Part shown: piece by piece, positions 1 to 64,000 of the stretch
How positions within the stretch are numbered: position 1 is the stretch's first letter
Layout of the letters: each line of letters starts with the position of its first letter
Source of the DNA: Acetilactobacillus jinshanensis
GTDB taxonomy: Bacteria; Bacillota; Bacilli; Lactobacillales; Lactobacillaceae
Length of the DNA: 64,000 bases
Reading direction: 5' to 3'
Assembly (NCBI RefSeq): GCF_004359375.1
Contig: NZ_CP034726.1
Span: 248,001 to 312,000 of the forward strand
Notes under the pieces: generated by a model
Seen by the model: the letters and a program-made list of their open reading frames with translations, nothing else
What the model was told of the DNA's origin: nothing
Databases searched by the model: none
Translations under genes and position numbers: made by a program

Positions 1-407
1 TTCAAGCATTGTGGGCTATGTGCAACGTCTTTGGTGGTGACGTCATTGACGAAGTTATTAAGCACATCATCAAGCGTCCACGACCGACTTTCCATCCGGC
101 TGCTGATACTGGTTATAGTTTTCCAAGTGGTCACGTCTTTAGTACTTTTATGGTGATCAGCGTGCTGTGGCTAGTGGTGTTTCCGCTAATTAAGAAAGCC
201 TCGTGGCGCTGGTTCGCCTACATCGTGGCAACGATCTGGCTGATTTTCGTAATGCTGGCCCGGATCTATTTGAATGCTCATTATCCAACCGATACGTTTG
301 GCGCAATTGCGATTGGTTACATGTGGCTGCAGATCAGTGAATGGCTTTACATTAAGATTGCACCAATCCTTAAGAAATGGCCATTTACTAGTCATTCGTA
401 TATTTAA
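1..407 (+). CDS. PAP2-superfamily phosphatase, C-terminal part (5' end outside window)
   Basis: The reading frame is already open at the left edge, so this is the C-terminal ~134 residues of a longer gene. All three motifs of the PAP2 / phosphatidic acid phosphatase family are visible: a Lys followed by RPRP (motif 1), PSGH (motif 2) and an Arg-x5-His-x3-Asp stretch in ARIYLNAHYPTD (motif 3, with the catalytic His). Hydrophobic stretches between motifs 2 and 3 and at the C-terminus are membrane segments. Family members dephosphorylate lipid phosphates such as phosphatidate, PGP or undecaprenyl-PP at the membrane; which substrate applies here cannot be read. A terminator follows directly. Confidence 0.9.
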   Translation, partial: QALWAMCNVFGGDVIDEVIKHIIKRPRPTFHPAADTGYSFPSGHVFSTFMVISVLWLVVFPLIKKASWRWFAYIVATIWLIFVMLARIYLNAHYPTDTFGAIAIGYMWLQISEWLYIKIAPILKKWPFTSHSYI

Positions 408-420
408 ATTAGATAAAATT

Positions 421-454
421 AAAAGACGATCTTATTAAAAGATCGTCTTTTTTT
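421..454 (+). terminator. Rho-independent terminator after PAP2 gene
   Basis: The arms AAAGACGATCTT and AAGATCGTCTTT form a perfect 12-bp stem around a short ATTAA loop, followed by a T run. It lies between convergent genes and may also serve the minus-strand hydrolase. Confidence 0.9.
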
Positions 455-468
455 AGTTATTTTTGAAA

Positions 469-1296
469 TTATTTTTTGGCTTGACGTTTAAAAATGGAAT
501 GGATGAATTCATCAGCCAATGGTACCCAGCTGGAAACGTGGGGGTCATCGGTTTCTGGTGACCATGCGGTAACTCGGTTAGCTAATGCTAAGCCATGTGG
601 GCCATGATAATACATGTGGAATTCACTCGGGATGTGGTGCTTATTTAATTCATAGGCATATACCATGGCGTTTTGACTAGGAACGAAGTTATCATCGGCG
701 GTTACCCAGGTAAAGGTGGGTACGTTAGTGTCGGTGACGTGATATTCAGGTCGGAGTTCACGGAGGTTATCGATCCAGCGCTTAGCTGTGGATAACTTTT
801 CAGGGAAGCCCATTCGGAGGTCAATCACGGGGTAACCCAAGATCGTGACGTTAGGTTTGATCTTATTGGGATCTTTGAAGCCGGATTCTTCTTTGAACCA
901 AGGGCTGTCGTAAAAGTCGTTTAATAAACTAACGACGTGACCACCAACGCTGAATCCAGCGACCACGATTTGATTGGGATTGATATCCCATTCATCAGCA
1001 TGAGCACGAACGTATTCAATGGCCTTGCAAAGTTCAATCATCGGGTATGGGTACAAAGGTTTGTGTTCCTGCTGAAAACTGTAACGAAGGTAAAAACTCT
1101 GGTAGCCAAGTGCCGTAAAAGCTAGGGCAAAGCTTTCGGCTTGCTGGGGCTTAATGTGGGTAAACGAACCACCAGGTAAAATGATCATAGCCGGAAACTT
1201 TTCGTTTTTAGGTTTTCTACCATAGACATTACTTCTGATGTAACCTTTTAAATAGGCTTTAGAATTTTTTAATAATTTAGTTGTAATAATTTTCAT
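469..1296 (-). CDS. alpha/beta hydrolase, BD-FAE / acetyl-esterase type
   Basis: 275-residue cytoplasmic alpha/beta hydrolase with no signal peptide. An oxyanion-hole region LPGGSF sits near residue 40, the nucleophile elbow GFSVGGH near residue 114 supplies the catalytic Ser, the Asp is likely in TADDNFVP near residue 200 and the His in HGPHGL near residue 232. This layout is that of the esterase/lipase group (BD-FAE, DUF-type acetyl esterases) that removes acetyl or short acyl groups. The natural ester is unknown. The ATG start has a GAGGTG ribosome site 8 bases upstream. It is divergent from the GNAT gene; a TATAAT-like -10 for this gene lies at 1337-1342 on the minus strand. Confidence 0.85.
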   Translation of the reverse strand: MKIITTKLLKNSKAYLKGYIRSNVYGRKPKNEKFPAMIILPGGSFTHIKPQQAESFALAFTALGYQSFYLRYSFQQEHKPLYPYPMIELCKAIEYVRAHADEWDINPNQIVVAGFSVGGHVVSLLNDFYDSPWFKEESGFKDPNKIKPNVTILGYPVIDLRMGFPEKLSTAKRWIDNLRELRPEYHVTDTNVPTFTWVTADDNFVPSQNAMVYAYELNKHHIPSEFHMYYHGPHGLALANRVTAWSPETDDPHVSSWVPLADEFIHSIFKRQAKK

Positions 1297-1347
1297 TAAT
1301 TGAACACCTCATGAAATTGAGATAATGATTGTGTTAATTATAACTTA

Positions 1348-1866
1348 TTGGGGAAGTTGACGTCTATTTCTAATTTAAAACTGCGTCCGATGAGTCAGGA
1401 CGATTTCAAAACCTATTATCAATTAGTTAGTGATCCAAAGATTGCGCAAGGAGCACGATTTCAGCCAGCAAAGGATTGGTCGAACGCAAAGGAATTATTT
1501 AAAGATGACTTAAATCATGCCATGAGTTACGCCGTCATTTTAAATGATGAAATGATCGGGATGGTTTCTCTGTATACGACAGTTGGATCTCATGGTGAAC
1601 CAAATCAATCGTGTCTAGAATTAGCTGATATGATGCTGCCCAAGTATCAGAATCATGGTTATATGGGGAAAACGTTAGGGATGCTGATTAATCGATTAAA
1701 GGCGCATTCACACGTTCAAAGATTAGTGGCATTAGTAGCTGAGAATAACGTCCCGTCACGAAAAGTCTTACTTAAAAATCATTTCCATAATTATCGATCC
1801 GTGCTTAACATGGCAATTAATCAAGAGGATTTGGTATATCAATTAGATTTAAGGCTAAATTCTTGA
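1348..1866 (+). CDS. GNAT family N-acetyltransferase
   Basis: 172-residue single-domain GNAT protein. It opens with the typical first strand LKLRPMSQDDF and has a central acceptor region and an acetyl-CoA pyrophosphate loop around residues 103-112 (NHGYMGKTLG), where the usual Q/RxxGxG/A is replaced by a loosely matching NHGYMG. The later VALVAENNVPSRKVLLKNHF stretch matches the fourth strand and following helix. It resembles RimJ/RimL-type alanine acetyltransferases, but the substrate is unknown. The start is uncertain: TTG at 1348 or TTG at 1357, because GGGGA lies between them. Only about 50 bases separate it from the divergent hydrolase. Confidence 0.75.
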   Translation: MGKLTSISNLKLRPMSQDDFKTYYQLVSDPKIAQGARFQPAKDWSNAKELFKDDLNHAMSYAVILNDEMIGMVSLYTTVGSHGEPNQSCLELADMMLPKYQNHGYMGKTLGMLINRLKAHSHVQRLVALVAENNVPSRKVLLKNHFHNYRSVLNMAINQEDLVYQLDLRLNS

Positions 1867-1914
1867 ATTATGTTGAGCATTGCTATTATTTGTAATATTA
1901 TTAAGTTGAATTAA

Positions 1915-2131
1915 ACGTAATTGAGAAATTACAAGGTATGCTTTCATAAGTAGATCTAAAGAGAAGCGATGTTGGTGAGAGTTGCTGATCGAAGTTTCCG
2001 GTATATCTAAGTAGGCAGTTCAAATGCTGCACGGTAGTTCCGTTATCGCTAACGAGTTGCTCATTAGTTTGAGAACTTGGGTGGTACCGCGAACTGAAAG
2101 GCCTTCGTCCCAATGACGAGGGCCTTTTTTG
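1915..2131 (+). promoter_or_regulatory. T-box leader (tRNA-Ser responsive) of serS
   Basis: The element has the T-box hallmarks in order: an AGTA-like kink-turn region near 1949, Stem I apical signals AGAGA and GGTGAGAG (1960-1981), a probable specifier triplet UCC at 1997-1999 followed by a purine, the invariant T-box TGGGTGGTACCGCG at 2078-2091, and a terminator stem with T run at 2099-2130 (AGGCCTTCGT paired with ACGAGGGCCT). The specifier UCC encodes Ser and agrees with the downstream serS. When uncharged tRNA-Ser binds, the antiterminator forms and serS is transcribed. The family and its position are clear; the specifier assignment is inferred from the fold. Confidence 0.93.
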
Positions 2132-2154
2132 CTTTCTATAGGAGGTAGTAGAAC

Positions 2155-3444
2155 ATGCTAGATATGAAATTAATTTGGAACCATCCCGAATACATTAAGA
2201 AAAAATTAGCTACCCGTAACGTCCCGGGTAAAAAGATTGATGAATTACTAAAATATGATAAACAGCGTCGTCATTTGATTGTTCAGGATGAACAGTTAAA
2301 GGCCGAAAAGAACAAGGTCTCTAAACAGATTCCTAAGATGGCCAAGGCTGGTAAAGACATCAAGCCGGTTATTCAGAAGATGCGTAAAGTTGGTAGTGAC
2401 ATCAAGAACTTTGATAAGAAATTCAACAAGGTTCAGGCTGCTGAAAAGAACGTTGCTGATCACTTACCGAACTTACCAGCTGATGACGTTCCGGTTAGCT
2501 TAACTGAAGAAGGGGCTAAAGAAGTTCGCCGAATCGGTGAACCGACCCACTTCAGTTTCCAGCCAAAGCATCACTGGACCTTGGGTGAAAACCTAGGAAT
2601 CTTAAACTTTGAACGAAGCGCTAAGGTTTCCGGTGCCCGATTTGTTTACTACGTTGGTGAAGGTGCTTTATTAGAACGTGCTTTATATAACTTCTTCTTG
2701 GATGAAAACACCAAGCACGGTTATAAAGAAATTCTACCGCCATACATGGTTAATTCTGCATCCATGTACGGTACTGGTCAGTTCCCAAAGTTCTTGGAAA
2801 AGCACGCCGGTTACGAATGTGAAGGCACTGATTTAACCATGATTCCAACGGCTGAAGTTCCGTTAATCAACTACTACCGTGGTGAAACTTTACCCGCTGA
2901 CCAGTTACCGATCCGAGTTACCGCTTTAAGTCCAGCATTCCGTTCTGAAGCCGGTAGTGCTGGTCGTGATACACGTGGCTTAATCCGTGTTCACCAGTTC
3001 AACAAGGTTGAATTAGCTCAGTTCACTAAGCCAAACGAATCTTGGCACGCATTAGCTGAAATCACCCACGAAGCTGAACACTTATTACGCTTATTAAAGA
3101 TCCCGTACCATGTAATTCGTTTAACGACTTCTGACATGAGCTTTACTGCCGCAACTACTTACGACTTAGAAGTATGGATGCCAGGTCAGCATTGTTACCG
3201 TGAAATCTCAAGCTGTTCCAACACCTGTGATTTCCAGGCTCGTCGTTCTCACATCACTTACCGTGACGAAAACGGTAAGCTCCAGTACGTTCATACTTTG
3301 AATGGTTCTGGCTTAGCCGTGGGCCGTACCGTTGCCACCATTATGGAAAACTACCAGAATGAAGATGGCACGATCAACGTACCAAAGGTCTTACAACCAT
3401 ACATGCATGGCATTAAAAAGATCACTAAGGACCACATGTTCTAA
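2155..3444 (+). CDS. serS: Seryl-tRNA synthetase
   Basis: 429-residue class II synthetase that charges tRNA-Ser with serine in two ATP-dependent steps. The N-terminal long coiled-coil arm (about residues 30-100, rich in Lys and Glu) grips the tRNA variable arm. Class II motif 2 (FRSEAGSAGRDTRG) is near residue 262 and motif 3 (GSGLAVGRT) near residue 382. Length is normal for the bacterial enzyme. The ATG start has GGAGG about 10 bases upstream, and the N-terminus MLDMKLIWNHPE fits the family. It is a single-gene unit under T-box control, closed by a terminator. Confidence 0.98.
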   Translation: MLDMKLIWNHPEYIKKKLATRNVPGKKIDELLKYDKQRRHLIVQDEQLKAEKNKVSKQIPKMAKAGKDIKPVIQKMRKVGSDIKNFDKKFNKVQAAEKNVADHLPNLPADDVPVSLTEEGAKEVRRIGEPTHFSFQPKHHWTLGENLGILNFERSAKVSGARFVYYVGEGALLERALYNFFLDENTKHGYKEILPPYMVNSASMYGTGQFPKFLEKHAGYECEGTDLTMIPTAEVPLINYYRGETLPADQLPIRVTALSPAFRSEAGSAGRDTRGLIRVHQFNKVELAQFTKPNESWHALAEITHEAEHLLRLLKIPYHVIRLTTSDMSFTAATTYDLEVWMPGQHCYREISSCSNTCDFQARRSHITYRDENGKLQYVHTLNGSGLAVGRTVATIMENYQNEDGTINVPKVLQPYMHGIKKITKDHMF

Positions 3445-3467
3445 AATCGAATCATTAGTTTTGCGAT

Positions 3468-3502
3468 TAAAGAGACTGGATATTCTTCAGTCTCTTTTTT
3501 TG
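3468..3502 (+). terminator. Rho-independent terminator of serS
   Basis: AGAGACTG and CAGTCTCT pair perfectly around a nine-base loop and are followed by eight Ts. Confidence 0.9.
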
Positions 3503-3523
3503 TTAACTTTTTTGGAAAAAGTG

Positions 3524-3552
3524 TTGCATTTTCAGGAAAAGACGAGTATATT
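3524..3552 (+). promoter_or_regulatory. Upstream promoter (P1) of tRNA cluster
   Basis: TTGCAT at 3524-3529, a 17-base spacer and TATATT at 3547-3552. The sequence just downstream (AATAACTGTTGTCGC) resembles that after the second promoter, suggesting a duplicated promoter unit as in rRNA operons. Confidence 0.65.
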
Positions 3553-3626
3553 AATAACTGTTGTCGCGAGGTGTGATGCCTTGAGCTTTAGTTAATAAAT
3601 TCATTTAAATCTTTATTAATTAGTTC

Positions 3627-3657
3627 TTGACATTATTTCTAATTGTGATAATATAAT
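3627..3657 (+). promoter_or_regulatory. Downstream promoter (P2) of tRNA cluster
   Basis: A perfect TTGACA at 3627-3632 is followed by overlapping -10 candidates: TAATAT at 3649-3654 (16-base spacer, with an extended TGA) or TATAAT at 3652-3657 (19-base spacer). A small hairpin, CTGTCG paired with CGACAG (3663-3680), precedes the first tRNA. Confidence 0.8.
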
Positions 3658-3701
3658 AATTGCTGTCGCCGTTACGACAGTGATATGGATATTTCCATTT
3701 T

Positions 3702-3774
3702 GGAGGATTAGCTCAGTTGGGAGAGCATCTGCCTTACAAGCAGGAGGTCATTGGTTCGAGCCCGATATCCTCCA
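3702..3774 (+). tRNA. tRNA-Val(TAC)
   Basis: Acceptor GGAGGAT pairs with ATCCTCC; anticodon loop CTTACAA gives TAC. T-arm GGTTCGAGCCC is present and the discriminator is A. CCA is not encoded. First gene of a nine-tRNA cluster whose order (Val-Lys-Leu-Thr-Gly-Leu-Arg-Pro) matches that often found after 5S rRNA in lactic acid bacteria. Confidence 0.97.
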
Positions 3775-3783
3775 TATTTTTAT

Positions 3784-3856
3784 GAGCCGTTAGCTCAGCT
3801 GGTAGAGCATCTGACTTTTAATCAGAGGGTCAAGGGTTCAAATCCCTTACGGCTCA
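3784..3856 (+). tRNA. tRNA-Lys(TTT)
   Basis: GAGCCGT pairs with ACGGCTC; anticodon loop CTTTTAA gives TTT. Discriminator A, CCA not encoded. Confidence 0.97.
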
Positions 3857-3887
3857 TTAAGTTGAATATGACTTATTGCCATGATAT

Positions 3888-3970
3888 GCAGGCGTGGCGG
3901 AATTGGCAGACGCGCAAGATTTAGGATCTTGTGTCCTCTGGACATATGGGTTCGAGCCCCATCGCCTGCA
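3888..3970 (+). tRNA. tRNA-Leu(TAG)
   Basis: Class II tRNA with a long variable arm. GCAGGCG pairs with CGCCTGC; anticodon stem CAAGA/TCTTG encloses TTTAGGA, giving TAG. Discriminator A, as required for Leu. Confidence 0.97.
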
Positions 3971-3986
3971 TTTATCGAGTCAATAT

Positions 3987-4059
3987 GCCGACTTAGCTCA
4001 GTTGGCAGAGCGCATCATTAGTAATGATGAGGTCAACAGTTCGAATCTGTTAGTCGGCA
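3987..4059 (+). tRNA. tRNA-Thr(AGT)
   Basis: GCCGACT pairs with AGTCGGC; anticodon stem CATCA/TGATG encloses TTAGTAA, giving AGT. Decoding of ACU/ACC would need A34, possibly modified to inosine. Discriminator A. Confidence 0.95.
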
Positions 4060-4067
4060 TAAACAAT

Positions 4068-4139
4068 GCGGAAGTAGTTCAGTGGTAGAACATCACCTTG
4101 CCATGGTGAGGGTCGCGAGTTCGAATCTCGTCTTCCGCT
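4068..4139 (+). tRNA. tRNA-Gly(GCC)
   Basis: GCGGAAG pairs with CTTCCGC; anticodon loop TTGCCAT gives GCC. Discriminator is T, the usual Gly identity base in Gram-positive bacteria. Confidence 0.97.
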
Positions 4140-4166
4140 TTTTGTTTTTATACAATTTCATATTCT

Positions 4167-4252
4167 GCCGGGGTGGCGGAATTGGCAGACGCACGGGATT
4201 TAAAATCCCGCGGACATTTTTGTCCGTATCGGTTCGAGCCCGATCCTCGGCA
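4167..4252 (+). tRNA. tRNA-Leu(TAA)
   Basis: Class II tRNA with a stable variable arm (GGACATTTTTGTCC). GCCGGGG pairs with CCTCGGC including one G-T pair; anticodon loop TTTAAAA gives TAA. Confidence 0.96.
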
Positions 4253-4258
4253 TGTTAT

Positions 4259-4332
4259 GCACCATTAGCGCAACTGGATAGAGCGCTTGATTACGAATCA
4301 AGAGGTTATAGGTTCGAGCCCTATATGGTGCA
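4259..4332 (+). tRNA. tRNA-Arg(ACG)
   Basis: GCACCAT pairs with ATGGTGC; anticodon loop TTACGAA gives ACG. A34 is expected to be edited to inosine by TadA so that CGU, CGC and CGA are read. CGT and CGA are the main Arg codons in this window. Confidence 0.97.
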
Positions 4333-4341
4333 TATATTCTT

Positions 4342-4415
4342 CGGGAAGTAGCTCAGCTTGGTAGAGCGCCTGGTTTGGGACCAGGAGGTCGCAAGTTCGA
4401 ATCTTGTCTTCCCGA
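4342..4415 (+). tRNA. tRNA-Pro(TGG)
   Basis: CGGGAAG pairs with CTTCCCG; anticodon loop TTTGGGA gives TGG. Discriminator A. Confidence 0.97.
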
Positions 4416-4477
4416 TTTTTGTTTAATGTTTTTATTAAGCAAAATGAATGATAAAATACATATAGGTTATAAATTAT

Positions 4478-4551
4478 CGGAAAGTAGCTCAGCTTGGTAG
4501 AGCGCTGCGTTCGGGACGCAGAGGTCGCAAGTTCGAATCTTGTCTTTCCGA
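4478..4551 (+). tRNA. tRNA-Pro(CGG), duplicate of the preceding tRNA-Pro
   Basis: CGGAAAG pairs with CTTTCCG; anticodon loop TTCGGGA gives CGG. The D-arm, variable loop and T-arm are identical to tRNA-Pro(TGG); only the acceptor pair and the anticodon stem-loop differ. It is set apart from the other tRNAs by a 62-base AT-rich spacer. A run of seven Ts follows. Confidence 0.94.
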
Positions 4552-4608
4552 TTTTTTTGTACCTTATGAAGAATATGCAAAATCCTTTTAATGAATTTCC
4601 GGATTTCT

Positions 4609-4634
4609 TATAATAATAGTCAAGATTAGTCAAG
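4609..4634 (+). promoter_or_regulatory. ctsR -10 element and CtsR operator
   Basis: A perfect TATAAT at 4609-4614 is followed by two direct heptads AGTCAAG (4618-4624 and 4628-4634) three bases apart. This matches the CtsR box, two A/GGTCAAA heptads three bases apart, except that the last base of each heptad is G. The operator sits just downstream of the -10 and would block initiation, giving autoregulation of ctsR-clpC. No good -35 hexamer is visible. Confidence 0.82.
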
Positions 4635-4649
4635 AAGACGGGATATATT

Positions 4650-5117
4650 ATGAGAAGCAGAAATATTTCAAACCTTATCGAGCACTATTTAAAGAAGATA
4701 ATGGCTGATGACGATCAAATCGAAATTAGACGATCGTCAATTGCCCACCTATTTAACGTGGTGCCGTCACAGATTAATTACGTTATCCGGACTCGATTTA
4801 CGATTCCGAATGGCTATCTAGTTGAAAGTAAACGTGGCGGTGGGGGATACATTCGAATTGAACATGTTAAGCTCCTTGATAATTTAGGGATCTTAGATCT
4901 CTTGACTCAAGTAATTGGTACGCATCTATCTGAGAAGAAGGGTGTATCGATTGTACACACTTTAGTTCGACATGATATCCTTAGTCATAAAGAAGCAAAC
5001 ATTGTAATTGCTTCGATTAGCAAACGAACCTTATGTATAGGTAACACTGCGTTAGAAAATGAAATTAGAGCTCGAATTTTGATTTCAATTTTGAATCACT
5101 TGCGATACGAAAGTTAG
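4650..5117 (+). CDS. ctsR: Transcriptional repressor CtsR
   Basis: 155-residue repressor of class III heat-shock genes (clp genes). The N-terminal winged helix-turn-helix spans about residues 1-70 and includes the wing RGGGGYIRI near residues 63-71; the tetraglycine loop in this wing is the thermosensor known from Bacillus CtsR. The C-terminal dimerisation domain follows. The ribosome site is weak (GACGGGA). The gene lies 16 bases upstream of clpC, and its own promoter carries a CtsR box. The adaptor and kinase genes mcsA and mcsB found between ctsR and clpC in Bacillus are absent, as is usual in lactobacilli. Confidence 0.97.
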   Translation: MRSRNISNLIEHYLKKIMADDDQIEIRRSSIAHLFNVVPSQINYVIRTRFTIPNGYLVESKRGGGGYIRIEHVKLLDNLGILDLLTQVIGTHLSEKKGVSIVHTLVRHDILSHKEANIVIASISKRTLCIGNTALENEIRARILISILNHLRYES

Positions 5118-5133
5118 AAAGCGAGGCCAGCTT

Positions 5134-7635
5134 ATGGATAATTTATTTACACCCAGTGCTAGAAACGTTTTAGTGATCTCACAGAAGGAAGCTAAACGGT
5201 TCAGGCACCAAGCTATCGGCACTGAACACTTATTGTTAGCCTTATCAATGGAAAAGAACGGGATTGCTTATCACGCTCTTCGACAATTTTCGATCACCGA
5301 TGCTGATATTCGTGGTGAAATTGAACACTTTACTGGTTACGGAACTTTAGCCGGCATGGGACCTGAAACTTATTTACCATATTCTCCCAAGGCTAAGTTA
5401 ATTTTATCGATCGCCGCTAAAATCGCTCGACAGTACGGAGCTGAAAAAGTCGGTACTGAACACTTATTACTGGCCTTGTTAAGTGATAACACGATTTTAT
5501 CATCACGGATTTTAATTGCGTTAGGCGTTAAGCCAGAAGACGTTAAGACGGTTACCCTTCGTAAGATGGGCGTTAGTTCAATTTCTGCCCAGCGAATGGC
5601 TTTAAACCATCGTCGAAGTCGCCGTCGTCAGGACACGCCAACTTTAAATTCACTTGCTACCGACTTAACCAAGGAAGCTCGTGAAGGTCGCCTCGACCCA
5701 GTTATCGGTCGTGATCGTGAAATTCAGCGGGTTATCCAGATTTTAAGCCGTCGTACTAAGAACAACCCAGTTCTTTTAGGTAACCCCGGTGTTGGTAAAA
5801 CAGCCATTGCCGAAGGCTTAGCTGAACGAATCGTCAACGGTGACGTACCGAGTGACATGGCTCATAAACGATTAATGTCATTAGACATGGGCTCATTAGT
5901 TGCCGGTACTAAATACCGTGGTGAATTTGAAAATCGTCTTCGCCACATTATTAACGAAATTAAAACTGACGGTCACGTAATTCTCTTCGTTGATGAATTA
6001 CATACTTTAGTTGGTGCCGGTGGCGCTGAAGGCGCCATTGACGCATCTAACATTTTGAAGCCGTCGTTAGCTCGTGGTGACTTCCAATTAATGGGTGCCA
6101 CGACGTTAGCTGAATACCGAAAGCACATTGAACCCGATGCCGCATTGGAACGTCGATTCGCTACGATCACCGTTAAAGAACCGACTAAGGATCAAACCTT
6201 TAAGATTTTACAAGGTTTACGGCTAAAGTACGAAAAATTCCATCACGTTAACATTACCGATGCCGCATTGAAGACGGCCGTTAGATTATCGACCCGTTAC
6301 ATTCCGGACCGTTTCTTACCGGATAAGGCCATTGATTTAATGGATGAAGCAGCCGCTATGATTCGGGTTAACCAACGACCGAATAAGGTTTCTAAGAATC
6401 GCCGTCGTTACCTGAAGTTAGCTAAGGCTAAGGAAACTGCCATTGAAAGTCAGCACTTTGAAAAAGCTGCCCAGATCAGAAATCATCAGTTGGCTTTGAA
6501 AGACCAGATGCGGTTATCCGAAAAGAAGGAAAAGCTTGCTAAACGTGATCTAAAGCCAGGCCAATATTCATTGAAAGAAACGCCTGACGATATCGCTAAG
6601 GTTGTTTCTGAATGGACTGGCGTTCCGGTAACCCGTTTGACCAAGAGTGCTAAGGATCGTTTATTAAACTTAGAAAAGATCTTGCATAAGCGGATTATCG
6701 GTCAAGATGAAGCCGTGGATTCAGTTTCAAAGGCCATTCGTCGTGCCCGGAGCGGATTAAAGGATCCTAACCGTCCAATTGGTTCGTTTATGTTCCTTGG
6801 ACCAACTGGTGTTGGTAAAACCCAGTTAGCTAAAGAATTAGCTAAAACGGTCTTTGGTTCTGAGAAGGATCTAATTCGGATCGATATGGGTGAATACATG
6901 GAAAAGTACTCCACCAGCCGTTTGATCGGTTCTGCACCCGGTTATGTTGGCTACAGTCAGGGTGGTCAGTTAACTGATAAAGTTCGGACTCATCCGTATT
7001 CTGTAGTTCTGTTCGATGAAGTTGAAAAGGCTAACCCAGATGTCTTTAACGTGATCCTTCAATTATTAGATGAAGGATACTTAACGGATACCAAAGGTCG
7101 GAAAGTCGACTTCAGAAACACGATCATCATCATGACGTCTAATTTAGGTGCCACGACGTTACGTGACGCCAAACCGGTTGGCTTTGGTAACGAGAAGCAG
7201 AAGATCAGTTATGAAGATATGTCAGATACGATTAAACATCAGTTGAAGGAACATTTCCGTCCTGAATTTATCAACCGAATTGATGACATCATTATCTTCC
7301 ACTCGTTGACCAAGCCACAGATTCGTAAGATCGTTAAATTAATGGCTAGTGACCTCTTGAAACGAGTTATCGCTAAGCACATTCAGATTAAGATGACTCC
7401 GGCTGCGGTTAACTTAATTGCAACCAAGGGTTATAAACCTGCATATGGTGCTCGACCGATCCGAAGAGTTCTTCAGAACTTAGTTGAAGATCCGTTAAGT
7501 GATGATCTTTTGTCTGGTAAGGTTGCTTCTGGGGATGCCGTTACGATTGGTGCTCGTCAGGGTAAAATTACCATCAGTTCAAAACCAATTAAAAAGTCAC
7601 CAAAAACAAAACGATCAAAAGTTGCTGATCATTAA
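5134..7635 (+). CDS. clpC: ATP-dependent Clp protease ATPase subunit ClpC
   Basis: 833-residue AAA+ unfoldase that feeds substrates to ClpP. The N-terminal double Clp repeat spans residues 1-145. The first AAA+ domain has Walker A GNPGVGKT near residue 216 and Walker B followed by [12 protein letters not shown]. The middle domain contains a UVR-like segment ([11 protein letters not shown]) near residue 443. The second AAA+ domain has Walker A GPTGVGKT near residue 558 and the C-terminal D2-small domain [13 protein letters not shown]. Length is normal. It is cotranscribed with ctsR under CtsR control. The basic C-terminal tail is of lineage-specific sequence. Confidence 0.97.
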
Positions 7636-7653
7636 TAATTAATCAGTTAAATA

Positions 7654-7682
7654 TTGACATTCAATTCCATGGTGTATATCAT
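7654..7682 (+). promoter_or_regulatory. Promoter of rpoBC transcript
   Basis: TTGACA at 7654-7659, 17-base spacer and TATCAT at 7677-7682. It lies 19 bases after the clpC stop and would start a transcript near 7689 that runs into the structured rpoB leader. Confidence 0.8.
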
Positions 7683-7689
7683 AAAGTAG

Positions 7690-7800
7690 CATGATGTATT
7701 AACTATGATTTGAAATGGATTGCTAGCGATATATTGTCCGTTAGTGATTTGCATAGTTTCCAAAAATGAGGTTACTACCTTGTTTTTGGATTTTTTTTGC
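7690..7800 (+). ncRNA. Structured rpoB leader with intrinsic terminator (Lacto-rpoB-like)
   Basis: The leader folds by eye as an outer stem AACTATG (7701-7707) with CATAGTT (7752-7758), enclosing a ten-pair stem ATTGCTAGCG (7719-7728) with CGTTAGTGAT (7739-7748, three G-U pairs). A terminator hairpin follows directly: CCAAAAA-TG-AGGT with ACCT-TG-TTTTTGG (7760-7789) and eight Ts. Position and host fit the Lacto-rpoB RNA motif described from 5' UTRs of rpoB in lactic acid bacteria; this assignment has not been tested by covariance search. Attenuation of rpoBC is the likely role. Confidence 0.72.
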
Positions 7801-7906
7801 CTTGCGTGAGGTCAATAAGGGCCTCAAACGTAATTGTAATCAAAATGTAACATTTATTTCCGCAATATAAAGTTGCATTCGTAGAATTTTTTGAGAGGTG
7901 AACAGC

Positions 7907-10900
7907 TTGCCGGAACATTTAGTTCGATACGGTAAACACCGTGTTCGTAGAAATTACGCTCGCATTAAAAAAGTGCTCGCAATTCCTAATTTAACGGACG
8001 TCCAGACTGAATCCTACAAGTGGTTCCTGGATAAGGGTATTGATGAAATGTTTAAGACAATCATGCCCATTACCGATTTCAAGGGTAATTTAACCTTAGA
8101 TTACATTGGTTATAAGTTAGGAACTCCTAAATACACCGAAGCTGAAGCTCGTGATCACGAAGCTAATTACACTGCTCCGATGCACGTTACTTTGGAATTA
8201 ACCAACCATGAAACTGGTGAAATCAAGACCCAGGATGTCTACTTTGGTGATCTTCCATTGATGACGGCTCAAGGTACTTTTATTATTAACGGTGCCGAAC
8301 GTGTTGTCGTATCTCAGTTAGTTCGTTCCCCAGGTGTCTTCTTCCATAAGGATAAAGACAAGAAGGGCCGAACGATTTACGGAGCCACCATTATTCCTAA
8401 CCGTGGTGCTTGGATGGAATTTTTAAATGATGCTAAGGGCTTATCATACGTACGAATTGACCGTACCCGTAAGTTACCAATCACTGAATTAGTCCGTGCC
8501 TTAGGTTTTGGTTCTGATAAAGAGATCTCGGACATCTTAGGTAGTAACGATAGTTTGTCGTTAACCTTAGAAAAGGATGTACACAAGAACCCTAAGGATA
8601 CCCGTACGGCAGAAGCTTTAAAGGATATCTATGCTCGTCTACGTCCTGGTGAACCGAAGACTGCTGAATCTGCTCGTCATTTATTAACGAACCGATTCTT
8701 CGATCATAAGCGTTATAGTACCGCGCCGGTTGGCCGTTACAAGATTAACGAAAAATTAGACATGAAGAATCAGTTACTAGGTTTGACCTTAGCTGAAACT
8801 TTAGCTAATCCAGACACCGGTGAAATCCTGGCCAAGAAGGGTACTAAAGTTGATAACAAAGTAATGAAGAAGTTAAAGCCATTCTTAGAACGAAAAGACT
8901 TTAAGGCATATACCTTTACACCTAGTTCTGATGCGGTTGATCCAAAGAAGATGACCGTTCAGATCATCAAGGTATATTCCAAGAAGAACCCTGGTCATGT
9001 TGTACCAGTCGTTGCTCCTGATAATATTCCGTTAAGTTATACTCACTTAACCAATGCGGATATCATTTCTGCAATGAACTACTTCTTCAATATGCAGGAA
9101 CACTTAGGTTCTCGAGACGACATTGATCACTTGGGTAACCGTCGTATTCGTCGTGTTGGTGAATTATTACAGAACCAGTTCCGAATTGGCTTAGCACGGA
9201 TGGAACGTGTCGTTCGTGAACGAATGTCAATTCAGGATGCGGCAACCGTTACTCCACAGAAGCTAGTTAATATCCGTCCAGTAACCGCTGCCGTTAAACA
9301 GTTCTTTGGTTCATCACAGTTATCTCAAGTCATGGATCAAAACAACCCGTTGGGTGAATTAACTCATAAACGTCGTCTATCCGCCTTAGGTCCTGGTGGT
9401 TTAACCCGTGACCGTGCCGGATTCGAAGTTCGTGATGTTCATTACACTCATTACGGTCGTATTTGTCCTATCGAAACACCGTCTGGTCCTAACATTGGTT
9501 TAATCAACAGTCTTGCTAGTTACGCTAAAGTTAATAAGTATGGTTTCATCGAAACACCATATCGTCGTGTATCTTGGAAGACCCATAAGGTAACCGATAA
9601 GATCGATTACTTAACTGCCGATAAAGAAGATAAGTACACCGTTGCCGAAGCCAACACACCGTTAAATGATGATGGCTCCTTCAAGAACAAGACCTGCATG
9701 GCTCGTCATAAGTCCAAGAACTTTATTTGTAACGTTAACGACGTTGACTACATGGATGTATCTCCACGCCAGGTCATTTCAATTGCCGCTGCTTGTGTTG
9801 CCTTCTTAGAACATGATGATTCAAACCGTGCCATGATGGGTGCTAACATGCAGCGTCAAGCCGTACCGTTAGTTCGTCCACATTCTCCAGTTATCGCTAC
9901 CGGTGTTGAATATAAAGTTGGTCATGATTCCGGTGTTGCTAAGATTTGTAAGCACGAAGGAACCGTTGAATATGTTGATGCCAACGAAATCCGTGTTCGT
10001 CGTGACGATGGTGCTTTAGATAAGTACATCTTAACTAAGTTCCAGCGTTCTAATGCCGGTAAGAACTATAACCAGACACCAATCGTTAAAGTTGGTGACC
10101 ATGTTGACGCCAATGAAATCATTGCTGATGGTCCTTCTATGCAGGAAGGTGAATTGGCATTGGGTCAAAACCCATTGGTTGCCTTCATGACTTGGCATGG
10201 TTATAACTTCGAAGATGCCGTTGCCATTAGTGAACGGATGGATATTGATGATGTTTACTCATCAATTCATCTTCAGGATTATAAGTCCGAAGCTCGTGAT
10301 ACGAAGTTGGGCCCTGAAGAAATCACCCGTGAAATTCCAAACGTCGGTCAAGACGCATTAAAGAACTTGGATGAAAATGGGATCGTTCGTATCGGTGCCG
10401 AAGTTCATACCGGTGATATTCTAGTTGGTAAAGTTACTCCTAAGGGAATGACTGAATTATCCAGTGAAGAACGTTTACTTCACGCTATCTTTGGTGAAAA
10501 GGCCCGTGAAGTTCGTGATACTTCATTACGTGTACCGCATGGTGCCGGTGGGATTGTTCAGGACATCAAAGTCTTCAGCCGTGAAAACGGTGATGAATTA
10601 CCGCCTGGTACTAACGAAATGGTTCGTGTCTACTTGGCTCAGTTCCGTAAGATCCAAGTCGGTGATAAATTAGCCGGACGACATGGTAATAAGTCAACCA
10701 TTTCCATTGTGGTTCCAGAAAACGATATGCCTTATTTGCCAAATGGTGAACCCGTTGATGTTCTATTAAGTCCAATGGGTGTTCCATCTCGTATGAATAT
10801 TGGTCAAGTCTTAGAATTACACTTAGGTATGGCTGCCCGTAAGTTAGGTATCAAAGTTGATACACCAGTCTTCGAAGGTGCTAGTAATGCTCAAATTACC

Positions 10901-11509
10901 GATGCCTTACGTGAAGCCGCTTGTGCTACTGATGGTAAGACCGTCATGTACAGTGGTGAAACTGGTGAACCATACAACAAACGAATTGCCGTTGGTGTTA
11001 TGAACTACCTTAAGTTGGATCACATGGTTGATGATAAAATCCATGCTCGTGCTATCGGGCCTTACTCATTAGTCACTCAACAGCCGCTAGGTGGTAAAGC
11101 CCAGTTCGGTGGTCAACGTTTTGGTGAAATGGAAGTTTGGGCATTAGAAGCCTACGGTGCTGCCTATACTTTGCAAGAAATCTTAACTTACAAGTCCGAT
11201 GATGTTGTCGGCCGTGTTAAGGCTTACGAAGCAATCGTTAAAGGTGAACCGTTACCTAACCCAGGTGTACCTGAATCATTCCGTGTTCTTGTTAAAGAAC
11301 TTGAAGGTCTAGGCTTAGACATGCGAGTTCTAGATAAGAACCATAACGAAATTGACTTAAGTGATGAAGATAACGAAGATCAGGACGTTGTGAACGTCGA
11401 TGCTTTGAGTAAGTTCGCTGAAAAGCAGGAACAAAAGAAGCAGACTAAGACAGACGAAAAGTCTGATCCAAAGAAGCAGCCGACTGATGGTAAAAAGACT
11501 GATAAATAA
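7907..11509 (+). CDS. rpoB: RNA polymerase beta subunit
   Basis: About 1200 residues with the full beta-subunit architecture: protrusion and lobe domains, the fork and rifamycin region ([12 protein letters not shown] through [11 protein letters not shown]), the catalytic-core KxxxGDKxxGRHGNK motif, and the C-terminal clamp sequence [25 protein letters not shown] split over residues 1060-1090. TTG at 7907 is preferred because GAGAGGTG lies 6 bases before it; a GTG at 7898 sits inside that ribosome site. Two residues that contact rifamycins are altered (E. coli F514 to Val, E565 to Ser). The C-terminus ends in a Lys/Gln/Asp-rich tail. It is followed 16 bases later by rpoC. Confidence 0.97.
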
Positions 11510-11525
11510 CGGGGAGGTCCATTAA

Positions 11526-14500
11526 TTGGTCAACGTTGATAGATTTGAAAGTATGCAGATTGGCCTAGCATCTCCTGATAAGATCCGAAGCTGGTCTTAT
11601 GGTGAAGTTAAAAAGCCAGAAACAATTAATTATCGTACCTTAAAGCCTGAAAAGGAAGGCTTGTTTGATGAACGGATCTTTGGACCGACCAAAGATTGGC
11701 AGTGTTCTTGTGGTAAGTACAAGCGAATTCGATACCGTGGCATCATTTGTGATCGTTGTGGTGTTGAAGTTACTCGTTCTAACGTTCGTCGTGAACGGAT
11801 GGGCCACATTGAATTAGCTGCACCAGTTACTCATATTTGGTACTTTAAAGGCATTCCTAGTCGAATGGGCTTGGTATTAGATATGAGTCCGCGAGCCTTA
11901 GAAGAAATTATTTACTTTGCGGCTTACGTTGTAACTAATCCTGGAGATACTCCATTAGAAAAGAAACAGTTATTAACTGAACGTGAATACCGTGAAAAGA
12001 AGAATGAATATGGTAACCGTTTTGAAGCTCAGATCGGTGCTCAGGCCGTTGAAACCTTACTAAATGATGTTGATCTTAAGAAAGAATCAGCTCATTTAGA
12101 AAAGGTTTTGAAGACTGCCGGTGGTCAGAAACGTACCCGTGCCATTCGTCGTTTGGATATCTTACAGGCATTTTTAAAGTCTGGTAATAAGTTATCCTGG
12201 ATGGTAATGCACGTCATTCCAGTTATTCCACCAGCATTACGACCGATGGTTCAATTAGAAGGTGGCCGTTTCGCTACTTCTGATTTAAACGATTTATACC
12301 GTCGTGTTATTAACCGTAACAACCGTTTGAAGCGTTTATTAGCATTACATGCCCCTGGTATCATCGTTCAAAACGAAAAACGGATGTTACAAGAAGCTGT
12401 TGATGCCTTAATCGATAATGGTCGTCGTGGTCGTCCAGTATCTGGTCCGGGTAACCGTCCGTTAAAGTCCTTATCGCATATGCTTAAAGGTAAGCAAGGT
12501 CGTTTCCGTCAGAACCTATTAGGTAAGCGTGTTGATTACTCTGGTCGTTCAGTAATTGATGTTGGACCTCATTTGAAGTTCAACCAGTTAGGTCTACCAG
12601 TTCCAATGGCATTGGAATTATTCAAGCCTTACTTAATGCACGCATTAGTTAAACGAGGCATTGCTTCAAACGTTAAGAGCGCTAAGCGTAAGATTCATAA
12701 CCGTGATGATGACATTTATGATGTCTTAGCTGACGTCATTAAAGGTCACCCAATCCTATTAAACCGTGCGCCTACGTTACATCGTTTAAGTATTCAAGCC
12801 TTTTACCCAGTATTAGTTAGTGGTAAGTCCATTCGATTCCATCCACTTTGCTGTACTGCTTATAATGCCGATTTTGATGGTGACCAAGTTGCATTACATG
12901 TACCGTTAAGTGATGAAGCCCAAGCTGAATCCCGTACGTTAATGTTAGCTTCTACTCATATTTTGGCACCGCGTGATGGTTCTCCAATTATCACACCGTC
13001 ACAAGATATCATCATTGGTAACTACTACATCACCTTAGAAGAACGTCATCGTGAAGGTGAAGGTTCCATCTTTAATGATGCTAACGAAGCTGTCTTAGCT
13101 TACCAGAATGGTTATGTTCAGTGGCATAGTCGTGTTGGTATCCGAGTTGCTTCCATGCCGAAGAAGCCATTTACTCCTCAGCAGCGTAAAGAAATCTTGG
13201 TAACCACCGTTGGTAAGATCATCATGAATACGATGTATCCAGATGACTTCCCATTCTTGAACGAACCGACTAAGCGTAACTTACGTGGTGAATTACCAGA
13301 TAAGTACTTCTTAAAGCCTGGCGAAAATATCTTCGATTACTTAAAGCATTCGAAGTTAATTCCGCCATTCAAGAAGGGCATGATCAGTGATATTATCGCT
13401 GAATGTTACCGTCGTTACCATATTGCTACGACCGCAATCGTCGCTGATAGCTTGAAGCATTGGGGTTACGAAAACTCCATGAAGTCAGGCTTAACGTTCG
13501 CTATTCCTGATATTGTTGACTTGAAAGAAAAGCCTTACATTATCGAAGCTGGTAAGAAGAAGAAAGACTTAGTCACTAAGCAATATCAGATGGGTCTAAT
13601 TACCAATGAAGAACGTTATCAGCGTGTCGTTGATATCTGGAGTGACGCCAAGGATAAAGTTCAACAGAAGATTCAAGATCACTTTGATCCAGAAAATGAT
13701 ATCTTTATGATGTCTGATTCCGGTGCCCGTGGTAACATCTCGAACTTCGTTCAATTAGCTGGTATGCGTGGTTTAATGGCCGAACCTAATGGTAAAGTTA
13801 TGGAATTACCAATTACCGCGAATTTCCGTGAAGGTCTATCCATTCAACAGATGTTCATTTCCACCCATGGTGCCCGTAAAGGTATGACCGATACCGCCTT
13901 GAAGACTGCCAACTCTGGTTACTTAACCCGTCGTTTGGTTGATGTTGCTCAAGACTGTATCGTTCGTGAACATGATTGTGGTACTGATAGTGGCTTAAGA
14001 GTTCATGCTTTAATGAACGGTGGCGAATTATTAGAACCACTGTATGAACGAATCTTAGGCCGTGTCGCCATGAAGGAAGTTAAGAATCCGAAGACTGGAA
14101 AGACTATCGTTCGTCATAATCAGATGATCGATGAAAAGAAGGCCACGGAAATTGTTAACTCCGGCGTCAAGGAAGTTGAAATTCGTTCTGCATTGACTTG
14201 TCATACCGTTCATGGTGTTTGTGCTATGTGTTACGGCCGTAATTTGACCACTGGCAAATTAGTTGAAGTCGGTGAAGCTGTTGGTACCGTTGCCGCACAA
14301 GCCATTGGTGAACCTGGTACTCAATTAACTATGCGTAACTTCCATACCGGTGGTGTTGCTGGTAATGCTGATATTACCCAAGGTCTACCGCGTGTCCAAG
14401 AAGTCTTTGAAGCTCGTCATCCAAAAGGCCGTGCTTTAATTAGTAAGGTTACTGGTGACGTCAAGTTAATTGAAGAAAACCCTGCTGAAAACGTTCGTGA

Positions 14501-15164
14501 AGTTACTATTAAAGGTAAATCTGATACTCAGAAGTATAAGATTCCGATGGACCAGAAGTTGATCGTCAAAGAAGGAGACCACGTTCACCGTGGTACTCCA
14601 TTAAACGTTGGTTCAATTGATCCTAAGGAAATGCTTCAGGTTACTAACATGATCGAAACCGCTAACTACATGCTTGGTGAAATTCAAAAAGTTTACCGTA
14701 TGCAAGGTGTTGATCTAAACGATAAGCATCCTGAATTAATCATCCGTCAATTGATGCGTAAGGTTCGAATCATGAAGCCTGGCGATACCAAGTTATTACC
14801 TGGTTCCTTGATGGATATCAATGATTTCCGTAAAGCCAACGCTAAGTATGTCATCGAAGGTAAGATTCCTGCCACTGCTCGTCCAGTATTACTTGGTTTG
14901 ACTAAGGCTGCTTTAGAATCCAAGAGTTTCTTAAGTGCCGCATCATTCCAGGAAACTACTCGAGTATTAACCGATGCTGCTATTCGTGGTAAGAACGATC
15001 CGTTAGTTGGTTTGAAAGAAAACGTCATCGTTGGTAAGTTAATTCCTGCTGGTACTGGTATGCATCGATACCGTAATATTCAGATGAAGGAAGACAAGCC
15101 TGCTGATACTGATAAATCAGCCGATGACGCAGAATCAACTGCTGACAGTACTAAAGAAGACTAA
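11526..15164 (+). CDS. rpoC: RNA polymerase beta' subunit
   Basis: 1212-residue beta' subunit. The N-terminal zinc site [20 protein letters not shown] is near residue 60, the catalytic NADFDGDQ loop with three Mg-binding Asp starts near residue 447, the second zinc site [11 protein letters not shown] is near residue 890, and the trigger loop and C-terminal clamp follow. Immediately after the catalytic loop the sequence is VALHVP rather than the usual MAVHVP. The start is TTG with GGGGAGG upstream. A hydrophilic Asp/Ser tail of about 20 residues ends the protein. It is cotranscribed with rpoB and closed by a terminator. Confidence 0.97.
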
Positions 15165-15190
15165 ATAAAAAATAATAACTTTTAATTAAT

Positions 15191-15223
15191 GGCGATTGCT
15201 GAATAAGCAACCGCTATTTTTTT
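15191..15223 (+). terminator. Terminator of rpoBC
   Basis: GCGATTGCT pairs with AGCAACCGC (one mismatch) around GAATA, followed by a T run. It overlaps the 3' end of the convergent prepilin peptidase gene. Confidence 0.85.
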
Positions 15224-15891
15224 ATACTCCGAAGTAGTAGGTATGCGAATCCTAGGTAGGGTGCGTAAGGAATTAGTTTATGCTTGTGATGAATTACGTA
15301 TTTAAAGATGGCGCTGAAAGATGATATCGCAATGATATAAATAATTGTGGTGACATCGGTTTTAAGGAACAGTAAAAACATTAGGTCAACGTCACCGTTT
15401 CCGATAAATTTAAGATAATGATTTAGTAGTGAAATTAATGCATAAATAATGAGAATAATTGCAAAAGTTAGGACATCTAATTTACCGTTAGTAATTAATT
15501 GCAAAATAGTTAACGTTAACATTGATATTAACGACCAAGTTGGGATGGTGTAGTAACTGTAGTCACATTCGGCAATGAATAGAAATAATAATTCAAAAAT
15601 AATTTCTAAAAGTCCGTTAAGAGTGAGCGGGTTAAACAAAAATATTAAGCCACCAGTCAATTCACCAATTAACGTTAGAAAGCCAATCGGTCGATGACAT
15701 TGATGGCACTTGCCTCGAAGAAGGATAAAACTAACGATTGGAATTAATTCCCAAGGTCTGAGTTTATGATTGCAGTGATCACAGTGGGATGCTGGAAAAA
15801 TAATGGATTCGTGACGATATGACCTGATACTTGATAATGAAATAAAAGAGCCAATGACGGTTCCCACAATGAATTTAAAAAAGTTGATCAT
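15214..15891 (-). CDS. comC: Prepilin peptidase (A24), ComC-like
   Basis: 225-residue polytopic membrane aspartic protease that cleaves and N-methylates type IV-like prepilins, here probably the ComG competence pseudopilins. Residues 28-85 form the N-terminal domain with the two cysteine pairs (HCDHC and CHQC). The catalytic Asp residues are likely the one in AECDYSYYTIP near residue 110 and the one in the GNGDVDLM (GxGD) motif near residue 169. Length is normal. The ATG has GAGGTG upstream. It is alone on the minus strand between rpoC and rpsL, with no com or pil genes nearby. Confidence 0.9.
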   Translation of the reverse strand: MINFFKFIVGTVIGSFISLSSIRSYRHESIIFPASHCDHCNHKLRPWELIPIVSFILLRGKCHQCHRPIGFLTLIGELTGGLIFLFNPLTLNGLLEIIFELLFLFIAECDYSYYTIPTWSLISMLTLTILQLITNGKLDVLTFAIILIIYALISLLNHYLKFIGNGDVDLMFLLFLKTDVTTIIYIIAISSFSAIFKYVIHHKHKLIPYAPYLGFAYLLLRSIKK

Positions 15892-15936
15892 ATGATTAAC
15901 ACCTCACCATTAAATACGTAAAGTTTTCGCAAAATG

Positions 15937-16077
15937 TTGACACTTTTTGGAGAGAATGATACTATTAACCATGTCTTAAGCGTGAAAAGTGTCCAAGCAG
16001 TCTTTTAGAAAAAGAACCGCCTGGATGTGTGGACTTGAAATTCAATCAAATTTTAAATTGAAAGGAGGACTTTTTAG
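15937..16077 (+). promoter_or_regulatory. Promoter and leader of the str operon (rpsL)
   Basis: TTGACA at 15937-15942, 17-base spacer, TACTAT at 15960-15965. The ~105-base leader can fold: GTCCA near 15990 with TGGAC near 16031, and an inner TCTTTT/AAAAGA hairpin near 16002-16016. TTCAAT and ATTGAA flank the region just before the AGGAGG ribosome site. A ribosomal-protein autoregulatory leader is possible, but only the promoter is well supported. Confidence 0.72.
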
Positions 16078-16497
16078 ATGCCAACAATTAATCAATTGGT
16101 CCGTAAAGGTCGTAAATCTAAAAGTTCTAAATCAAAGTCCCCTGCATTAAACTGGGGTTATAACAGTTACAAGAAGGAAAGAGTTTATGTTCCTTCTCCA
16201 CAGAAGCGTGGCGTTGCTACCCGTGTTGGTACGATGACTCCAAAGAAGCCTAATTCCGCATTACGTAAGTACGCCCGTGTTCGTTTAACTAACTTAATGG
16301 AAGTTACTGCCTACATTCCTGGAATTGGTCATAACCTTCAAGAACATAGTGTGGTATTACTTCGTGGTGGTCGTGTAAAAGATCTACCTGGAGTACGTTA
16401 CCATATCATTCGTGGTGCTTTAGATACTGCTGGTGTCCAGAACCGTCGTCAAGGCCGTTCTAAGTATGGTACCAAGAAGCCTAAGGCTAAGAAGTAA
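16078..16497 (+). CDS. rpsL: Ribosomal protein S12
   Basis: 139-residue S12 of the 30S decoding centre. The loops [16 protein letters not shown] near residues 56-71 and [14 protein letters not shown] near residues 100-113 carry the conserved Lys residues whose mutation gives streptomycin resistance; both are wild type. The N-terminal extension rich in Ser and Lys is normal for Lactobacillales. The ATG has AAAGGAGG upstream. It is the first gene of rpsL-rpsG-fusA. Confidence 0.98.
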
Positions 16498-16529
16498 CTA
16501 GTTTCGTTTTTGTAAGGAGGATATAATCT

Positions 16530-17000
16530 ATGCCAAGAAAAGGTCCAGTACAACCACGTACTTTCTTACCAGACCCAATTTACAAGTCTAAGTTGGTTAC
16601 TCGTTTAATCAACCACTTAATGATCGATGGTAAGCGAGGCACTGCATCAAAGATTTTATACAATGCTTTTAAATTAATTAAAAAACAGACTCATCATGAC
16701 CCAGTTAAGGTATTTCAGGCTGCTATGAAGAATGTTATGCCTGTATTAGAAGTTCGTGCTCGTCGTGTTGGTGGTGCTAACTACCAAGTTCCGATCGAAG
16801 TTCGTCCTACTCGCCGAGTAACGTTAGGCTTACGTTGGATTGTTAACTACGCACGTTTACGTGGTGAACATACCATGACCGAACATTTAGCTCGTGAAAT
16901 TATCGATGCTTCTAACAATACTGGTGCTTCAGTTAAGAAACGTGAAGATGTACACCGTATGGCTGAAGCTAACCGTGCATTTGCTCATTACCGCTGGTAA
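16530..17000 (+). CDS. rpsG: Ribosomal protein S7
   Basis: 156-residue S7, which nucleates assembly of the 3' domain of 16S rRNA. The N-terminal basic arm [10 protein letters not shown] and the conserved [11 protein letters not shown] near residue 80 and [16 protein letters not shown]-terminus are intact. Length is normal. AAGGAGG precedes the ATG by 9 bases. It lies 32 bases after rpsL. Confidence 0.98.
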
Positions 17001-17033
17001 TTTAGTAAGTACGATATAATTAAATAATTTCAA

Positions 17034-17063
17034 ATAAAGTGGCTAATTTTTAGCCACTTTATT
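17034..17063 (+). terminator. Strong hairpin between rpsG and fusA
   Basis: AATAAAGTGGCTAA pairs with TTAGCCACTTTATT, a near-perfect stem with a tiny loop, but without a real T tract. It may be a weak attenuator or an mRNA processing/stabilising hairpin that lowers or separates fusA expression. Confidence 0.6.
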
Positions 17064-17106
17064 GATATAGAGATATATTGATCGTTTGAGAGGAGAAAAT
17101 ATATAC

Positions 17107-19212
17107 ATGGCTAACGCTCGAGAATTTCCACTTGAGAAGACCCGTAACATCGGAATTATCGCTCATATTGATGCCGGTAAAACGACTACTACTGAACGTA
17201 TTCTGTATTACACTGGTAAGATCCATAAGATTGGTGAAACCCAAGATGGTGATAGCCAAATGGATTGGATGAGTGAAGAAAAAGATCGTGGTATCACGAT
17301 CACTTCTGCCGCTACTACTGCCGAGTGGAAAGATCACCGAATTAACATTATTGATACGCCAGGACATGTTGACTTCACTGCTGAAGTTGAACGTTCCTTA
17401 CGTGTATTAGATGGTGCTATTACCGTCTTAGATGCTAACGCCGGTGTTGAACCGCAAACTGAAACCGTATGGCGTCAAGCTGCTCAATTCCGTGTTCCAA
17501 ATATCGTCTTTGTTAATAAGATGGATAAAATTGGTGCTAACTTCGATGCATCAGTTAAGTCATTACACACCAAGTTAGGTGCTAATGCTCATGCCATTCA
17601 AATGCCAATCGGTGCCGAAGATAACTTCAAAGGTGTTATTGACTTGATCGATATGAAAGCCGATATTTATGATAAAGATAAGATGGGTGCTAAGTGGGAT
17701 ACCGTTCCAGTTCCTGCTAAGTACTTACCACAAGCTAAGAAGCGTCGTCAGCAGTTAATCGAAGCTGTATGTGACGTTGATAACGACTTAATGGCTAAAT
17801 ACTTATCTGGTAGCCCAATTTCTAATGCTGAAATCAAAGCTGCTATTCGTAAAGCTACTTTAGAATTAAAGTTCTTCCCAGTCTTAGCTGGTTCCGCTTA
17901 TAAGAACAAAGGTGTTCAAATGTTATTGGATGCCGTATTGGATTACTTACCATCTCCATTGGATATTCATCCATACGAAGCTAAGGATCCTGAAACCAAC
18001 AAGATTGTTGAATTAAAGGCTAATGATAAGAAACCATTTGCCGCCTTAGCATTTAAGATCGCTACTGATCCATTCGTTGGTCGTTTAACTTATATCCGTG
18101 TATACCAAGGTACTTTACCAGCCGGATCTTATATCTTAAACGCAACCAAGAACAAGCGTGAACGTGCTAGTCGTTTACTTCAGATGCACGCTAACCAGCG
18201 TCATGAAATTCCTGAAGTCTTCTCTGGTGATATCGCCGCTGTTATCGGTTTAAAGAATACTGGTACCGGTGATTCATTAACTGCTCAGGATCATCCATTA
18301 CACTTAGAATCCATGGACTTCCCTGACCCAGTTATCAGTGTATCCGTTGGTCCTAAGACTAAAGCTGATCAAGGTAAAATGGATAACGCTTTACAAAAGT
18401 TATCTGAAGAAGATCCTACCTTTAAGACTCATACTGATCAGGAAACTGGTCAGACCATTATTTCTGGTATGGGTGAATTACACTTAACCATTATTATTGA
18501 ACGTATGCGTCGTGAATTCCACGTACAATGCCGTGTTGGTAAGCCACAGGTTGCTTATCGTGAAGAATTCACCAAGCCTACTAAAGCTAATGGTAAATTT
18601 ATCCGCCAGAATGGTGGTAAAGGTCAGTATGGTGATGTTTGGGTTGAATTCACACCTACTAAACCTGGTGAAGGTTACAAGTTCGAAGATGCCATTGTCG
18701 GTGGTGTTGTTCCGCGTGAATTCATTCCATCCGTTTCCAAAGGTATTCAGGGTGCCATGAAGAATGGTGTTCTTGCCGGTTACCCATTAATTGACTTAAA
18801 GGCTAAGTTATACGATGGTAGTTATCATCCAGTTGATTCAAGCCAGGCTTCATTTGAAACCGCTGGTGCCTTAGCATTGAAAGAAGCTGCTAAGACTGCT
18901 CATCCAGTTATCCTTGAACCAATTATGAAGACTGATGTCGTAATTCCTAAGGAATTCATGGGTGATGTCATGGGTGAAATTACCGCTCGTCGTGGTAAGA
19001 TCCGTGGTATGGCTGAAAAGAACAAAGCCGAAACCTTACATTGCTTCACTCCATTAAGTGAAATGTTTGGTTATGCCACTAATTTACGATCTGCTACCAA
19101 AGGCCGTGGTACATTTACTATGACGTTTGATCACTATGCTCCAGTTCCGAAGAGTCTTCAAAAGAAGATTATCGAAAAGAACGGTGGCTCAACTGAATCT
19201 TCTAAAAATTAA
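17107..19212 (+). CDS. fusA: Elongation factor G
   Basis: 701-residue translocation GTPase. G1 [10 protein letters not shown] is near residue 17, G3 DTPGHVDF near residue 81 and G4 NKMD near residue 136; domains II-V follow. The ATG at 17107 is chosen because AGAGGAG lies about 10 bases before it; the frame is open further upstream from a TTG at 17086 without its own ribosome site. In domain III the usual GELHLDIIVDRM reads [12 protein letters not shown], replacing an Asp found in most EF-G proteins. A terminator follows. Confidence 0.97.
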
Positions 19213-19241
19213 TTAAAATAATTAATTGAATTAATAATTAC

Positions 19242-19270
19242 AAAGGATGTCTTTTTAGACATCCTTTTTT
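19242..19270 (+). terminator. Terminator of the str operon
   Basis: AAAGGATGTCT and AGACATCCTTT form a perfect stem with a TTTT loop and a T run. Confidence 0.92.
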
Positions 19271-19302
19271 GTTTATTTAATTTGGATAAATTATGAGAAA
19301 CC

Positions 19303-19331
19303 TTGACAGTACAGGGGAGACCTAGTATTAT
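19303..19331 (+). promoter_or_regulatory. Promoter of the S10-spc-alpha operon
   Basis: Perfect TTGACA at 19303-19308, 17-base spacer, TATTAT at 19326-19331. It is the only clear promoter before the 14-kb ribosomal protein cluster. Confidence 0.88.
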
Positions 19332-19337
19332 AAGAAT

Positions 19338-19462
19338 TGTTGCTGATTGGGGTAGTTTACCCTATAGCTATGATGTGAAAGGTTGCGACACACCCGGTTG
19401 CTTTGCCATGGGTGCGTCGGGAATTTTCACGGAGTTAGTCTTATTTCAAATATAGACGAAGG
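19338..19462 (+). promoter_or_regulatory. S10 operon leader RNA
   Basis: A 130-base untranslated leader precedes rpsJ. Its core hairpin pairs CGACACACCC (19386-19395) with GGGTGCGTCG (19410-19419) around a 14-base loop, with one mismatch. A GGGGTAGTTTACCCT hairpin lies near 19349-19363. The loop region GGTTGCTTTGCCA resembles the leader sequence found before rpsJ in other Bacilli. Feedback by a ribosomal protein of the operon is likely, but the ligand is not shown by the sequence. Confidence 0.6.
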
Positions 19463-19472
19463 AGGGAATATA

Positions 19473-19781
19473 ATGGCAAAACAAAAGATTCGGATTCGTT
19501 TGAAAGCATATGAACATCGTATTTTAGATCAATCAGCTGCTAAGATCGTTGCTACAGCACAACGTACTGGCGCTAGTATCTCTGGCCCAATTCCGTTACC
19601 AACTGATCGTACGATCTATACGGTTCTTGCTTCACCGCATAAGTTCAAGAAGTCTCGTGAACAGTTTGAAATGTTAACTCATAAACGTTTGATTGATATT
19701 TTAGACCCAACCCCAAAGACTGTTGATTCTTTAATGAAGTTGGACTTACCAAGCGGTATTGATATTGAAATTAAATTATAG
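19473..19781 (+). CDS. rpsJ: Ribosomal protein S10
   Basis: 102-residue S10 of the 30S head; it also acts as NusE in antitermination complexes. The ATG at 19473 has GAAGGAGG upstream and gives the standard N-terminus [20 protein letters not shown]; the frame is open for about 30 codons before it, but that stretch is leader RNA. The loop around residues 53-60 (SPHKFKKS) that contacts 16S rRNA is conserved. Confidence 0.98.
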
Positions 19782-19813
19782 AGATTTATTAAAATAGTAT
19801 AGGAGGTGTACTC

Positions 19814-20440
19814 ATGGCCAGAAAAGGAATTTTAGGTAGAAAAGTTGGTATGACCCAAGTATTTGGCAAGAATGGCGAATTAATTCCAGTAACCGTTGTT
19901 GATGTCACACCAAACGTTGTTCTACAGAAGAAAACCAAAGAAAATGATGGTTACAATGCCGTCCAGTTAGGTTATGCCGATAAACGAAAAGTTTTAAGCA
20001 ATAAACCTGAACAAGGTCATGTAGCAAAAGCTAAAACTGCTCCTAAGCGTTTTATTCGAGAAATTCGTAATGCTGACTTAGGAAAGTTAAAAGTTGCTGA
20101 TAAAGTATCTGCTGATATCTTTAAAAAGGGTGACGTTGTTGATGTCACCGGTATTACTAAAGGTCACGGATACCAGGGTGTTATTAAGAAAGATAACCAG
20201 CACCGTGGCCCAGAAGCTCATGGTTCTCGTTACCACCGTCGTCCAGGTTCTTTAGGCCCGATTATTAACCGTGTTGTTAAAGGTATGAAATTACCTGGCC
20301 GTATGGGTAATAATCGTGTGACTATGCAGCATTTAACTGTTATTGATGCCGACGTTAAAGATAACGCCTTAGTAATCAGTGGTAGTGTTCCAGGTGCTAA
20401 CAAGTCATTCTTAATGATTCGTTCTACAGCTCGAAAGTAA
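19814..20440 (+). CDS. rplC: Ribosomal protein L3
   Basis: 208-residue L3, an early 23S rRNA assembly protein. The central extension reaching the peptidyl transferase centre is seen around residues 120-150 ([20 protein letters not shown]). Length is normal. AGGAGGTG precedes the ATG, 32 bases after rpsJ. Confidence 0.98.
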
Positions 20441-20457
20441 GAAAGGAGGAAAAATAA

Positions 20458-21081
20458 ATGACTAGCGTTGCATTATACAAACAAGATGGTAGCAAGAATG
20501 GTAGCGTTAAATTAAACGATGACATTTTTGGTATTAAACCGAACAACAATGTTGAATTCGATGCAGTTCTAATGCAAAGAGCATCACAACGACAAGGCAC
20601 CGCTGATACTAAATCACGTGGTGAACGTCGTGGTGGTGGTAAGAAGCCATGGCGCCAAAAGGGTACTGGTCGTGCTCGTCAAGGTTCCATTCGTGATCCG
20701 CAATGGCGTAAAGGTGGAATTGTATTTGGCCCTACTCCTCGTTCTTACAATTACCATCTTCCAAAGAAAGTTACTAAGTTAGCTACTAAGTCTGCTTTAT
20801 CAGACAAAGTCGCTGCTGGTGACTTATACGTCGTTGATTCATTGAAATTCAACGCACCTAAGACTAAGAAAATGAGTCAGTTATTAGCTGGCTTAAAAGA
20901 CTCATCCAAGACATTACTTGTCTTAGAATCTGGTAATCATAAAGCTGCTTTAGCTGCTCGTAACTTACCTAACGTTATGACCATTACTGGTAAAGGTATT
21001 AACACCTTAGACGTTATGGATCACCGTAAAGTGGTTATGACTAAAGCTGCTTTAGCCGAAGTAGAGGAGGTACTCGCATAA
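20458..21081 (+). CDS. rplD: Ribosomal protein L4
   Basis: 207-residue L4. The extended basic loop with [20 protein letters not shown] near residues 56-75 lines the exit tunnel and carries macrolide-contact residues; it looks wild type. L4 is the feedback regulator of the S10 operon in E. coli. AGGAGG precedes the ATG. The rplW ribosome site lies inside its last codons. Confidence 0.98.
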
Positions 21082-21082
21082 T

Positions 21083-21379
21083 ATGGAATCACGTGATGTA
21101 CTTTTACGTCCCGTAATTACCGAAGCATCAACTGATCGTATGGACCAGAAGAAGTACACTTTTGATGTTGACCTACGGGCTACCAAGACCCAAGTTAAAA
21201 AGGCTGTCGAGGATGTTTTTGGTGTTAAAGTTACTAAAGTTAACATTATGAACGTTCGAGGCAAGCTTAAGCGAGAAGGAAGTTTCGTTGGTTACACTAG
21301 TCGTAGTCGTAAAGCCATCGTTACTTTATCCAAAGACTCGAAGAAGATTAATGTATTTAACAAGAGTAATAATAAATAA
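21083..21379 (+). CDS. rplW: Ribosomal protein L23
   Basis: 98-residue L23 at the tunnel exit, the docking site for trigger factor and SRP. The N-terminus has the typical [11 protein letters not shown] pattern and the beta-hairpin [19 protein letters not shown] follows near residue 60. It begins one base after the rplD stop, with GAGGAGG inside rplD, which suggests translational coupling. Confidence 0.98.
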
Positions 21380-21398
21380 AGAATAGGAGGGGAAAATA

Positions 21399-22238
21399 AT
21401 GGCTAACAAATTATACAAGCCCACCAGTAATGGTCGCCGTAATATGACTAATATCGACTACAAAGTTGCTACTAAAAACAACCCTGAAAAGTCCTTATTA
21501 GCTAACCGTAAGGCCCAATCCGGTCGAAACAACGGTGGTAAGATTACGGTTCGTCACCATGGTGCTGGTGTTAAGCGTCGTTACCGTTTAATCGATTTTA
21601 AGCGGACTAAAGATGGCGTTCCCGCAATTGTTAAGTCAATCCAATACGATCCTAACCGAACTGCCAATATTGCCCTCATCTATTATGTTGATGGTGTTAA
21701 ATCTTATATTTTAGCACCACAGGGCTTACATGTTGGTGACAAAGTTGAATCCGGTCCTGACGCTGACATTAAAGTCGGTGATGCACTTCCGTTAAAGAAT
21801 ATTCCAGATGGAACCACCATTCATAATGTTGAATTAAAACATGGCAAAGGTGGTCAGTTAGCTCGTTCTGCTGGTACTTCTGCTCACTTATTAGGTAAGC
21901 AGGGCAAGTACGTATTAGTTAAATTACCATCAGGTGAAGTTCGTTTAGTATTAGCTACTAATCGTGCATCAATTGGTGCATTAAGTAATGCTGAACACTC
22001 ATTAGTAGTAAGTGGTAAAGCTGGTCGTACCCGTCGATTAGGCAAACGTCCACATGTTACTGGTTCTGCTATGAACCCTAACGACCATCCGCATGGTGGT
22101 GGTGATGCTCATACCACTGTTGGTTACCCATCTCCATTATCTCCATGGCATAAGAAGACTGTTGGTAAAAAGACCCGTTCAAAGAAAGCTCGTTCAAACA
22201 AGTTTATTGTTCGTCGTCGTAAGCAGTCCAAGATGTAA
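21399..22238 (+). CDS. rplB: Ribosomal protein L2
   Basis: 279-residue L2, which binds 23S rRNA near the peptidyl transferase centre and joins the subunits. The [12 protein letters not shown] segment near residue 51 and the His-containing loop [10 protein letters not shown] near residues 226-235 are present. Directly after this loop the usual EGRxPxGR-type sequence reads DAHTTVGY, so the Glu, Gly and Arg are changed. The rest of the C-terminus ([18 protein letters not shown]) is normal. AGGAGG precedes the ATG. Confidence 0.98.
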
Positions 22239-22273
22239 ATTAGTTAAGACACCAGATTGAAGGAGGTCGTCTC

Positions 22274-22567
22274 ATGAGTCGTAGTTTGAAAAAAGGACCT
22301 TTTGCTGATAAATCTTTATTAAAGAAGATCAAAGCGCAAAAAGGTAAAGATAAGAAGACATTAATTAAGACTTGGTCACGTCGTTCTACGATTTTCCCAA
22401 GCTTCATTGGTAACACCATTGCCGTATATAACGGTCGTCAACACGTTCCGGTATATATCCAAGAAGATATGGTTGGCCATAAGTTAGGTGAATTCGTACC
22501 AACTCGTACGTTCCATGGCCATGGCACTAACAGTGATGACACTGCTGCCGATAAGACTACTAAATAA
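22274..22567 (+). CDS. rpsS: Ribosomal protein S19
   Basis: 97-residue S19 of the 30S head, forming a complex with S13. It starts [10 protein letters not shown] and has the conserved [16 protein letters not shown] and [15 protein letters not shown] blocks. The C-terminus ends with a short acidic/Thr-rich tail. AAGGAGG precedes the ATG by 8 bases. Confidence 0.98.
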
Positions 22568-22582
22568 TAAGGAGGATTAATA

Positions 22583-22930
22583 ATGGCTGCACAAGTTACT
22601 TCAGCAAAAGCTACTGCTAGAACTGTTCGAATTTCGGCCCGCAAAGTTCGCCTTGTTATGGATCTTATCAGAGGTAAGAGCGTTGCCGAAGCTACTGCTA
22701 TTTTGAAGTTCACTCCACGTAGTGCTTCTCCAATTTTAAGTAAAGTACTTAAATCAGCAGTTGCTAATGCTGAAAATAATTTTGATTTAGATCGTGAAGA
22801 TTTGTACGTAAGCAAAGCCATTTGTAACGAAGGGCCAACGTTAAAGCGTTTCCGTCCACGTGCTAAAGGTTCTGCTTCTCCGATTAACAAACGTACTAGT
22901 CACATTACGATTATCGTTTCTGAAAAGTAG
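22583..22930 (+). CDS. rplV: Ribosomal protein L22
   Basis: 115-residue L22. The N-terminal [18 protein letters not shown] block and the long beta-hairpin of the exit tunnel ([21 protein letters not shown], residues 84-104) are intact. AAGGAGG precedes the ATG, 15 bases after rpsS. A 150-residue open frame on the opposite strand here is only a shadow. Confidence 0.98.
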
Positions 22931-22942
22931 GAGGTATAAAAC

Positions 22943-23617
22943 TTGGGTCAAAAAGTAAATCCAAACGGCTTACGAATGGGTATTACCCGTGACTGGGAAG
23001 CCAAGTGGTACTCTGATAACAATTTTGCCGGAAACTTAATTGAAGATTTACGCATTCGTAAGTATATTGCAAAACGACTTGCCGATGCATCCACTTCTCG
23101 AGTAGAAATTGACCGTGCTGCAAAGCGCATCAACATTTCTATTAACACTGCCAAACCTGGTATGGTTATTGGTAAAGGTGGATCTGAAGTTGAAAGTCTT
23201 CGTAAAGCTTTAGATAAATTAACTGGTAAACGTGTTCACGTTAACATCATTGAAATTAAGAAGCCTGACTTAGACGCTAAGTTAGTTGGTGATGACATCG
23301 CTCGTCAGTTAGAAGCTCGTGTTGCTTACCGTCGTGCTATGCGTCAAGGTATGCGCCGTGTTGAACATGCTGGTGCTAAGGGTGTTAAGATTCAGGTCGC
23401 TGGTCGTTTAAACGGTGCTGATATGTGCAGAACTGAAAGCTATTCCAATGGTACTGTTCCGTTACATACTTTACGTGCTGATATCGATTACGCTGACTGT
23501 GAAGCTCACACTTCTTATGGTTCAATTGGTGTTAAGGTATGGATCTACCGTGGTCAAGTATTACCACGAAAGAGACATCCTGAAGCTAGAGCTCGTCAGA
23601 GTAAAGGAGGCAAATAA
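22943..23617 (+). CDS. rpsC: Ribosomal protein S3
   Basis: 224-residue S3 at the mRNA entry site, with helicase activity together with S4 and S5. The KH domain GxxG loop is seen in [12 protein letters not shown] near residue 72, and the C-terminal domain [14 protein letters not shown] near residue 128. The start is TTG behind GGAGG. It overlaps none of its neighbours; rplP begins 2 bases later. Confidence 0.98.
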
Positions 23618-23619
23618 TC

Positions 23620-24051
23620 ATGTTAGTACCAAGACGTGTTAAGTATCGTCGTCAACAGCGTGGCCGCTTAAAGGGTCATTCTAAAGGTGGTAACTCTGTT
23701 GCCTTTGGTTCTTATGGTTTACAAGCATTACAATCTGCTTGGATTACTAACCGCCAAATCGAAGCTTGCCGTACTGCCATGACTCGTTACTTCAAACGTG
23801 ACGGTAAAGTATGGATTAAGATTTTCCCTCATAAGAACTACACTCAAAAAGGTGTTGGTGTTCGTATGGGTAGTGGTAAAGGTGCCCCAGCAGGTTGGGT
23901 CGCCGCTGTTAAGCGTGATAAAGTATTGTTTGAAGTTGGTAAGTGTTCCGATGCTGCCGCTAAACGTGCTTTATGGTTAGCTGCTCAGAAGCTACCTATC
24001 AGAACTAGAATTATTCCACGAAAGAATAAGAAAGCAGGTGGCGAACAATGA
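23620..24051 (+). CDS. rplP: Ribosomal protein L16
   Basis: 143-residue L16, which contacts the A-site tRNA elbow. The motif [19 protein letters not shown] begins the protein and [13 protein letters not shown] is near residue 85 (Arg/Gly loop). AAGGAGG precedes the ATG. Its TGA overlaps the rpmC ATG by four bases. Confidence 0.98.
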
Positions 24052-24248
24052 AAGCTAAAGACATCAAAAATTTAACTACTTCTCAGATGAAATCTAAAGA
24101 AGCTAGTTTCAAGAAAGATTTATTTAATCTTCGTTTTCAATTAGCTACTGGCCAATTACAAAATACTGCTAAATTAAAGCAGGTTCGTCATAATATTGCT
24201 CGTATTAAAACGGTATTACGTCAGAAGCAATTGGAAAGTGCTAAGTAA
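24048..24248 (+). CDS. rpmC: Ribosomal protein L29
   Basis: 66-residue two-helix protein at the tunnel exit. It starts [14 protein letters not shown] and has the typical [19 protein letters not shown] overlap with rplP shows translational coupling; the ribosome site AGGTGG lies within rplP. Confidence 0.98.
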
Positions 24249-24286
24249 TTAATAACACAGGTATTATAATCAAAGGAGGGAATCCC

Positions 24287-24553
24287 TTGAGAGATCAACG
24301 TAAGATTTTCCGTGGTCGTGTTGTTTCTACTAAGATGGACAAGACAATCACTGTATTAGTTTCTACTTATAAAGATAACCCTGTATACGGTAAACGAGTA
24401 CGATACTCTAAGAAGTACAAAGCTCATGACAAGAATAATGCTGCTCATGTCGGTGATTATGTTGAAATCATGAACTGTCGTCCATTATCAAAGACGGTTC
24501 ACACTCGTTTAGTTAAGGTTCTTCAGAAATCTGTTAAGCAAAGTTTGAACTAA
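24287..24553 (+). CDS. rpsQ: Ribosomal protein S17
   Basis: 88-residue OB-fold S17, a primary 16S rRNA binder. Conserved [15 protein letters not shown] near residue 9 and [13 protein letters not shown] near residue 67. The start is TTG with AAAGGAGGG 6 bases upstream. Confidence 0.98.
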
Positions 24554-24595
24554 TCTAAAGATATTAGTTATTAACGGTGAAAGGAGGAAATCGCT

Positions 24596-24964
24596 ATGAT
24601 TCAACAAGAAAGTCGTGTGAACGTTGCTGATAACTCTGGTGCTAGAAAGCTTTTAGTAATTAAAGCCTTAGGTGGTTCTAACCGCCGTTATGCACGAGTT
24701 GGTGACGTTATCGTTGCTACTGTTAAAGAAGCAACACCAGGCGGTGTTGTCAAAAAGGGTCAAGTTGTTAAAGCTGTAGTTGTACGTACTAAGCGTTCTA
24801 TCCATCGTAAAGATGGTAGTTATATCCGTTTTGATGAAAACGCAGCTGTAATTATTAATGATGATAAGAGCCCTATGGGTACTCGTATTTTTGGCCCCGT
24901 TGCTCGTGAATTACGTAACCACAAGTTCATGAAGATTATTTCATTAGCTCCAGAAGTATTATAA
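24596..24964 (+). CDS. rplN: Ribosomal protein L14
   Basis: 122-residue L14, an intersubunit bridge protein and RsfS binding site. Conserved [18 protein letters not shown]-terminus and the [13 protein letters not shown] block near residue 97. AAAGGAGG precedes the ATG. First gene of what is the spc operon in E. coli, but no separate promoter is visible here. Confidence 0.98.
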
Positions 24965-24996
24965 AAAAGAGCTAATCAGAATAAGGAGGTGTCCTT

Positions 24997-25305
24997 ATGT
25001 TCGTAAAAACTGGTGATAAAGTTCGTGTCATTGCTGGTAAAGATAAAGGCAAAGAAGGTACTGTCCTTTCTGTTTTATCTGATGCTAACCGTGTAATCGT
25101 TAAGGGAATTAACGTTGTTAAGAAAGCTGAAAAAGCTTCTCAAAGTAATCCCCAAGGTGGTATCAAATCAGTAGAAGCTCCATTAAATGCTTCTAACGTA
25201 ATGGTTATTGATCCATCAACTAAGAAACCTACTCGAATCGGATACAAGTTTGAAAACGGTAAAAAGATCCGAGTTTCTAAAAAGACTAAAAAGCCGATTA
25301 AGTAA
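24997..25305 (+). CDS. rplX: Ribosomal protein L24
   Basis: 102-residue L24, an assembly initiator. The KOW motif [18 protein letters not shown] covers residues 6-23. AAGGAGGTG precedes the ATG. The basic C-terminal tail is normal. Confidence 0.98.
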
Positions 25306-25332
25306 TTTATAGCGAGAGGAGGAAATATCTTC

Positions 25333-25887
25333 ATGAAAAGTCGCTTACAAGTTCAGTACGCTAAAAAGATTCAACCGTCTTTAGTTAAAAAATTTAAGTA
25401 TCAATCCGTAATGGAAGCACCTAAGTTAGACAAAATTGTCTTAAACATGGGTGTTGGTGATGCTGTTAATAATTCCAAGAACTTAGACGAAGCTGTTAAT
25501 GAATTATCATTAATCGCTGGTCAAAAGCCATTGGTTACTAAAGCTAAGAAGTCCATTGCCGGATTCCGTTTACGTAAAGGAATGGCTATTGGTGCCAAAG
25601 TTACTTTACGTGGCCGACGTATGTATGAATTTTTAGATAAATTAATCAACGTTTCCTTACCACGTGTTCGTGACTTCCATGGTGTAAGTCCAAAGTCTTT
25701 TGATGGCCGCGGTAATTACACTTTAGGTGTTCGTGAACAATTAATTTTCCCAGAAATTAATTACAACAACGTTAACCACGTACGTGGCTTAGACGTTGTT
25801 ATCGTTACTACTGCTAAGACTGATGAAGAAGGCCGTGCCTTATTAGATCAGTTTGGTATGCCATTTGCTGATAAAAACAACAAGTAA
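25333..25887 (+). CDS. rplE: Ribosomal protein L5
   Basis: 184-residue L5, which binds 5S rRNA in the central protuberance. It contains [18 protein letters not shown] near residue 25, the basic loop [13 protein letters not shown] near residue 75 and the P-site contact [10 protein letters not shown] near residue 112. It is a few residues longer than usual at the C-terminus. GAGGAGG precedes the ATG. Confidence 0.98.
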
Positions 25888-25904
25888 ATCAAGGAGGTTT
25901 TAAT

Positions 25905-26090
25905 TTGGCTAGAAAAGCTTTAATTGAAAAGTGCAAACGTCCTGCTAAGTTCTCAACTCAGAACTATACCCGTTGTGCACGTTGTGGTCGACCACATTCT
26001 GTTTACCGTAAATTTCACTTATGCAGAATTTGCTTACGTCAATTAGCTCACAAGGGCCAAATCCCTGGTATGAAAAAAGCTAGTTGGTAG
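25905..26090 (+). CDS. rpsZ: Ribosomal protein S14, zinc type
   Basis: 61-residue S14 of the short zinc-binding form. The cysteines lie in CARCGRPHS and CRICLRQ, giving a CxxC-x12-CxxC zinc site. It is the only S14 in this operon, as in most Firmicutes. The start is TTG behind AAGGAGG. Confidence 0.98.
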
Positions 26091-26123
26091 ATTTAATTAA
26101 TATACGAGGAGGCGTTAAGTCAT

Positions 26124-26516
26124 ATGACTGATCCAATCGCGGACTTCTTAACTCGAATTCGAAATGCTAATATGGCTAGACACAGTTCGGTAGAAGCTCC
26201 GGCTTCAAAAATGAAAGTCGCAATCGCTAACATCTTAAAAAATGAAGGTTTCATTCGCGACTTTGAAGTTGTTAAAAACAATAATCAAGGTACTATTAAA
26301 GTATACCTTAAGTATGGTAAGCATCATGAACGAGTAATCGCTGGCTTAAAACGTATTTCTAAACCAGGTTTACGTACTTATGTAAAATCTGCCGATGTAC
26401 CTAAAGTTCTTAACGGCTTAGGTATTGCAATCATTTCTACTTCTGAAGGTGTTATTACCGATAAAGAAGCACGTGCTAAGAAAATCGGTGGAGAAGTATT
26501 AGCATACATTTGGTAA
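26124..26516 (+). CDS. rpsH: Ribosomal protein S8
   Basis: 130-residue S8, which binds the central domain of 16S rRNA and is the spc operon feedback regulator in E. coli. N-terminal [16 protein letters not shown] and C-terminal [20 protein letters not shown] are conserved. GAGGAGG precedes the ATG. Confidence 0.98.
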
Positions 26517-26539
26517 TTTATGGATCGAGGTGTAAATAA

Positions 26540-27079
26540 ATGAGTCGAATTGGTTATCGTAAACTCACTTTACCTGATGGTGTAACTCTTAAACAAGATG
26601 GTAACAACGTTACTGTTACTGGTAAAAAAGGTACTTTAACTCGTGCTTTTTCACCAAAGATTGCCATGATTGTTAAGGGTAAGAGCATTGCTTTTAAACC
26701 TAAGGGTAAGTATGATTATAAGACCCGTGCATTACATGGTACGATGAACGCTAATTTAAAGAACATGATCTTAGGTGTTGCTAAAGGTTACAGTAAGACC
26801 TTAAAGTTAGTTGGTGTTGGTTATCGTGCTAAATTAGCCGGTAAGACCTTAGTATTAAACGTTGGTTATTCCAACCCTGTTAAGGTTGATATCGACCCTA
26901 ATTTAACTGTTAAGGTTCCTAAGAAAGACACCATTGTTGTCAGCGGAATCAACAAACAATTAGTTGGTGATTTTGCTGCTGGTGTTCGTAGCATTCGTAA
27001 GCCTGAACCTTATAAAGGTAAAGGTATTCGTTATGAAGGCGAACACATTCTTCGTAAAGAAGGTAAGACTGGTAAGTAA
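26540..27079 (+). CDS. rplF: Ribosomal protein L6
   Basis: 179-residue L6 near the factor-binding site. Conserved MSRIGYRKLTLP start, VGVGYRAKLAGK near residue 92 and the C-terminal RKPEPYKGKGIRYEGEHI. GAGGTG precedes the ATG. Confidence 0.98.
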   Translation: MSRIGYRKLTLPDGVTLKQDGNNVTVTGKKGTLTRAFSPKIAMIVKGKSIAFKPKGKYDYKTRALHGTMNANLKNMILGVAKGYSKTLKLVGVGYRAKLAGKTLVLNVGYSNPVKVDIDPNLTVKVPKKDTIVVSGINKQLVGDFAAGVRSIRKPEPYKGKGIRYEGEHILRKEGKTGK

Positions 27080-27133
27080 TCATAATTACTTATTAGTTAT
27101 GCTTCAGATTATGGATTTAGAGAGGTGACAACT

Positions 27134-27490
27134 TTGATCACAAAGACGAATAGAAACAAAGATCGTGAACGTCGACATGATCGTGTTCGTAAACACGTTT
27201 TTGGTACTGCCGATCGTCCGCGTTTAGATGTTTACCGTTCTAACAAGAACATTTATGCACAAGTTATTGATGATGTTAAAGGTCATACATTAGCAAGTGC
27301 TTCTACCTTAGACAAAGGTGTTAGTGGTACTACTAAGACTGATCAAGCTAAGAGCGTTGGCAAGTTAGTTGCACAAAATGCAATGAAGAAAGGCATCAAG
27401 CAGGTTGTCTTCGATCGTGGAGGTTACTTATATCACGGTCGTGTAGAAGCCTTAGCTGATGCTGCTCGTCAGGCTGGCTTGAAATTCTAA
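27134..27490 (+). CDS. rplR: Ribosomal protein L18
   Basis: 118-residue L18, which binds 5S rRNA together with L5. TTG at 27134 is chosen because AGAGGTG lies 7 bases upstream and the product [15 protein letters not shown] matches the family; the GTG at 27125 is part of the ribosome site. Conserved [18 protein letters not shown] lies near residue 30 and the C-terminus [19 protein letters not shown] is intact. Confidence 0.97.
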
Positions 27491-27511
27491 ATAAAGGAGG
27501 AATATCCGCTT

Positions 27512-28015
27512 ATGGCTAAATATGCTAATCCAAGTAAATTAAAGTTAGAAGACAACGTCGTATCTATCAACCGTATTACTAAGGTTGTTAAAGGTGGACG
27601 TCGTTTACGTTTCTCTGCTTTAGTAATCGTTGGTGACCGTAATGGTCACGTTGGCTTTGGTATTGGTAAGGCTGAAGAAGTTCCAGCTGCTATCAATAAA
27701 GGTTCTGAAAAAGCTAAGAAACACATTATTACTATTCCATTAGTTAAGACTACTATTCCATATAAAGTTATCGGTCACTTTGGTGGCGGTTCTGTATTAC
27801 TTAAGCCTGCTACTGAAGGTTCTGGTGATACTGCTGGTGGTACTGTACGTGCCGTTATGGAATTAGCTGGTATCAAAGATGTTACAGCTAAACGTTTAGG
27901 CTCTAATAACCCAATTAATGAAATCAGAGCTACATTTAGAGGCTTAACTTCATTAAGAAGTGCTCAGCAGGAAGCCGCATTACGTGGTGTATCTGTTAAG
28001 CATTTAGCAGAATAA
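27512..28015 (+). CDS. rpsE: Ribosomal protein S5
   Basis: 167-residue S5 of the mRNA entry tunnel and fidelity region. The N-terminal loop [20 protein letters not shown], site of spectinomycin resistance mutations, is wild type. In the C-terminal domain, the block usually PAPEGTGVxAGGPVRAV reads [17 protein letters not shown], which changes the near-invariant Pro before VRAV. AAAGGAGG precedes the ATG. Confidence 0.98.
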
Positions 28016-28031
28016 AGGGAGGCTGTTTATA

Positions 28032-28214
28032 ATGGCTAAATTAAAGATTACTTTAATTCATAGTGCTGCTCATCGTCTTCCTAATGAACGTCGAATCGTT
28101 AAGTCATTAGGCTTAAACCGAATTAACAGTACTACTACCAAGAAAGATACTGCTGCATTACGTGGTGCTCTGTTTAAGATCACCCATTTAGTTAAAGTTG
28201 AATTAGTTAAATAA
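28032..28214 (+). CDS. rpmD: Ribosomal protein L30
   Basis: 60-residue L30. The core [24 protein letters not shown] is of the short bacterial form, with the conserved [10 protein letters not shown] region. GGGAGG precedes the ATG. Confidence 0.97.
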
Positions 28215-28236
28215 ATAATTAAGGAGGTGCTCAGTT

Positions 28237-28668
28237 ATGAAGTTAAACGAATTAAAACCAGCTTTTGGTTCTCGTTCTAACCGTACTCGTAAAGGTCGAG
28301 GCCGTTCCAGTAAAGGTAAAACTGCTGGCCGTGGTCAAAAGGGCCAAGGTGCACGTAGTAAGACCCGTGTTGGTTTCGAAGGTGGCCAAATGCCGTTATA
28401 CCGTAGAATGCCAAAACGTGGCTTTTCTAACGTTAACCGTAAAGAATATGCTATCGTTAATCTAACGACTTTAAACCGTTTCAAAGATGGTACTGAAGTT
28501 ACTCCAGCACTATTAAAGAAAGATGGTGTTGTCAAGAATCTTAAGAATGGCCTTAAGGTTTTAGGCAAAGGTAAGCTTTCTAAGAAATTAACGGTTAAAG
28601 CTAATAAATTCTCTAAATCTGCAAAATCTGCAATTGAAAACGCTGGCGGTAAAACTGAGGTGATCTAA
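28237..28668 (+). CDS. rplO: Ribosomal protein L15
   Basis: 143-residue L15, a late 50S assembly protein. The Gly/Arg/Lys-rich N-terminal tail ([18 protein letters not shown]) begins near residue 20 and the [14 protein letters not shown] block is near residue 51. Its TAA shares one base with the secY ATG, so the two are translationally coupled. Confidence 0.98.
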
Positions 28669-29984
28669 TGCTGTCTACCATAAAGAACGCTTTTAAGGTA
28701 AAGAATATTCGCGGAAAGATACTATTTACCTTAATGATTCTAGTTATTTATAGAATCGGTGCGTATATTACGGTTCCTGGAGTAAACGCTAAAGCTTTAC
28801 AAAGTGTTTCATCTTCAGGATTAGTTAGCATGTTAAACATTTTTAGTGGTGGTGGATTAACTAATTATTCACTATTTGCTATGGGTGTTTCACCTTATAT
28901 TACTGCTCAAATTGTGATTCAACTTCTTCAAATGGATATCGTCCCACGATTCGTGGAATGGAGTAAACAAGGAGAAGTTGGTCGTCGTAAACTAAATCAA
29001 GTTACTAGATGGTTAACCATCGTTCTAGCATTTTTCCAGTCCGTTGGTATTACGGCTGGTTTTAATGCATTAAGTCCAATGCATTTAGTTAAGAATCCAA
29101 GTATCGGAACTTACATTAGCATCGGTATTATTTTAACCGGTGGATCAATGTTAACCACTTGGATGGGTGATATGATCACTGATAAAGGAATTGGTCAAGG
29201 TATCTCCATTATTATCTTTGCTGGTATTATTGCTGATACTCCAGTTGGGGTTAAGCAGTTATGGCAAACGTATATTGAAGGTGCCAGTGGTGCCGACTTA
29301 ATTGAAGGCATTCTCTTTGTCTTGGCTGTTGCTTTAGTTGTTTTAATTATTATTACCTTTGTTACCTGGGTTCAACAGGCTGAACGTCGAATTCCTGTTC
29401 AATACACACGTCGAGCTACAACTTCTGGTAAAGATAGTTACTTACCATTAAAGGTAAACGTTTCTGGTGTTATTCCAGTTATCTTTGCTAGTTCATTTAT
29501 TTCGACTCCACAAACACTTTTGATGTTCTTCCAGAAATCTCATGGTAGCGATGCATGGTATCGAATCATGTCGAATGTATTTAACATGCAGACAACGGAC
29601 GGTGCCATTTTATATACATTCTTGATTGTCATGTTTACGTTCTTCTATGCTTTCGTTCAAGTTAACCCTGAAAAGTTAGCTAAGAATCTAGAAAAGCAAG
29701 GAAGTTATATTCCTGATGTTTGGCCAGGTCATGAAACCCAGGATTATGTTTCTAATTTATTAATGCGCTTAAGTACTGTTGGTTCATTATTCTTAGGTGT
29801 TGTTGCGTTAATTCCATTAATTGCACAGAACATCTGGAATTTAAATGAATCGATTGGCTTAGGTGGTACTAGCTTGTTAATTGTTGTTGGTGTTGCCATC
29901 GATACAATTCGACAAGTTCGTGGCTTAATGATGAAACGTGAATACGTCGGTTTCATTAGAACTCCCCGTCCAAATAATTTATAG
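28668..29984 (+). CDS. secY: Preprotein translocase subunit SecY
   Basis: 438-residue channel subunit of the Sec translocon, with ten membrane segments. RIGAYITVPGV lies in TM1, the plug and pore segments follow, and the C-terminal cytoplasmic loop contains the conserved RGLMMKREYVGF needed for SecA and ribosome contact. It overlaps rplO by one base and precedes adk, the standard order. Base use is less biased than in the ribosomal genes. Confidence 0.98.
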   Translation: MLSTIKNAFKVKNIRGKILFTLMILVIYRIGAYITVPGVNAKALQSVSSSGLVSMLNIFSGGGLTNYSLFAMGVSPYITAQIVIQLLQMDIVPRFVEWSKQGEVGRRKLNQVTRWLTIVLAFFQSVGITAGFNALSPMHLVKNPSIGTYISIGIILTGGSMLTTWMGDMITDKGIGQGISIIIFAGIIADTPVGVKQLWQTYIEGASGADLIEGILFVLAVALVVLIIITFVTWVQQAERRIPVQYTRRATTSGKDSYLPLKVNVSGVIPVIFASSFISTPQTLLMFFQKSHGSDAWYRIMSNVFNMQTTDGAILYTFLIVMFTFFYAFVQVNPEKLAKNLEKQGSYIPDVWPGHETQDYVSNLLMRLSTVGSLFLGVVALIPLIAQNIWNLNESIGLGGTSLLIVVGVAIDTIRQVRGLMMKREYVGFIRTPRPNNL

Positions 29985-30013
29985 TCAAATTTGAGGATTA
30001 GGAGGAAATTTAA

Positions 30014-30688
30014 ATGTCAATGAATTTAATTTTTATGGGATTGCCAGGTGCCGGTAAAGGTACGCAATCACCATTTATTGTTAAGAAATATGGTATTCCC
30101 CATATTTCAACCGGTGATATCTTTCGTCAAGCTATGGATAAAGGAACTGAGATGGGTAAACGTGCCAAAAAGTACATCGATAAAGGTGATTTAGTACCCG
30201 ATGATGTTACTTGTGGTATCGTCAAAGAACGTCTTAGTAAAGATGACGTTAAAAAGGGCTACATCTTAGATGGCTTTCCAAGGACTGTTGACCAAGCTAA
30301 AGCTTTAGAAAACATGACCACTGAGATGAAACGTCCTTTAAGTGCGGTAATTTACATTAAAGTTGATTTACCATTATTAATTAAACGTTTATCCGGACGA
30401 TTTATGTGTAAGAAGTGTGGTGCTACTTACAATAAATTATTCCGAATGCCTAAAGTTGCTAATACTTGTGATGTATGTGGTGGTCATGAATTCTTCCAGC
30501 GAAGCGATGACAAACCCGCAACGGTTAAGAATCGTTTAAAGGTTGGTAAGAAGACCATGAAACCATTACTTGATTTTTATAAGAAACGTAACTTATTACA
30601 TGTTGTTGATGGTCATCCAGATATCGATCAAACTAAGAACATGTATGATGTAAATAAGGAAATTCAGAACGTTCTAGATAACTTATAA
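30014..30688 (+). CDS. adk: Adenylate kinase
   Basis: 224-residue long-form adenylate kinase, AMP + ATP to 2 ADP. P-loop [10 protein letters not shown] near residue 8, AMP-binding region [10 protein letters not shown] near residue 32 and DGFPRT near residue 85. The LID carries a four-cysteine zinc site (CKKC and CDVC), typical of Gram-positive enzymes. ATG at 30014 has GGAGG 8 bases upstream; ATG two codons later is the alternative. Confidence 0.97.
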
Positions 30689-30752
30689 ATCAACATCTAA
30701 TTACTGTTGATAGAGAACGTATTGAGTAGTACTCTATATAGGAGGTACTCTT

Positions 30753-30971
30753 TTGTCTAATAAAAACGTTATTCAAGTAGAAGGTAAAGTTACTGAAACC
30801 TTACCGAACGCTATGTTTCACGTTAAATTAAAGAACGGACACACTATTTTGGCATTTATTTCCGGCCGAATTCGGATGCATTACATTCGAATCCTTCCAG
30901 GAGATCGTGTCACAATTGAGATGTCTCCATATGACTTGACTAAAGGTCGAATTACTTATCGTTTTAAGTAA
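30753..30971 (+). CDS. infA: Translation initiation factor IF-1
   Basis: 72-residue OB-fold factor that occupies the 30S A site during initiation. Conserved [17 protein letters not shown] and [21 protein letters not shown]. Standard 72-residue length. The start is TTG behind GGAGG. Confidence 0.98.
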
Positions 30972-30997
30972 TTTATTCATACTGGGAGGTATAAAAA

Positions 30998-31117
30998 ATG
31001 AAAGTACGTCCATCTGTAAAACGATTATGTGAACATTGTAAGATTGTTCATCGTCGTGGACACGTTATGGTGATTTGCTCAGCAAATCCTAAACATAAAC
31101 AACGACAAGGTAAATAA
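30998..31117 (+). CDS. rpmJ: Ribosomal protein L36
   Basis: 39-residue zinc-ribbon protein starting [11 protein letters not shown]. The zinc ligands are the CEHC pair, Cys27 and the His in [15 protein letters not shown] lies 8 bases before the ATG. It fills the gap between infA and rpsM, its usual place. Confidence 0.97.
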
Positions 31118-31138
31118 ATTTATAAGGAGGTGTAGCAC

Positions 31139-31489
31139 ATGGCTCGTATTGCCGGTGTTGATTTACCAAATAATAAGCATGCCGTAATTGGTTTAACTGC
31201 TATTTATGGTATCGGTCGTAACCGTGCTAAAGAAATTTTAGCAAAGGCTCACGTACCCGCAGATACTTTAATTAAAGATTTAACACCTGATCAAGAAGAC
31301 AGCATCCGTGAAGTTGTTGATCATTACACGGTCGAAGGTGATTTAAGACGTGAAGTTCGTACTAATATCAAGCGTCTTGAAGAAATGGACTGCTACCGTG
31401 GCATGCGTCATCGTCAAGGATTACCAGTTCGTGGTCAGCATGATAAAAATAATGCTCGTACCCGTAAGGGTAAGAAAGCTTCTAAGTAA
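31139..31489 (+). CDS. rpsM: Ribosomal protein S13
   Basis: 116-residue S13 of the 30S head, touching P-site tRNA. Conserved [13 protein letters not shown] start, IYGIGRNRA helix-two-turn-helix near residue 22, and [15 protein letters not shown] near residue 82. The C-terminal basic tail is about five residues shorter than in relatives. AAGGAGGTG precedes the ATG. Confidence 0.98.
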
Positions 31490-31517
31490 TTTAAATCAGA
31501 AGGAGGTTTAAGTTCAT

Positions 31518-31904
31518 ATGGCTAAACGAAATTCTCGTAAGCGTAGAGCTCGAAAAAATGTTGAAACCGGTGTTGCTCATATTCACTCTACATTTAACAA
31601 CACCTTAGTTATGATTACCGATATGCAAGGTAACGCTATTTCATGGTCTTCTGCCGGTGCTTTAGGCTTCCATGGTAGCCGTAAGTCAACACCATTTGCT
31701 GCACAGATGGCTGCTGCAGCTGCTGCCAAGGATGCTATGGAACATGGCATGAAGAACGTTGAAGTTGCTGTTAAAGGACCTGGTTCCGGTCGTGAATCTG
31801 CTATCCGTGCACTTCAGTCCACTGGATTACAGGTTGCTGCAATTCGTGATGTAACTCCAGTTCCACATAATGGATCTCGTCCTCCAAAACGTCGTCGAAT
31901 ATAA
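31518..31904 (+). CDS. rpsK: Ribosomal protein S11
   Basis: 128-residue S11 of the 30S platform. Conserved [15 protein letters not shown] near residue 20, [13 protein letters not shown] near residue 90 and a C-terminus [12 protein letters not shown] in which the usual Cys after Gly is Ser. AAGGAGG precedes the ATG. Confidence 0.98.
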
Positions 31905-31970
31905 TCTTACTTCGTTTTTAATAATGAGAGTTGATTATCTCGATGCGTTTTGAAAGGGGCAAAGATAATA

Positions 31971-32921
31971 ATGATCAAGTTTGAAAAACCTAATATTCAT
32001 AAGATTGAAGAAACCAAGAATTATGGAGAAGTTATTGTCGAACCATTAGAACGTGGTTATGGAACTACTCTTGGTAATTCATTACGTCGAATTTTACTTT
32101 CATCCATGCCTGGTGCCGCAATCACCAGTATTCAAATTGATGGTGTTCTTCATGCCTTTTCCACAATTAAAGGGGTTACTGAAGACGTTATTCAAATTAT
32201 CTTAAACATTAAGAAAGTTAATTTGAAGATTGATGGCCCAGATGACACTAAGAAAGCATTAAGCATTAACGTAACGGGTCCTGGTGAAGTTACAGCCGGT
32301 GACATTAAAGGTGACGGTGATGTTCACGTTATGAATCCTGACTTACACATTTGCACACTTTCTGAAGGTAAAAACTTTAGAATGCGAATGACGGCTAATA
32401 AAGGTCGTGGCTGGGTTTCAGCTAGTGAAAACAAGGCTCGTAATAACGGAATGCCAATTGGTGTAATTCCGGTTGATTCCATTTATACCCCAATCGAACG
32501 TGTTAATTATCAAGTTGAAAATGCCCGAGTTGGTCATCGAACAGACTATGATAAATTAACCTTAGACGTTTGGACTAATAGTTCTATCAAACCTTATGAA
32601 GCTATCAGCTTAGCTGCTAAGATTATGACGTCACATCTTAAGATGTTCGTTGATCTAACTAAAGAAGCTCAAAACGCTAAAGTAATGGTTGAACGTAAAG
32701 AAACTCATCAAGAAAAGTTATTAGGCAAACCAATCGAAGAATTAGATCTATCGGTTCGTTCTTATAATTGCTTGAAGCGAGCTGGAATTAATACGGTTCA
32801 GGAATTAACTAATAAGAGTGAATCGGATATGATGAAAGTTCGTAACTTAGGTCAAAAATCTCTTGATGAAGTTAAGAACAAGTTAAATAACTTGGGCTTA
32901 TCTTTACGTAAAGATAATTAA
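31971..32921 (+). CDS. rpoA: RNA polymerase alpha subunit
   Basis: 316-residue alpha subunit. The N-terminal domain with [22 protein letters not shown] (residues 23-44, cut here by description only) dimerises and scaffolds beta and beta'. The C-terminal domain (from about residue 245) has [19 protein letters not shown], which binds UP elements and activators. ATG at 31971 gives the family N-terminus [17 protein letters not shown] lies about 12 bases upstream. An upstream TTG at 31950 is unlikely. Confidence 0.96.
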
Positions 32922-32947
32922 GATCGATAAAGGAGGAAAAATCCGTT

Positions 32948-33322
32948 ATGCGTAAATTAAGTCGCACAAGTGATAAGCGACGTGCTTTACTTCGTAATTT
33001 AACGACCCAATTAATCGTTCATGGTCAGATTAAGACCACTGAAGCTAAAGCTAAAGATGTTCGTTCTACCACTGATAAAATGATTACTCTTGGCAAACGC
33101 GGTGATTTAAGCGCTCGTCGTCAAGCAGCTTCATTCTTAGAAAATGTAATTGCTAGTGCTAAAGAAAATGGTGAAAGCATCACCGTTACCACTGCACTCC
33201 AGAAATTATTTGGTAGCTTAGCAAAGAAGTACGCTAAGCGTAATGGTGGATACACTAGAGCATACAAGACCATGCCTCGTCGTGGTGATGGTGCTCCGAT
33301 GGTTATCTTACAGTTAGTATAA
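32948..33322 (+). CDS. rplQ: Ribosomal protein L17
   Basis: 124-residue L17 of the tunnel exit. Conserved [17 protein letters not shown] start and the C-terminal [29 protein letters not shown] precedes the ATG. Last gene of the S10-spc-alpha series. Confidence 0.98.
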
Positions 33323-33323
33323 A

Positions 33324-33398
33324 TCTTAAAAATATTTTTAAGGTTTATTAGTCGTATTTATTAAAACGACATATTTTATCTAATTACCGTTGGTAATT
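33324..33398 (+). other. Row of small hairpins in the rplQ 3' region
   Basis: Three inverted repeats follow rplQ: the 18-base palindrome CTTAAAAATATTTTTAAG (33325-33342), GTCGT/ACGAC with a nine-base loop (33350-33370) and ATTACC/GGTAAT (about 33384-33398). None has a convincing terminator T tract. They may protect the 3' end of the long ribosomal transcript. Confidence 0.45.
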
Positions 33399-33411
33399 GA
33401 ATAATTTCTAA

Positions 33412-33522
33412 AAATCACTAAGGTTTATGATATAGAGCGTTACGATGATGGATGAATATCCAAGTCTAGCTCGAATATGGGTCGGTGACCTATGCATCAT
33501 AAGTCTGTTAGTGATTTTTTTA
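33412..33522 (+). ncRNA. L17 downstream element-like RNA, ending in a T tract
   Basis: A closed multi-stem fold: AAATCACTAA (33412-33421) with TTAGTGATTT (33508-33517) as the outer stem; TTATGAT (33425-33431) with ATCATAA (33496-33502) inside it; then GAGC/GCTC, a GGAT-ATCC hairpin and a GGTC-GACC hairpin. The outer stem is followed by Ts, so it doubles as a terminator. Position directly after rplQ and the host group match the described L17 downstream element (L17DE) RNA of lactic acid bacteria and Listeria. The family match rests on position and fold, not on a covariance search. Confidence 0.72.
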
Positions 33523-33549
33523 TACATAAATTTAAGGTCTGGTTAAATT

Positions 33550-34389
33550 ATGGACAACCCAATACTTCAGTTGCATCATGTAACGTATCATTATCCAGGT
33601 GCTAAGCAATTAGCTGTTAATGACGTAAATTTATCGCTTAATCGTGGTGAATGGCTGACCCTAATTGGCTTAAACGGTAGTGGGAAAAGTACGTTAGTTA
33701 AATTAATTGATGGCTTAGTACCTAAAACTAGTGGCCAAATTGTAGTTGACCATCAGCTATTAACAAGTAAGAGTCTTCTTAAAATTAGACCGAAAATAGG
33801 CGTCGTGTTTCAAAATCCTAAGGATCAATTTGTTGGTGTCACTGTTAAAGATGAGGTTGCGTTTGGCCTAGAAAATCAGCAAGTTGCCCCAGACAAGATA
33901 AAACACGCCGTTCGAAAATCTTTATCATTAGTTGGGATGAGCTCTTACTATGATTCTTTAGTGGATAATTTATCAGGTGGTCAGCAACAGCGAATTGCGA
34001 TTGCCGATGTCATTGTATTAAGGCCTAAAATTATCATTCTTGATGAATGTACCAGTATGTTGGATCCACAGGGTCGAGATCAGATTATCCGTCTAGTTAA
34101 TGCTTTAAAGCATCGTTTTAATTTAACGATTATTGACATTACGCATAATATATCAGAAGCTAAATATGCACAGAAAATCGCTGTAATGAATCATGGAAAG
34201 ATTGTTGCGAGTGGGACGCCAAACGCTATTTTTCAACGCTCTGCATTATTTCATAAACTTCATTTGGGATTACCTCAGCCAGATACTTTACGGGACTTAT
34301 TAAAAAGCCAAGGAATTGATATTCCTAATCAACACTTTAATGAAACGAGGTTATTGTCGTGGCTTCACCAATTATTTTTAAACGGGTGA
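33550..34389 (+). CDS. ecfA1: ECF transporter ATPase EcfA1
   Basis: 279-residue ABC ATPase of the energy-coupling factor module shared by many vitamin-specific S components. Walker A GLNGSGKST near residue 40, Q-loop VFQNPKDQFVG near residue 87, signature LSGGQQQR near residue 143 and Walker B IIILDECTSMLDP near residue 160, with Cys where Ala or Pro is usual. Ends 31 bases inside ecfA2. It starts shortly after the element that closes the ribosomal operon, so some expression may come from read-through. Confidence 0.96.
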   Translation: MDNPILQLHHVTYHYPGAKQLAVNDVNLSLNRGEWLTLIGLNGSGKSTLVKLIDGLVPKTSGQIVVDHQLLTSKSLLKIRPKIGVVFQNPKDQFVGVTVKDEVAFGLENQQVAPDKIKHAVRKSLSLVGMSSYYDSLVDNLSGGQQQRIAIADVIVLRPKIIILDECTSMLDPQGRDQIIRLVNALKHRFNLTIIDITHNISEAKYAQKIAVMNHGKIVASGTPNAIFQRSALFHKLHLGLPQPDTLRDLLKSQGIDIPNQHFNETRLLSWLHQLFLNG

Positions 34390-35234
34390 CATATAAATAT
34401 CCTAGTGATCAGCCTGATATTCAAGGTGGAATATCTGACGTCTCATTTCAAATTAAAGCCGGTTCGTTTGCCATGATTGTCGGTCAAACGGGCAGTGGTA
34501 AATCAACACTGGTTCAGCAGATTAACGGACTATTGCGACCAACCCGTGGTCTTGTCCAAGTTGGATCGATTCGTGTCACTTCTAAAATGAATACTCGTAA
34601 TTTAATTAAACTACGTAAGCAAGTTGGATTGGTTTTCCAAGTTGCCCAGGATCAGTTGTTTGGTGAAACGGTTGAAGATGATTTGGCGTTTGGTCCTCGA
34701 AATTTTGATTTTGATAAAAGCGATGTGCAAAAAGCCGTTAAAACAAGTGCTAATGCGTTAAATTTATCAAAGTTGATGTTGTCTAAATCACCATTTGATC
34801 TATCAGGTGGTCAGATGAAACGGGTAGCGATTGCTGGTGTCATCGCTTGTTTTCCAAAGATTTTAATTCTTGACGAACCAACCGTTGGATTAGATAGCTT
34901 TGAAGAGCATCGAATTATGACGTTGCTATGCAAATTAAAAAAGCAATTTCATTTAACGATTATTATGGTTACACATCAAATGGATTTAGTTGCGAAATAT
35001 GCTACACAAGTTCTGGTACTAAATCATGGTCAATTGGTTGCAAACGTGACGCCTGATAAATTATTTAAGAACGTTGAATTATTACATAAATCAGGGCTTA
35101 AATTACCGTTTGCGCCTAGATTTGCGAATGAATTATCACAATTGGGAATTAAATTAAATGATTTACCATTGGATTTACATCAATTGTCGCGTTTGATCGT
35201 TAACACGTTGAAAATGAGGCGTTACCGTGAATAG
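34359..35234 (+). CDS. ecfA2: ECF transporter ATPase EcfA2
   Basis: 291-residue partner ATPase of EcfA1. Walker A GQTGSGKST near residue 42, Q-loop VFQVAQDQLFGETV near residue 93, signature LSGGQMKRVAIAGV near residue 148 and Walker B LILDEPTVGLD near residue 168. GTG start at 34359 with ACGAGG upstream, inside the end of ecfA1. The overlap suggests coupled translation at equal dosage. Confidence 0.96.
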   Translation: MASPIIFKRVTYKYPSDQPDIQGGISDVSFQIKAGSFAMIVGQTGSGKSTLVQQINGLLRPTRGLVQVGSIRVTSKMNTRNLIKLRKQVGLVFQVAQDQLFGETVEDDLAFGPRNFDFDKSDVQKAVKTSANALNLSKLMLSKSPFDLSGGQMKRVAIAGVIACFPKILILDEPTVGLDSFEEHRIMTLLCKLKKQFHLTIIMVTHQMDLVAKYATQVLVLNHGQLVANVTPDKLFKNVELLHKSGLKLPFAPRFANELSQLGIKLNDLPLDLHQLSRLIVNTLKMRRYRE

Positions 35235-36021
35235 TTTTATCTTTGGTGAGTATATTCCAGGATCATCACCGGTTCACCGAATGAATCCGGCATCCAAATT
35301 ATTATTGTGTGTACTATTTATAATCATGACGTTAATTAGTTCGCATTGGATTGATTATGCAGAATTATCAATATTAATAATAATTAGCTTTGTGATGTGC
35401 CACATCTCGTTCCAAGTAATTTATCGTGGCATTAAGCCCTTGTTATTGATAATTTTATTCACAGCGATACTTCAGTTGTTTTTTGATCCAGCAGGAAAGC
35501 TGATTTGGGGTCTTGGTCCCATAAAAATTACGGAAGGCGGCCTATCAAGCAGTGCATTTGTATTTTGTCGATTTTTATTAATAATATTGATTTCTACGTT
35601 ACTGACGTTATCAACGCCACCCACTAAATTAGCAAACGGGATTCGAGTGATTTTAAATCCTTTTCGGAAGCTTAAATTGCCGGTTGACATAATATCATTA
35701 ATGATTTCAGTTGCATTGCGTTTTATCCCAACGCTGTATAAAGAACTACGGACAATTATTAAAGCTCAGCGTTCAAGAGGGATGATCTTTCGGAGCGGAT
35801 CGTTATCGGATCGTGTAAAAAAAATGGCGATGTTAATTATTCCGCTTCTGTTTAGTTCGTTTGAACAAGCCAGGAAATTAAGTTATGCAATGCTATCAAG
35901 AGGTTACCAAACTAATATTCGTCGAACTCAAATCAATGAATCATCATTTACGAAGTTAGATGGCATTGCGTGGGCCATTTATTTATTTTTTGGTGCCTTG
36001 GAAATAATGAGTAAAGGATAG
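35227..36021 (+). CDS. ecfT: ECF transporter transmembrane subunit EcfT
   Basis: 264-residue membrane coupling protein that links S components to EcfA1/EcfA2. Five to six membrane segments are visible. The two cytoplasmic coupling motifs are AQRSRG near residue 178 and MLSRGY near residue 222. GTG start overlapping ecfA2 by 8 bases. No S-component gene lies in this window, so the module must serve solute-specific proteins encoded elsewhere. Confidence 0.95.
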   Translation: MNSFIFGEYIPGSSPVHRMNPASKLLLCVLFIIMTLISSHWIDYAELSILIIISFVMCHISFQVIYRGIKPLLLIILFTAILQLFFDPAGKLIWGLGPIKITEGGLSSSAFVFCRFLLIILISTLLTLSTPPTKLANGIRVILNPFRKLKLPVDIISLMISVALRFIPTLYKELRTIIKAQRSRGMIFRSGSLSDRVKKMAMLIIPLLFSSFEQARKLSYAMLSRGYQTNIRRTQINESSFTKLDGIAWAIYLFFGALEIMSKG

Positions 36022-36028
36022 TGAATTT

Positions 36029-36847
36029 ATGAGTATTAGATATAAAATAACCTTTGCCTATGACGGGACTCGATTTTACGGCTTTGAGAAGCAACCTGGC
36101 TTGAGAACTGTTGAGGGTACAATTACCGATATTGTTAATACAATGGCTAAAAATCCTCAACCGCCCATTAAAATTTATGGCTCCGGGAGAACCGATGCTG
36201 GGGTTCATGCACTTGCCCAAGTAGCACATTTTGATTTTCCGTTTAACATTCCTGTTGACGGAATGTGGCGAGGCCTTAATAGTATGATGCCCTTGGATAT
36301 TGAAGTTAAAAAGGTCGAAAAGGTTCCGCACACGTTTCATGCCCGATATGACGTGTCTGGTAAAATCTATATGTACCGAGCTTACTTAGGTCACTTTACG
36401 AATCCTTTTAAGCGCTTTTATACGGGGCACTGGCGAATTCCAGTCAACGTGCATAAAATTCAGATTGCACTCAAAGACTTGATTGGCACGCATGATTTTA
36501 CAAGTTTTTGTGCGTCTGGTTCTCAAGTTAAGAATCACGTTAGAATTATATATAACGCAACATGTCATTATGACCATCAAGAAAATGAGTTAATTTTTCA
36601 GTTTTATGGTAATGGCTTCTTATATAACATGGTTCGAATTATCGTTGGTGTCCTTTTGGAGATTGGATCAGGTCGTCGACCCGTCCATGATATTTTAAGG
36701 CTTTATAAGGTTAAGGATCGTAACCAAGCAGTTTTTACGGCACCCGCAAGTGGTCTATACCTAAAGAAAGTTATTTATAAGGGTGAAGATCCAAAACACC
36801 CGACCAAATTCCCTAAGGATACATATAATCAAGACAGACAACATTGA
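36029..36847 (+). CDS. truA: tRNA pseudouridine(38-40) synthase TruA
   Basis: 272-residue TruA, which isomerises U38-U40 in the anticodon stem. The catalytic Asp is in GSGRTDAGVHA near residue 56. The later RMVRxxVGxLLEIGxG region appears as NMVRIIVGVLLEIGSG near residue 205. It is 7 bases after ecfT and in the same operon. The promoter of rplM overlaps its last codons. Confidence 0.97.
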   Translation: MSIRYKITFAYDGTRFYGFEKQPGLRTVEGTITDIVNTMAKNPQPPIKIYGSGRTDAGVHALAQVAHFDFPFNIPVDGMWRGLNSMMPLDIEVKKVEKVPHTFHARYDVSGKIYMYRAYLGHFTNPFKRFYTGHWRIPVNVHKIQIALKDLIGTHDFTSFCASGSQVKNHVRIIYNATCHYDHQENELIFQFYGNGFLYNMVRIIVGVLLEIGSGRRPVHDILRLYKVKDRNQAVFTAPASGLYLKKVIYKGEDPKHPTKFPKDTYNQDRQH

Positions 36848-36872
36848 CTTTATAATAAATAGTTTGTATTAT
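36844..36872 (+). promoter_or_regulatory. Promoter of rplM-rpsI
   Basis: TTGACT at 36844-36849 (overlapping the truA TGA), 17-base spacer and TATTAT at 36867-36872. Confidence 0.82.
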
Positions 36873-36878
36873 TGGAGT

Positions 36879-36961
36879 TGGTATTGTTTGCCTCCACAAT
36901 AAAAGCCCCGGAATATTGTTATTTTATTGTTGATACAAACAAAGAACATGGAGGAATTAAA
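36879..36961 (+). promoter_or_regulatory. L13 leader RNA (rplM-rpsI autoregulation)
   Basis: An 80-base leader in which GTTTG (36896-36900) can pair with CAAAC near 36936-36940, enclosing CCTCCAC, a GCCCCGG segment and an ATTGTTATTTTATTGTT run. This is the position of the L13 leader known upstream of rplM-rpsI in low-GC Gram-positives, thought to be bound by a ribosomal protein. Assignment is by position and fold. Confidence 0.65.
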
Positions 36962-37405
36962 TTGCGTACAACTTATATGGCACATGCCGGTAAGGTAGAA
37001 CGTAAATGGTATGTTATCGATGCCGCTGATATTGAATTAGGCCGTTTAGCATCCGTTGTTGCTTCTATTTTACGTGGTAAGAACAAGCCAACTTATACAC
37101 CTAATGTTGATACTGGTGATAATGTCGTTATCGTCAATGCATCAAAAGTTAAATTATCTGGCCGTAAGGCAGACGAAAAAGTTTATTATCATCACTCAGC
37201 ATGGATTGGACACATGAAGTCCATGACTGCTGGTAAGATGAGAGCTACTAAGCCAACTCATTTAATTGAATTAGCAGTTAAGGGTATGCTTCCTCACAAC
37301 AGCTTAGGTCATCATGAATTCTTAAAGATGCATGTATATGCAGGTCCTAAGCATGAAAACCAAGCTCAAGAACCCGTTAAATTAGATATTAGTAAGTTAA
37401 TTTAA
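36962..37405 (+). CDS. rplM: Ribosomal protein L13
   Basis: 147-residue L13, an early 50S assembly protein. TTG at 36962 with GGAGGAATTAAA upstream gives [20 protein letters not shown], the family N-terminus; the longer open frame upstream is leader RNA. Conserved [22 protein letters not shown] and [12 protein letters not shown] blocks. Cotranscribed with rpsI. Confidence 0.97.
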
Positions 37406-37418
37406 GGAGGGAATCTAA

Positions 37419-37811
37419 TTGGCTAAAGTTCAATATCGCGGTACCGGTCGTCGTAAAGATTCTACTGCACGTGTACGTTTAGTACCTGGTACTGGTAAAG
37501 TTGTTATTAATAACAAGGCAATGGATAAATACATTCCATTCCCTAACTTAAGAGAAATTATTATGCAGCCATTCCATACTACTGATACTCTTGGTAATTA
37601 TGATGTATTAGCAAATGTTAATGGTGGTGGCTACTCCGGTCAAGCCGGTGCCGTTCGTCATGGCATTTCTCGTGCATTATTAACTGTTGACCCTGACTTC
37701 CGAGCTCCATTAAAGAAAGCTGGATTATTAACTCGTGATCCACGTATGAAGGAACGTAAGAAGCCTGGCTTGAAGAAAGCCCGTAAAGCAGGTCAATTCT
37801 CTAAGCGTTAA
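37419..37811 (+). CDS. rpsI: Ribosomal protein S9
   Basis: 130-residue S9. N-terminal [19 protein letters not shown] and the C-terminal tail [12 protein letters not shown], whose final Arg reaches P-site tRNA. TTG start behind GGAGGG. It begins 13 bases after rplM, the normal pair. Confidence 0.98.
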
Positions 37812-37842
37812 TTATCGATTATTTATTAATCAAGATAATATA

Positions 37843-37875
37843 AAAAGGATTGCTAATTTTAGCAATCCTTTTTTA
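37843..37875 (+). terminator. Terminator of rplM-rpsI
   Basis: AAAGGATTGCTAA pairs with TTAGCAATCCTTT, then a T run. Convergent with the next minus-strand gene, so it may act in both directions. Confidence 0.92.
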
Positions 37876-37890
37876 TTTACGTGATTTAAG

Positions 37891-38166
37891 TTATTTAGAT
37901 GCTTTAGGAGCCGATTTTTTAGCTTTCTTTTTAGGTGCAGCCTTAATCAATTTTAATTTCTTATTATTAACAACGGTCTTGTTATGGTATTTATCCACAA
38001 TCGACGGGTCGTCAGAATGAAATGAGATTAAGAACGAATTGATGTATCGTTTATCGATTCGACCTACGAACTTCTGCTTATCTAAAGTAAAAGCTACCTC
38101 GTCACCAACGTTATATTTTAATTCAGCAGAGCTTAACTTCTTTTTTTTACGAATCAAGAAATTCAT
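37891..38166 (-). CDS. Small KOW-like protein (DUF2187-type) with basic tail
   Basis: 91-residue cytoplasmic protein of unknown function. The core YNVGDEVAFTLDKQKFVGRI (residues 18-37) followed by DKRYINSFLISF resembles the beta-barrel of the DUF2187/KOW-like group found in Bacilli. The C-terminus is a Lys/Ala tail (KKKAKKSAPKASK), fit for nucleic acid binding. The ATG lies directly after GGGG; a TTG three codons later has better spacing (9 bases) and may be the true start. No partner gene is evident. Confidence 0.65.
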   Translation of the reverse strand: MNFLIRKKKKLSSAELKYNVGDEVAFTLDKQKFVGRIDKRYINSFLISFHSDDPSIVDKYHNKTVVNNKKLKLIKAAPKKKAKKSAPKASK

Positions 38167-38324
38167 CCCCTAACATTCTTATTTTAACATAATTGGGACG
38201 ATCTAATCCGAATGAAATTTGGTGTAAAGAGTAAGTTTGAATAACTAAAATGATGTAAAATGATGTTTGGGTATTTTATTATTAACGTCATACTTAAAAA
38301 GGTTAAAAGGGAGCCGTGAACATT

Positions 38325-39425
38325 TTGAGTAAATTATCACTCTTAAAGACGACAATTGGTATTATTGGTAATCAAAATGCTAATGTTGCGCGATTAATCT
38401 ATGAAGCTCATCGTCTGGGGATTAAAATCGGGATCTATACTGATAAAAATGATCCAGCCGTAAGATCCGCTGATTTTAAGATAATCGGTAAGCTCAACGA
38501 TAAGGCACACCTTAAAGAATTTGCAAATGAATGTCAGACAGTTGTCTATGTTGACGGTTCCGGAATTAGCGCTGGTTTAATTAATTATCTACGTCAATTT
38601 ACAAACGTTCCGCAGGGATCCAAAGTTTTAGATTTGATTAATGACCGGGCTATTTTAAGGGTTCTATTGGATTCATTTAATATTAAGTCCTTGCCTTATA
38701 AGACTGTCTTTAATCTAGATGACGTCAAGCAATCTTTAAGTGATTCTCATGATCCTTTATATATCCAGCCCGTTCAAACAAGTTACGTTCATCAAAATGG
38801 CGTCTTGGTTACAGATCCAAGTCAATTGGGTCATTTAAGTCATATGTTTAATGGTGAAACCTACTTACTAGAAGCACTTCCCAAACGATCTCGATACTTT
38901 AAGTTAACGTTGATCAAATCAAATTCAGGTGTTACTTTATTACCCGTGATTGAAGAACATTATCAAGGTCCACAATTAAAGATGGCTGACCTTAGCCCTA
39001 AGGTATCATCTGAAGTTTCTGATCAATTTACTAAGATTACCGATAACTTAACTAGCCATTTAGACTATCAAGGTTGCTTAACGCTTTCCCTTATTTTAAC
39101 CCCTGATGGACAGGTATACGTTGATAATGTTGAATTGCCATTTGAATTAGTTAATAACATTTATAATTTAACTCCTGATAATCTATATAAAACCTTTTTA
39201 CATTCTGTATTTGGATTACCCGTTCAATCAAAGTCACTTCATCAGGTTTGGTTACTCAGTGTGATTGATCAGCATAATTTAAGTCAAGCTCAAAAATTAT
39301 TGTCTAATAACAGTTCAGTTAATTTTGACTTGAATTCATTAATTAACCATCATAAAGGCTATGCGCTGATGCATGCCGATACGTTAGACAACGTTAAGAA
39401 GCAATTTAAAGCTGATAAATTATAA
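38325..39425 (+). CDS. PurK-like ATP-grasp protein, probably not a CAIR synthetase
   Basis: 366-residue protein with the three-part layout of PurK (N5-carboxyaminoimidazole ribonucleotide synthase): a Rossmann-like N-terminus (KTTIGIIGNQNANVARL), a central domain and a C-terminal lobe with GCLTLSLILTPDGQVYVDNVE. Key PurK features are missing: the glycine-rich GGYDGKGQ nucleotide loop has no counterpart, and the RPHNSGH segment is replaced by LPFELVNNIYN. It therefore looks like a catalytically dead or repurposed paralogue. It sits alone upstream of pcrA, away from any pur genes. TTG at 38325 is favoured over GTG at 38316 by spacing from AAGGGAG. Confidence 0.7.
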   Translation: MSKLSLLKTTIGIIGNQNANVARLIYEAHRLGIKIGIYTDKNDPAVRSADFKIIGKLNDKAHLKEFANECQTVVYVDGSGISAGLINYLRQFTNVPQGSKVLDLINDRAILRVLLDSFNIKSLPYKTVFNLDDVKQSLSDSHDPLYIQPVQTSYVHQNGVLVTDPSQLGHLSHMFNGETYLLEALPKRSRYFKLTLIKSNSGVTLLPVIEEHYQGPQLKMADLSPKVSSEVSDQFTKITDNLTSHLDYQGCLTLSLILTPDGQVYVDNVELPFELVNNIYNLTPDNLYKTFLHSVFGLPVQSKSLHQVWLLSVIDQHNLSQAQKLLSNNSSVNFDLNSLINHHKGYALMHADTLDNVKKQFKADKL

Positions 39426-39454
39426 AATGGATTAATCTTGAAAACTAATCGCTA

Positions 39455-39463
39455 TGCTATAAT
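39455..39463 (+). promoter_or_regulatory. Extended -10 promoter of pcrA operon
   Basis: TGCTATAAT, an extended -10, lies 30 bases before the pcrA start. The upstream TTGAAA is only 14 bases away, so the promoter probably relies on the extended -10. Confidence 0.6.
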
Positions 39464-39493
39464 TTACTTGCAATAGAAAGAGTTGAATCGTTT

Positions 39494-41755
39494 TTGCCTA
39501 AAGAAAATATATTAAGCGGACTTAATTCGAAACAAAAAGAAGCGGTCTTATGCACTAAAGGTCCATTACTAATTATGGCCGGGGCCGGTAGTGGAAAGAC
39601 CCGAGTACTAACTAGACGAATTGCCTATTTAATTAAAGCCTGTGGCGTTAGCCCATGGAACATCTTGGCAATTACTTTTACTAATAAAGCGGCTCGAGAA
39701 ATGCGTGACCGAATAACTAAATTATTGAATGGTCATAGTCAGGGTGCCTGGGTATCAACATTTCATGCGTTATGCATGCGCATCTTAAGATTTAACGCTG
39801 AAAAAATAAATTATAACCGTGCTTTTACAATTGCGGGGACTAGTGAACAGCGAACCCTCGTTAAACATATCTTAACCCGTGAGTTAAATATGGATCCAAA
39901 ACGGATGAACCCTAGAGCTGTTTTATCCGCAATTTCGATGGCTAAAAATAATTTACAGACACCCGATGAATATAAAGACATTCAGGATAAGGCTCACAAT
40001 CCGTTTACTAAAACGGTTGCTAAAGTTTATGTTCGTTACCAGCATGAACTTCATCAAAATCAAGCGATGGATTTTGATGACTTGATTATGCTAACGATTA
40101 TCTTATTCAAGAAATTTCCTGACGTTTTACGATATTATCAAGAGAAATTTAAATACATCAGTGTCGATGAATATCAAGATACTAACGAAGCTCAATATGA
40201 ATTAATTCATCTGTTGGGCAAACGTTATCAGAACGTCTGTGTTGTTGGGGATGTTAACCAAAGTATCTACGGCTGGCGTGGTGCCAACATGAATAACATC
40301 CTTGACTTCAAAGATGATTATCCAGACGCTCATGAAGTCTTTCTGCAGCAGAATTACCGTTCAACTAAAAATATTCTGAACGCTGCTAACTCAGTAATTA
40401 AGCATAATGACGGCCAGGATGACGAGAATCTGTGGACGGATAACGCTACCGGTCCTAAAGTGGGTTATTATCGTGGCCAGAGTGCCGAAGATGAATCCCA
40501 TTTTGTGGTGTCCAAAATCATTAAAGATCACAAAAAATATAATTATTCGTATAATGATTTTGCAATTCTTTATCGAACCAATGCCCAATCACGTGTAATT
40601 GAAGAAACGTTCCTTAAATCTAATATCCCGTATAACATCGTCGGTGGTAACAAGTTCTACGACCGAAAAGAAATCCAAGACATTTTAGCTTATTTAACCA
40701 TATTAGCTAATCCTAGTGATTCGTTAAATTTACAGCGAATTATTAATGTTCCAAAGCGAGGGATTGGTAAAGCCAGTGTTGGCAAATTAGTTGATTTTGC
40801 TCGTGAAAATCATTGGAGTTTGTTAAAAGCAACCGGTCATTTAGACTTAGCTAATCAAATTAGTACCCGTGCCAAGAATTCAATGACTCGTTTTGGCACC
40901 ATGATTAATACGCTTCGAAAGCAAATTCCAAAGCTAAATGTAACTGATTTAACCAAAAAGGTTCTGGACGTCAGTGGCTATTTACCAACTTTAAAAGCTT
41001 CTAATTCTCTAGAAGCTAAAACCCGTGTGGAAAATATTGAAGAATTCATCTCAGTTACACTTCAGTTTGATAAGAATCATCGTGAAGTTCCGTTAAAGGA
41101 TCGACTAGCAACGTTCCTGGCTGATTTATCATTGGTATCCGCACAGGATGACGTTGATGAATCGAAACCTCAGGTAACCTTAATGACGTTACATGCAGCT
41201 AAGGGCCTGGAATTCCCGATTGTCTTCATTATCGGGATGGAAGAAGGTATCTTTCCGTTAGCTAGTGCTATGGGCAATCATTCCGAATTAGAGGAAGAAC
41301 GCCGATTAGCTTACGTTGGAATTACCCGTGCTAAGAAGAAGTTGTATCTAACAAACGCTTATTCAAGAATGCTTTATGGACGGCTTCAGTCCAATCCAGC
41401 ATCGCGGTTCATTAAGGAAATTAACCCGAGTTTAATTGAAAAAGTCGGTGATGATCAGAACAGATCTGAACCGGGTTTCCGAAAGCATTACTTCAGGACA
41501 CCGTTTGATCGGCGTCGTGACCACACGGCATTTAAGCAGCCGTATCATACGGCTAAAGTTGAAAAGCCTAAGGAAACGGGAGCTGATCAGAAACCCTGGC
41601 ACATTGGTGATCGTGTAAAGCACCGTGCGTGGGGCGTTGGCACCGTTATTAAAGTGAATGGTTCTGGTGAAGATATGGAATTGGATATCGCATTTCCTGA
41701 TCGTGGAATTAAGCGGCTACTTGCTGCGTTTGCGCCAATTCACAAAGTTAAGTAA
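39494..41755 (+). CDS. pcrA: ATP-dependent DNA helicase PcrA
   Basis: 753-residue superfamily 1A 3'-5' helicase for repair and replication-fork clearance. Walker A AGAGSGKT near residue 30, motif II VDEYQDTN near residue 224, motif III GDVNQSIYGWRGA near residue 254, motif V MTLHAAKGLEFP near residue 567 and motif VI YVGITRAKKKLY near residue 610. The C-terminal GDRVKHRAWGVGTVIK Tudor-like domain binds RNA polymerase. TTG start with a weak GAAAGAG site. The gene ligA, which usually follows pcrA in related genomes, is absent. Confidence 0.97.
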   Translation: MPKENILSGLNSKQKEAVLCTKGPLLIMAGAGSGKTRVLTRRIAYLIKACGVSPWNILAITFTNKAAREMRDRITKLLNGHSQGAWVSTFHALCMRILRFNAEKINYNRAFTIAGTSEQRTLVKHILTRELNMDPKRMNPRAVLSAISMAKNNLQTPDEYKDIQDKAHNPFTKTVAKVYVRYQHELHQNQAMDFDDLIMLTIILFKKFPDVLRYYQEKFKYISVDEYQDTNEAQYELIHLLGKRYQNVCVVGDVNQSIYGWRGANMNNILDFKDDYPDAHEVFLQQNYRSTKNILNAANSVIKHNDGQDDENLWTDNATGPKVGYYRGQSAEDESHFVVSKIIKDHKKYNYSYNDFAILYRTNAQSRVIEETFLKSNIPYNIVGGNKFYDRKEIQDILAYLTILANPSDSLNLQRIINVPKRGIGKASVGKLVDFARENHWSLLKATGHLDLANQISTRAKNSMTRFGTMINTLRKQIPKLNVTDLTKKVLDVSGYLPTLKASNSLEAKTRVENIEEFISVTLQFDKNHREVPLKDRLATFLADLSLVSAQDDVDESKPQVTLMTLHAAKGLEFPIVFIIGMEEGIFPLASAMGNHSELEEERRLAYVGITRAKKKLYLTNAYSRMLYGRLQSNPASRFIKEINPSLIEKVGDDQNRSEPGFRKHYFRTPFDRRRDHTAFKQPYHTAKVEKPKETGADQKPWHIGDRVKHRAWGVGTVIKVNGSGEDMELDIAFPDRGIKRLLAAFAPIHKVK

Positions 41756-41803
41756 AATATATTAAGAGAGCAATTTTTAAACATATTCATGGAGGTAATT
41801 GCT

Positions 41804-42907
41804 TTGAAAAAGCTAAAAGTGTTTTTAGCTATTGCCTCGAGTGCTTTGATTCTAGGAGGTTGTGGACTTGGTAATTTATCATCAAGACCATCTTCTAACA
41901 ACGGCACTCAATTAACCGGTCACGCGAATAATAGTAATTATCAGAGCGTGATTAAGCACGGTCATTACTTGACCAGTAAATCCCGTGGGGTTGATGTTCA
42001 GCAAGACGCTAATCAACTTAATTTAAAGAGTTTTGAAAATGGTCTGCTAGACCTTTCCAAGAAAGAATTCCCGACTAATAAGTACATCTTCCAGGAAGGC
42101 CAGCACATTTCCACCAAGACGACTGAACATTGGCTTGATCGAAAGAGTCAAAATTCTCAGGGATTAAACCCGTCCGGGAAAGAAACCAAAGTCCCGTTAT
42201 ACTTACAACAAATGGATGAACAGGATTTCTTAACCCAGCATGGTAAACACTTAAAGTTAAGTGGCATGACGGTTGGGTTAGGTATTAATTCGATTTACTA
42301 CTACAAAAAGAAGAAATATGGACCGACTTATAAGAAATCAATTAGTAACGCTACCGTTAAAGCCGAAGGTCATAAGATCGGTGCCAAAGTCTTGGCTCGT
42401 TTACGACGTAAACCAGGCTTAAAGCACATTCCGATCGTAATCGGCTTATATCGTCAAGGTTCTGATGATAGCTTAGTTGGTGGTAATTTCTTTGCCTATT
42501 CCGTAAACAAAGGTTCCAGCATTGATGGCTGGAAGCCAATTGATGAACGAAATTACGTCTTCCCGTCTAATTCAGGTGATAAAGGTAAGCACGCCAACGA
42601 TGCTAATGACTTTAGTAACTTTAAGTCACGAGTTCAGAACTTCTTCCCTAATTTGAGTGGAGTTACTGCTCAGGCTCATTATATTAATGGTTCGTTAAGT
42701 GGAATGCACGTTAATATTACAACGCAGTTCTATAGCCAGACCGAAATCATTGCGTTTACGCAATACTTACAGACGGCTGCTAAGAAGTACTTACCAAGTG
42801 GGATGCCGATTGATATTACCGTTAAATCAACAGAAGGTGTTCAAAGCTTCCTAGCTCGAAAGAGTGGTAGTAAGAGCTTCTCTGCACACGTATTTAACAG
42901 TTATTAA
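41804..42907 (+). CDS. camS: CamS-family lipoprotein (sex pheromone precursor family)
   Basis: 367-residue lipoprotein. The signal peptide LKKLKVFLAIASSALILGGC ends in lipobox LGGC with the lipidated Cys near residue 20; a Ser/Asn-rich linker follows. In enterococci and staphylococci the signal peptide of this family is processed to a pheromone; the function of the mature protein is unknown. TTG at 41804 is chosen because GGAGG lies 8 bases upstream. Placed between pcrA and gatC, its usual neighbours apart from ligA. Confidence 0.9.
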   Translation: MKKLKVFLAIASSALILGGCGLGNLSSRPSSNNGTQLTGHANNSNYQSVIKHGHYLTSKSRGVDVQQDANQLNLKSFENGLLDLSKKEFPTNKYIFQEGQHISTKTTEHWLDRKSQNSQGLNPSGKETKVPLYLQQMDEQDFLTQHGKHLKLSGMTVGLGINSIYYYKKKKYGPTYKKSISNATVKAEGHKIGAKVLARLRRKPGLKHIPIVIGLYRQGSDDSLVGGNFFAYSVNKGSSIDGWKPIDERNYVFPSNSGDKGKHANDANDFSNFKSRVQNFFPNLSGVTAQAHYINGSLSGMHVNITTQFYSQTEIIAFTQYLQTAAKKYLPSGMPIDITVKSTEGVQSFLARKSGSKSFSAHVFNSY

Positions 42908-42952
42908 TTAAATAGATATAATCAATTAATAAAATGAAAGAAGGATATCGGT

Positions 42953-43267
42953 ATGACTCAAAAGATTGACGACCAAGAAGTTCAAAAGGTCGCTCATTTA
43001 GCTAAATTGAATTTTAGTGCTAAGCAATTACCATATTTTACTAAACAGATCCAAAGCATCATGAAGATGTTCAAGACCTTAAGTCAGGTCGATACATCTA
43101 ACGTTAAGCCAACCTACAGTGTTACTGATCAGTTAGACGTTACTAGACCGGACGTTCCTGAAGACTGGGGCGAACGAAATGCATTATTAATGAATGCACC
43201 GAAGATTGCCGATGGCTTCATCAAGGTTCCTGTAATTGTTAAACAGCAGAAGAACGAACGAAAGTGA
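42953..43267 (+). CDS. gatC: Glu-/Asp-tRNA amidotransferase subunit C
   Basis: 104-residue GatC, which wraps around and stabilises GatA in the GatCAB complex that makes Gln-tRNA(Gln) and/or Asn-tRNA(Asn). N-terminal [14 protein letters not shown] helix and the later TRPDVPED loop are conserved. AAAGAAGG precedes the ATG. First of the three gat genes. Confidence 0.96.
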
Positions 43268-43277
43268 GGATTTGCTA

Positions 43278-44744
43278 ATGAACTTTTTAAATCAAAGCTT
43301 AACTAGCGTCCACCAAAAACTAGTTAATGGTGATATTTCAGCTGAAGATCTAACCCGTCAGACTTTAGCTAACATTAAGAAAACTGAACCAGCATTAAAA
43401 GCTTTCATTACTGTTAATGCAGATAAGGCAATCAAACGTGCTCAAGCTGTTGATAAAAAGGGTATCGATCCAAAGAATTTATTAAGTGGAATTCCGGTTG
43501 CAATTAAAGATTTAATTCTTACGAAGGGCGTTAAGACCACTGCCGCTTCTAAGATGTTATATAACTTTAACCCAATCTTTGACGCAACCGTCATTAAGAA
43601 ATTAAAGAAAGCCGGTACCATTGACGTTGGTAAAACCAACCTGGATGAATTTGCTATGGGTGGTTCAACCGAAAACTCTGCTTTCCAAAAGACTCATAAC
43701 GCCTGGAATCACAAAAAGGTTCCTGGTGGTTCATCTGGTGGATCCGCCGTTGCGGTTGCCAGTGGTGACGTTTTAGCTGCTTTAGGTACTGATACCGGTG
43801 GCTCGATTCGTCAGCCAGCTGCCTTTAACGGAATTGTTGGTATGAAGCCAACTTATGGTCGAGTATCCCGTTGGGGCATCATCGCCTTTGCATCCAGTAT
43901 GGATCAAGTTGGTCCGATGACCCGTAACGTCTTTGATAACGCCGTTATGCTTAACGCAATTGCAGGTCATGATGTCCATGACTTAACAAGTTCCGATAAA
44001 AAGGTTCCTGACTTCACTGCTCACATTAAAGACGGTGTTAAGGGGCTCCGAATTGCGGTTCCAAAAGAATACATGGCTAAAGGGATTGATCCTGCCGTTA
44101 GGGATGCCGTTGAAAATGCCATCAAAGTGTACAAGAAGCTGGGTGCTAAAGTCGACATGGTATCTTTACCACACACTAAGTATGGAGTTTCCGCTTACTA
44201 CATCTTATCTTCAAGTGAAGCCTCATCTAATTTAGAACGATACGATGGGATCCGTTATGGATACAGTGCTCCAGATGCTAAGAACCTAGAACAGTTATAC
44301 ATTAAGAGTCGTTCAGAAGGCTTCGGTGATGAAGTTAAGCGTCGAATCATGTTAGGGACGTTCTGCTTATCCGCTGGTTACGTTGATGCCTACTTTAAGA
44401 AAGCCGCTAAGGTAAGAACTTTGATTATTGATGACTTTAAGAAAGTTTATCAGAATCATGACGTTATCTTAGCACCAACTAGTACTACACCAGCATATGA
44501 CCTTGGTAGTGAAATTTCTGACCCGATTAAGATGTACATGAACGATGTATTAACCGTTCCGGTTAACTTAGCTGGTTTACCAAGTATGTCAATTCCAGAT
44601 GGATTTACTAAAGACAGCCTTCCAATTGGAATGCAATTAATCGGTCGTCCGTTTGATGAACAGACGGTTTACCGTACTGGTTATGCATTTGAACAGAATA
44701 CTGATTTTCATAAACGAGTACCAAAAATGGGAGGCAATAAATAA
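43278..44744 (+). CDS. gatA: Glu-/Asp-tRNA amidotransferase subunit A
   Basis: 488-residue amidase-signature glutaminase that supplies ammonia to GatB. The Ser-cisSer-Lys triad is visible: Lys in PVAIKDLI near residue 78, the [14 protein letters not shown] loop near residue 151 and the Ser nucleophile in [12 protein letters not shown] near residue 176. ATG at 43278 has GTGAGGA upstream. Its TAA overlaps the gatB ATG by one base. Confidence 0.97.
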
Positions 44745-46168
44745 TGAATTTCAAAGTTAATATCGGTTTAGAAACTCATTTTGAATTAAATACTAAATCA
44801 AAAATTTTTAGTCCAGCTCCTGTTAAATATGGTGACGAAGTAAACAAAGATACGAACGTCATCGACTGGGGTTATCCTGGGACATTACCAACCATTAACC
44901 GTCAGGTAGTTGCTGATGGTGTTAAAGCCGCAATTGCTTTACACGCTAAGATTGATCATCACCCACGTTTTGATCGTAAGAACTACTTTTATCCAGATAA
45001 CCCAAAGGCTTACCAAATTACTCAGTTTGATAAGCCAACCGCTCGAAATGGTTATTTAATGGTCAAGAGTGGTGGCAAAAATTACAAGATTCGCATTCAT
45101 GAAATGCATATCGAAGAAGATGCCGGTAAAAACAGTCATGGAATTCGTTATTCTTTCGTTGATTTGAACCGACAGGGCACACCGTTACTTGAAGTGGTTT
45201 CTGAACCTGATATTCCATCACCACAAGTTGCTTATGATTACATCAAGACCTTACGAAAGGTTATTATGTTCACAGGCATTTCTGATGCCAAGATGGAACA
45301 AGGTAGCGTTCGTGCTGATACCAACGTATCGCTTCATCCGATTGGCAGTAAGAAGTTAGGACCTCGTGCTGAAATGAAGAACGTCAGTTCATTTAACTAC
45401 ATTCGAATGGCTGCTAGTTATGAAAGTAAACGTCAGGCACGAGTTCTAATGTCCGGTGGTAAGATTTTGCCACAGACCCGTCGTTTAGATGAAGCTAATG
45501 GTAAGACCTACTTAGAACGTTATAAAGAAAGCAATGATGAATATCGTTACTTCCCAGAACCAGATATTCCACCGTTAACAATTTCTGATGCCTGGATCAA
45601 TAAGATCAAGAAGAACATGCCTGAAATGCCTGCCAGCCGTGAACATCGCTACATTCATGACTTTGGCTTAACTAAAGAAGACGTGGATGTTTTGACTGAA
45701 ACTAAGCAAATGTCAGACTTCTTTGATCAAACCGTTAAAGCCGGTGCTAAACCAAAGATGGCTGCCAACTACTTACAGGATGATATCAGTTCTTACTTAA
45801 ACAGTAAACAGGTTGAAATCCAGAACACTAAGTTAACGCCAGAGAACGTTGCCGCGTTACTTAAATTAATCGATAAAAACGTTATTTCAACTAAGATCGC
45901 CAAGAAAGTCTTTAAGGACGCTCTAGTTAAAGGTAAAGATCCTAAAGCTTATGTTAAGGCTAATGGAATGGTTCAATTATCAGATCCTAATAAGCTAGAA
46001 AACTTGGTTAAGACCGTTATGCAAAAGAACCAGAAATCAGTTACTGATTACCGAAATGGTAAGGATCGTGCTAAAGGCTTCTTAGTTGGTCAAGTTATGA
46101 AAGCTACCCGTGGTAAAGCTAACCCACAGATGGTAAGTAAGATGCTTGATAAAGCTTTAAATAAATAA
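44744..46168 (+). CDS. gatB: Glu-/Asp-tRNA amidotransferase subunit B
   Basis: 474-residue kinase/transamidase subunit that phosphorylates mischarged Glu/Asp-tRNA and amidates it. N-terminal cradle with IGLETHFELNTKSKIF near residue 6 and PDNPKAYQITQFD near residue 84, and a C-terminal tail (YqeY-like) that binds tRNA. Normal length. Translation is coupled to gatA. Confidence 0.97.
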   Translation: MNFKVNIGLETHFELNTKSKIFSPAPVKYGDEVNKDTNVIDWGYPGTLPTINRQVVADGVKAAIALHAKIDHHPRFDRKNYFYPDNPKAYQITQFDKPTARNGYLMVKSGGKNYKIRIHEMHIEEDAGKNSHGIRYSFVDLNRQGTPLLEVVSEPDIPSPQVAYDYIKTLRKVIMFTGISDAKMEQGSVRADTNVSLHPIGSKKLGPRAEMKNVSSFNYIRMAASYESKRQARVLMSGGKILPQTRRLDEANGKTYLERYKESNDEYRYFPEPDIPPLTISDAWINKIKKNMPEMPASREHRYIHDFGLTKEDVDVLTETKQMSDFFDQTVKAGAKPKMAANYLQDDISSYLNSKQVEIQNTKLTPENVAALLKLIDKNVISTKIAKKVFKDALVKGKDPKAYVKANGMVQLSDPNKLENLVKTVMQKNQKSVTDYRNGKDRAKGFLVGQVMKATRGKANPQMVSKMLDKALNK

Positions 46169-46179
46169 GGAGTTTGATT

Positions 46180-47193
46180 ATGCGTAAACGTGCACGAGTA
46201 ATTTATAATCCAACCTCAGGCCGTGAACTTTTAAAGTCTAAAATGATTGATATTTTAGGCGTCTTTGAAAAGGCCGGTTACGAAACGAGTGCCTATGCCA
46301 CCACTCCAGCCCCGAATTCCGCTAAGAACGAAGCGATCAGAGCTGCTAAGGAAGGTTTTGATTTAGTGGTTGCCGCCGGTGGAGACGGGACCATTAATGA
46401 AGTAGTGAATGGTTTAGCACCGTTAAAAAAACGGCCTAAGATGGCCATTATTCCTGGTGGAACGACGAATGATTTTGCTCGTGCATTGCGAATTCCTCGG
46501 GATGATCCCGTCGCAGCTGCAAAGGTCGTTTTAAAGGACGAAACGTTCAAGATGGATATCGGTCAGGCTAACCAGAATTACTTTATGAATATTGCTGGCG
46601 GTGGCCTGTTGACCGAATTAACGTATGACGTTCCGTCTGATCTAAAGACGGTCTTCGGTTATTTGGCTTATCTGGTTAAGGGTGCTGAATTGTTACCCAG
46701 GATTAAGCCCATTAAGATGGATTTGAAATACGATGGTGGTCATTTTAGGGGCAAAGCTTCAATGTTCTTATTGGCAATGACGAATTCCATTGGTGGTTTG
46801 GAGCGCGTTGTTCCAAACGCATCATTGGATGATGGCGAGTTTACCTTAATTATCGTTAAGACCAGTAACCTTTTACAGATTATCCAGTTATTAACTGAAG
46901 CCATCAATGGTAAACATCTAAATGATCCACGGGTTATTATTCAGAAGACTAGTAAATTAGTTGCTAAACCGATTAATAATAAAATGGAAATTAATTTAGA
47001 TGGTGAATATGGTGGTAACGCACCGATGACATTTAAGAATTTAAAGCAGCACATCGAAGTTTACGCTAATATTGATCAAATGCCTCAACACGCTTTAGTT
47101 GGTAAACACATCACTCGTCAACCAAAATCAAATGGTCCTAAGATGACTGAAAAGCGTTTTCTAAAGCGAGTTAATCATTTATTTAAGTTTTAA
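46180..47193 (+). CDS. dgkB: Diacylglycerol kinase (DgkB/YegS family)
   Basis: 337-residue soluble lipid kinase that returns diacylglycerol from lipoteichoic acid synthesis to phosphatidate. Nucleotide loop YNPTSGRE near residue 9, catalytic GGDGTINEV near residue 66 and PGGTTNDFARAL near residue 92. ATG at 46180 is chosen because AAGGAG lies 7 bases upstream. A YtlR-like lipid kinase is the main alternative. Confidence 0.92.
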   Translation: MRKRARVIYNPTSGRELLKSKMIDILGVFEKAGYETSAYATTPAPNSAKNEAIRAAKEGFDLVVAAGGDGTINEVVNGLAPLKKRPKMAIIPGGTTNDFARALRIPRDDPVAAAKVVLKDETFKMDIGQANQNYFMNIAGGGLLTELTYDVPSDLKTVFGYLAYLVKGAELLPRIKPIKMDLKYDGGHFRGKASMFLLAMTNSIGGLERVVPNASLDDGEFTLIIVKTSNLLQIIQLLTEAINGKHLNDPRVIIQKTSKLVAKPINNKMEINLDGEYGGNAPMTFKNLKQHIEVYANIDQMPQHALVGKHITRQPKSNGPKMTEKRFLKRVNHLFKF

Positions 47194-47214
47194 GTTAATT
47201 CGAATTAGATTGAG

Positions 47215-47250
47215 AAAATTTTGTCGCTTAACTCAACGGCAAAATTTTTG
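47215..47250 (+). terminator. Terminator of the pcrA-gat-dgkB unit
   Basis: AAAATTTTGTCG pairs with CGGCAAAATTTT (one G-T) around a ten-base loop and runs into Ts, just before the rlmD ribosome site. It may act as an attenuator for rlmD. Confidence 0.75.
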
Positions 47251-47272
47251 TTTATACAAAGGTGAATCAATC

Positions 47273-48640
47273 ATGAAAGTAAAAGCACCAGTTCAACAAG
47301 GCCAGGCCTATCGAGTTAAGATTGTTAATTTGACTTATCAGGGCTTAGGCGTTGGGATTTATAAGGATTTTCCAATATTTATTAATAATGCTTTACCAGG
47401 TGAAGATGTGTTGACACGAATTATTCGGGTTAAACGTCACTTTAGTTTTGGTAAAGTCCTAAAATTTTATCAACAGAGTCCCGATCGTGTTCATTCAATT
47501 GATGAAAAATATTTACAAACGGGGATTGCGCCGTTAGAACATTTAAAATATCCTGCTCAGTTAAAATTTAAACATGATCAGGTGGCTGAATTATTTAAAA
47601 AGGCTGGCTTAAAGGTTCAGGTAAAGCCCACCATCGGAATGAAGAAACCTTATCAATACCGTAATAAGGCTCAGATTCCCGTTAAGATGGTTAAAGGTCA
47701 ATTAGAGACCGGCTTTTATAAACGACATTCCCATTATTTGGTCCCGATCACTGATTTCTATATTCAGGATCCAAAGATTGATCAAACGATTTTGGTAGTT
47801 CGTAATATCTTACGAAAGTATCAGATTGTCCCTTATAATGAGCGAACTCATCGAGGTGTGATTCGTAATGTCATGGTCCGCCGTGGTCGAAAGTCGCATC
47901 AAATTATGGTGGGATTGGTTACCCGGTCCAAGAAATTACCGCATGCTGAAGAGATTACTAAAGCAATTGTGGATAAGTGTCCCGAAGTTAAGAGTGTTAT
48001 CCACAACATTAACTTACGTGACAATAACGTTCTTCTAGGGACTAAAAATCGTTTGTTATATGGTAAACCATACATCGATGACCAACTAATGGGCTTAACC
48101 TTTAGAATCTCTTTAAACGCTTTTTATCAGGTTAATCCGGTCCAAACTCAAAAGCTGTATTCAATTGCGATTAAAGAAGCCCAGTTAAAGCCAAATCAGA
48201 TTGCAATTGATGCCTATTGTGGAATCGGGACGATTTCATTATCGATTGCGAAATACGTTAAACGGGTTTACGGTGTTGAAATTGTTCCACAAGCAATTAA
48301 AGATGCAAAAGTTAACGCTAAGTTAAATCATATCGATAACGTCAAGTTTGTTGCTAATCGAGCCGAAGACCAAATGCCATTATGGGCAAAACACGGGATT
48401 CGACCTGACGTGATTTTTGTGGATCCGCCACGAAAGGGCCTTGCAGAATCCTTTATCAAGAGTGCGGCCTCTGTCAAACCAAAAAAGATCGTTTATATTT
48501 CTTGTAAGCCAGCTACGTTAGTGCGTGACGTTCGTCGCTTTAACCAGTTGGGCTATCATGTTACTCAACCGGTTCAGCCGGTTGACCAGTTTCCGCAAAC
48601 GGTTCAAATCGAATCGGTTACGGTATTGGAACGAAAGTAA
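47273..48640 (+). CDS. rlmCD: 23S rRNA (uracil-C5)-methyltransferase, RlmD/RlmCD type
   Basis: 455-residue SAM-dependent methyltransferase making m5U in 23S rRNA. An N-terminal TRAM domain (GQAYRVKIVNLTYQGLGVG) is followed by the SAM site DAYCGIGTISLSIA near residue 315, the DPPRKGL motif near residue 383 and the catalytic Cys in YISCKPATLVRD near residue 407. The iron-sulfur cysteines of E. coli RlmD are replaced (TGIAPLEHL), as in other Bacilli. ATG at 47273 follows AAAGGTGA. Dual-site RlmCD versus single-site specificity cannot be told. Confidence 0.92.
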   Translation: MKVKAPVQQGQAYRVKIVNLTYQGLGVGIYKDFPIFINNALPGEDVLTRIIRVKRHFSFGKVLKFYQQSPDRVHSIDEKYLQTGIAPLEHLKYPAQLKFKHDQVAELFKKAGLKVQVKPTIGMKKPYQYRNKAQIPVKMVKGQLETGFYKRHSHYLVPITDFYIQDPKIDQTILVVRNILRKYQIVPYNERTHRGVIRNVMVRRGRKSHQIMVGLVTRSKKLPHAEEITKAIVDKCPEVKSVIHNINLRDNNVLLGTKNRLLYGKPYIDDQLMGLTFRISLNAFYQVNPVQTQKLYSIAIKEAQLKPNQIAIDAYCGIGTISLSIAKYVKRVYGVEIVPQAIKDAKVNAKLNHIDNVKFVANRAEDQMPLWAKHGIRPDVIFVDPPRKGLAESFIKSAASVKPKKIVYISCKPATLVRDVRRFNQLGYHVTQPVQPVDQFPQTVQIESVTVLERK

Positions 48641-48660
48641 TTCTTTATTAATGTAAAATA

Positions 48661-48697
48661 AAACACCGTTTAATTATCATAATTAAACGGTGTTTTT
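48661..48697. terminator. Bidirectional terminator between rlmCD and gntK
   Basis: AAACACCGTTTAATT pairs perfectly with AATTAAACGGTGTTT, with A/T tracts on both sides, between convergent genes. Confidence 0.92.
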
Positions 48698-48722
48698 GTA
48701 TGATTAAGATTAATTTTGTAAA

Positions 48723-50258
48723 TTAACCTTCGTGGTGTTCACGCTGGAAATCAGCGATTGCTTTGTATTCAGTTTCAAGTTTCTTACCAAGACGAAGGTA
48801 AATTGGGATTAATTCTTTGTAAACGTCGGCGTTCTTCTTGATTGGTTCTAATGAACGGGTAGTACCAACGAAGTTCTTAACTTCACCTAAGTTATCAATT
48901 AAGCCTAAGCTTAACATACCCAGAGTGGCGGCACCTAAAGCAGTACCTTCAAAACTCTTTGGAATGGTAACTTCCTGATCGAAGATATCAGCTAACATCT
49001 GACGCCATAAACCAGAACGGGCAAAGCCACCGGTGGCTTGAATACTCTTCGGCTTACCAACGACGTCTTCTAAGGCTTTATTAACAGCAAATAAATTGTA
49101 TACGATACCTTCTAAAGCGGCACGGATCATCTGCGGGATGCCGTCTTGACGGGTCAAACCGAAGAATGATGCACGGGCGTTAGCATCCCAAATTGGTGCA
49201 CGTTCACCGCCTAAGAATGGATGACAGATAACACCATCAGATCCAGCAGGAACGGTTGAAGCGATCTTAGTTAACAGGTCGTATGGATCCATGTTAAGTT
49301 CCTTAGCGGTAACTTTTTCGGAGCCACAGATCTGATCACGAATCCAGCGGAAGACGATTCCACCGTTGTTAACGGGTCCACCGACTACCCACATGTGATG
49401 GTAGAGGTAGTAACAGAAGACACGGCCCTTAGGATCAGTCTTCGGTTTATCGGTAATTACACGAACGGCACCGGAAGTACCAATGGTGATTGCTAATACA
49501 CCGGGTTGAATAGCGTTAACACCTAAATTAGCTAAAGGTCCGTCAGATGCACCGATAACGAATGGCATCTTTGGATCAAGACCGGTCAATTTAACAACGT
49601 GAGAATTTAAACCTTTTAATTGGTAGGTGGTATCAACTAATTCTGGTAACTGGTCACGTTTAACGCCGGCAACTTTTAATGCGGTTGGATCCCAATCCAT
49701 GGTGTGAATGTTGAACATTCCGGTGGCGTTAGCGATTGAGTAATCTTCTTTAAGCGTACCGAATAATAGGTAAATGATGTATTCTTTTAAGCCAACGAAC
49801 CAATGAGCTTTCTTGAATAAGTCGGGGCGTTCGTTGCGGAACCACATAATTTTAGTTAATGGTGTCATTGGATGGATCGGGGTTCCAGTGGCTTGGTAAA
49901 GCTTGGGACCTAAATCACTGTGCTTAAGTTGATCAGCATATTTGTATGCTCGGTTATCGGCCCATGTTAAAGCTCTGGTTAATGGACGGTGATTCTTATC
50001 CAATAAAATTAAACTGTGCATGGCACAGGAGAATGAAACTCCTTTAATGTCACTTGGGTTGTCAACTTTACTGGTTAAATCATGTAGTCCCTTTAACATT
50101 GCCAAGTAGATTTCATGTGGATCTTCTTCGGCCATTCCAGGAGCATCCTGATACAATTTGTAGCCGTTATTTACATACCCTAGTACTTTACCTTTAGTGT
50201 TATAAAGGACCAGTTTAATACTAGTGGTACCAATATCGGCACCAATAACATAATCCAT
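48723..50258 (-). CDS. gntK: Gluconokinase (FGGY family)
   Basis: 511-residue FGGY carbohydrate kinase, best matched to gluconokinase (gluconate to 6-phosphogluconate, feeding the phosphoketolase/pentose phosphate route). N-terminal ATPase site GADIGTTSIKLVLYN at residue 5, sugar-binding stretch DPHEIYLAML and WADNRA near residue 106, TIGTSGAVR near residue 258 and C-terminal ATGGFARSGLWRQMLADIF near residue 400. Xylulokinase is the main alternative within the family. No gluconate permease or regulator is adjacent. AAAGGA lies upstream of the ATG. Confidence 0.85.
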   Translation of the reverse strand: MDYVIGADIGTTSIKLVLYNTKGKVLGYVNNGYKLYQDAPGMAEEDPHEIYLAMLKGLHDLTSKVDNPSDIKGVSFSCAMHSLILLDKNHRPLTRALTWADNRAYKYADQLKHSDLGPKLYQATGTPIHPMTPLTKIMWFRNERPDLFKKAHWFVGLKEYIIYLLFGTLKEDYSIANATGMFNIHTMDWDPTALKVAGVKRDQLPELVDTTYQLKGLNSHVVKLTGLDPKMPFVIGASDGPLANLGVNAIQPGVLAITIGTSGAVRVITDKPKTDPKGRVFCYYLYHHMWVVGGPVNNGGIVFRWIRDQICGSEKVTAKELNMDPYDLLTKIASTVPAGSDGVICHPFLGGERAPIWDANARASFFGLTRQDGIPQMIRAALEGIVYNLFAVNKALEDVVGKPKSIQATGGFARSGLWRQMLADIFDQEVTIPKSFEGTALGAATLGMLSLGLIDNLGEVKNFVGTTRSLEPIKKNADVYKELIPIYLRLGKKLETEYKAIADFQREHHEG

Positions 50259-50282
50259 AATAAATTAGCGTTCCTTTCAAAA

Positions 50283-50386
50283 TTTTATCTTTTTAGATAA
50301 AAGTTATATGATAAAAATTACTGAGTAGCGTCAGCCGCTCAACTCAATTATACTTGATAATTGTTGATCGTCCAAGAAGTTGAGCG
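50283..50386. repeat. Nested inverted repeats between gntK and the lysozyme-like pseudogene
   Basis: TTTTATCT/AGATAAAA (50283-50302) forms one palindrome. Further right, CGCTCAACT (50336-50344) is repeated inverted as AGTTGAGCG (50378-50386), and between them CAATTAT/ATAATTG forms another stem. The second set lies in the presumed 5' leader of the pseudogene, ahead of its GGGGG ribosome site. It could be an operator or a leader hairpin; no T tract follows. Confidence 0.5.
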
Positions 50387-50408
50387 CGCTAACGGGGGAT
50401 GGAACCAT

Positions 50409-51124
50409 TTGCGTCGACGAGTTGATCAGAATAATTTTAAATCGTCAGGATATTTATGGCCGATGTTAATTGTCATTTTATTAGTAATCGGCCTAATAAG
50501 CAGCGTTTCGGTTTATCATCATTATGAGATGTCACGGCTTAATCAATATCCATATCGAGGCGTTGGTGTAACCCAATAGGATGGGTACGTTGACTTCTTT
50601 TCGTTGGCGAAAACCGGTCAAAAATTCGTGTATATATTCGAGCAACTCAAGGTTCCATCTATACTGATAATGATTTTGATAATAATTATCAAAGAGCGGA
50701 AGGTTCTAGCTTAGATATTGGTGTTTACCACGTTTTTAGTTTTGCTAGCCACCCGCAAGATCAATTTAAGAATTTTAAAGATCAGATTGCGACCAGGGTT
50801 GGTTCATTACCGATCGCTGTTCAAGTTAGTTCTAAACGACCGCTAACTAAGTCCAGGATTGCATCACTAAAAGTTTTTGTTAATGACGTTAAACGGCATT
50901 ATCATCAGCCGGTGATCATCTGGACATCACGTCCGATCGCTAATCAGTTGAAATTAGGACACGTTTGGATTAATAATTCACCAAGTCCTCAAGAATGGTT
51001 GATGGTCTTAAATCCAAAGGAAACCTTGAATTTAAACGGTCAGGATAATAACGTTACTCAATTTGTATTTAATGGTAATCATCGTAACTGGCGTGAGTTT
51101 TCGGATTTAAACCACATTAATTAA
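50409..51124 (+). pseudogene. Membrane-anchored GH25-like lysozyme, inactivated by a stop and a frameshift
   Basis: The first part encodes an N-terminal anchor (YLWPMLIVILLVIGLISSV, near residue 15) followed by YPYRGVGVTQ. An amber TAG at 50577-50579 then interrupts the frame; the same frame continues DGYVDFFSLAKTGQKFVYI, including the conserved first Asp of GH25 muramidases. At 50631-50638 (TATATATT) two extra bases shift the frame; the rest reads RATQGSIYTDNDFDNNYQRAEG... GVYHVFSF to the end at 51124. The usual DxE catalytic pair is also gone (AVQVSS instead of VVDVEY). TTG at 50409 behind GGGGGATGG is the likely original start. Confidence 0.85.
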
Positions 51125-51143
51125 GTTAATCGAGGTATTTTGA

Positions 51144-52427
51144 ATGTTAAAAGTATTTAAAGAACATTTTTATAAACTGTATCATAAGCCAACTCTGATT
51201 CAGCAGAAGGTTTATCAACCGTTATCCACGGGTCATAACGTTGTGGGCTTATCGCCAACGGGCTCTGGTAAAACGGTTGCCTTCCTGTTACCGTTATTGG
51301 AAAACGTGACGAGGGATTCTGAATCTCAACTCGTAATCTTTGAACCGTCGCAAGAATTAGCGATTCAAACCAGTCACGTTGCTCGTGAATGGGCTAATCT
51401 ACTTCATCTTACGGTGTTATCTCTAATTGGTGGTGCTAATTTACGTCGACAGAAGGAAAATCTGAAGAAACGCCACCCGCAGATCGTTGTTGGAACGCCT
51501 GGCCGAATTCAGGTCTTAGTTGATAGTAACCACTTAAAATTAGGGCACCTGCAGTCAGTCGTGATCGATGAAGCCGATAATTTATTGACTGGTAATACAC
51601 TTGAAGTCATTCGTGGGATTTTGGATCACGGTCCATCCCACGTTCAATTAAGCTTTTTCTCCGCCACGGATACTGACATTCTTCATCATTTAAAGCAATG
51701 GTTCGCCCAAGATGTTGAACGGATCGATGTTCGTCGTCAGGATAAGACCCGTGGCCCCGTTCTTCATGGTTTATTACGAATCGGGATGCGAAAACGCAAT
51801 CTAATGCTTAAGATGTTGATGGACGTTCCGCATTTTAAAGCATTAGTCTTCTTTAATAATCTAAAGGAACTTAACCAGACGTATAGTTACTTTAAGCACC
51901 TTAACATTCACCGTGTTGCAAAATTAGCTGGATACCAAGGTCAGATTCCACGAGCTAAAGCTATGCGTGGTTTTCGTAAGAACAAAATCCAGTTACTTTT
52001 AACGACCGATGTTACCGCCCGTGGTTTGGATATTCCTGCATTACCCGCAGTGATTAACTACGAAGTCCCTAAGCATAAAATTGAATACATTCATCGAATT
52101 GGCCGAACCGGTCGAATGGGTCACAAGGGATTAGTAATTAACTTTGGTGATAGTCATGACTTTCGTGATCTTAGGCATGAATGCCAGGGGTTAGGTTATC
52201 ATTTTGAATTGATTTACTTCTACGATAAACAGATCCTGAACCGTGAACAGCTTAAAAAAGCTCGAGCTAAGGATCATGCTGAACATCCACAGAAAAAGCA
52301 CATAACTGAGCCTAATCAGCACCGTCATTACCACAGTCACAAACATCATCAGCGAAAGCGCAAGAATTCTAAAAACAAAGGCATGTGGCATAAGTGGCGA
52401 AAAGAAGATCGCCGTCATCAACACTAG
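51144..52427 (+). CDS. cshB: DEAD-box RNA helicase, CshB-like
   Basis: 427-residue DEAD-box helicase. Q-motif region KPTLIQQKVYQ, Walker A SPTGSGKT near residue 38, motif Ia EPSQELAIQ (usually PTRELA), motif Ib GTPGRI, motif II DEAD near residue 145, motif III FSATD, motif V TTDVTARGLDIP near residue 291 and motif VI HRIGRTGRMG near residue 313. The C-terminal 60 residues are very rich in His, Lys and Arg and likely bind RNA. It probably helps in cold-shock RNA unwinding or ribosome assembly. It starts 19 bases after the pseudogene. Confidence 0.9.
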   Translation: MLKVFKEHFYKLYHKPTLIQQKVYQPLSTGHNVVGLSPTGSGKTVAFLLPLLENVTRDSESQLVIFEPSQELAIQTSHVAREWANLLHLTVLSLIGGANLRRQKENLKKRHPQIVVGTPGRIQVLVDSNHLKLGHLQSVVIDEADNLLTGNTLEVIRGILDHGPSHVQLSFFSATDTDILHHLKQWFAQDVERIDVRRQDKTRGPVLHGLLRIGMRKRNLMLKMLMDVPHFKALVFFNNLKELNQTYSYFKHLNIHRVAKLAGYQGQIPRAKAMRGFRKNKIQLLLTTDVTARGLDIPALPAVINYEVPKHKIEYIHRIGRTGRMGHKGLVINFGDSHDFRDLRHECQGLGYHFELIYFYDKQILNREQLKKARAKDHAEHPQKKHITEPNQHRHYHSHKHHQRKRKNSKNKGMWHKWRKEDRRHQH

Positions 52428-52469
52428 CTTTACTTTATTAAATTAACGTGAGAAAATAATTCATGTCAT

Positions 52470-52542
52470 GGTCCTATAGTCTAATTGGATAGGACGACCG
52501 CCCCCTAAGCGGTCGATCTCGGTCCGAATCCGAGTAGGACCA
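52470..52542 (+). tRNA. tRNA-Arg(CCT)
   Basis: GGTCCTA pairs with TAGGACC; anticodon stem ACCGC/GCGGT encloses CCCCTAA, giving CCT, which reads the rare AGG codon. T-arm GGTCCGAATCC present. Discriminator A, CCA not encoded. It stands alone between cshB and a terminator. Confidence 0.95.
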
Positions 52543-52556
52543 TTACTTGAAGGAAT

Positions 52557-52588
52557 AAAAAAGAGCCAAATTAATTTGGCTCTTTTTG
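52557..52588. terminator. Bidirectional terminator after tRNA-Arg
   Basis: AAAAAGAGCCAAATT pairs with AATTTGGCTCTTTTT, with A and T tracts on both sides, between convergent transcripts. Confidence 0.93.
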
Positions 52589-52606
52589 CTTCTATTATTA
52601 ATAAAT

Positions 52607-53485
52607 TTAAATCATAACGGTGACTGATGCTGCCGCAACGATTAAAACTAAACCGACAACCGTAACGGTCATTTCCTTTCGGGTCTTGGTTTGATGTAAA
52701 ACGTAGACACTTGAAAGAGTAGCTAGGATTACGGACGTTTGTGATAGAACGAATCCAGTGGCTAGACCGTTCATCTGCGGTTGTGCAGAAATTAAATAGG
52801 TCAATGCTGCAAAGGCAAAGAAGAAGCCACTGATGATTTGTTTATAGGTAACGGGTTCACGAAAAACGTTCTGTTTATTCATGTGACTTATACAATAGAT
52901 CAAAGCTAGCAAAACCATTCCGGCAGCCTGTGGCATAAATGCGTGCTGACCGTCAATGTGAGCGGCTTGTGGAGCAGCTGAATATAACCAATAACCGATC
53001 ACACCTATTAACAGTAAAATAACGGCTTTGGTCATATCACTACTGTTAGCTTTGCTCTTGTGTTCCTGCCAAGCGGTCATTGCTGCACCGATAATGATGA
53101 TGAGTAAGGCAACCATACCCCATACTTTATTGGCGAGACCTGGCCAGTCACCTAACGCAAAAACACCCCAGAGGGTAGTGGCCAATAACTGAAATGCGGT
53201 TGTGATCGGCATGACTCGACTTGAACCTACGTACTGGAAGGCTTTGAACGACATGATCTGTCCAAAGGCCCAGCCACATCCGGAAATAATGGACCAGATT
53301 AGGGCTTTGCCAGTTGGGACACTAATATCATCAACAATATTAAATACGATGGCAAAGATTAGGGTTCCAACGGTTGACCCCAAGATTTGGTTAGTTGGCT
53401 TACCGCCAAATTTGGAAGCAACGGTTGGATAGAAGCCCCAGCCTAATAGGGGACCTAAGCCAACCAGAAGCGCAGCAATGTTCAT
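52607..53485 (-). CDS. GRP-family sugar transporter (GlcU/RbsU-like)
   Basis: 292-residue membrane protein with ten predicted segments of the glucose/ribose porter family (drug/metabolite transporter superfamily). The N-terminal LLVGLGPLLGWGFYPTVASKFGG motif and GSTVGTLIF near residue 38 are typical of GlcU and RbsU. It likely takes up glucose or ribose by proton symport; the sugar cannot be fixed. Start at 53485 is chosen because TAAGGA lies 9 bases before this ATG; another ATG three codons upstream abuts the site. Confidence 0.9.
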   Translation of the reverse strand: MNIAALLVGLGPLLGWGFYPTVASKFGGKPTNQILGSTVGTLIFAIVFNIVDDISVPTGKALIWSIISGCGWAFGQIMSFKAFQYVGSSRVMPITTAFQLLATTLWGVFALGDWPGLANKVWGMVALLIIIIGAAMTAWQEHKSKANSSDMTKAVILLLIGVIGYWLYSAAPQAAHIDGQHAFMPQAAGMVLLALIYCISHMNKQNVFREPVTYKQIISGFFFAFAALTYLISAQPQMNGLATGFVLSQTSVILATLSSVYVLHQTKTRKEMTVTVVGLVLIVAAASVTVMI

Positions 53486-53513
53486 ATTAATCATTCCTTA
53501 GCGATTTTAATTA

Positions 53514-54011
53514 TTATTTAAAGGCAAAATATTTTGAGACGATGTAGTTAATTACGATAATGATGACTTGAATAAGAATTACACAAATGACTTTATTCAT
53601 TAGGATCGGGTTGCCAACGAAGTTATGAATTATTGTCATCTTTAATAGCGACGTTTGGTAATTAATTCGGTTCAACAAAAAGATATGGATAAAGAATTCA
53701 TAAAAATGGGTAATCATTAGGGACGTAAGCAAAAAGTCGAAAACGGCGCTAATACCACGACCGATTAAAAAAATAATAAACTGTGCCGTAACACTTTTTG
53801 ATTGGTTACTATTGTTAAAAACTAAATACTTATTCACGATGAATGCAAAAACAGTTGAAATGGTCTGAGCAATTGCAACCGGAATCATCTCACTGGTCAT
53901 CATCGCCATTGACGTAAAACGAGCGACAAAATAAACCAGGGTCGTCATTCCGCCCCAAAATAGATATTCAATTTTCTCGTTAAAAATAAGTTTATGAATT
54001 AGGTCTGTCAT
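53514..54011 (-). CDS. GtrA-family membrane protein
   Basis: 165-residue protein with four hydrophobic segments. The first (EYLFWGGMTTLVYFVARF) and second (FAFIVNKYLVF) match the GtrA-like family, thought to flip or handle polyprenyl-linked sugars. The FxxNKYxVF motif is the family hallmark. The loop around residues 100-130 is longer than usual. It lies 10 bases after the GtrB-type glycosyltransferase, with which it probably acts in side-chain glycosylation of a wall polymer. Confidence 0.85.
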   Translation of the reverse strand: MTDLIHKLIFNEKIEYLFWGGMTTLVYFVARFTSMAMMTSEMIPVAIAQTISTVFAFIVNKYLVFNNSNQSKSVTAQFIIFLIGRGISAVFDFLLTSLMITHFYEFFIHIFLLNRINYQTSLLKMTIIHNFVGNPILMNKVICVILIQVIIIVINYIVSKYFAFK

Positions 54012-54021
54012 TATGATTTAC

Positions 54022-54960
54022 TTACTTCATTTCCTTAATGGTGTACAACGGGCGGTGCTTTACTTCCAGGTAGATCTTCCCGATGTATTTCCCGATAATT
54101 CCTAGACAGAAGAGCTGGATACCACCGATCAGAAGAATAATTGAAACTAATGACGGCCAGCCAGCAACGGCGCCGCCCCAGAAGATGGCTCTTAAGACAA
54201 CGAAGATCAGGCCTAAAAATGCTAAGAAGCAGGAAAAGCCGCCGATGATTGTAGCGATTTTTAACGGGACGTCAGAAAAATCAATAATAGCTTCCAGCGA
54301 ATATTCAAATAGGGAGTGTAATGACCAATCAGATTTACCAGCAGCTCTTGGTCGGCCCTTGTATTTAAGGAATTTAACTTTAAAGCCGACCCAGCTGAAT
54401 AATCCCTTGGTGAAACGGTTCCGTTCCTTTAATTTAAGGAACGTATTAAGGAATTGACGGGTCATTAATCTAAAGTCACGAACGTTAGGTTGAATTTTAA
54501 CGGACGAGATCCGGTTTAAAATTCCGTAGAAGTGTTTGGATAAGAATGCTCTGATGGGGCCTTGCTTACGGGATGTTTGAACACAACCGACACAGTCGTA
54601 ACCGTCATCCCGGATGTACTTAAGCATTTTGGGTAATAAAGACGGGGGATCCTGTAAGTCAACGTCCATTTCAGCGACGTAATCACCAGTAATATTGTTA
54701 AAGCCGGCGGCCATAGCAGCTTCTTTACCAAAATTACGGGCAAACGAAATATAATGAACGTGCTGCGGATCTTTTGCGTGAAGGTCCCTTATAATGGGTA
54801 ATGTTTTGTCACTGGACCCATCATTAATGAATAAATATTCATAATCATAATGCATCCCATGAGCTTTCATTTGCTTAAAGACTTTTTCTACGGTTTTATA
54901 AAAGAGTCGAATTGAGGGTTCTTCGTTGTAGCATGGAACTACTAGACCAATCTTTTTCAT
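54022..54960 (-). CDS. GtrB/DPM-type bactoprenol glycosyltransferase
   Basis: 312-residue GT2 family enzyme. Nucleotide-sugar region VVPCYNEE near residue 8 and FINDGSSDKT near residue 46, metal-binding DVDLQDPP near residue 98, acceptor region SWVGFKV, and two C-terminal membrane segments (residues ~230-300). Such enzymes attach glucose or another sugar to undecaprenyl phosphate at the inner leaflet. With the GtrA protein it forms the two-gene module that glycosylates teichoic acid or polysaccharide; the terminal transferase is not in the window. AAGGAG precedes the ATG. Confidence 0.92.
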   Translation of the reverse strand: MKKIGLVVPCYNEEPSIRLFYKTVEKVFKQMKAHGMHYDYEYLFINDGSSDKTLPIIRDLHAKDPQHVHYISFARNFGKEAAMAAGFNNITGDYVAEMDVDLQDPPSLLPKMLKYIRDDGYDCVGCVQTSRKQGPIRAFLSKHFYGILNRISSVKIQPNVRDFRLMTRQFLNTFLKLKERNRFTKGLFSWVGFKVKFLKYKGRPRAAGKSDWSLHSLFEYSLEAIIDFSDVPLKIATIIGGFSCFLAFLGLIFVVLRAIFWGGAVAGWPSLVSIILLIGGIQLFCLGIIGKYIGKIYLEVKHRPLYTIKEMK

Positions 54961-55117
54961 TACAAAGCTCCTTATTTAATTTCAAATGTCTAATATTAGA
55001 ATTTATTTATAATAGTACCTAAATAATAACACATTGTTAATTATTAACTGAAAATCGGAATTATAAAAATATTTTGTTATAATTAAAGCAAGTAAAAAGG
55101 GTGTAAAGGTGTTAAAT

Positions 55118-56242
55118 ATGAACGAACCAATTAAAGTTATGACAATTTTCGGGACCCGTCCAGAAGCCATTAAGATGGCCCCGATTATTTTAAAAATGAA
55201 GCAAGAACCAGACCGCTTTGATCCCATTACGGTCGTAACGGGCCAGCATCGAGAAATGCTCCAGCAGGTCCTGCACGTGTTTAATATTCATCCCGATTGT
55301 AATTTGAATATTATGCGTAAAAACCAAACATTGAGTGAAATCACCACGACCGTGATTAATAAGCTGGACCCGATTTTAGATCAACATCGTCCAGACATTA
55401 TCTTGGTGCATGGTGACACGACTTCAACATTGTCTGCGGCAATCAGTGCCTTTTATCATAAGATTCCGTTGGGTCACGTTGAAGCGGGCTTACGGACCTG
55501 GAATAAGTATTCACCGTACCCTGAAGAAATGAATCGACAGTTAACGGATACGTTAGCTGACGTGTATTTTGCACCGACACCTTTAAGCCGTCACAACTTA
55601 TTGATTGAACACCATAGTGATAAGCACATTTATGTTACCGGTAATACCGCAATTGACGCTTTAAAGAAGACGGTGGATCCTAATTATCATCATGCGGTTC
55701 TAGATAAAATTGATGATAAGCACCGGATCATTTTATTAACGATGCACCGTCGTGAAAACCAGGGTGTTCCGATGCTTCGAACCTTTAAGGCCATTAAACA
55801 AGAATTGGCTAAACATTCCGATACAGAAGTCATTTATCCAGTTCACTTAAGTCCAGCCGTACAAAAAGCTGCGCATCAAGAATTTGATTCGGTAGATCGA
55901 GTTCACTTAATTCCACCGTTGGACGTTGTGGATTTCCATAACATTTGTGCTAAAAGCTATTTTATTATGACGGATTCCGGTGGGGTTCAAGAAGAAGCCC
56001 CATCATTAGGCAAACCTGTATTAGTCCTTAGAAATCAGACTGAACGTCCTGAAGGTGTTAAGGCTGGGACTTTGAAATTAGTTGGTACCGATCCAAAGCG
56101 GGTTAAAGCCGGAATGGAAATGCTTCTAGATGACCCGAAAGCTTATCATAAGATGAGTACCGCTAAGAATCCTTATGGAGATGGAAAGGCCGCTAATCGC
56201 ATCTTATCAGCAATTTATAAAGAAATTAATGGTGATAAGTAA
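55118..56242 (+). CDS. mnaA: UDP-N-acetylglucosamine 2-epimerase (non-hydrolysing)
   Basis: 374-residue epimerase converting UDP-GlcNAc to UDP-ManNAc for wall teichoic acid linkage units or polysaccharide. Conserved FGTRPEAIKMAP near residue 10, VHGDTTS near residue 93, VEAGLRTWN near residue 116, PYPEEMNRQLTD near residue 128 and DSGGVQEEAP near residue 290. ATG at 55118 follows AAAGG; a GTG inside that site (55109) is the alternative. Divergent from gtrB, and translated just ahead of the YihY gene. Confidence 0.95.
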   Translation: MNEPIKVMTIFGTRPEAIKMAPIILKMKQEPDRFDPITVVTGQHREMLQQVLHVFNIHPDCNLNIMRKNQTLSEITTTVINKLDPILDQHRPDIILVHGDTTSTLSAAISAFYHKIPLGHVEAGLRTWNKYSPYPEEMNRQLTDTLADVYFAPTPLSRHNLLIEHHSDKHIYVTGNTAIDALKKTVDPNYHHAVLDKIDDKHRIILLTMHRRENQGVPMLRTFKAIKQELAKHSDTEVIYPVHLSPAVQKAAHQEFDSVDRVHLIPPLDVVDFHNICAKSYFIMTDSGGVQEEAPSLGKPVLVLRNQTERPEGVKAGTLKLVGTDPKRVKAGMEMLLDDPKAYHKMSTAKNPYGDGKAANRILSAIYKEINGDK

Positions 56243-56243
56243 C

Positions 56244-57104
56244 ATGTCAATTATGCCAAGAATACGGGAATGGATTATCCTTTTAAGCCATCATTGTAAG
56301 AAAGCGAATATTTCTGACTCGGCCGTTGTCTTGGCATATTACGTCCTTTTTTCGTTATTTCCGCTATTAATTATTTTGGGTAGTTTATTAAAGATCATTA
56401 ACGTCCGCTACGGTCATTTAATTAACTCACTAAGGTTTTTACTGCCCATTAAAATTTTTGAATTGTTGCGACCGGTTATTTATTCGGCATTAAGTGACGG
56501 TGGTAAAGCCCAGTTATCTTTGGGCTTGTTAATTACCGTATGGTCAGCTAGCCGGATGATCGCTGCGTTTCAGCGAACCGTGAATTTAGCGTACGGTGTT
56601 CATAAGCCTAATGTAATCAGGAATCGAATTGGGTCCCTAATGTGGATGATTTTATTCATCATCTTTATCGTTGGCTTGACGTTCTTCCTGATCTTTGATC
56701 AGATGATCGTCAAGATTGCCGTTCGTTATGCTCATGGATCACCATTCCTTTTGAGAATGATCAACCGAATTCAGGCCCCGACCGTTTTAATCGTCTTGTT
56801 TTCAGTAATTTGTTCATTCTATTATTTTGTCCCAACACTTAGGGTTAAATTTCGGTACATCTGGTTTGGAACGTTGATTGCAACGATCGGTTTAATTCTT
56901 CTATCTAAAGTCTTTTCCCTGTACTTAAAGTATTTTTCAGGTAGTTTTAGTGCCTATCAGGCGTTAGGCGGCTTCATCATTTTAATGTTCTGGTTATATT
57001 TTTTTGGTCTGATCATTTTATTTGGTGCCGTCATTAACGCTACTAATCAAGATTACTTTAATCGTAACGGTTTGATTAAAGAACGGGAAACAAAAAATCA
57101 CTAA
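56244..57104 (+). CDS. YihY/virulence factor BrkB family membrane protein
   Basis: 286-residue protein with about six membrane helices. The N-terminal NISDSAVVLAYYVLFSLFPLLI and LITVWSASRMIAAFQRTVNLAYG blocks are typical of the YihY/UPF0761 family, once annotated as RNase BN, which is not its activity. Function is unknown, possibly a transporter. ATG at 56244 starts one base after the mnaA stop; GGTGAT within mnaA serves as the ribosome site. An upstream in-frame ATG at 56229 is possible. Confidence 0.88.
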   Translation: MSIMPRIREWIILLSHHCKKANISDSAVVLAYYVLFSLFPLLIILGSLLKIINVRYGHLINSLRFLLPIKIFELLRPVIYSALSDGGKAQLSLGLLITVWSASRMIAAFQRTVNLAYGVHKPNVIRNRIGSLMWMILFIIFIVGLTFFLIFDQMIVKIAVRYAHGSPFLLRMINRIQAPTVLIVLFSVICSFYYFVPTLRVKFRYIWFGTLIATIGLILLSKVFSLYLKYFSGSFSAYQALGGFIILMFWLYFFGLIILFGAVINATNQDYFNRNGLIKERETKNH

Positions 57105-57133
57105 TCATTTTGATTAATGACTAGTGATTTTTA
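57094..57133. terminator. Terminator between YihY gene and flavodoxin gene
   Basis: AAAATCACTA pairs with TAGTGATTTT across an inner ATCA/TGAT hairpin, overlapping the stop codon of the YihY gene and followed by Ts. It lies between convergent genes. Confidence 0.8.
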
Positions 57134-57151
57134 TTTGATAATGTTTAAATA

Positions 57152-57607
57152 TTATTTATTTTTCTTGGCAACATTAACTAACTGCTTCGAGAAATTATCT
57201 AAAGTCTTGATGTCTTTTGCATCGGGTTCCAGGTTAATTTTAACGTTCGCGGCACCATGCTTAGCGTTAGTCAGTTGGAATGCGTGGTCGAATTTATCGA
57301 CAGCTACGTTATAATAATTTTTATAAAACGTATCACCGGATCCGGCAACACCGTACGTTTGCTTAGATAGATCTAACTTTTGCAGATCTTCGTAAAAATC
57401 AAGGCCTTCTTCAGGTAGATGACCTTCATTGTAGGTGTAAGCACAGACTACACAAATATCCACATCCTTGAATTCTTCAGGATCCGTTTGTGAGATTTCG
57501 GTTTCGATCGTTTGAACACCAAGACCCTCTAGACCTTCAGTTACGATATCCGCAACGTCTTCGTTATGTCCAGTGATGGTTGCGAATACAACGTGAGCTT
57601 TTAACAT
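57152..57607 (-). CDS. Flavodoxin
   Basis: 151-residue FMN-binding electron carrier. The phosphate loop ATITGHNED at residues 9-17 corresponds to the T/SxTGxT motif; the FMN-ring loops are CAYTYNEGHLPEE near residue 55 and AGSGDTFY near residue 87. Acidic overall, as expected. It may serve ribonucleotide reductase or isoprenoid-type radical enzymes; no partner is adjacent. AAAGGA lies before the ATG. Confidence 0.93.
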   Translation of the reverse strand: MLKAHVVFATITGHNEDVADIVTEGLEGLGVQTIETEISQTDPEEFKDVDICVVCAYTYNEGHLPEEGLDFYEDLQKLDLSKQTYGVAGSGDTFYKNYYNVAVDKFDHAFQLTNAKHGAANVKINLEPDAKDIKTLDNFSKQLVNVAKKNK

Positions 57608-57634
57608 TTGATCGTTCCTTTCAAGAAATTTCTA

Positions 57635-57663
57635 AATCTAGTTATAGCATAAATACACGTCAA
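57635..57663 (-). promoter_or_regulatory. Promoter of the flavodoxin gene
   Basis: On the minus strand TTGACG (57658-57663), 17-base spacer and TAGATT (57635-57640). An alternative -10, TATAAC with extended TGC, overlaps it. Confidence 0.55.
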
Positions 57664-57712
57664 GATTAACCAACATTGTGATTTAAATTAATTAAAGAAC
57701 GGGTGATAGAGA

Positions 57713-58828
57713 GTGTTTGGTCAATTTAAAAAGGCCCCAGTTATTTTTTGGTCGCTGGAAATATTAATCGTTTTTCTGATCGTCTGGATTGGGACCAAGA
57801 TTTCGTTTTTATTTTCACCAGTTGGTGTTTTTATTTCATCAATTATCGTTCCCGTAATTATTGCGGGTGCTTTATATTACCTATTGAATCCGGTCGTTAA
57901 GTTGATGATAAAAATTAGATTCCATCATCATCATGTATCACGAACCTTTGCCGTCGCGGTGATTTTTATTGGCATTCTTGCCATTTTGTATTATTTGATT
58001 ACGTCGTTTGTTCCTAATCTAGTTGCCCAGATTAGTGATCTAATCCAGCACATTCCTCATTTCACTAAAGAAACTGAAGGCCTGATGGATCATCTATCCA
58101 AACACGGTTGGATGAGTCATCTGCCGATGAAGCAGTATACTCACCGGATCCAGGAATATGTTGCCGGTAATATTAAGGGCTTGCTAAGCAGGATCACGGC
58201 GAGTCTCGGTCGAGTCATCTCAATGGCCACCAATTTTATTATTATCATCATTACGGTACCGGTGATGCTGTTCTACATGCTAAAGGACGGGGACAAGTTG
58301 GCTCCGGCAATTTCAAAATGGGTGCCAAAACGGCATCGTTCTCGAGTGATGGGACTCTTAAATCGAATGAGCCAGACTATTTCCCGATATATCGGTGGCC
58401 AGATGATCGAATGTCTATTCGTTGGGACATTTACGACAATTGGTTATCTATTGATCGGCCAGCGTTATGCGTTTCTGCTCGGGTTATTTGCTGGGATCTG
58501 TAACATCATCCCATATGTAGGCCCATATATAGGGATTGCACCGTCGTTAATGGTTGCGTTGTCCGTTAACATCACCCAAGTGATTTGGGTTATCGTTGTC
58601 GTGATTATCGTTCAGCAGATTGACGGGAATCTCATCTATCCCAACGTGATTGGTAAGACCCTTCAGATCCATCCGTTGACGATCATCATTATCTTGTTGG
58701 CCGCTGGACACATTGCAGGATTAATAGGGATGATTTTAGCCATACCCCTATATGCAGTAGTAAAAACTGTTGTACAATATATTTATACCATTTGGCTCAT
58801 TGGTAGGACCAAATCGACTAAAAATTAA
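57713..58828 (+). CDS. AI-2E family (PerM-like) transporter
   Basis: 371-residue membrane protein with about eight segments, a large extracytoplasmic loop near residues 95-155 and the family signature region LLGLFAGICNIIPYVGPYIG near residue 255-275. Family members are linked to autoinducer export, Na+/H+ exchange or unknown transport; the ligand here is unknown. GTG start at 57713 with GGGTGAT upstream. Confidence 0.9.
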   Translation: MFGQFKKAPVIFWSLEILIVFLIVWIGTKISFLFSPVGVFISSIIVPVIIAGALYYLLNPVVKLMIKIRFHHHHVSRTFAVAVIFIGILAILYYLITSFVPNLVAQISDLIQHIPHFTKETEGLMDHLSKHGWMSHLPMKQYTHRIQEYVAGNIKGLLSRITASLGRVISMATNFIIIIITVPVMLFYMLKDGDKLAPAISKWVPKRHRSRVMGLLNRMSQTISRYIGGQMIECLFVGTFTTIGYLLIGQRYAFLLGLFAGICNIIPYVGPYIGIAPSLMVALSVNITQVIWVIVVVIIVQQIDGNLIYPNVIGKTLQIHPLTIIIILLAAGHIAGLIGMILAIPLYAVVKTVVQYIYTIWLIGRTKSTKN

Positions 58829-58893
58829 TGAAAAACACGCGAATTAACTAAAATCAAATTATCGATATTAAATTACGAATCAGGTGATTAATT

Positions 58894-59307
58894 ATGAAGA
58901 CCGTAATTACTTACGGAACTTTTGATCTTTTACATTATGGACACGTTCGTTTACTAAAACGAGCTAGAGCATTAGGTGATTATTTAATCGTTGGCCTTTC
59001 GACTGATGAATTTAATGCCGTGAAAGGCAAACGAGCCTACACACCATATAAAGATCGAAAGTATGTCTTAGATGCTATCGAATACGTAGACAAAGTAATT
59101 CCTGAAAAGGATTGGGGCCAGAAGATTCACGACGTTAAGAAATATCATGCAGATATTTTCGTCATGGGCAGTGACTGGAAAGGTAAATTCGACTTCTTAA
59201 AGAAATATTGTAAAGTCATTTATCTACCTCGAACCAAAGGAATTTCAACTAGTAAAATTAAACATGATCTAGGCTTAACGAACCCGAACGTGTGGAAAAC
59301 CAAATAA
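58894..59307 (+). CDS. tagD: Glycerol-3-phosphate cytidylyltransferase
   Basis: 137-residue nucleotidyltransferase making CDP-glycerol for wall teichoic acid. It has the GTFDLLHYGH site (HxGH) at residues 8-17, the KGKRAYTP loop near residue 45 and the RTKGISTSKIK signature near residue 117. Slightly longer than Bacillus TagD at the C-terminus. It stands alone with its own terminator; with mnaA upstream it points to teichoic acid synthesis of the poly(glycerol phosphate) type. Confidence 0.94.
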   Translation: MKTVITYGTFDLLHYGHVRLLKRARALGDYLIVGLSTDEFNAVKGKRAYTPYKDRKYVLDAIEYVDKVIPEKDWGQKIHDVKKYHADIFVMGSDWKGKFDFLKKYCKVIYLPRTKGISTSKIKHDLGLTNPNVWKTK

Positions 59308-59316
59308 AATGTTATG

Positions 59317-59347
59317 GCCTCTAGTAGTTAAGTACTAGGGGCTTTTC
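59317..59347 (+). terminator. Terminator of tagD
   Basis: GCCTCTAGTA pairs with TACTAGGGGC (one G-T pair) around GTTAAG, followed by TTTT. Confidence 0.82.
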
Positions 59348-59395
59348 GTGTATTAATTGATACTAATTCGAAAATGAAGGGACTAAACAAACAGT

Positions 59396-60982
59396 ATGAA
59401 GAAACCTAGCCTAAGTTCAAGCATTAATAAGCGACGGACATTTGCGATCATTTCGCATCCAGATGCTGGTAAAACGACCATTACTGAAAACCTATTACTC
59501 TTTGGTGGTGTCGTTCATCAGGCTGGATCCGTTAAGGCTCGTAAAACTGGTCATTATGCTAAATCAGATTGGATGCCGATCGAAAAGAAACGTGGAATCT
59601 CAGTTACCAGTTCAGTAATGCAATTTGATTACGGTGGCAAACGAATCAACCTCTTGGATACGCCAGGACATCAGGACTTTTCTGAAGATACGTACCGAAC
59701 GTTAATGGCTGTTGATTCTGCCGTCATGGTAATTGATTCTGCAAAAGGGATCGAAGCACAGACTAAAAAATTATTTAAGATCTGTAGTATGCGTGGAATC
59801 CCGATCTTCACGTTCATGAACAAGATCGATCGTGATACTAGAGATCCAATGGATTTAATTGGTCAGCTAGAAGATGTCTTAGGCATCGAAGCCTATCCAA
59901 TGAACTGGCCGATTGGTTCTGGCCGAATCTTACAGGGCTTATATGATCGATATAACCATCGGTTAACGACCTATGCGAATAAAGCTAAGGATCGGACATA
60001 CATTCCGTTAGGTAAAAATGGTGACCCAATCAAACCGACACCGATTACCAAAACTGGGATGTACAAAGAAGCTAAAGACAGTATGCAGTTAATCAACGAA
60101 GCTGGGAACCAGTTTAGTGAAGACAAGATCCTTCATGGTAAACAGACACCAGTTTTCTTTGGTTCTGCATTAAAGGACTTTGGAGTTAAGACCTTTTTAG
60201 ATGGTTACTTAGACTTTGCACCAAAACCGGAACCGCATGAAGCCATGATCAACTCACATAAGAGTGAAGTCATTCCGACTAATCCACAGTTCACCGGTTT
60301 TGTCTTTAAGATCCAGGCTAATTTAAATCCACATCATCGTGACCGAATTGCCTTCGTTCGAATTTGCTCAGGTAAATTTGTTAAAGGAATGACGGTTACT
60401 TTACAACGAACCCAGCGTCAAATGCGTCTGAATAACGTTACTGAATTCATTGCGAACACTCGAGAAAACATTAACTTAGCCGTTGCTGGTGATATTATCG
60501 GCCTATATGATACCGGTAATTTACAGATTGGTGATACGATTTACACGGGTAAGAAGGATGTTAAGTTCCCTAAGTTACCTCAATTTACACCAGAATTATT
60601 TGCTAGAGTCAGTGCTAAAAACGTTATGAAACAGAAGACCTTCTACAAGGGAATTCATCAACTGGTTCAAGAAGGTGCGGTTCAGTTATTCCGTGATTCT
60701 TCAACCCACGCCTATATTTTAGGTGCCGTTGGTGATTTACAGTTCCAGGTCTTCCAGTTCCGAATGAAGAATGAATACCATTCTGACATTAATTTACAAC
60801 GAATGGGTCACAAGACCGCTCGTTGGGTTGACCCTAAGCAGATTAATCCTCGGATGTCGTCATCTAGAAACTTATTGGTAAAGGATCAGAAGGGGAAGCC
60901 GTTATTCCTGTTCGATAATGACTTTGCCATGCGTTGGTTCCAGAATAAGTATCCAGACGTTAAGTTAACCAGTAAGCTATAA
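59396..60982 (+). CDS. prfC: Peptide chain release factor 3
   Basis: 528-residue GTPase that recycles RF1/RF2 after termination. G1 [15 protein letters not shown] near residue 20, G3 DTPGHQDF near residue 89 and G4 NKID near residue 143; the remaining domains match RF3 ([14 protein letters not shown] near residue 180). Normal length. AAGGGA precedes the ATG by about 12 bases. The next gene starts 14 bases later, suggesting one transcript. Confidence 0.96.
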
Positions 60983-60996
60983 AAGGAGATAATTTT

Positions 60997-62421
60997 ATGA
61001 AGAATCATTTAACTGCCTGTACCAGTGTCATGGTTGGTAAAGACGCTTCAATTGACGGCTCAACTATGATCGCCCGAAACGATGATACCTTTTTACCGTT
61101 AACCCCGCAGCGCTTTTTCGTAAAGCCTGCTAACGATCATCAACATGGTACGTGGGTATCTAACCAAAACGGTTTTAAAGCCCCGTATCCAAAAAAGGCT
61201 CAACGTTACATGTTGACGCCAAACGCTGATGTTAAGCACGAAGGTGTCTTCGCTGAAAGTGGCTTTAACCAGAAGAACGTTGCCATGAGTGCGACCGAAA
61301 GTGTGTATGGTAATGAAAAGGCCTTAGCTTGTGATCCTTGGGTTAAGAATGGTTTGGCTGAAGATTCATTACAATCCATGGTTTTACCTTATATCAGCTC
61401 CGCTAAAGATGGTGTTAAATACCTTGGTAAGTTAATCAAGAAGTATGGTTCACCCGAAGGTAACGGTGTCTTATTTGGTGATAAAGACGAAGTCTGGTAC
61501 ATGGAAATCGTAACTGGTCATCAGTGGGTCGCTGAACGGATCCCAGATGATGCTTACGCAGTCTGTGCTAATGAAGTTGCTATTCAGCAGGTTAATTTTA
61601 ATGATCCGGATCATTTCATGTGGTCACCAAACATTCGTGAATTCGTAAAGAAGAACCATTTGAATCCTGATAAGACCGGTTTTAACTTCCGTCATATTTT
61701 TGGAACCTTTAACCGTCAGGATCGTTACTACAATACGCCACGAGTATGGTATGGTCAGCATTTATTAAATCCTGAAATCAAACAGTCACCAGTTTCCGGT
61801 GATTTACCGTTTATTTGTCACACTACCCACAAGATTAGTGTTGAAGATATTGAACGGATTTTAGGTTCTCACTATAACGAAACTCCATACGATCCATTAG
61901 GCAAGGGTCCTAAGAACTTGAAATTAAAGTTCCGTCCGATTGCTATGAACCGAACTCAGAATTCACATGTTTTACAGATTAGAAACGACGTTCCAAGTGA
62001 CCGTTCCGCAGTTATGTGGTTATGCTTTGGTGTTCCAGCATTTAGTCCATACGTTCCGTTCTTTGCCAACGCTAATGATACGGATCCATCCTATGCCCAC
62101 ACACCGTTACACTTGGATGATAAGAGTGCTTACTGGATGTATCGTAAATTATCCATGTTAGTTGAATCTCACTATCCACAGTTTTCACCGGAAGATGCTG
62201 ATTTCTTAATTTCAGTTCATCAGAAGTTCCGTGAACATGTGAACGGTGCCATTAAAGATTCAAAGGATTTATCCGGCGCTAAATTAACCGATTACTTAAC
62301 TAAGCAAAATCATAAGATTGTTGCTGAAATGCGTAAGTCAACGGTTAAATTCTGTCATCATTTGATGGCTGAAGGCTTAACGCTATCGAAGTTGACCTAC
62401 GATATGGATAAGAATTTATAA
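60997..62421 (+). CDS. pepD: C69-family dipeptidase (PepD-type)
   Basis: 474-residue N-terminal nucleophile hydrolase with broad dipeptidase activity, part of the proteolytic system of lactic acid bacteria. The catalytic Cys is at position 8 (MKNHLTACTSVMVG), exposed after removal of a short propeptide; IDGSTMIARNDD follows at residue 20. NGVLFGDKDEVWYMEIVTGHQW near residue 155 is the family core. AAGGAGAT precedes the ATG. Lies downstream of prfC in the same direction. Confidence 0.93.
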   Translation: MKNHLTACTSVMVGKDASIDGSTMIARNDDTFLPLTPQRFFVKPANDHQHGTWVSNQNGFKAPYPKKAQRYMLTPNADVKHEGVFAESGFNQKNVAMSATESVYGNEKALACDPWVKNGLAEDSLQSMVLPYISSAKDGVKYLGKLIKKYGSPEGNGVLFGDKDEVWYMEIVTGHQWVAERIPDDAYAVCANEVAIQQVNFNDPDHFMWSPNIREFVKKNHLNPDKTGFNFRHIFGTFNRQDRYYNTPRVWYGQHLLNPEIKQSPVSGDLPFICHTTHKISVEDIERILGSHYNETPYDPLGKGPKNLKLKFRPIAMNRTQNSHVLQIRNDVPSDRSAVMWLCFGVPAFSPYVPFFANANDTDPSYAHTPLHLDDKSAYWMYRKLSMLVESHYPQFSPEDADFLISVHQKFREHVNGAIKDSKDLSGAKLTDYLTKQNHKIVAEMRKSTVKFCHHLMAEGLTLSKLTYDMDKNL

Positions 62422-62440
62422 TCTTTAATTAAGTAAAAAT

Positions 62441-62478
62441 AAAAGCGCTTGTGATTTAATAATCACAAGCGCTTTTTG
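62441..62478. terminator. Bidirectional terminator between pepD and clpE
   Basis: AAAAGCGCTTGTGATT pairs perfectly with AATCACAAGCGCTTTT around TAAT, with A and T tracts on both sides. Confidence 0.95.
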
Positions 62479-62496
62479 TTATCTTAAGATTTGGAT

Positions 62497-64000
62497 TTAC
62501 TTAACGACTGATTTAGTGGGTCGAACGTAGATTTGCTTCTTACTATTTACATCAGCAGTTAAATCAGTAGTTCCCTGATGATCTAAGTAGTAATCAGCAA
62601 CCTTATCTTCGATCTGTTCCTGGATAACTCGACGAAGCGGACGGGCACCCATGGCTGGATTGTAACCTAAGTCAACTAATTTCTTCTGGGCAGCCTTAGT
62701 TACGTGGATGTGGAAGCCATGAGGTTTAATCATGGTGTTAACTTTATCAAGCATTAAGCCAACGATCTTGATTAAGTCTTTCTTACTCAATGGGTTGAAC
62801 TGAATGATGCCATCAAAACGATTCAAGAATTCAGGCTTAAAGTAATCAGTAAGATGACCAATCACATCATGAGTTGTGTTGTTAGCCGTGGCGTTGAAAC
62901 CAATGTTATTAGCAGAGTCACCAGTTCCGGCATTACTAGTCATAATGATAACGGTATCCTTGAATGAAACCGTCTGGCCATGTGAATCGGTTAAACGACC
63001 ATCATCCATTACTTGCAAGAACATGTTAAGAACAGCAGGATTAGCTTTTTCAACTTCATCTAACAGGATCAAGCTGTATGGATGATGACGAACCTTTTCG
63101 GTTAACTGACCAGCTTGTTCATAACCAACGTAACCTGGGGCAGAACCAATTAATTTCGAAATTGACTGTGGGTCACGGTATTCTGACATATCAAATCGGA
63201 TCATGGCGTTTTCAGAACCAAAGAGTTCTTTAGCCAATTGTTTAGCTAATTCAGTCTTACCAACACCGGTGGTACCAACGAACAAGAACGAACCAATTGG
63301 ACGACCGGAGCCGTTAAAGCCGATTCGGTTACGCTTAATGGCTTGAGCGACGTCATCAACAGCTTTGTCTTGACCGATGATGTGTTTCTTTAAGTCAGGG
63401 GCAAGATCTTTAAGCTGTTCTTCCTGTTTACGCTGAAGTTTACCAACGGGGATACCCGTGATTTCTTCAACGATCTGTTCCATATCATGACTGGTAACTT
63501 CAGGAACTTTCTGGTTCTTGACGCTGCCGTTCTTCTTACTTTGATCAAGCTTGCGGATTTGATCACGATAGTAGGCTGCTTTTTCGTAGTCTTCTTTCTT
63601 CAAAGCCGTTTGCTTGTCTTTTTCATCAGCTTGGATGTGTTTATCAATCGTTTGTGGATCAGCCACGTTAATGGTTAAGTTCTTTCTTGAACCAGATTCA
63701 TCTAATAGGTCGATGGCCTTATCCGGTAGGTAACGACCCTGGATATAACGATCTGATAAAAGAACCGCAGCCTTAATAGCTTTATCCGTGTAGTGAACGT
63801 GGTGGTAATCTTCGTATTTCTTCTGAATCCCTTTAAGAATCTTGATGGCTTCCTTAGGGGATGGTTCGTTGACCATGACGGTCTGGAAACGACGAGCTAA
63901 TGCGGCATCCTTTTCGATGTCTCGGTATTCTTTAACGGTAGTGGCACCAATTAACTGGAAACTGCCACGAGCTAATGCTGGCTTTAAGATGTTACCAGCA
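62497..64000 (-). CDS. clpE: ATP-dependent Clp protease ATPase subunit ClpE (N-terminus outside window)
   Basis: About 500 C-terminal residues are present; the frame stays open to the right edge. Visible parts are the end of the first AAA+ domain ([21 protein letters not shown], then [15 protein letters not shown]), a UVR-type middle segment [15 protein letters not shown], the second Walker [12 protein letters not shown] (usually GPTGVGKT), Walker [13 protein letters not shown], the DRFDGIIQF-type sensor region as NRFDGIIQF, and the C-terminal [14 protein letters not shown]. The middle UVR segment and sequence favour ClpE over ClpC or ClpL; the N-terminal zinc finger lies outside. ClpE is normally in the CtsR regulon. 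Confidence 0.92.

Follow-up and report, generated by a model that had tools for sequence, protein, structure and literature searches.

The leaders of ribosomal-protein operons, of which those for L13, L20 and L10 are examples, are structured RNAs that may be bound by protein. The RNA described here resembles them, and the leader predicted for L17, in being a structured and possibly protein-bound RNA of a ribosomal-protein operon. Whereas leaders are found 5' of their operon, this RNA is located 3' of rplQ and is followed by ecfA1-ecfA2-ecfT-truA. The L17 leader was predicted in Actino- and Proteobacteria according to the consulted sections of PMC7247131, which also state that L17DE, the L17 downstream element, is confined to Firmicutes and could bind the encoded proteins. 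In the consulted parts of the original description, Weinberg et al. (2010; PMC2864571) regarded L17DE as a likely 3'-UTR element with possible feedback by L17 and saw no obvious likeness to rRNA. According to excerpts on enterococcal RNA maps the rplQ 3' UTR of ~180 nt contains a predicted L17DE, and one map treats it among 3' UTRs with Rho-independent terminators (PMC7724050); the excerpts of PMC6064168 and PMC7160235 only list it. The excerpts on L17DE make no mention of ecf read-through, and in those from open-licence papers we found no functional test. Binding or feedback by L17 is a proposal for L17DE and not what defines the family. A position of ecf next to the alpha operon has been reconstructed for the Bacilli ancestor (excerpt of PMC8046335). 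New in the present work are the terminator anatomy of the element, a conserved motif behind its U run and L17DE-like cores ahead of ecfA1 in other Bacilli orders.

An L17DE element between rplQ and ecfA1

We analyzed a stretch of 64,000 nucleotides from Acetilactobacillus jinshanensis (the window), to which all coordinates refer. The last gene of the alpha operon, rplQ, encodes ribosomal protein L17 and occupies 32948-33322 on the + strand (NCBIfam TIGR00059, 132.7 bits, cut-off 70.05). The next gene after the element is ecfA1, encoding an ECF transporter ATPase (33550-34389, +; TIGR04520, 317.7 bits, cut-off 315), and it is followed on the same strand by the overlapping ecfA2 (34359-35234; best match TIGR04521, 314.6 bits), ecfT (35227-36021; best match TIGR02454, 91.9 bits) and truA (36029-36847; TIGR00071, 192.2 bits, cut-off 142.85). 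The rplQ, ecfA1 and truA matches are above the NCBIfam cut-offs, and those of ecfA2 and ecfT are below theirs (330 and 111.8 bits). Behind truA, a promoter-like TTGACT-17-TATTAT site was read by eye ahead of rplM (36844-36872), because of which rplM-rpsI are probably independent of any read-through. No L13 leader was found at the Rfam cut-off within the window.

The structure between rplQ and ecfA1 is real and is a member of the L17DE family. The covariance search gave a match to Rfam RF01708 at 33434-33494 (+) with 37.5 bits, narrowly above the gathering score of 37, as the original prediction had supposed from the position. It is the only copy found by the Rfam search in the 1.62-Mb genome. 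In agreement with the described family, the element lies on the same strand as rplQ and directly downstream of it, with hairpin P3 starting 112 nt after the rplQ stop; it has a P3 with the conserved loop letters and a P4, both supported by covariation, and the sense orientation is the more stable one. The taxonomic range stated by Weinberg et al., namely Lactobacillales and Listeria, fits as well, the nearest named rplQ relatives being Lactobacillaceae. Within that family 162 of 301 genomes have an RF01708 match at E≤0.001, covering 31 of 40 genera, and 57 are over the cut-off. Wherever an RF01708 or core-pattern match was found among the matches listed, there was one per genome. A minus-strand match to AfaR (18 bits, cut-off 100) was dismissed as chance.

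Structure and folding of the element

The element of about 110 nt folds as a three-way junction. Its closing stem P1, the outer stem, is formed by 33410-33421 and 33508-33519, of which the 3' arm runs into a U run of seven T at 33515-33521; both arms are conserved in the alignment described below. Inside it the stem P2 (33424-33431 with 33496-33503) is indicated by the fold and by covariation. Hairpin P3 (33435-33472) is seen in the fold and in the Rfam alignment, and consists of P3a (33435-33438/33469-33472), an internal loop of GUUAC (33439-33443) facing UA (33467-33468), P3b (33444-33446/33464-33466) and P3c (33449-33453/33458-33462). It is followed by hairpin P4 (33476-33494), which is variable in sequence with its pairing kept. 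The original prediction of outer and inner stems followed by T residues was borne out, including the distance to ecfA1, with 28 bases between the T run and the ATG at 33550 (predicted as about 27); of the at least three enclosed hairpins that it proposed, only two, P3 and P4, are present.

Folding of 33411-33520 gave -34.2 kcal/mol as compared to -21.35 (sd 3.35) for dinucleotide shuffles, a z score of -3.84 with 1 of 200 shuffles as good. The reverse strand folds less stably (-25.9 kcal/mol), yet it is as distinct from its own shuffles (z -4.28, 0 of 200). P1 is AU-rich, with two G-C pairs among about 12, and it closes 86 nt, because of which its closure should depend on the junction. Downstream of the element we observed a weak hairpin at 33530-33548 (AUUUAA...UUAAAU) with the putative ecfA1 Shine-Dalgarno sequence AAGG near its loop; the related post-U sequences listed show no clear counterpart of it.

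Conservation and covariation

For comparison we used 111 of the 162 RF01708 matches of the family (31 + 80 regions) and 80 named rplQ loci, in total 191 loci of which 178 are distinct. All 191 contain rplQ, including the 111 picked by RF01708 match (L001-L031 and L112-L191). The strict core, defined as a fully paired P3a around GUUAYGAU...GUCUA, is present in 136 of the 178 distinct loci and a relaxed core in 17 more. By our core rules it is absent in the other 25, which are 15 loci of Leuconostoc, Fructobacillus and Convivina type and 10 of Bacillaceae.

A sequence-only MAFFT alignment that was not fitted to the structure (A1) contains 44 of 67 representatives, drawn from 117 of the 136 elements; 19 elements were set aside beforehand as Bacillaceae or over-long, and the other 23 representatives were omitted by our choice. 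In A1, 86.0% of the cells are paired and 26 of the 35 pairs change on both sides, and the covariation score is 0.399, where shuffles gave 0.189 and slid structures no more than 0.137. Every helix, including P1, has pairs with compensatory changes; the missing conservation of pairings in relatives that would have refuted the original prediction was not observed. P3a is paired in 44 of 44 rows and all seven pairs of P4 change on both sides. The outer three pairs of P2 are paired in 57.8% of cells and the inner five in 82.8%. For P1 alone the values are 84.9% of cells and double changes in 5 of 9 pairs; sliding P1 by -1 left the covariation score almost the same (0.175 versus 0.173 in place), but then only 47.7% of the cells pair. 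An earlier measurement of P1 by longest complementarity found stems of 6 bp or more in 123 of 136 elements and in 880 of 1360 shuffles, and since the shuffles also produced long stems the alignment counts were used instead.

A ranking of column pairs by mutual information that used no structure (104 sequences) placed four pairs of the L17DE structure at the top. Of its first 45 column pairs 13 are exact structure pairs, 7 lie within two columns of one and 25 are not structure pairs. From the covariation and mutual-information results we count P1 and the U run as part of the conserved unit. P2 and the post-U motif treated below belong to it as well, whereas the 78-position Rfam model ends at P3 and P4. 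Within the P3 loop, AGUCUA occurs in 118 of 125 loci and GUUAYGAUG in 100 of 125, figures that are somewhat overstated as part of this was imposed by the core rule.

The P3 loop was also compared with rRNA. A search of the 23S and 16S loci of the same genome, flanks included, gave 5 structural hits each, within the range of 30 shuffles, and a 12-letter identity with the 16S locus, ACGATGATGGAT, was judged to be chance. A likeness to an rRNA binding site, as sought in ribosomal-protein leaders, was therefore not found in these loci, although known leaders can lack it too.

Termination and transcription of the ecf genes

The order of P1 and a directly following U run at 33515-33521, at the end of an operon, is that of an intrinsic terminator. 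In contrast to standard terminators the closing stem is AU-rich and encloses an 86-nt three-way junction, and the standard scan for G+C-rich hairpins found no terminator-like site in 33250-33620. Termination at P1 and the seven U is likely, judged from this anatomy. A consensus scan of 33250-33550, which covers the 33340-33550 interval where a separate ecfA1 promoter would lie, found no sigma-70-like site, though weak sites can be missed in this way; the single site detected begins at 33551, within ecfA1. The 28-nt gap leaves little but some room for a promoter.

The element could be a plain intrinsic terminator with decorative structure, with ecfA1 served by a weak promoter that escapes consensus scans. 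The terminator form of P1 and the seven U, the insensitivity of such scans and four loci in which the post-U motif occurs together with a promoter-like site are in keeping with this. Conversely, the P3 loop is conserved far beyond the need of a terminator, even allowing for the overstatement in its counts, and the best promoter score in the gap before ecfA1 was matched by 64.5% of shuffles. We consider this explanation decidedly improbable.

We then compared 142 element-bearing loci outside the Bacillaceae. ecfA1 lies within about 320 nt in 95, further on in 24 and outside the fetched stretch in 23, where it should be noted that some stretches are short (that of L045 ends 101 nt after the U run). 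The element is thus kept in 47 of 142 loci, L045 among them, where ecfA1 is absent or far. With a promoter-like site defined as TGnTAnnnT or TATAAT after the U run, and the post-U motif as (A/G)TACAT, the 95 loci with ecfA1 next divide into 61 with a site and no motif, 23 with the motif and no site, 4 with both and 7 with neither, so that 65 of 95 have a promoter-like site.

In a tree built on the 600 nt up to the rplQ stop, one fork (SH-aLRT 92) that includes the window holds 23 loci, of which 22 are promoterless, the exception being L052. These 22, which include Apilactobacillus xinyiensis and A. ozensis, have a gap of 24-43 nt from the U run to ecfA1. In each of them the U run counts exactly 7 T and the minimum free energy (MFE) fold contains 10 or more pairs within the P1 zone. 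If there is a difference in the P1 duplex, theirs is the stronger one, with a median of -10.9 kcal/mol versus -8.9 for 42 promoter-bearing loci, which were listed by hand out of the 65; whole-element energies do not differ between the two sets (p 0.54). The promoterless state is mainly one evolutionary event, and independent pairs gave two cases for the association, none against and three without a difference. Since no promoter-like site is seen in the gap and P1 and the seven U are intact, we infer that ecfA1-ecfA2-ecfT-truA depend on read-through in the window's group. Read-through would be the likeliest source of ecf transcripts there, and on balance we consider it probable that it takes place.

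As a local statement, the proposal of a terminator that feeds the ecf genes therefore keeps its premises, the conserved pairings and the lack of a promoter-like site. As a general role it does not stand. Because 65 of the 95 loci have their own promoter-like site, 47 of 142 lack a nearby ecfA1 and presumed streptococcal loci mostly have no U run on the element, ecf read-through is not the general job of the L17DE family.

The post-U motif

A conserved motif, ATACATAAAT at 33522-33531 (+), directly follows the U run. In the form TTTTTTRTACATAA it occurs in 27 of 208 loci, representing 22 distinct places, and once in the source genome, at the L17DE element. Letters like (A/G)TACATAAA directly follow the U run in the window, in L259, L260 and L060, and in the 22 loci of the window's group; the motif was also seen in Periweissella loci without ecfA1. 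Its presence is linked to a promoterless ecfA1 (Fisher p 4e-12), a value that is not independent of phylogeny. In L259 and L260 (family f45) the element is followed by six U, ATTACATAAATT and ecfA1, which is the same post-U motif in a second lineage. The motif was considered as a sigma-A promoter or -10 element and rejected on inspection, as no hexamer with A at position 2 and T at position 6 fits.

L17DE-like cores in other Bacilli

A search for the core with the pattern GAGYGTTAYRATG-N14-44-GTCTAGCTC gave matches in 68 of 398 Bacilli genomes and 24 of 146 genera, with one match per genome and none in a backward control among the matches listed. The labels Streptococcaceae (f3), Enterococcaceae-type (L199-L206, f2 and f4) and other Bacilli orders or Bacillales (L211-L240) are presumed from family codes and from likeness to named loci (L055, Enterococcus nangangensis; L103, Ureibacillus; L109, Lysinibacillus; L073-L085, Bacillus/Peribacillus). 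All 30 loci L211-L240, which were taken from these matches and lie outside the window's order, have rplQ upstream and ecfA1 131-411 nt downstream. Together with 7 loci from the rplQ set they form a set of 37 from other Bacilli, in which MFE folds contain P1 in 36, P4 in 35 and P3a in 19 loci, and 7 have a promoter-like site after the U run of the element. The Rfam cut-off was reached in 1 of 20 other-Bacilli loci tested and in 0 of 17 of Bacillaceae type, and with our own model R1 the other-Bacilli loci score marginally or not at all. Because of these weak scores the homology of the cores rests on the core itself, the junction layout and the position. Through a strict first filter R1 found only 13 matches in the 398 genomes of the class. 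A second R1 match in the window (4467-4565; 21.3 bits, E 0.37) lies inside a tRNA cluster and was taken as chance; nine tRNA genes are clustered there on the + strand (3702-4551).

Where the core stands relative to the end of rplQ bears on the proposal of Weinberg et al. (2010) that L17DE is a 3'-UTR feedback element, whose RNA would bind L17 or another protein of the operon and alter the stability or translation of rplQ mRNA, with the ecf genes as bystanders. In 18 presumed Streptococcaceae loci the core begins only 16-17 nt after the rplQ stop, as expected of such an element, and it stays beside rplQ in the 47 loci without a nearby ecfA1; an RNA leader for rplQ is moreover predicted in other phyla in the consulted sections of PMC7247131. 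Against it, the core in other Bacilli orders lies behind rplQ's own hairpin and T run (a T run of 4 or more between rplQ and core in 35 of 37 loci, by script), so that much rplQ mRNA may lack it. The P3 loop has no likeness to the genome's own rRNA loci above shuffles, and 15 of 15 loci of Leuconostoc, Fructobacillus and Convivina type are without a core by our rule. Feedback of this type is possible but doubtful.

In these 15 loci the fold predicts a plain hairpin terminator in 14, and that of the remaining one (L066) can be read in the sequence. As a separate observation, the first terminators after rplQ in the Bacillaceae loci L091, L096, L099, L100, L102, L104, L107, L108 and L110 share stem-loop letters (like GGGCRGGACAGAATCTC...GCCC). 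The conserved-looking Bacillaceae rplQ terminator GGGCRGGACNGRATCTC was tried as a search pattern and dropped, as it occurs exactly in only 2 of 398 Bacilli genomes with 2 also in the backward control.

In many of the loci L211-L240 a conserved TTTATACGACA stands some 25 nt ahead of the core and behind rplQ's own hairpin; counted by eye, 18 nt separate it from the core in most loci and 20 nt in L239 and L240. Such a sequence would suit an independent small RNA with a target elsewhere, which in Lactobacillales would be released from the 3' end of rplQ and in other orders might be transcribed from a promoter of its own. The single match per genome in the lists examined, kept whichever gene is the downstream neighbor, is consistent with this, as may be, in excerpts, SR79100 beside L17 on an array of group A Streptococcus (GAS), with orientation '<' (PMC2765633), and Staphylococcus aureus small RNAs 348 and 380 nt upstream of ecfA (PMC6102330). 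The orientation given for the GAS RNA may also weigh against the terminator reading. On the other hand, TTTATACGACA is not recognizable as a sigma-A promoter and does not keep a constant distance from the core. In 75 of 125 loci P1, with its start estimated as 26 nt before P3, begins within about 30 nt of the rplQ stop, which leaves little promoter room outside rplQ. We regard an independent small RNA as unlikely.

The presumed Streptococcaceae have CACTCATCA after the core in 18 of 18 loci. In 17 there is no close T run of at least 5 behind the core, L242 being the exception, and 14 have such a run at 100-119 nt after the core, which fits a separate terminator hairpin. No ecfA1-like match was found downstream in 17 of the 18, some of these stretches being short, and L243 has one at 115 nt. 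Because these loci keep the core mostly without its own U run, terminator gating cannot be the only role of the core. In L241-L258 and L199-L206 we further noticed that a downstream AACACUC or GCACUC could pair with GAGUGUU on the 5' side of P3, which might let this strand change partners away from P3a. Complementarity of this type scored at least 14 in 18 of 18 presumed Streptococcaceae loci (shuffles 8.6%) and at least 12 in 8 of 8 loci L199-L206 (shuffles 28%), the rows within each group being related and not independent. It was not above shuffles in Lactobacillaceae-type sequences (34 of 125 at a score of at least 12 versus 25%) and not clearly above in other Bacilli orders (19 of 32 versus 47%). 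Mutual information over 104 Lactobacillaceae-type sequences gave no antiterminator or second contiguous helix.

These observations allow a wider interpretation, which we offer tentatively and think improbable as a whole. The element would be a Bacilli-wide junction RNA of the rplQ-ecf interval and not a private element of rplQ. Where no ecf promoter follows, as in the window's group, L259 and L260, and most of the 37 other-Bacilli loci, it would act as a ligand-responsive attenuator of the read-through that reaches the vitamin-transporter genes, with UACAUAAA just behind the U run as its mark where the arrangement is compact. In the presumed streptococcal and enterococcal loci there could instead be a switch in which the 5' strand of P3 pairs either with GCUC or with the downstream AACACUC or GCACUC.

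Proposed mechanism and implications

The explanation that we favor, and hold to be rather probable, is that L17DE in the rplQ 3' UTR provides the terminator of the alpha operon through P1 and the seven U in a junction-dependent manner, with ecfA1-ecfA2-ecfT-truA transcribed by read-through and a ligand at the P3 loop possibly shifting the ratio. As the RNA emerges, P3 and P4 would be the first to fold and would draw the two far-apart arms of P1 towards each other, after which P1 would close over 86 nt beside the U run and cause release of the polymerase. Closure of P1 is, from the anatomy, expected to depend on the junction, and this dependence would offer a control point through the conserved P3 loop. 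As the source species and its close group show no promoter-like site between the terminator and ecfA1, polymerases that read through would most likely transcribe ecfA1-ecfA2-ecfT-truA there, and the element would set the ratio of ecf to ribosomal-protein transcripts. This ratio may be shifted by a factor bound at the internal loop of P3, for which L17 or a different ribosomal protein is conceivable in line with the proposal of Weinberg et al. (2010); such ligand control of termination is only possible and is speculative.

The loci compared here supply natural contrasts, namely promoterless ecf genes behind the terminator, ecf genes with their own promoter-like site, elements with no adjoining ecf genes and copies behind rplQ's own hairpin. 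Each of these predicts different RNA ends, which makes the function testable. Should the read-through prove to be regulated, a single RNA would link the synthesis of ribosomes to the uptake of vitamins.
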